From positions 1 to 5,437 of the forward strand of contig JABIQT010000693.1 of NCBI GenBank assembly GCA_018667995.1: 5,437 bases of DNA, given 5' to 3'. The position numbers and the translations under genes are program-made. Shown one piece after another: positions 1 to 5,437 of the stretch. This stretch comes from Candidatus Latescibacterota bacterium (GTDB taxonomy: Bacteria > JAAXHH01 > JABIQT01). The first letter of the stretch is position 1, and each line of letters begins with the position of its first letter. The notes below the pieces were generated by a model. It had not been told where the DNA came from, did no database searches, and was given only the letters and a program-made list of their open reading frames with translations.

Positions 1-14
1 GCTTAGGAGATGAC

Positions 15-998
15 ATGGCAGGCGTGTTGGTATATACAGAGCAAAGAGATGGAGAATTCAAGAATTCGGCGTTCGAAGCAATGAGTCTCGGACACAGGTT
101 GGCGAAGGAACTAGACATCACATTGACAGGAGCAGTAATCGGTAACAATGTGGAAGACATGTCTACTCTCCTTGGTAAGTACGGCGCTGACCGTGTGATT
201 GTCGCTGATTCTCCGGCGCTGGCAGATTATACGAGTGAGGGGTACACCGCGGCCCTTTCGGACATTGCTCGCACGGTAGAACCATCAATTATTCTCCTAT
301 CGGCCTCGGTTTCTGGAAAAGCTCTGGGACCGGCATTGGCCGCCGCACTGGATTCTGGCTTAGCCGCTGATTGTATCGGAGTCGCAGTACAGGATGGTCG
401 TCTACGGATTCAACGACCGTTGTTCGCCGGCAAGGCTATTGCCACGGTCATAATCAACGCTGATCCACAGATCGTTTCCTTGAGACCCAATGTCTTTTCA
501 TCCAGCCTTCTCGACGACCGTACTGATGCCATTGTCGAACGGTTGGAAACCAGCGTCACAGCAGGCAGCATCCGTGTGGCGGTGCAGGAGATTGTTGCTG
601 CTACGGGCGGCAAGCAAGATTTAACAGAGGCGCCCATTATTGTTTCGGGTGGTCGGGGTTTGGGAAGCCCCGAGAATTTTGGAATAATCGAGGATCTCGC
701 GGAGGTCCTTGGTGGCGTGGTAGGAGCCTCGCGCGCTGTTGTGGATATCGGCTGGAGACCGCAGTCTGACCAGGTAGGGCAGACCGGCAAAACTGTATCG
801 CCGTCCCTGTATATAGCCTGCGGTATCTCGGGGGCAATTCAGCATCTTGCCGGTATGTCGTCGTCAAAATGTATCGTTGCAATCAACAAAGATCCCGACG
901 CTCCGATTTTCCAGAAAGCTGACTACGGAATTGTAGGGGATGTCCTCGAGGTCGTTCCGGCACTAACCGCCGAGCTGAAGCGTGTATTAGGCCAATAG
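15..998 (+). CDS. etfA: Electron transfer flavoprotein, alpha subunit (FixB/EtfA family)
   Basis: EtfA pairs with EtfB to form a soluble FAD-containing heterodimer that passes electrons from dehydrogenases (for example acyl-CoA dehydrogenases) to the quinone pool or other acceptors. The 327-residue length is typical. Residues 1-190 form the N-terminal ETF domain. Residues about 205-325 are the FAD-binding domain and carry the family motifs in order: SGGRGLG (211-217), GASRAVVD (237-244), QVGQTG (253-258), GISGAIQHLAGM (270-281), the AIN-KDPDAPIF stretch (289-299) and ADYGIVGD (302-309). No key motif is missing. The ATG at 15 follows AGGAGA at 5-10 with four bases between, which fixes the start. 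In-frame stops at 4-6 and 11-13 in the other two frames would both suit an upstream gene ending here; etfB is the expected neighbour but lies outside the window. Sequence alone does not tell whether this ETF is classical or electron-bifurcating. Confidence 0.96.
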   Translation: MAGVLVYTEQRDGEFKNSAFEAMSLGHRLAKELDITLTGAVIGNNVEDMSTLLGKYGADRVIVADSPALADYTSEGYTAALSDIARTVEPSIILLSASVSGKALGPALAAALDSGLAADCIGVAVQDGRLRIQRPLFAGKAIATVIINADPQIVSLRPNVFSSSLLDDRTDAIVERLETSVTAGSIRVAVQEIVAATGGKQDLTEAPIIVSGGRGLGSPENFGIIEDLAEVLGGVVGASRAVVDIGWRPQSDQVGQTGKTVSPSLYIACGISGAIQHLAGMSSSKCIVAINKDPDAPIFQKADYGIVGDVLEVVPALTAELKRVLGQ

Positions 999-1009
999 CT
1001 GTAAGTTAA

Positions 1010-1069
1010 AGACCTTAATAAAGAATACCGCCGAAAAATCTCTCCCGGCGGTATTCTTTATTAAGGTCT
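1010..1069. terminator. Bidirectional intrinsic terminator between etfA and recA
   Basis: A perfect inverted repeat of 24 base pairs (arms 1010-1033 and 1046-1069) surrounds a 12-base loop. The inner part of the stem is GC-rich (ACCGCCG against CGGCGGT). The outer part is AT-rich, so a strong hairpin followed by a T-rich run (TATTCTTTATT) is read on both strands. It starts 12 bases after the etfA stop codon and lies about 65 bases after the recA stop, between convergent genes, which is where a shared two-way terminator is expected. The structure is seen directly; the function is inferred. Confidence 0.85.
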
Positions 1070-1090
1070 ATCCATTATCTATACTGTTTA

Positions 1091-1132
1091 CGACAGGTAC
1101 CAGACCTCGGCGGCCCGACTAAGCACCTGTCG
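1091..1132 (-). repeat. Hairpin abutting the recA stop codon
   Basis: CGACAGGT at 1091-1098 and its exact complement ACCTGTCG at 1125-1132 form an 8-base-pair stem around a 26-base loop. A small inner hairpin (TCGG at 1107-1110, CCGA at 1115-1118) sits in the loop. In recA orientation the structure begins at the base right after the TAG stop (1135-1133). No T-run follows, so it is not a standard terminator by itself; it could stabilise the mRNA 3' end or pause polymerase ahead of the terminator at 1010-1069. Confidence 0.45.
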
Positions 1133-2245
1133 CTACTTCCCTTTTCGCGCAGTAGCCACGGGAGCAACAGTGGCTGCCATAGCTCCGTTTTCTGCGCTTC
1201 CCGGGCTGGCAGACGCCTGTTCGGATTCGTCCTTCGAATTGCCCATCAGTATGTCCCGTACCTTCTTCTCGATTTCCTGGGCCATAGTCTTGTTTTCTTT
1301 GAGTAGCTTCCTCACATTTTCGCGGCCCTGCCCTAGACGCTCCCCGTTATACGAGAACCAGGTACCACTCTTGTCTATAATGCCGTTATTGACTCCGAGT
1401 TCAATCAAGTCGCCCTCTTTGGATATACCTTCTCCATAGAGAATATCAAACTGAGCATCCCGGAATGGCGCAGCCATTTTATTCTTCTTCACTGAGGCAC
1501 GCACCTGAATTCCTGCCGATGCATCATCACCCTTTATCTGGCCGATCCGACGCACCTCTATGCGAACAGAGGAATAGAATTTCAGTGCCATGCCACCGGT
1601 GGTGGTTTCTGGATTGCCATACATAACACCGATCTTAATGCGGACCTGGTTGATGAAAATAACGCTGGTCCGAGATCGGCTAATTGCGGCCGTGAGCTTC
1701 CGAAGTGCTTGTGACATTAACCGAGCTTGGAGCCCCACGTGGGAATCACCCATTTCACCCTCGATTTCCGCCTTGGGAACTAATGCCGCAACGGAATCGA
1801 TCACGACCACATCAAATGCGCCGCTCCTGACAAGGGTTTCGGCTATATCGAGCGCCTGCTCCCCCGTATCGGGCTGCGTGATATACAGATTATCGATATC
1901 TACACCCAGCCGCTTGGCATAGCGGGCATCAATAGCATGCTCCGCGTCTATAAATGCAGCGTAGCCACCCAGATTCTGGGCCTCGGCGATGATATGTTGC
2001 GCAAGTGTCGTTTTTCCAGAGGACTCCGTACCATAAATCTCAATCACGCGGCCACGGGGTATGCCACCAATCCCCAGGGCAAGATCCAGCGTGAGGGAGC
2101 CCGTAGGAATCGCCTCTACGTCCATCAGTGGATTCTCATCACCCAGACGCATGATGGATCCTTTGCCGTGCTGTCGTTCGATCTGCATGACGGCCGCACC
2201 GATCGCCTTGCTGCGTTCCGCATCGTTCGCTCGATTCTCTGCCAC
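1133..2245 (-). CDS. recA: Recombinase RecA
   Basis: RecA is the cytoplasmic ATP-dependent strand-exchange protein of homologous recombination and the coprotease that triggers LexA self-cleavage in the SOS response. The 370-residue product is full length. Walker [10 protein letters not shown] lies at residues 72-80, the catalytic glutamate of AEHA at 102, Walker B VVVIDS at 146-151, the INQVR sensor with Gln200, and DNA-binding loop L2 at about 201-215 ([11 protein letters not shown], with Tyr209 where E. coli has Phe203). The C-terminal domain [10 protein letters not shown] is at 324-333. The tail after residue 335 is Ala/Ser-rich and ends basic (ATARKGK), unlike the acidic tail of E. coli RecA. 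The start is GTG at 2245, chosen because GGGAGG stands six bases upstream and the N-terminus ([27 protein letters not shown] region) matches the family. No recX or other co-directional gene follows; etfA converges on it. A dyad in its promoter suggests SOS control. Confidence 0.99.
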
Positions 2246-2251
2246 TGGTTG

Positions 2252-2257
2252 CCTCCC
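2252..2257 (-). promoter_or_regulatory. recA ribosome binding site
   Basis: On the minus strand GGGAGG precedes the recA GTG codon with six bases between. It supports the GTG at 2245 as the true start; there is no competing ATG before residue 20. Confidence 0.85.
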
Positions 2258-2291
2258 TCGAAATTAGTATTTACCATTCACAACAGAACCC

Positions 2292-2320
2292 ATTATACTA
2301 AACTAATGTTTAGATAACAA
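2292..2320 (-). promoter_or_regulatory. recA promoter, sigma-70 type
   Basis: Read on the minus strand, TTGTTA (2320-2315) is followed by a 17-base spacer and a perfect TATAAT (2297-2292). The expected transcription start is near 2285, giving a leader of about 40 bases before the GTG. Both boxes and the optimal spacing are seen directly. Activity and start point are inferred, and the housekeeping sigma of some FCB phyla (Bacteroidota) uses different boxes. Confidence 0.8.
2298..2313. promoter_or_regulatory. Candidate LexA/SOS operator in the recA promoter spacer
   Basis: CTAAAC and GTTTAG form a perfect 6+4+6 inverted repeat (minus strand CTAAACATTAGTTTAG) that fits inside the 17-base spacer between the -35 and -10 boxes of recA. 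The position is typical for a LexA operator. The inner AAC-N4-GTT core matches the Gram-positive box GAAC-N4-GTTC except for its outer bases, and it differs from the E. coli CTGT-N8-ACAG box. That LexA binds it is an inference; no lexA gene is in view. Confidence 0.6.
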
Positions 2321-2427
2321 GCTCTTTTTGTAGGTGGGCTGTTTCTTGTATGGATTCATAGACGTAAAAGCGGTGGAGATCTCGTAAAAAGTACAACTCC
2401 TTCATTAATTGTAAAGGTCAAACATGG

Positions 2428-2464
2428 ACCGATGTATTGAATTACATTACATTGAGTAATCGGT
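2428..2464. repeat. Imperfect dyad upstream of the TPR gene
   Basis: ACCGAT at 2428-2433 is exactly complementary to ATCGGT at 2459-2464. Pairing continues inward with one bulge and two mismatches to AAT (2440-2442) against ATT (2451-2453), leaving a central TACATTAC. It lies about 90-150 bases before the possible TPR start codons and could be a regulator binding site or a leader hairpin. No family of regulator is indicated. Confidence 0.35.
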
Positions 2465-2526
2465 ATGTGGCCCGGATGAGGTATCACAACGATCTCGATT
2501 ACTAGTATCTACCAATAGGCCCACCA

Positions 2527-2550
2527 TCTCGAGGACGGAGATCCTCGAGA
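2527..2550 (+). promoter_or_regulatory. Leader hairpin with Shine-Dalgarno-like loop
   Basis: TCTCGAGGA (2527-2535) and TCCTCGAGA (2542-2550) form a perfect 9-base-pair stem with loop CGGAGA. The loop exposes GGAG at 2537-2540, and the stem ends at the base before ATG 2551. If that ATG is used, the ribosome binding site sits in the hairpin loop ten bases away. If GTG 2581 is used, this is a stable hairpin in the leader. The structure is seen; any role in translational control is inferred. Confidence 0.5.
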
Positions 2551-2570
2551 ATGAGAGTGCGAATCATCAC

Positions 2571-2575
2571 AGGAG
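2571..2575 (+). promoter_or_regulatory. Ribosome binding site for GTG 2581
   Basis: AGGAG is followed by five bases (TAAAT) and then GTG 2581. This is a better-placed site than the GGAG ten bases before ATG 2551, and it gives a normal-length lipoprotein signal peptide, so it is the main reason to prefer the GTG start. Confidence 0.6.
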
Positions 2576-2580
2576 TAAAT

Positions 2581-4845
2581 GTGACTATTCAGAGACCTTT
2601 CTCCCAATACAGTGGAATTCTCCGGGCAATTATCCTTGGCATACTGATTGTAATGCAGGGCTGCGCTGCATCGAACACAGCCACAACCGGAGATAGCTCC
2701 AACACTCCGACGATTTCGGAGATCATCGAGGCAGGAAATGTACTTGTCGCAGAGGGCAACTATGACCAGGCTATTGCCCAATTCAATCGTGCACTCGCAC
2801 TGGATATCGCATCTGCTGACGCTCATGGAAATCTAGGTGTCGCTCTCTACTACGCCGCAAAATATGACGATGCCATCACCGAGTCACAACAAGCCATTGT
2901 AATGGCTCCAAACGAGTTGAATTGGCGTCTGAATCTTGGCGCGTCCTATACCCGCAAGCAAGATACTGAGCGTGCAATTTCGGCCTACGAAGGCGCCGTA
3001 GGTCTGGCGCGCCGCCTTAGGGACGAAAACCGCAGCCTCCTGCGTAGCGCCTTAATAGGCCTTGGCCGAGCCTGTGAGACTATTGACCGACACCAGCAGG
3101 CGCTCGATGCATACAGGGAAGCACTCGTATTCGCGCCAGGAGATCCCGATCTGCTAGCCGGTATCGGAAACATATTTTTCAGGCAGGAACGCTATGATGA
3201 AGCACAGGATTTTTATCAGCAAGTACTGGATATCGATCCAACAAGCAGTTTGGCAAACTATAATCTAGGGCTGGTATATGCACGCAAGGGCGACTACGAG
3301 AAAGCGATTGCACTATTTACCGAGACGCCGGATCTACCTGAGGAAATGGTCGGAACCATCGAAGGAACATCACTAACAGCCGCCAATCGATCGCGCACCA
3401 ACCGCATCGAGGCATTTCGGTCCAAACTCGGACAAATGGGTGGCACCACTGCTCCATCCCGGAGCGGGAAACCGCCACCTTATACCTACGCGCTTGGACT
3501 TACCTACTATGACCAGGGCGACGACGAAGCTGCTATCGATGCCTTCTCACGCGCACTGTCTGAGGACGAAGGGCTGGCAGAAGCTCACCTCTACATCGGA
3601 AATGTCAGGGTACGCCAAGGGCTAACAGAGCAGGCCATAGGCGCATATGGAGAGGCACTACGAGTTGATCCCGATCTCGCAGCGGCACACAATAATATGG
3701 GCAGTCTATACGCCGAATCGGGCGATTCAGAGGCAGCCATGGAAGCCTACAGATTAGCGCTGGCTCTCAATCCAAGATTTCACGATGCACGCACTAATCT
3801 TGGTCTGCTGTATGCGGAAGCAGGACGGTATGACGAGGCGATCGTGGAGTACGAATCGGTTATCAAAGCCGACATGGGAATCGCCGAGGCCCACAACAAC
3901 CTGAGTATGATCTACCTCAACCAGAGCCGCCTCGAAGATGCCATAGCCGAGAGCCGAAAGGCAATCCGACTTCGAAAAGACTTTCCGGAGGCCTACAATA
4001 ACCTCGGATTGGCCTATGGACACCGCGTATTCTTTGATGATATCGTTGACGCCTGGCGCAATCAGTCTGCTGGTTGGATAGGCATTAACTCGAAATCGGC
4101 CGAAGCAAATAGCCAGCAGTCAAAATCCGACTGGTTGCTCCTTAGACGGATACCATCCGGGTCATCAGATGTTGGCGGGCGGGCACGCACATGGTACACG
4201 GAGGGTGCAGATCAAGCATTTCTGGGTCTGTACGATGACGCAGCCAGAAGCTTCGATAGAGCCCTTGAAGTCCGTCCTGAATGGCCCGCAGCTACATTAG
4301 CTCTCGGCACGACCTATTTGGCTCAGGAGCGCTGGGCGGATGCGGCCCAGGTGCTTTCATCAGCCGTTTCCCTCGAGAATTCTGATCCGCTTGCCAGCGC
4401 TACGCTCTCCATCGCCTGGATGATGCACGGGGAATACACCGCCGCGGTAGAATCTTGGAAGCAAGTGGTGCGAACTACCAAAGATGAGGCCCAGAAGACG
4501 AGTCGTGAGTCACTTGATATTGCACGCGAGCGCCAGGAAATGGCCAATGAAGCGCTTGATGCGCTGAATAACGCTGTGACACTGGATCCTGATTTCGCCA
4601 AGGCACACTTTAATCTCGGTATTCTCTACGACCAGATACATCGCTATCCTGCGGCCATCATAGCCTATGAGAAGGTAGCAGATCTGTCTCCGGAAATACC
4701 AGTGATCCATTTCAGGCTCGGTGTAGCTTATAGCCGAGTGGGACGCATCCAAGAAGCACAGGCAGCGATTCAACGATACATCGCTATGGTAGCGGATCCG
4801 ATGCTGCTACCACAGGTAGAGACATTCTTAAAGCGAATGAACTAG
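2581..4845 (+). CDS. Tetratricopeptide-repeat (TPR) lipoprotein
   Basis: This 754-residue protein (764 if started at ATG 2551) is built almost wholly of TPR units, helix pairs that stack into a superhelix and bind partner proteins. From the GTG start, a short basic n-region, a hydrophobic stretch (ILRAIILGILIVMQGC) and a lipobox-like VMQGC with Cys28 indicate a signal peptidase II lipoprotein. About 17 repeats follow in three blocks: about 46-250 (six units), 300-492 (six) and 536-741 (five or so). Typical units read AxxNLGxxYxxxGxYxxAIxxYxxALxxxP, for example around residues 401-434. Linkers at 251-299 and 493-535 lack the TPR pattern and are Ser/Gly/Asn-rich in part. A charged helical insertion (about 632-660) interrupts the third block. 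No enzymatic domain is seen, so the partner is unknown; scaffolding of an envelope assembly is the most that can be inferred. The start is uncertain: GTG 2581 has the better ribosome binding site and signal peptide, while ATG 2551 would add ten residues. Confidence 0.88.
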   Translation: MTIQRPFSQYSGILRAIILGILIVMQGCAASNTATTGDSSNTPTISEIIEAGNVLVAEGNYDQAIAQFNRALALDIASADAHGNLGVALYYAAKYDDAITESQQAIVMAPNELNWRLNLGASYTRKQDTERAISAYEGAVGLARRLRDENRSLLRSALIGLGRACETIDRHQQALDAYREALVFAPGDPDLLAGIGNIFFRQERYDEAQDFYQQVLDIDPTSSLANYNLGLVYARKGDYEKAIALFTETPDLPEEMVGTIEGTSLTAANRSRTNRIEAFRSKLGQMGGTTAPSRSGKPPPYTYALGLTYYDQGDDEAAIDAFSRALSEDEGLAEAHLYIGNVRVRQGLTEQAIGAYGEALRVDPDLAAAHNNMGSLYAESGDSEAAMEAYRLALALNPRFHDARTNLGLLYAEAGRYDEAIVEYESVIKADMGIAEAHNNLSMIYLNQSRLEDAIAESRKAIRLRKDFPEAYNNLGLAYGHRVFFDDIVDAWRNQSAGWIGINSKSAEANSQQSKSDWLLLRRIPSGSSDVGGRARTWYTEGADQAFLGLYDDAARSFDRALEVRPEWPAATLALGTTYLAQERWADAAQVLSSAVSLENSDPLASATLSIAWMMHGEYTAAVESWKQVVRTTKDEAQKTSRESLDIARERQEMANEALDALNNAVTLDPDFAKAHFNLGILYDQIHRYPAAIIAYEKVADLSPEIPVIHFRLGVAYSRVGRIQEAQAAIQRYIAMVADPMLLPQVETFLKRMN

Positions 4846-4887
4846 GCGTTACATAAATCCGACGCCGTGCTCACCAAAACTGTCAGT

Positions 4888-4929
4888 GGGTGTGCATCAA
4901 TACACCCGGCTGCTGTATTTTCCTGCTTC
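4888..4929 (+). terminator. Possible weak terminator after the TPR gene
   Basis: GGGTGT (4888-4893) pairs with ACACCC (4902-4907) around an 8-base loop. It is followed, after a few bases, by the pyrimidine-rich TATTTTCCTGCTTCTT. It lies 42 bases after the TPR stop in the convergent gap 4846-4968. The stem is short and the T-run is imperfect and displaced, so this is tentative. The same stem reads on the minus strand, where only TTTT follows. Confidence 0.35.
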
Positions 4930-4968
4930 TTGGATCACCACTCTGTCCTGAATTCGCGAGTGTGTCTC

Positions 4969-5437
4969 CTATTTCACCAGTATCATCTTCTTCATATCAA
5001 CAAATGATGCCGCGGACCTGTCTAAGGGTTTCGCTGCCAGCCTGTAGAAATACAGACCGCTTGACGCGCTATAGCCTTGGCCATTGATACCGGACCAGGA
5101 TACAGTGTATCGCCCGGCCGGTTGAACACGGGACACCAATGTGATGACTTCCTGCCCAATGATATTGTAGACCTTGAGAGTGACATGGCCAGACTCAGGC
5201 AACGCATATCGGATGCTGGTGCTGGGATTGAACGGATTGGGATAGTTTTGAGTCAACGCATACGTCGTAGGCACCTGAAGCTCATCGTTAAGATCTTCGA
5301 TTCCCGTAGGTGTGATGACTGCCAGCGCCCAGAGTGAAAAATGACGAATGGTAAGTTGGGCCCTATTATTGGCAGCATCTATGACTACTTGCCCATCGGA
5401 CGGTACATTCCACGCACCCGTTTCCTCATCGTAGAAC
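4969..5437 (-). CDS. Secreted/surface protein, C-terminal part with type IX-type sorting tail (partial)
   Basis: The frame is open from the TAG stop at 4971-4969 to the window end, so the visible 155 residues are the C-terminus of a longer protein whose start is outside. A GTG at 5274 is an internal codon, not a likely start, because the frame and the domain structure continue upstream of it. Residues 1-40 look like the end of a beta-rich module (AWNVPSDGQVVID, then RHFSLWALAV, an HFS-fAl type strand seen at the ends of extracellular repeat domains). A short linker leads to the sorting tail: NYPNPFNP (64-71), IRYALPESG (75-83), VTLKVYNIIGQEV (85-97), SGLYFYRL (126-133) and MKKMILVK (148-155). 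This matches the Por-secretion / FlgD-like C-terminal domain that directs cargo through type IX secretion or a similar route in FCB bacteria. The function of the mature protein cannot be told. It converges on the TPR gene with a 123-base gap. Confidence 0.9.
   Translation of the reverse strand, partial: FYDEETGAWNVPSDGQVVIDAANNRAQLTIRHFSLWALAVITPTGIEDLNDELQVPTTYALTQNYPNPFNPSTSIRYALPESGHVTLKVYNIIGQEVITLVSRVQPAGRYTVSWSGINGQGYSASSGLYFYRLAAKPLDRSAASFVDMKKMILVK

Follow-up and report, generated by a model that had tools for sequence, protein, structure and literature searches.

The window, by which we mean the whole 5,437-nucleotide stretch of DNA analysed here, carries a recA gene on its minus strand, preceded by a ribosome-binding site and a well-formed promoter (Table 1). 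Read 5' to 3' on that strand, the promoter runs CTTGTTA-TCTAAACATTAGTTTAG-TATAATGGG; its 17-bp spacer, TCTAAACATTAGTTTAG, contains the dyad CTAAAC-ATTA-GTTTAG, which overlaps the core promoter. The sequence thus confirms an earlier note on this DNA, which had described a perfect inverted repeat in the spacer of a TTGTTA-17-TATAAT recA promoter. The dyad is the sole match in the window at two mismatches or fewer, where shuffled sequences give an expectation of 0.07, and it scores 21.3 in a leave-one-out version of the matrix described below. Across the 6.06-Mb genome there are three exact copies, against about 0.4 expected. Two of the three lie in SOS promoters, that of recA in the window and that of an imuB-dnaE2 pair (C1004), and the third (C855) lies within a coding sequence. 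The C855 copy was set aside as a chance occurrence, as was an exact or near-exact match in coding sequence at C237. Elsewhere in the window, an inverted repeat at 1010-1068 (GACCTTAATAAAGAATACCGCC...GGCGGTATTCTTTATTAAGGTC), between the convergent ends of recA and the gene at 15-998, is probably a two-way terminator, and a minus-strand frame at 4969-5436, cut by the end of the window, encodes a protein with a C-terminal sorting-type domain (YPNPFNPST...).

Table 1. Features of the recA promoter region in the window, and the gene of the box-associated small protein.
Feature	Position	Strand	Basis and remarks
recA	1133..2245	minus	370 aa, GTG start at 2245; TIGR02012 544.8 bits vs cut-off 325.3
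Ribosome-binding site of recA, GGAGG	2252..2256	minus	sequence
-10 hexamer of recA promoter, TATAAT	2292..2297	minus	sequence; relatives have TATATT or CATATT there
Extended 20-bp predicted LexA box at recA	2296-2315
Predicted LexA operator core CTAAACATTAGTTTAG, perfect 6-N4-6 dyad	2298..2313	minus	sequence; register shared by recA promoters of 15 same-order genomes
-35 hexamer of recA promoter, TTGTTA	2315..2320	minus	sequence; at the same place TTGAAA or TTGCTA in G001, G011 and G013, TTGACA in genus g3
Small-protein gene	L018:1860-2156 (G000:C722)		relatives at L316-L327

The earlier note had proposed comparing the recA promoters of close relatives, and all 15 same-order genomes that we compared have there either the dyad or a variant that keeps its register. 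Three of these promoters (G001, G011 and G013) read TTG..ATCTAAACA...GTTTAGTATATT, while those of the large genus g3 resemble TTGACACTACACAAATGTTTGGCATATT; the site always lies within the promoter spacer, and the sequence flanking it diverges. The lexA promoters of all 15 relatives have this box too, at the matching place, as in TTGACACCTAACCAAATGTTTGGTACATT (G001) and TTGACGACTAACCGTATGTTGTGTATATT (g3). The note's expectation that lexA itself would carry the box is therefore borne out in the relatives but not fully in the window's own genome, where the conserved position holds only a degenerate copy, TCCTATTCAGGCGTTGTGTA (score 0.6), with a lone right half-site, GTTTGGTA, 15 bp downstream of it. 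Either autoregulation is weaker in this genome or the site has drifted, and this degenerate copy is the weakest link in reading the dyad as a LexA operator. Over the recA and lexA sites taken together, the half-sites are AAAC, AACC, ACAC or ATAC and never GAAC, and the right halves of the box are GTTTAG, GTTTGG or GTATAG.

We trained a palindromic matrix on the recA and lexA sites only; applied to 6 Mb of random sequence, it returned about one site with a score of at least 18 and no site at 20 or above. We also searched all 16 genomes with a sequence-only model built from these sites and scored the best 150 candidates per genome, a procedure by which weak sites may be missed. The E-values of the model search were weak by themselves (0.03 to 10 per genome), so we relied on conservation and gene context. 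Refinement led to the consensus TACTAAACATATGTTTAGTA, with the core CTAWAC-N4-GTWTAG and about 13 bits per half, and the strict pattern CTAWACANNTGTWTAG occurs at eight sites in the 16 genomes, compared with none for a mirrored control. In the neighbourhoods of the model matches, 81 sites scored 18 or more, at least 63 of them outside called frames; this is a lower bound, because some recA and lexA promoters fall within frames as drawn by the crude gene caller. When 94 upstream regions of recA genes outside this lineage (80 named and 14 unnamed) were scored, none exceeded 15, indicating that the box is lineage-specific. The recA genes returned by a scan of named genomes were all distant, with identities of no more than 70%. 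The earlier suggestion that the dyad may define the box of this lineage is refined, from CTAAAC-N4-GTTTAG to TACTAAACATATGTTTAGTA.

A protein of the right kind is encoded in the same genome. The earlier note had made its proposal depend on the presence of lexA, and PF01726 has one match there (C111, 84.6 bits), in a protein that TIGR00498 names LexA, above its cut-off even though the contig ends after 119 amino acids. Every one of the 15 other genomes of the order has lexA as well, and the order's LexA proteins, when read out, have in common the recognition-helix stretch ISTRAAYDHLRAIEKKG and a VAAG cleavage site. The complete ones carry the serine in GDSM or GESM and the lysine in ATVK; this catalytic pair is readable only in relatives because the contig end cuts the lexA gene of the window's genome. 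The closest solved structures are LexA proteins, among them 3jso, 3jsp and 3k3r.

Other sites point to a predicted regulon. In the window's genome a perfect dyad, CTAAACATTTGTTTAG, with a score of 27.6, lies upstream of imuB-dnaE2, a target the earlier note had anticipated. The imuB of this pair encodes a divergent, ImuB-like Y-family protein (E 1.7e-10 to the polymerase IV model, below the cut-off of that model), and it is followed by a DnaE2-type polymerase gene whose best match is the error-prone polymerase model NF004225, again below the cut-off; a separate replicative-type DnaE is encoded at C322. A further site, TACTAAACATGTGTATAGTA (25.7), lies upstream of a gene for an Lhr-type helicase, and in both the window's genome and G013 a site precedes the gene of a transglycosylase-domain membrane protein. 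As a separate observation, the window genome's copy of this membrane-anchored transglycosylase gene (L020:1483-2217, G000:C448) contains an in-frame TAA, and the G013 orthologue is uninterrupted. Six g3 genomes (L257, L259, L263, L264, L269 and L272) have the box in front of mraZ, which opens the division and cell-wall cluster; division may be under SOS control. Relatives also have the box upstream of genes for a DUF5131 protein, Rad52, a BtrH_N-domain protein and an amidase, and between dnaN and guaA. Beside uvrA, another of the anticipated targets, the box was seen only once, in a relative, in an intergenic region shared with a second box-bearing gene. When dinB loci and the lexA2-imuA-imuB cassettes described below were checked, they were without the box, save for one site scoring 13.0 near a dinB locus of G006; its absence from such common SOS genes counts against the LexA reading. 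A weaker match upstream of nrdR-nrdJ (C33) was set aside as a probable NrdR box, as we take it to be, rather than a LexA site. Genus g3 also has repeated loci (L224, L225, L230-L232, L238-L241 and L244) with two boxes 500-590 bp apart, several of them carrying a small cysteine-rich (zinc-ribbon-like) frame; these are perhaps a damage-induced mobile element.

The box is also associated with a family of small proteins. At C722, a 99-amino acid frame has the promoter TTGACA-17-TATCTT, flanked by two weaker sites that are 22 bp apart, and clear relatives of the frame's product are encoded in 13 of the 15 other genomes. Members are 84-107 amino acids long, with the pattern MVLIYRGFEGNRVFKW...VLAWGDPEGL, and had neither a Pfam or NCBIfam match nor a meaningful PDB match. 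In all 13 members from families f1 and f3, one from the window's genome and the rest from 12 other genomes, the -10 element is covered by a box such as TGCTTATCTTATGTTTAGTA; G000, the window's genome, together with G011 and G013, has a second site over the -35 element, and the distant copy in G001 was found without a box. This conserved and new family is a candidate SOS effector.

In the sister genus g3, a second, distant lexA heads an imuA-imuB-dnaE2 cassette (L192-L203). Its promoter spacer reads CAGACAAATGTCTG or CAGACAATTGTCTG and contains a different dyad, CAGACA-N2-TGTCTG, which all 12 of the 12 g3 genomes have exactly once, at the lexA2 cassette (for example G007:C4:579838-579851). The lexA2 cassettes thus lack the first box because they have one of their own, in contrast to the imuB-dnaE2 pair of the window's genome, which carries the first box instead; the centre ACA-N2-TGT is common to both boxes. 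A match to the second dyad in G013 was discarded, since the frames around it have other functions, one being an apparent transhydrogenase and another resembling a formyltransferase gene. Taken together, we lean towards a picture in which the order, and perhaps the whole phylum, uses an unlisted LexA box, TACTAAACATATGTTTAGTA, and in which a duplicated LexA in one genus evolved the second box, with the centre ACA-N2-TGT kept, to control imuA-imuB-dnaE2, as against the first box at imuB-dnaE2 in the window's genome; the regulon would include the new small SOS protein family. If this is true, motif divergence can be seen here in the wake of a lexA duplication.

We regard the dyad in the recA promoter as the predicted operator, or SOS box, for the lineage's canonical LexA repressor, with a probability of roughly 0.93. 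The earlier note's reading of it as a LexA operator of non-E. coli type thus finds support in silico, from the presence of lexA and from the box at the recA and lexA genes of relatives and at imuB-dnaE2. A LexA dimer would bind CTAAAC-N4-GTTTAG, placing a recognition helix on each half-site. Since the space between the -35 and -10 elements is filled by this site, the bound dimer would exclude RNA polymerase and keep recA expression low. Upon DNA damage, RecA-ssDNA filaments would trigger self-cleavage of LexA at its Ala-Gly bond, and the departure of LexA would allow recA, imuB-dnaE2 and the other box-bearing genes to be expressed.

Three other explanations were weighed against this one. The dyad might be bound by a different damage-responsive repressor, either an S24/CI-type LexA-like protein resembling that of Bacteroidetes or LexA2, with the canonical LexA1 acting elsewhere. 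Bacteroidetes do have non-canonical LexA proteins that act on a similar-looking CTAA-N5-TTAG (PMC8565304), and a second LexA is present in the sister genus. The spacing differs, however, being CTAA-N8-TTAG here, and the box stands in the canonical lexA's own promoter in 15 relatives. LexA2, for its part, has its distinct dyad once per genome at its own cassette, and both the window's genome and G001 have the CTAAAC box at recA yet only one lexA match each. We therefore consider a different damage-responsive repressor very unlikely.

It is less likely still that the dyad serves an unrelated regulator of recA and merely resembles a LexA box. The nrdR-nrdJ match at C33, which may be an NrdR-box look-alike, shows that matrix matches are not proof one by one; the joint presence of the box at lexA, recA, imuB-dnaE2, rad52, mraZ and the DUF5131 gene is, on the other hand, an SOS signature. 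A palindrome that arose by chance and binds no regulator is the least credible explanation: promoter spacers are rich in A+T and short dyads occur often, but the low expectation in the window holds even with two mismatches allowed, the dyad is kept order-wide in the recA promoter while its flanks diverge, and it recurs at other SOS promoters. A LexA operator thus remains our preferred reading of the dyad.

LexA is a textbook regulator whose binding site has changed repeatedly. By 2021, 17 LexA-binding motifs had been reported (PMC8565304). A literature search conducted largely without subscription journals did not find the present box reported and, as far as sequence comparison can tell, the predicted LexA box represents a familiar type of switch in a spelling not recorded before, closest to the Firmicutes and Myxococcus boxes. 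It makes the SOS regulon of these uncultured genomes readable, with the small protein as a new candidate SOS effector.

With the LexA (Cheo) box of Firmicutes and Actinobacteria, CGAACRNRYGTTYC (Firmicutes consensus TACGAACATATGTTCGTA; PMC2248561), the box shares its palindromic form, the AAC-N4-GTT core, the AACAT-ATGTT centre, its place in recA and lexA promoters, and a canonical LexA. It differs in its halves, TAC-TA-AACAT here as opposed to TAC-G-AACAT, so that A rather than G precedes AAC and each arm gains a base; none of the Firmicutes-type recA sites that we scored with the matrix reached 11, and the GAAC half-site of GAAC-N4-GTTC is absent. With the Myxococcus xanthus box, CTRHAMRYBYGTTCAGS (PMC9705874, PMC2248561), the spacing is the same, and CTAAACATATGTTTAG fits the consensus with one or two exceptions among 16 positions, nearly all the letters at its centre being ones that the consensus allows. 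The GTTCAG right half of Myxococcus, which has C where our box has T, is absent here, and the Myxococcus site is an imperfect palindrome from a different lineage, whereas the present box is a full one. The Bacteroidetes non-canonical LexA box, CTAA-N5-TTAG (PMC8565304), has the same outer letters, CTAA...TTAG, and targets that include recA and imuB-dnaE2, but its spacing is 3 bp shorter (5 bp, compared with 8 bp between CTAA and TTAG here) and it is bound by a CI-like protein, whereas the lexA here is of the PF01726 type. The boxes of Leptospira (TTTG-N5-CAAA) and Balneolaeota (TTACACATATTTTWTACATA) are clearly different. Finally, duplicated lexA genes with separate binding sites are known from Pseudomonas putida and Xanthomonas axonopodis (PMC9578287); as in these bacteria, the sister genus has two LexA paralogues and two boxes, the second paralogue heading a mutagenesis cassette, but here CAGACA-N2-TGTCTG is the second box, and no second lexA was seen in the window's genome. 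A motif near those of Firmicutes and Myxococcus, together with a duplicated LexA whose box is half-changed, would provide a natural series for following how a regulator and its site change together.
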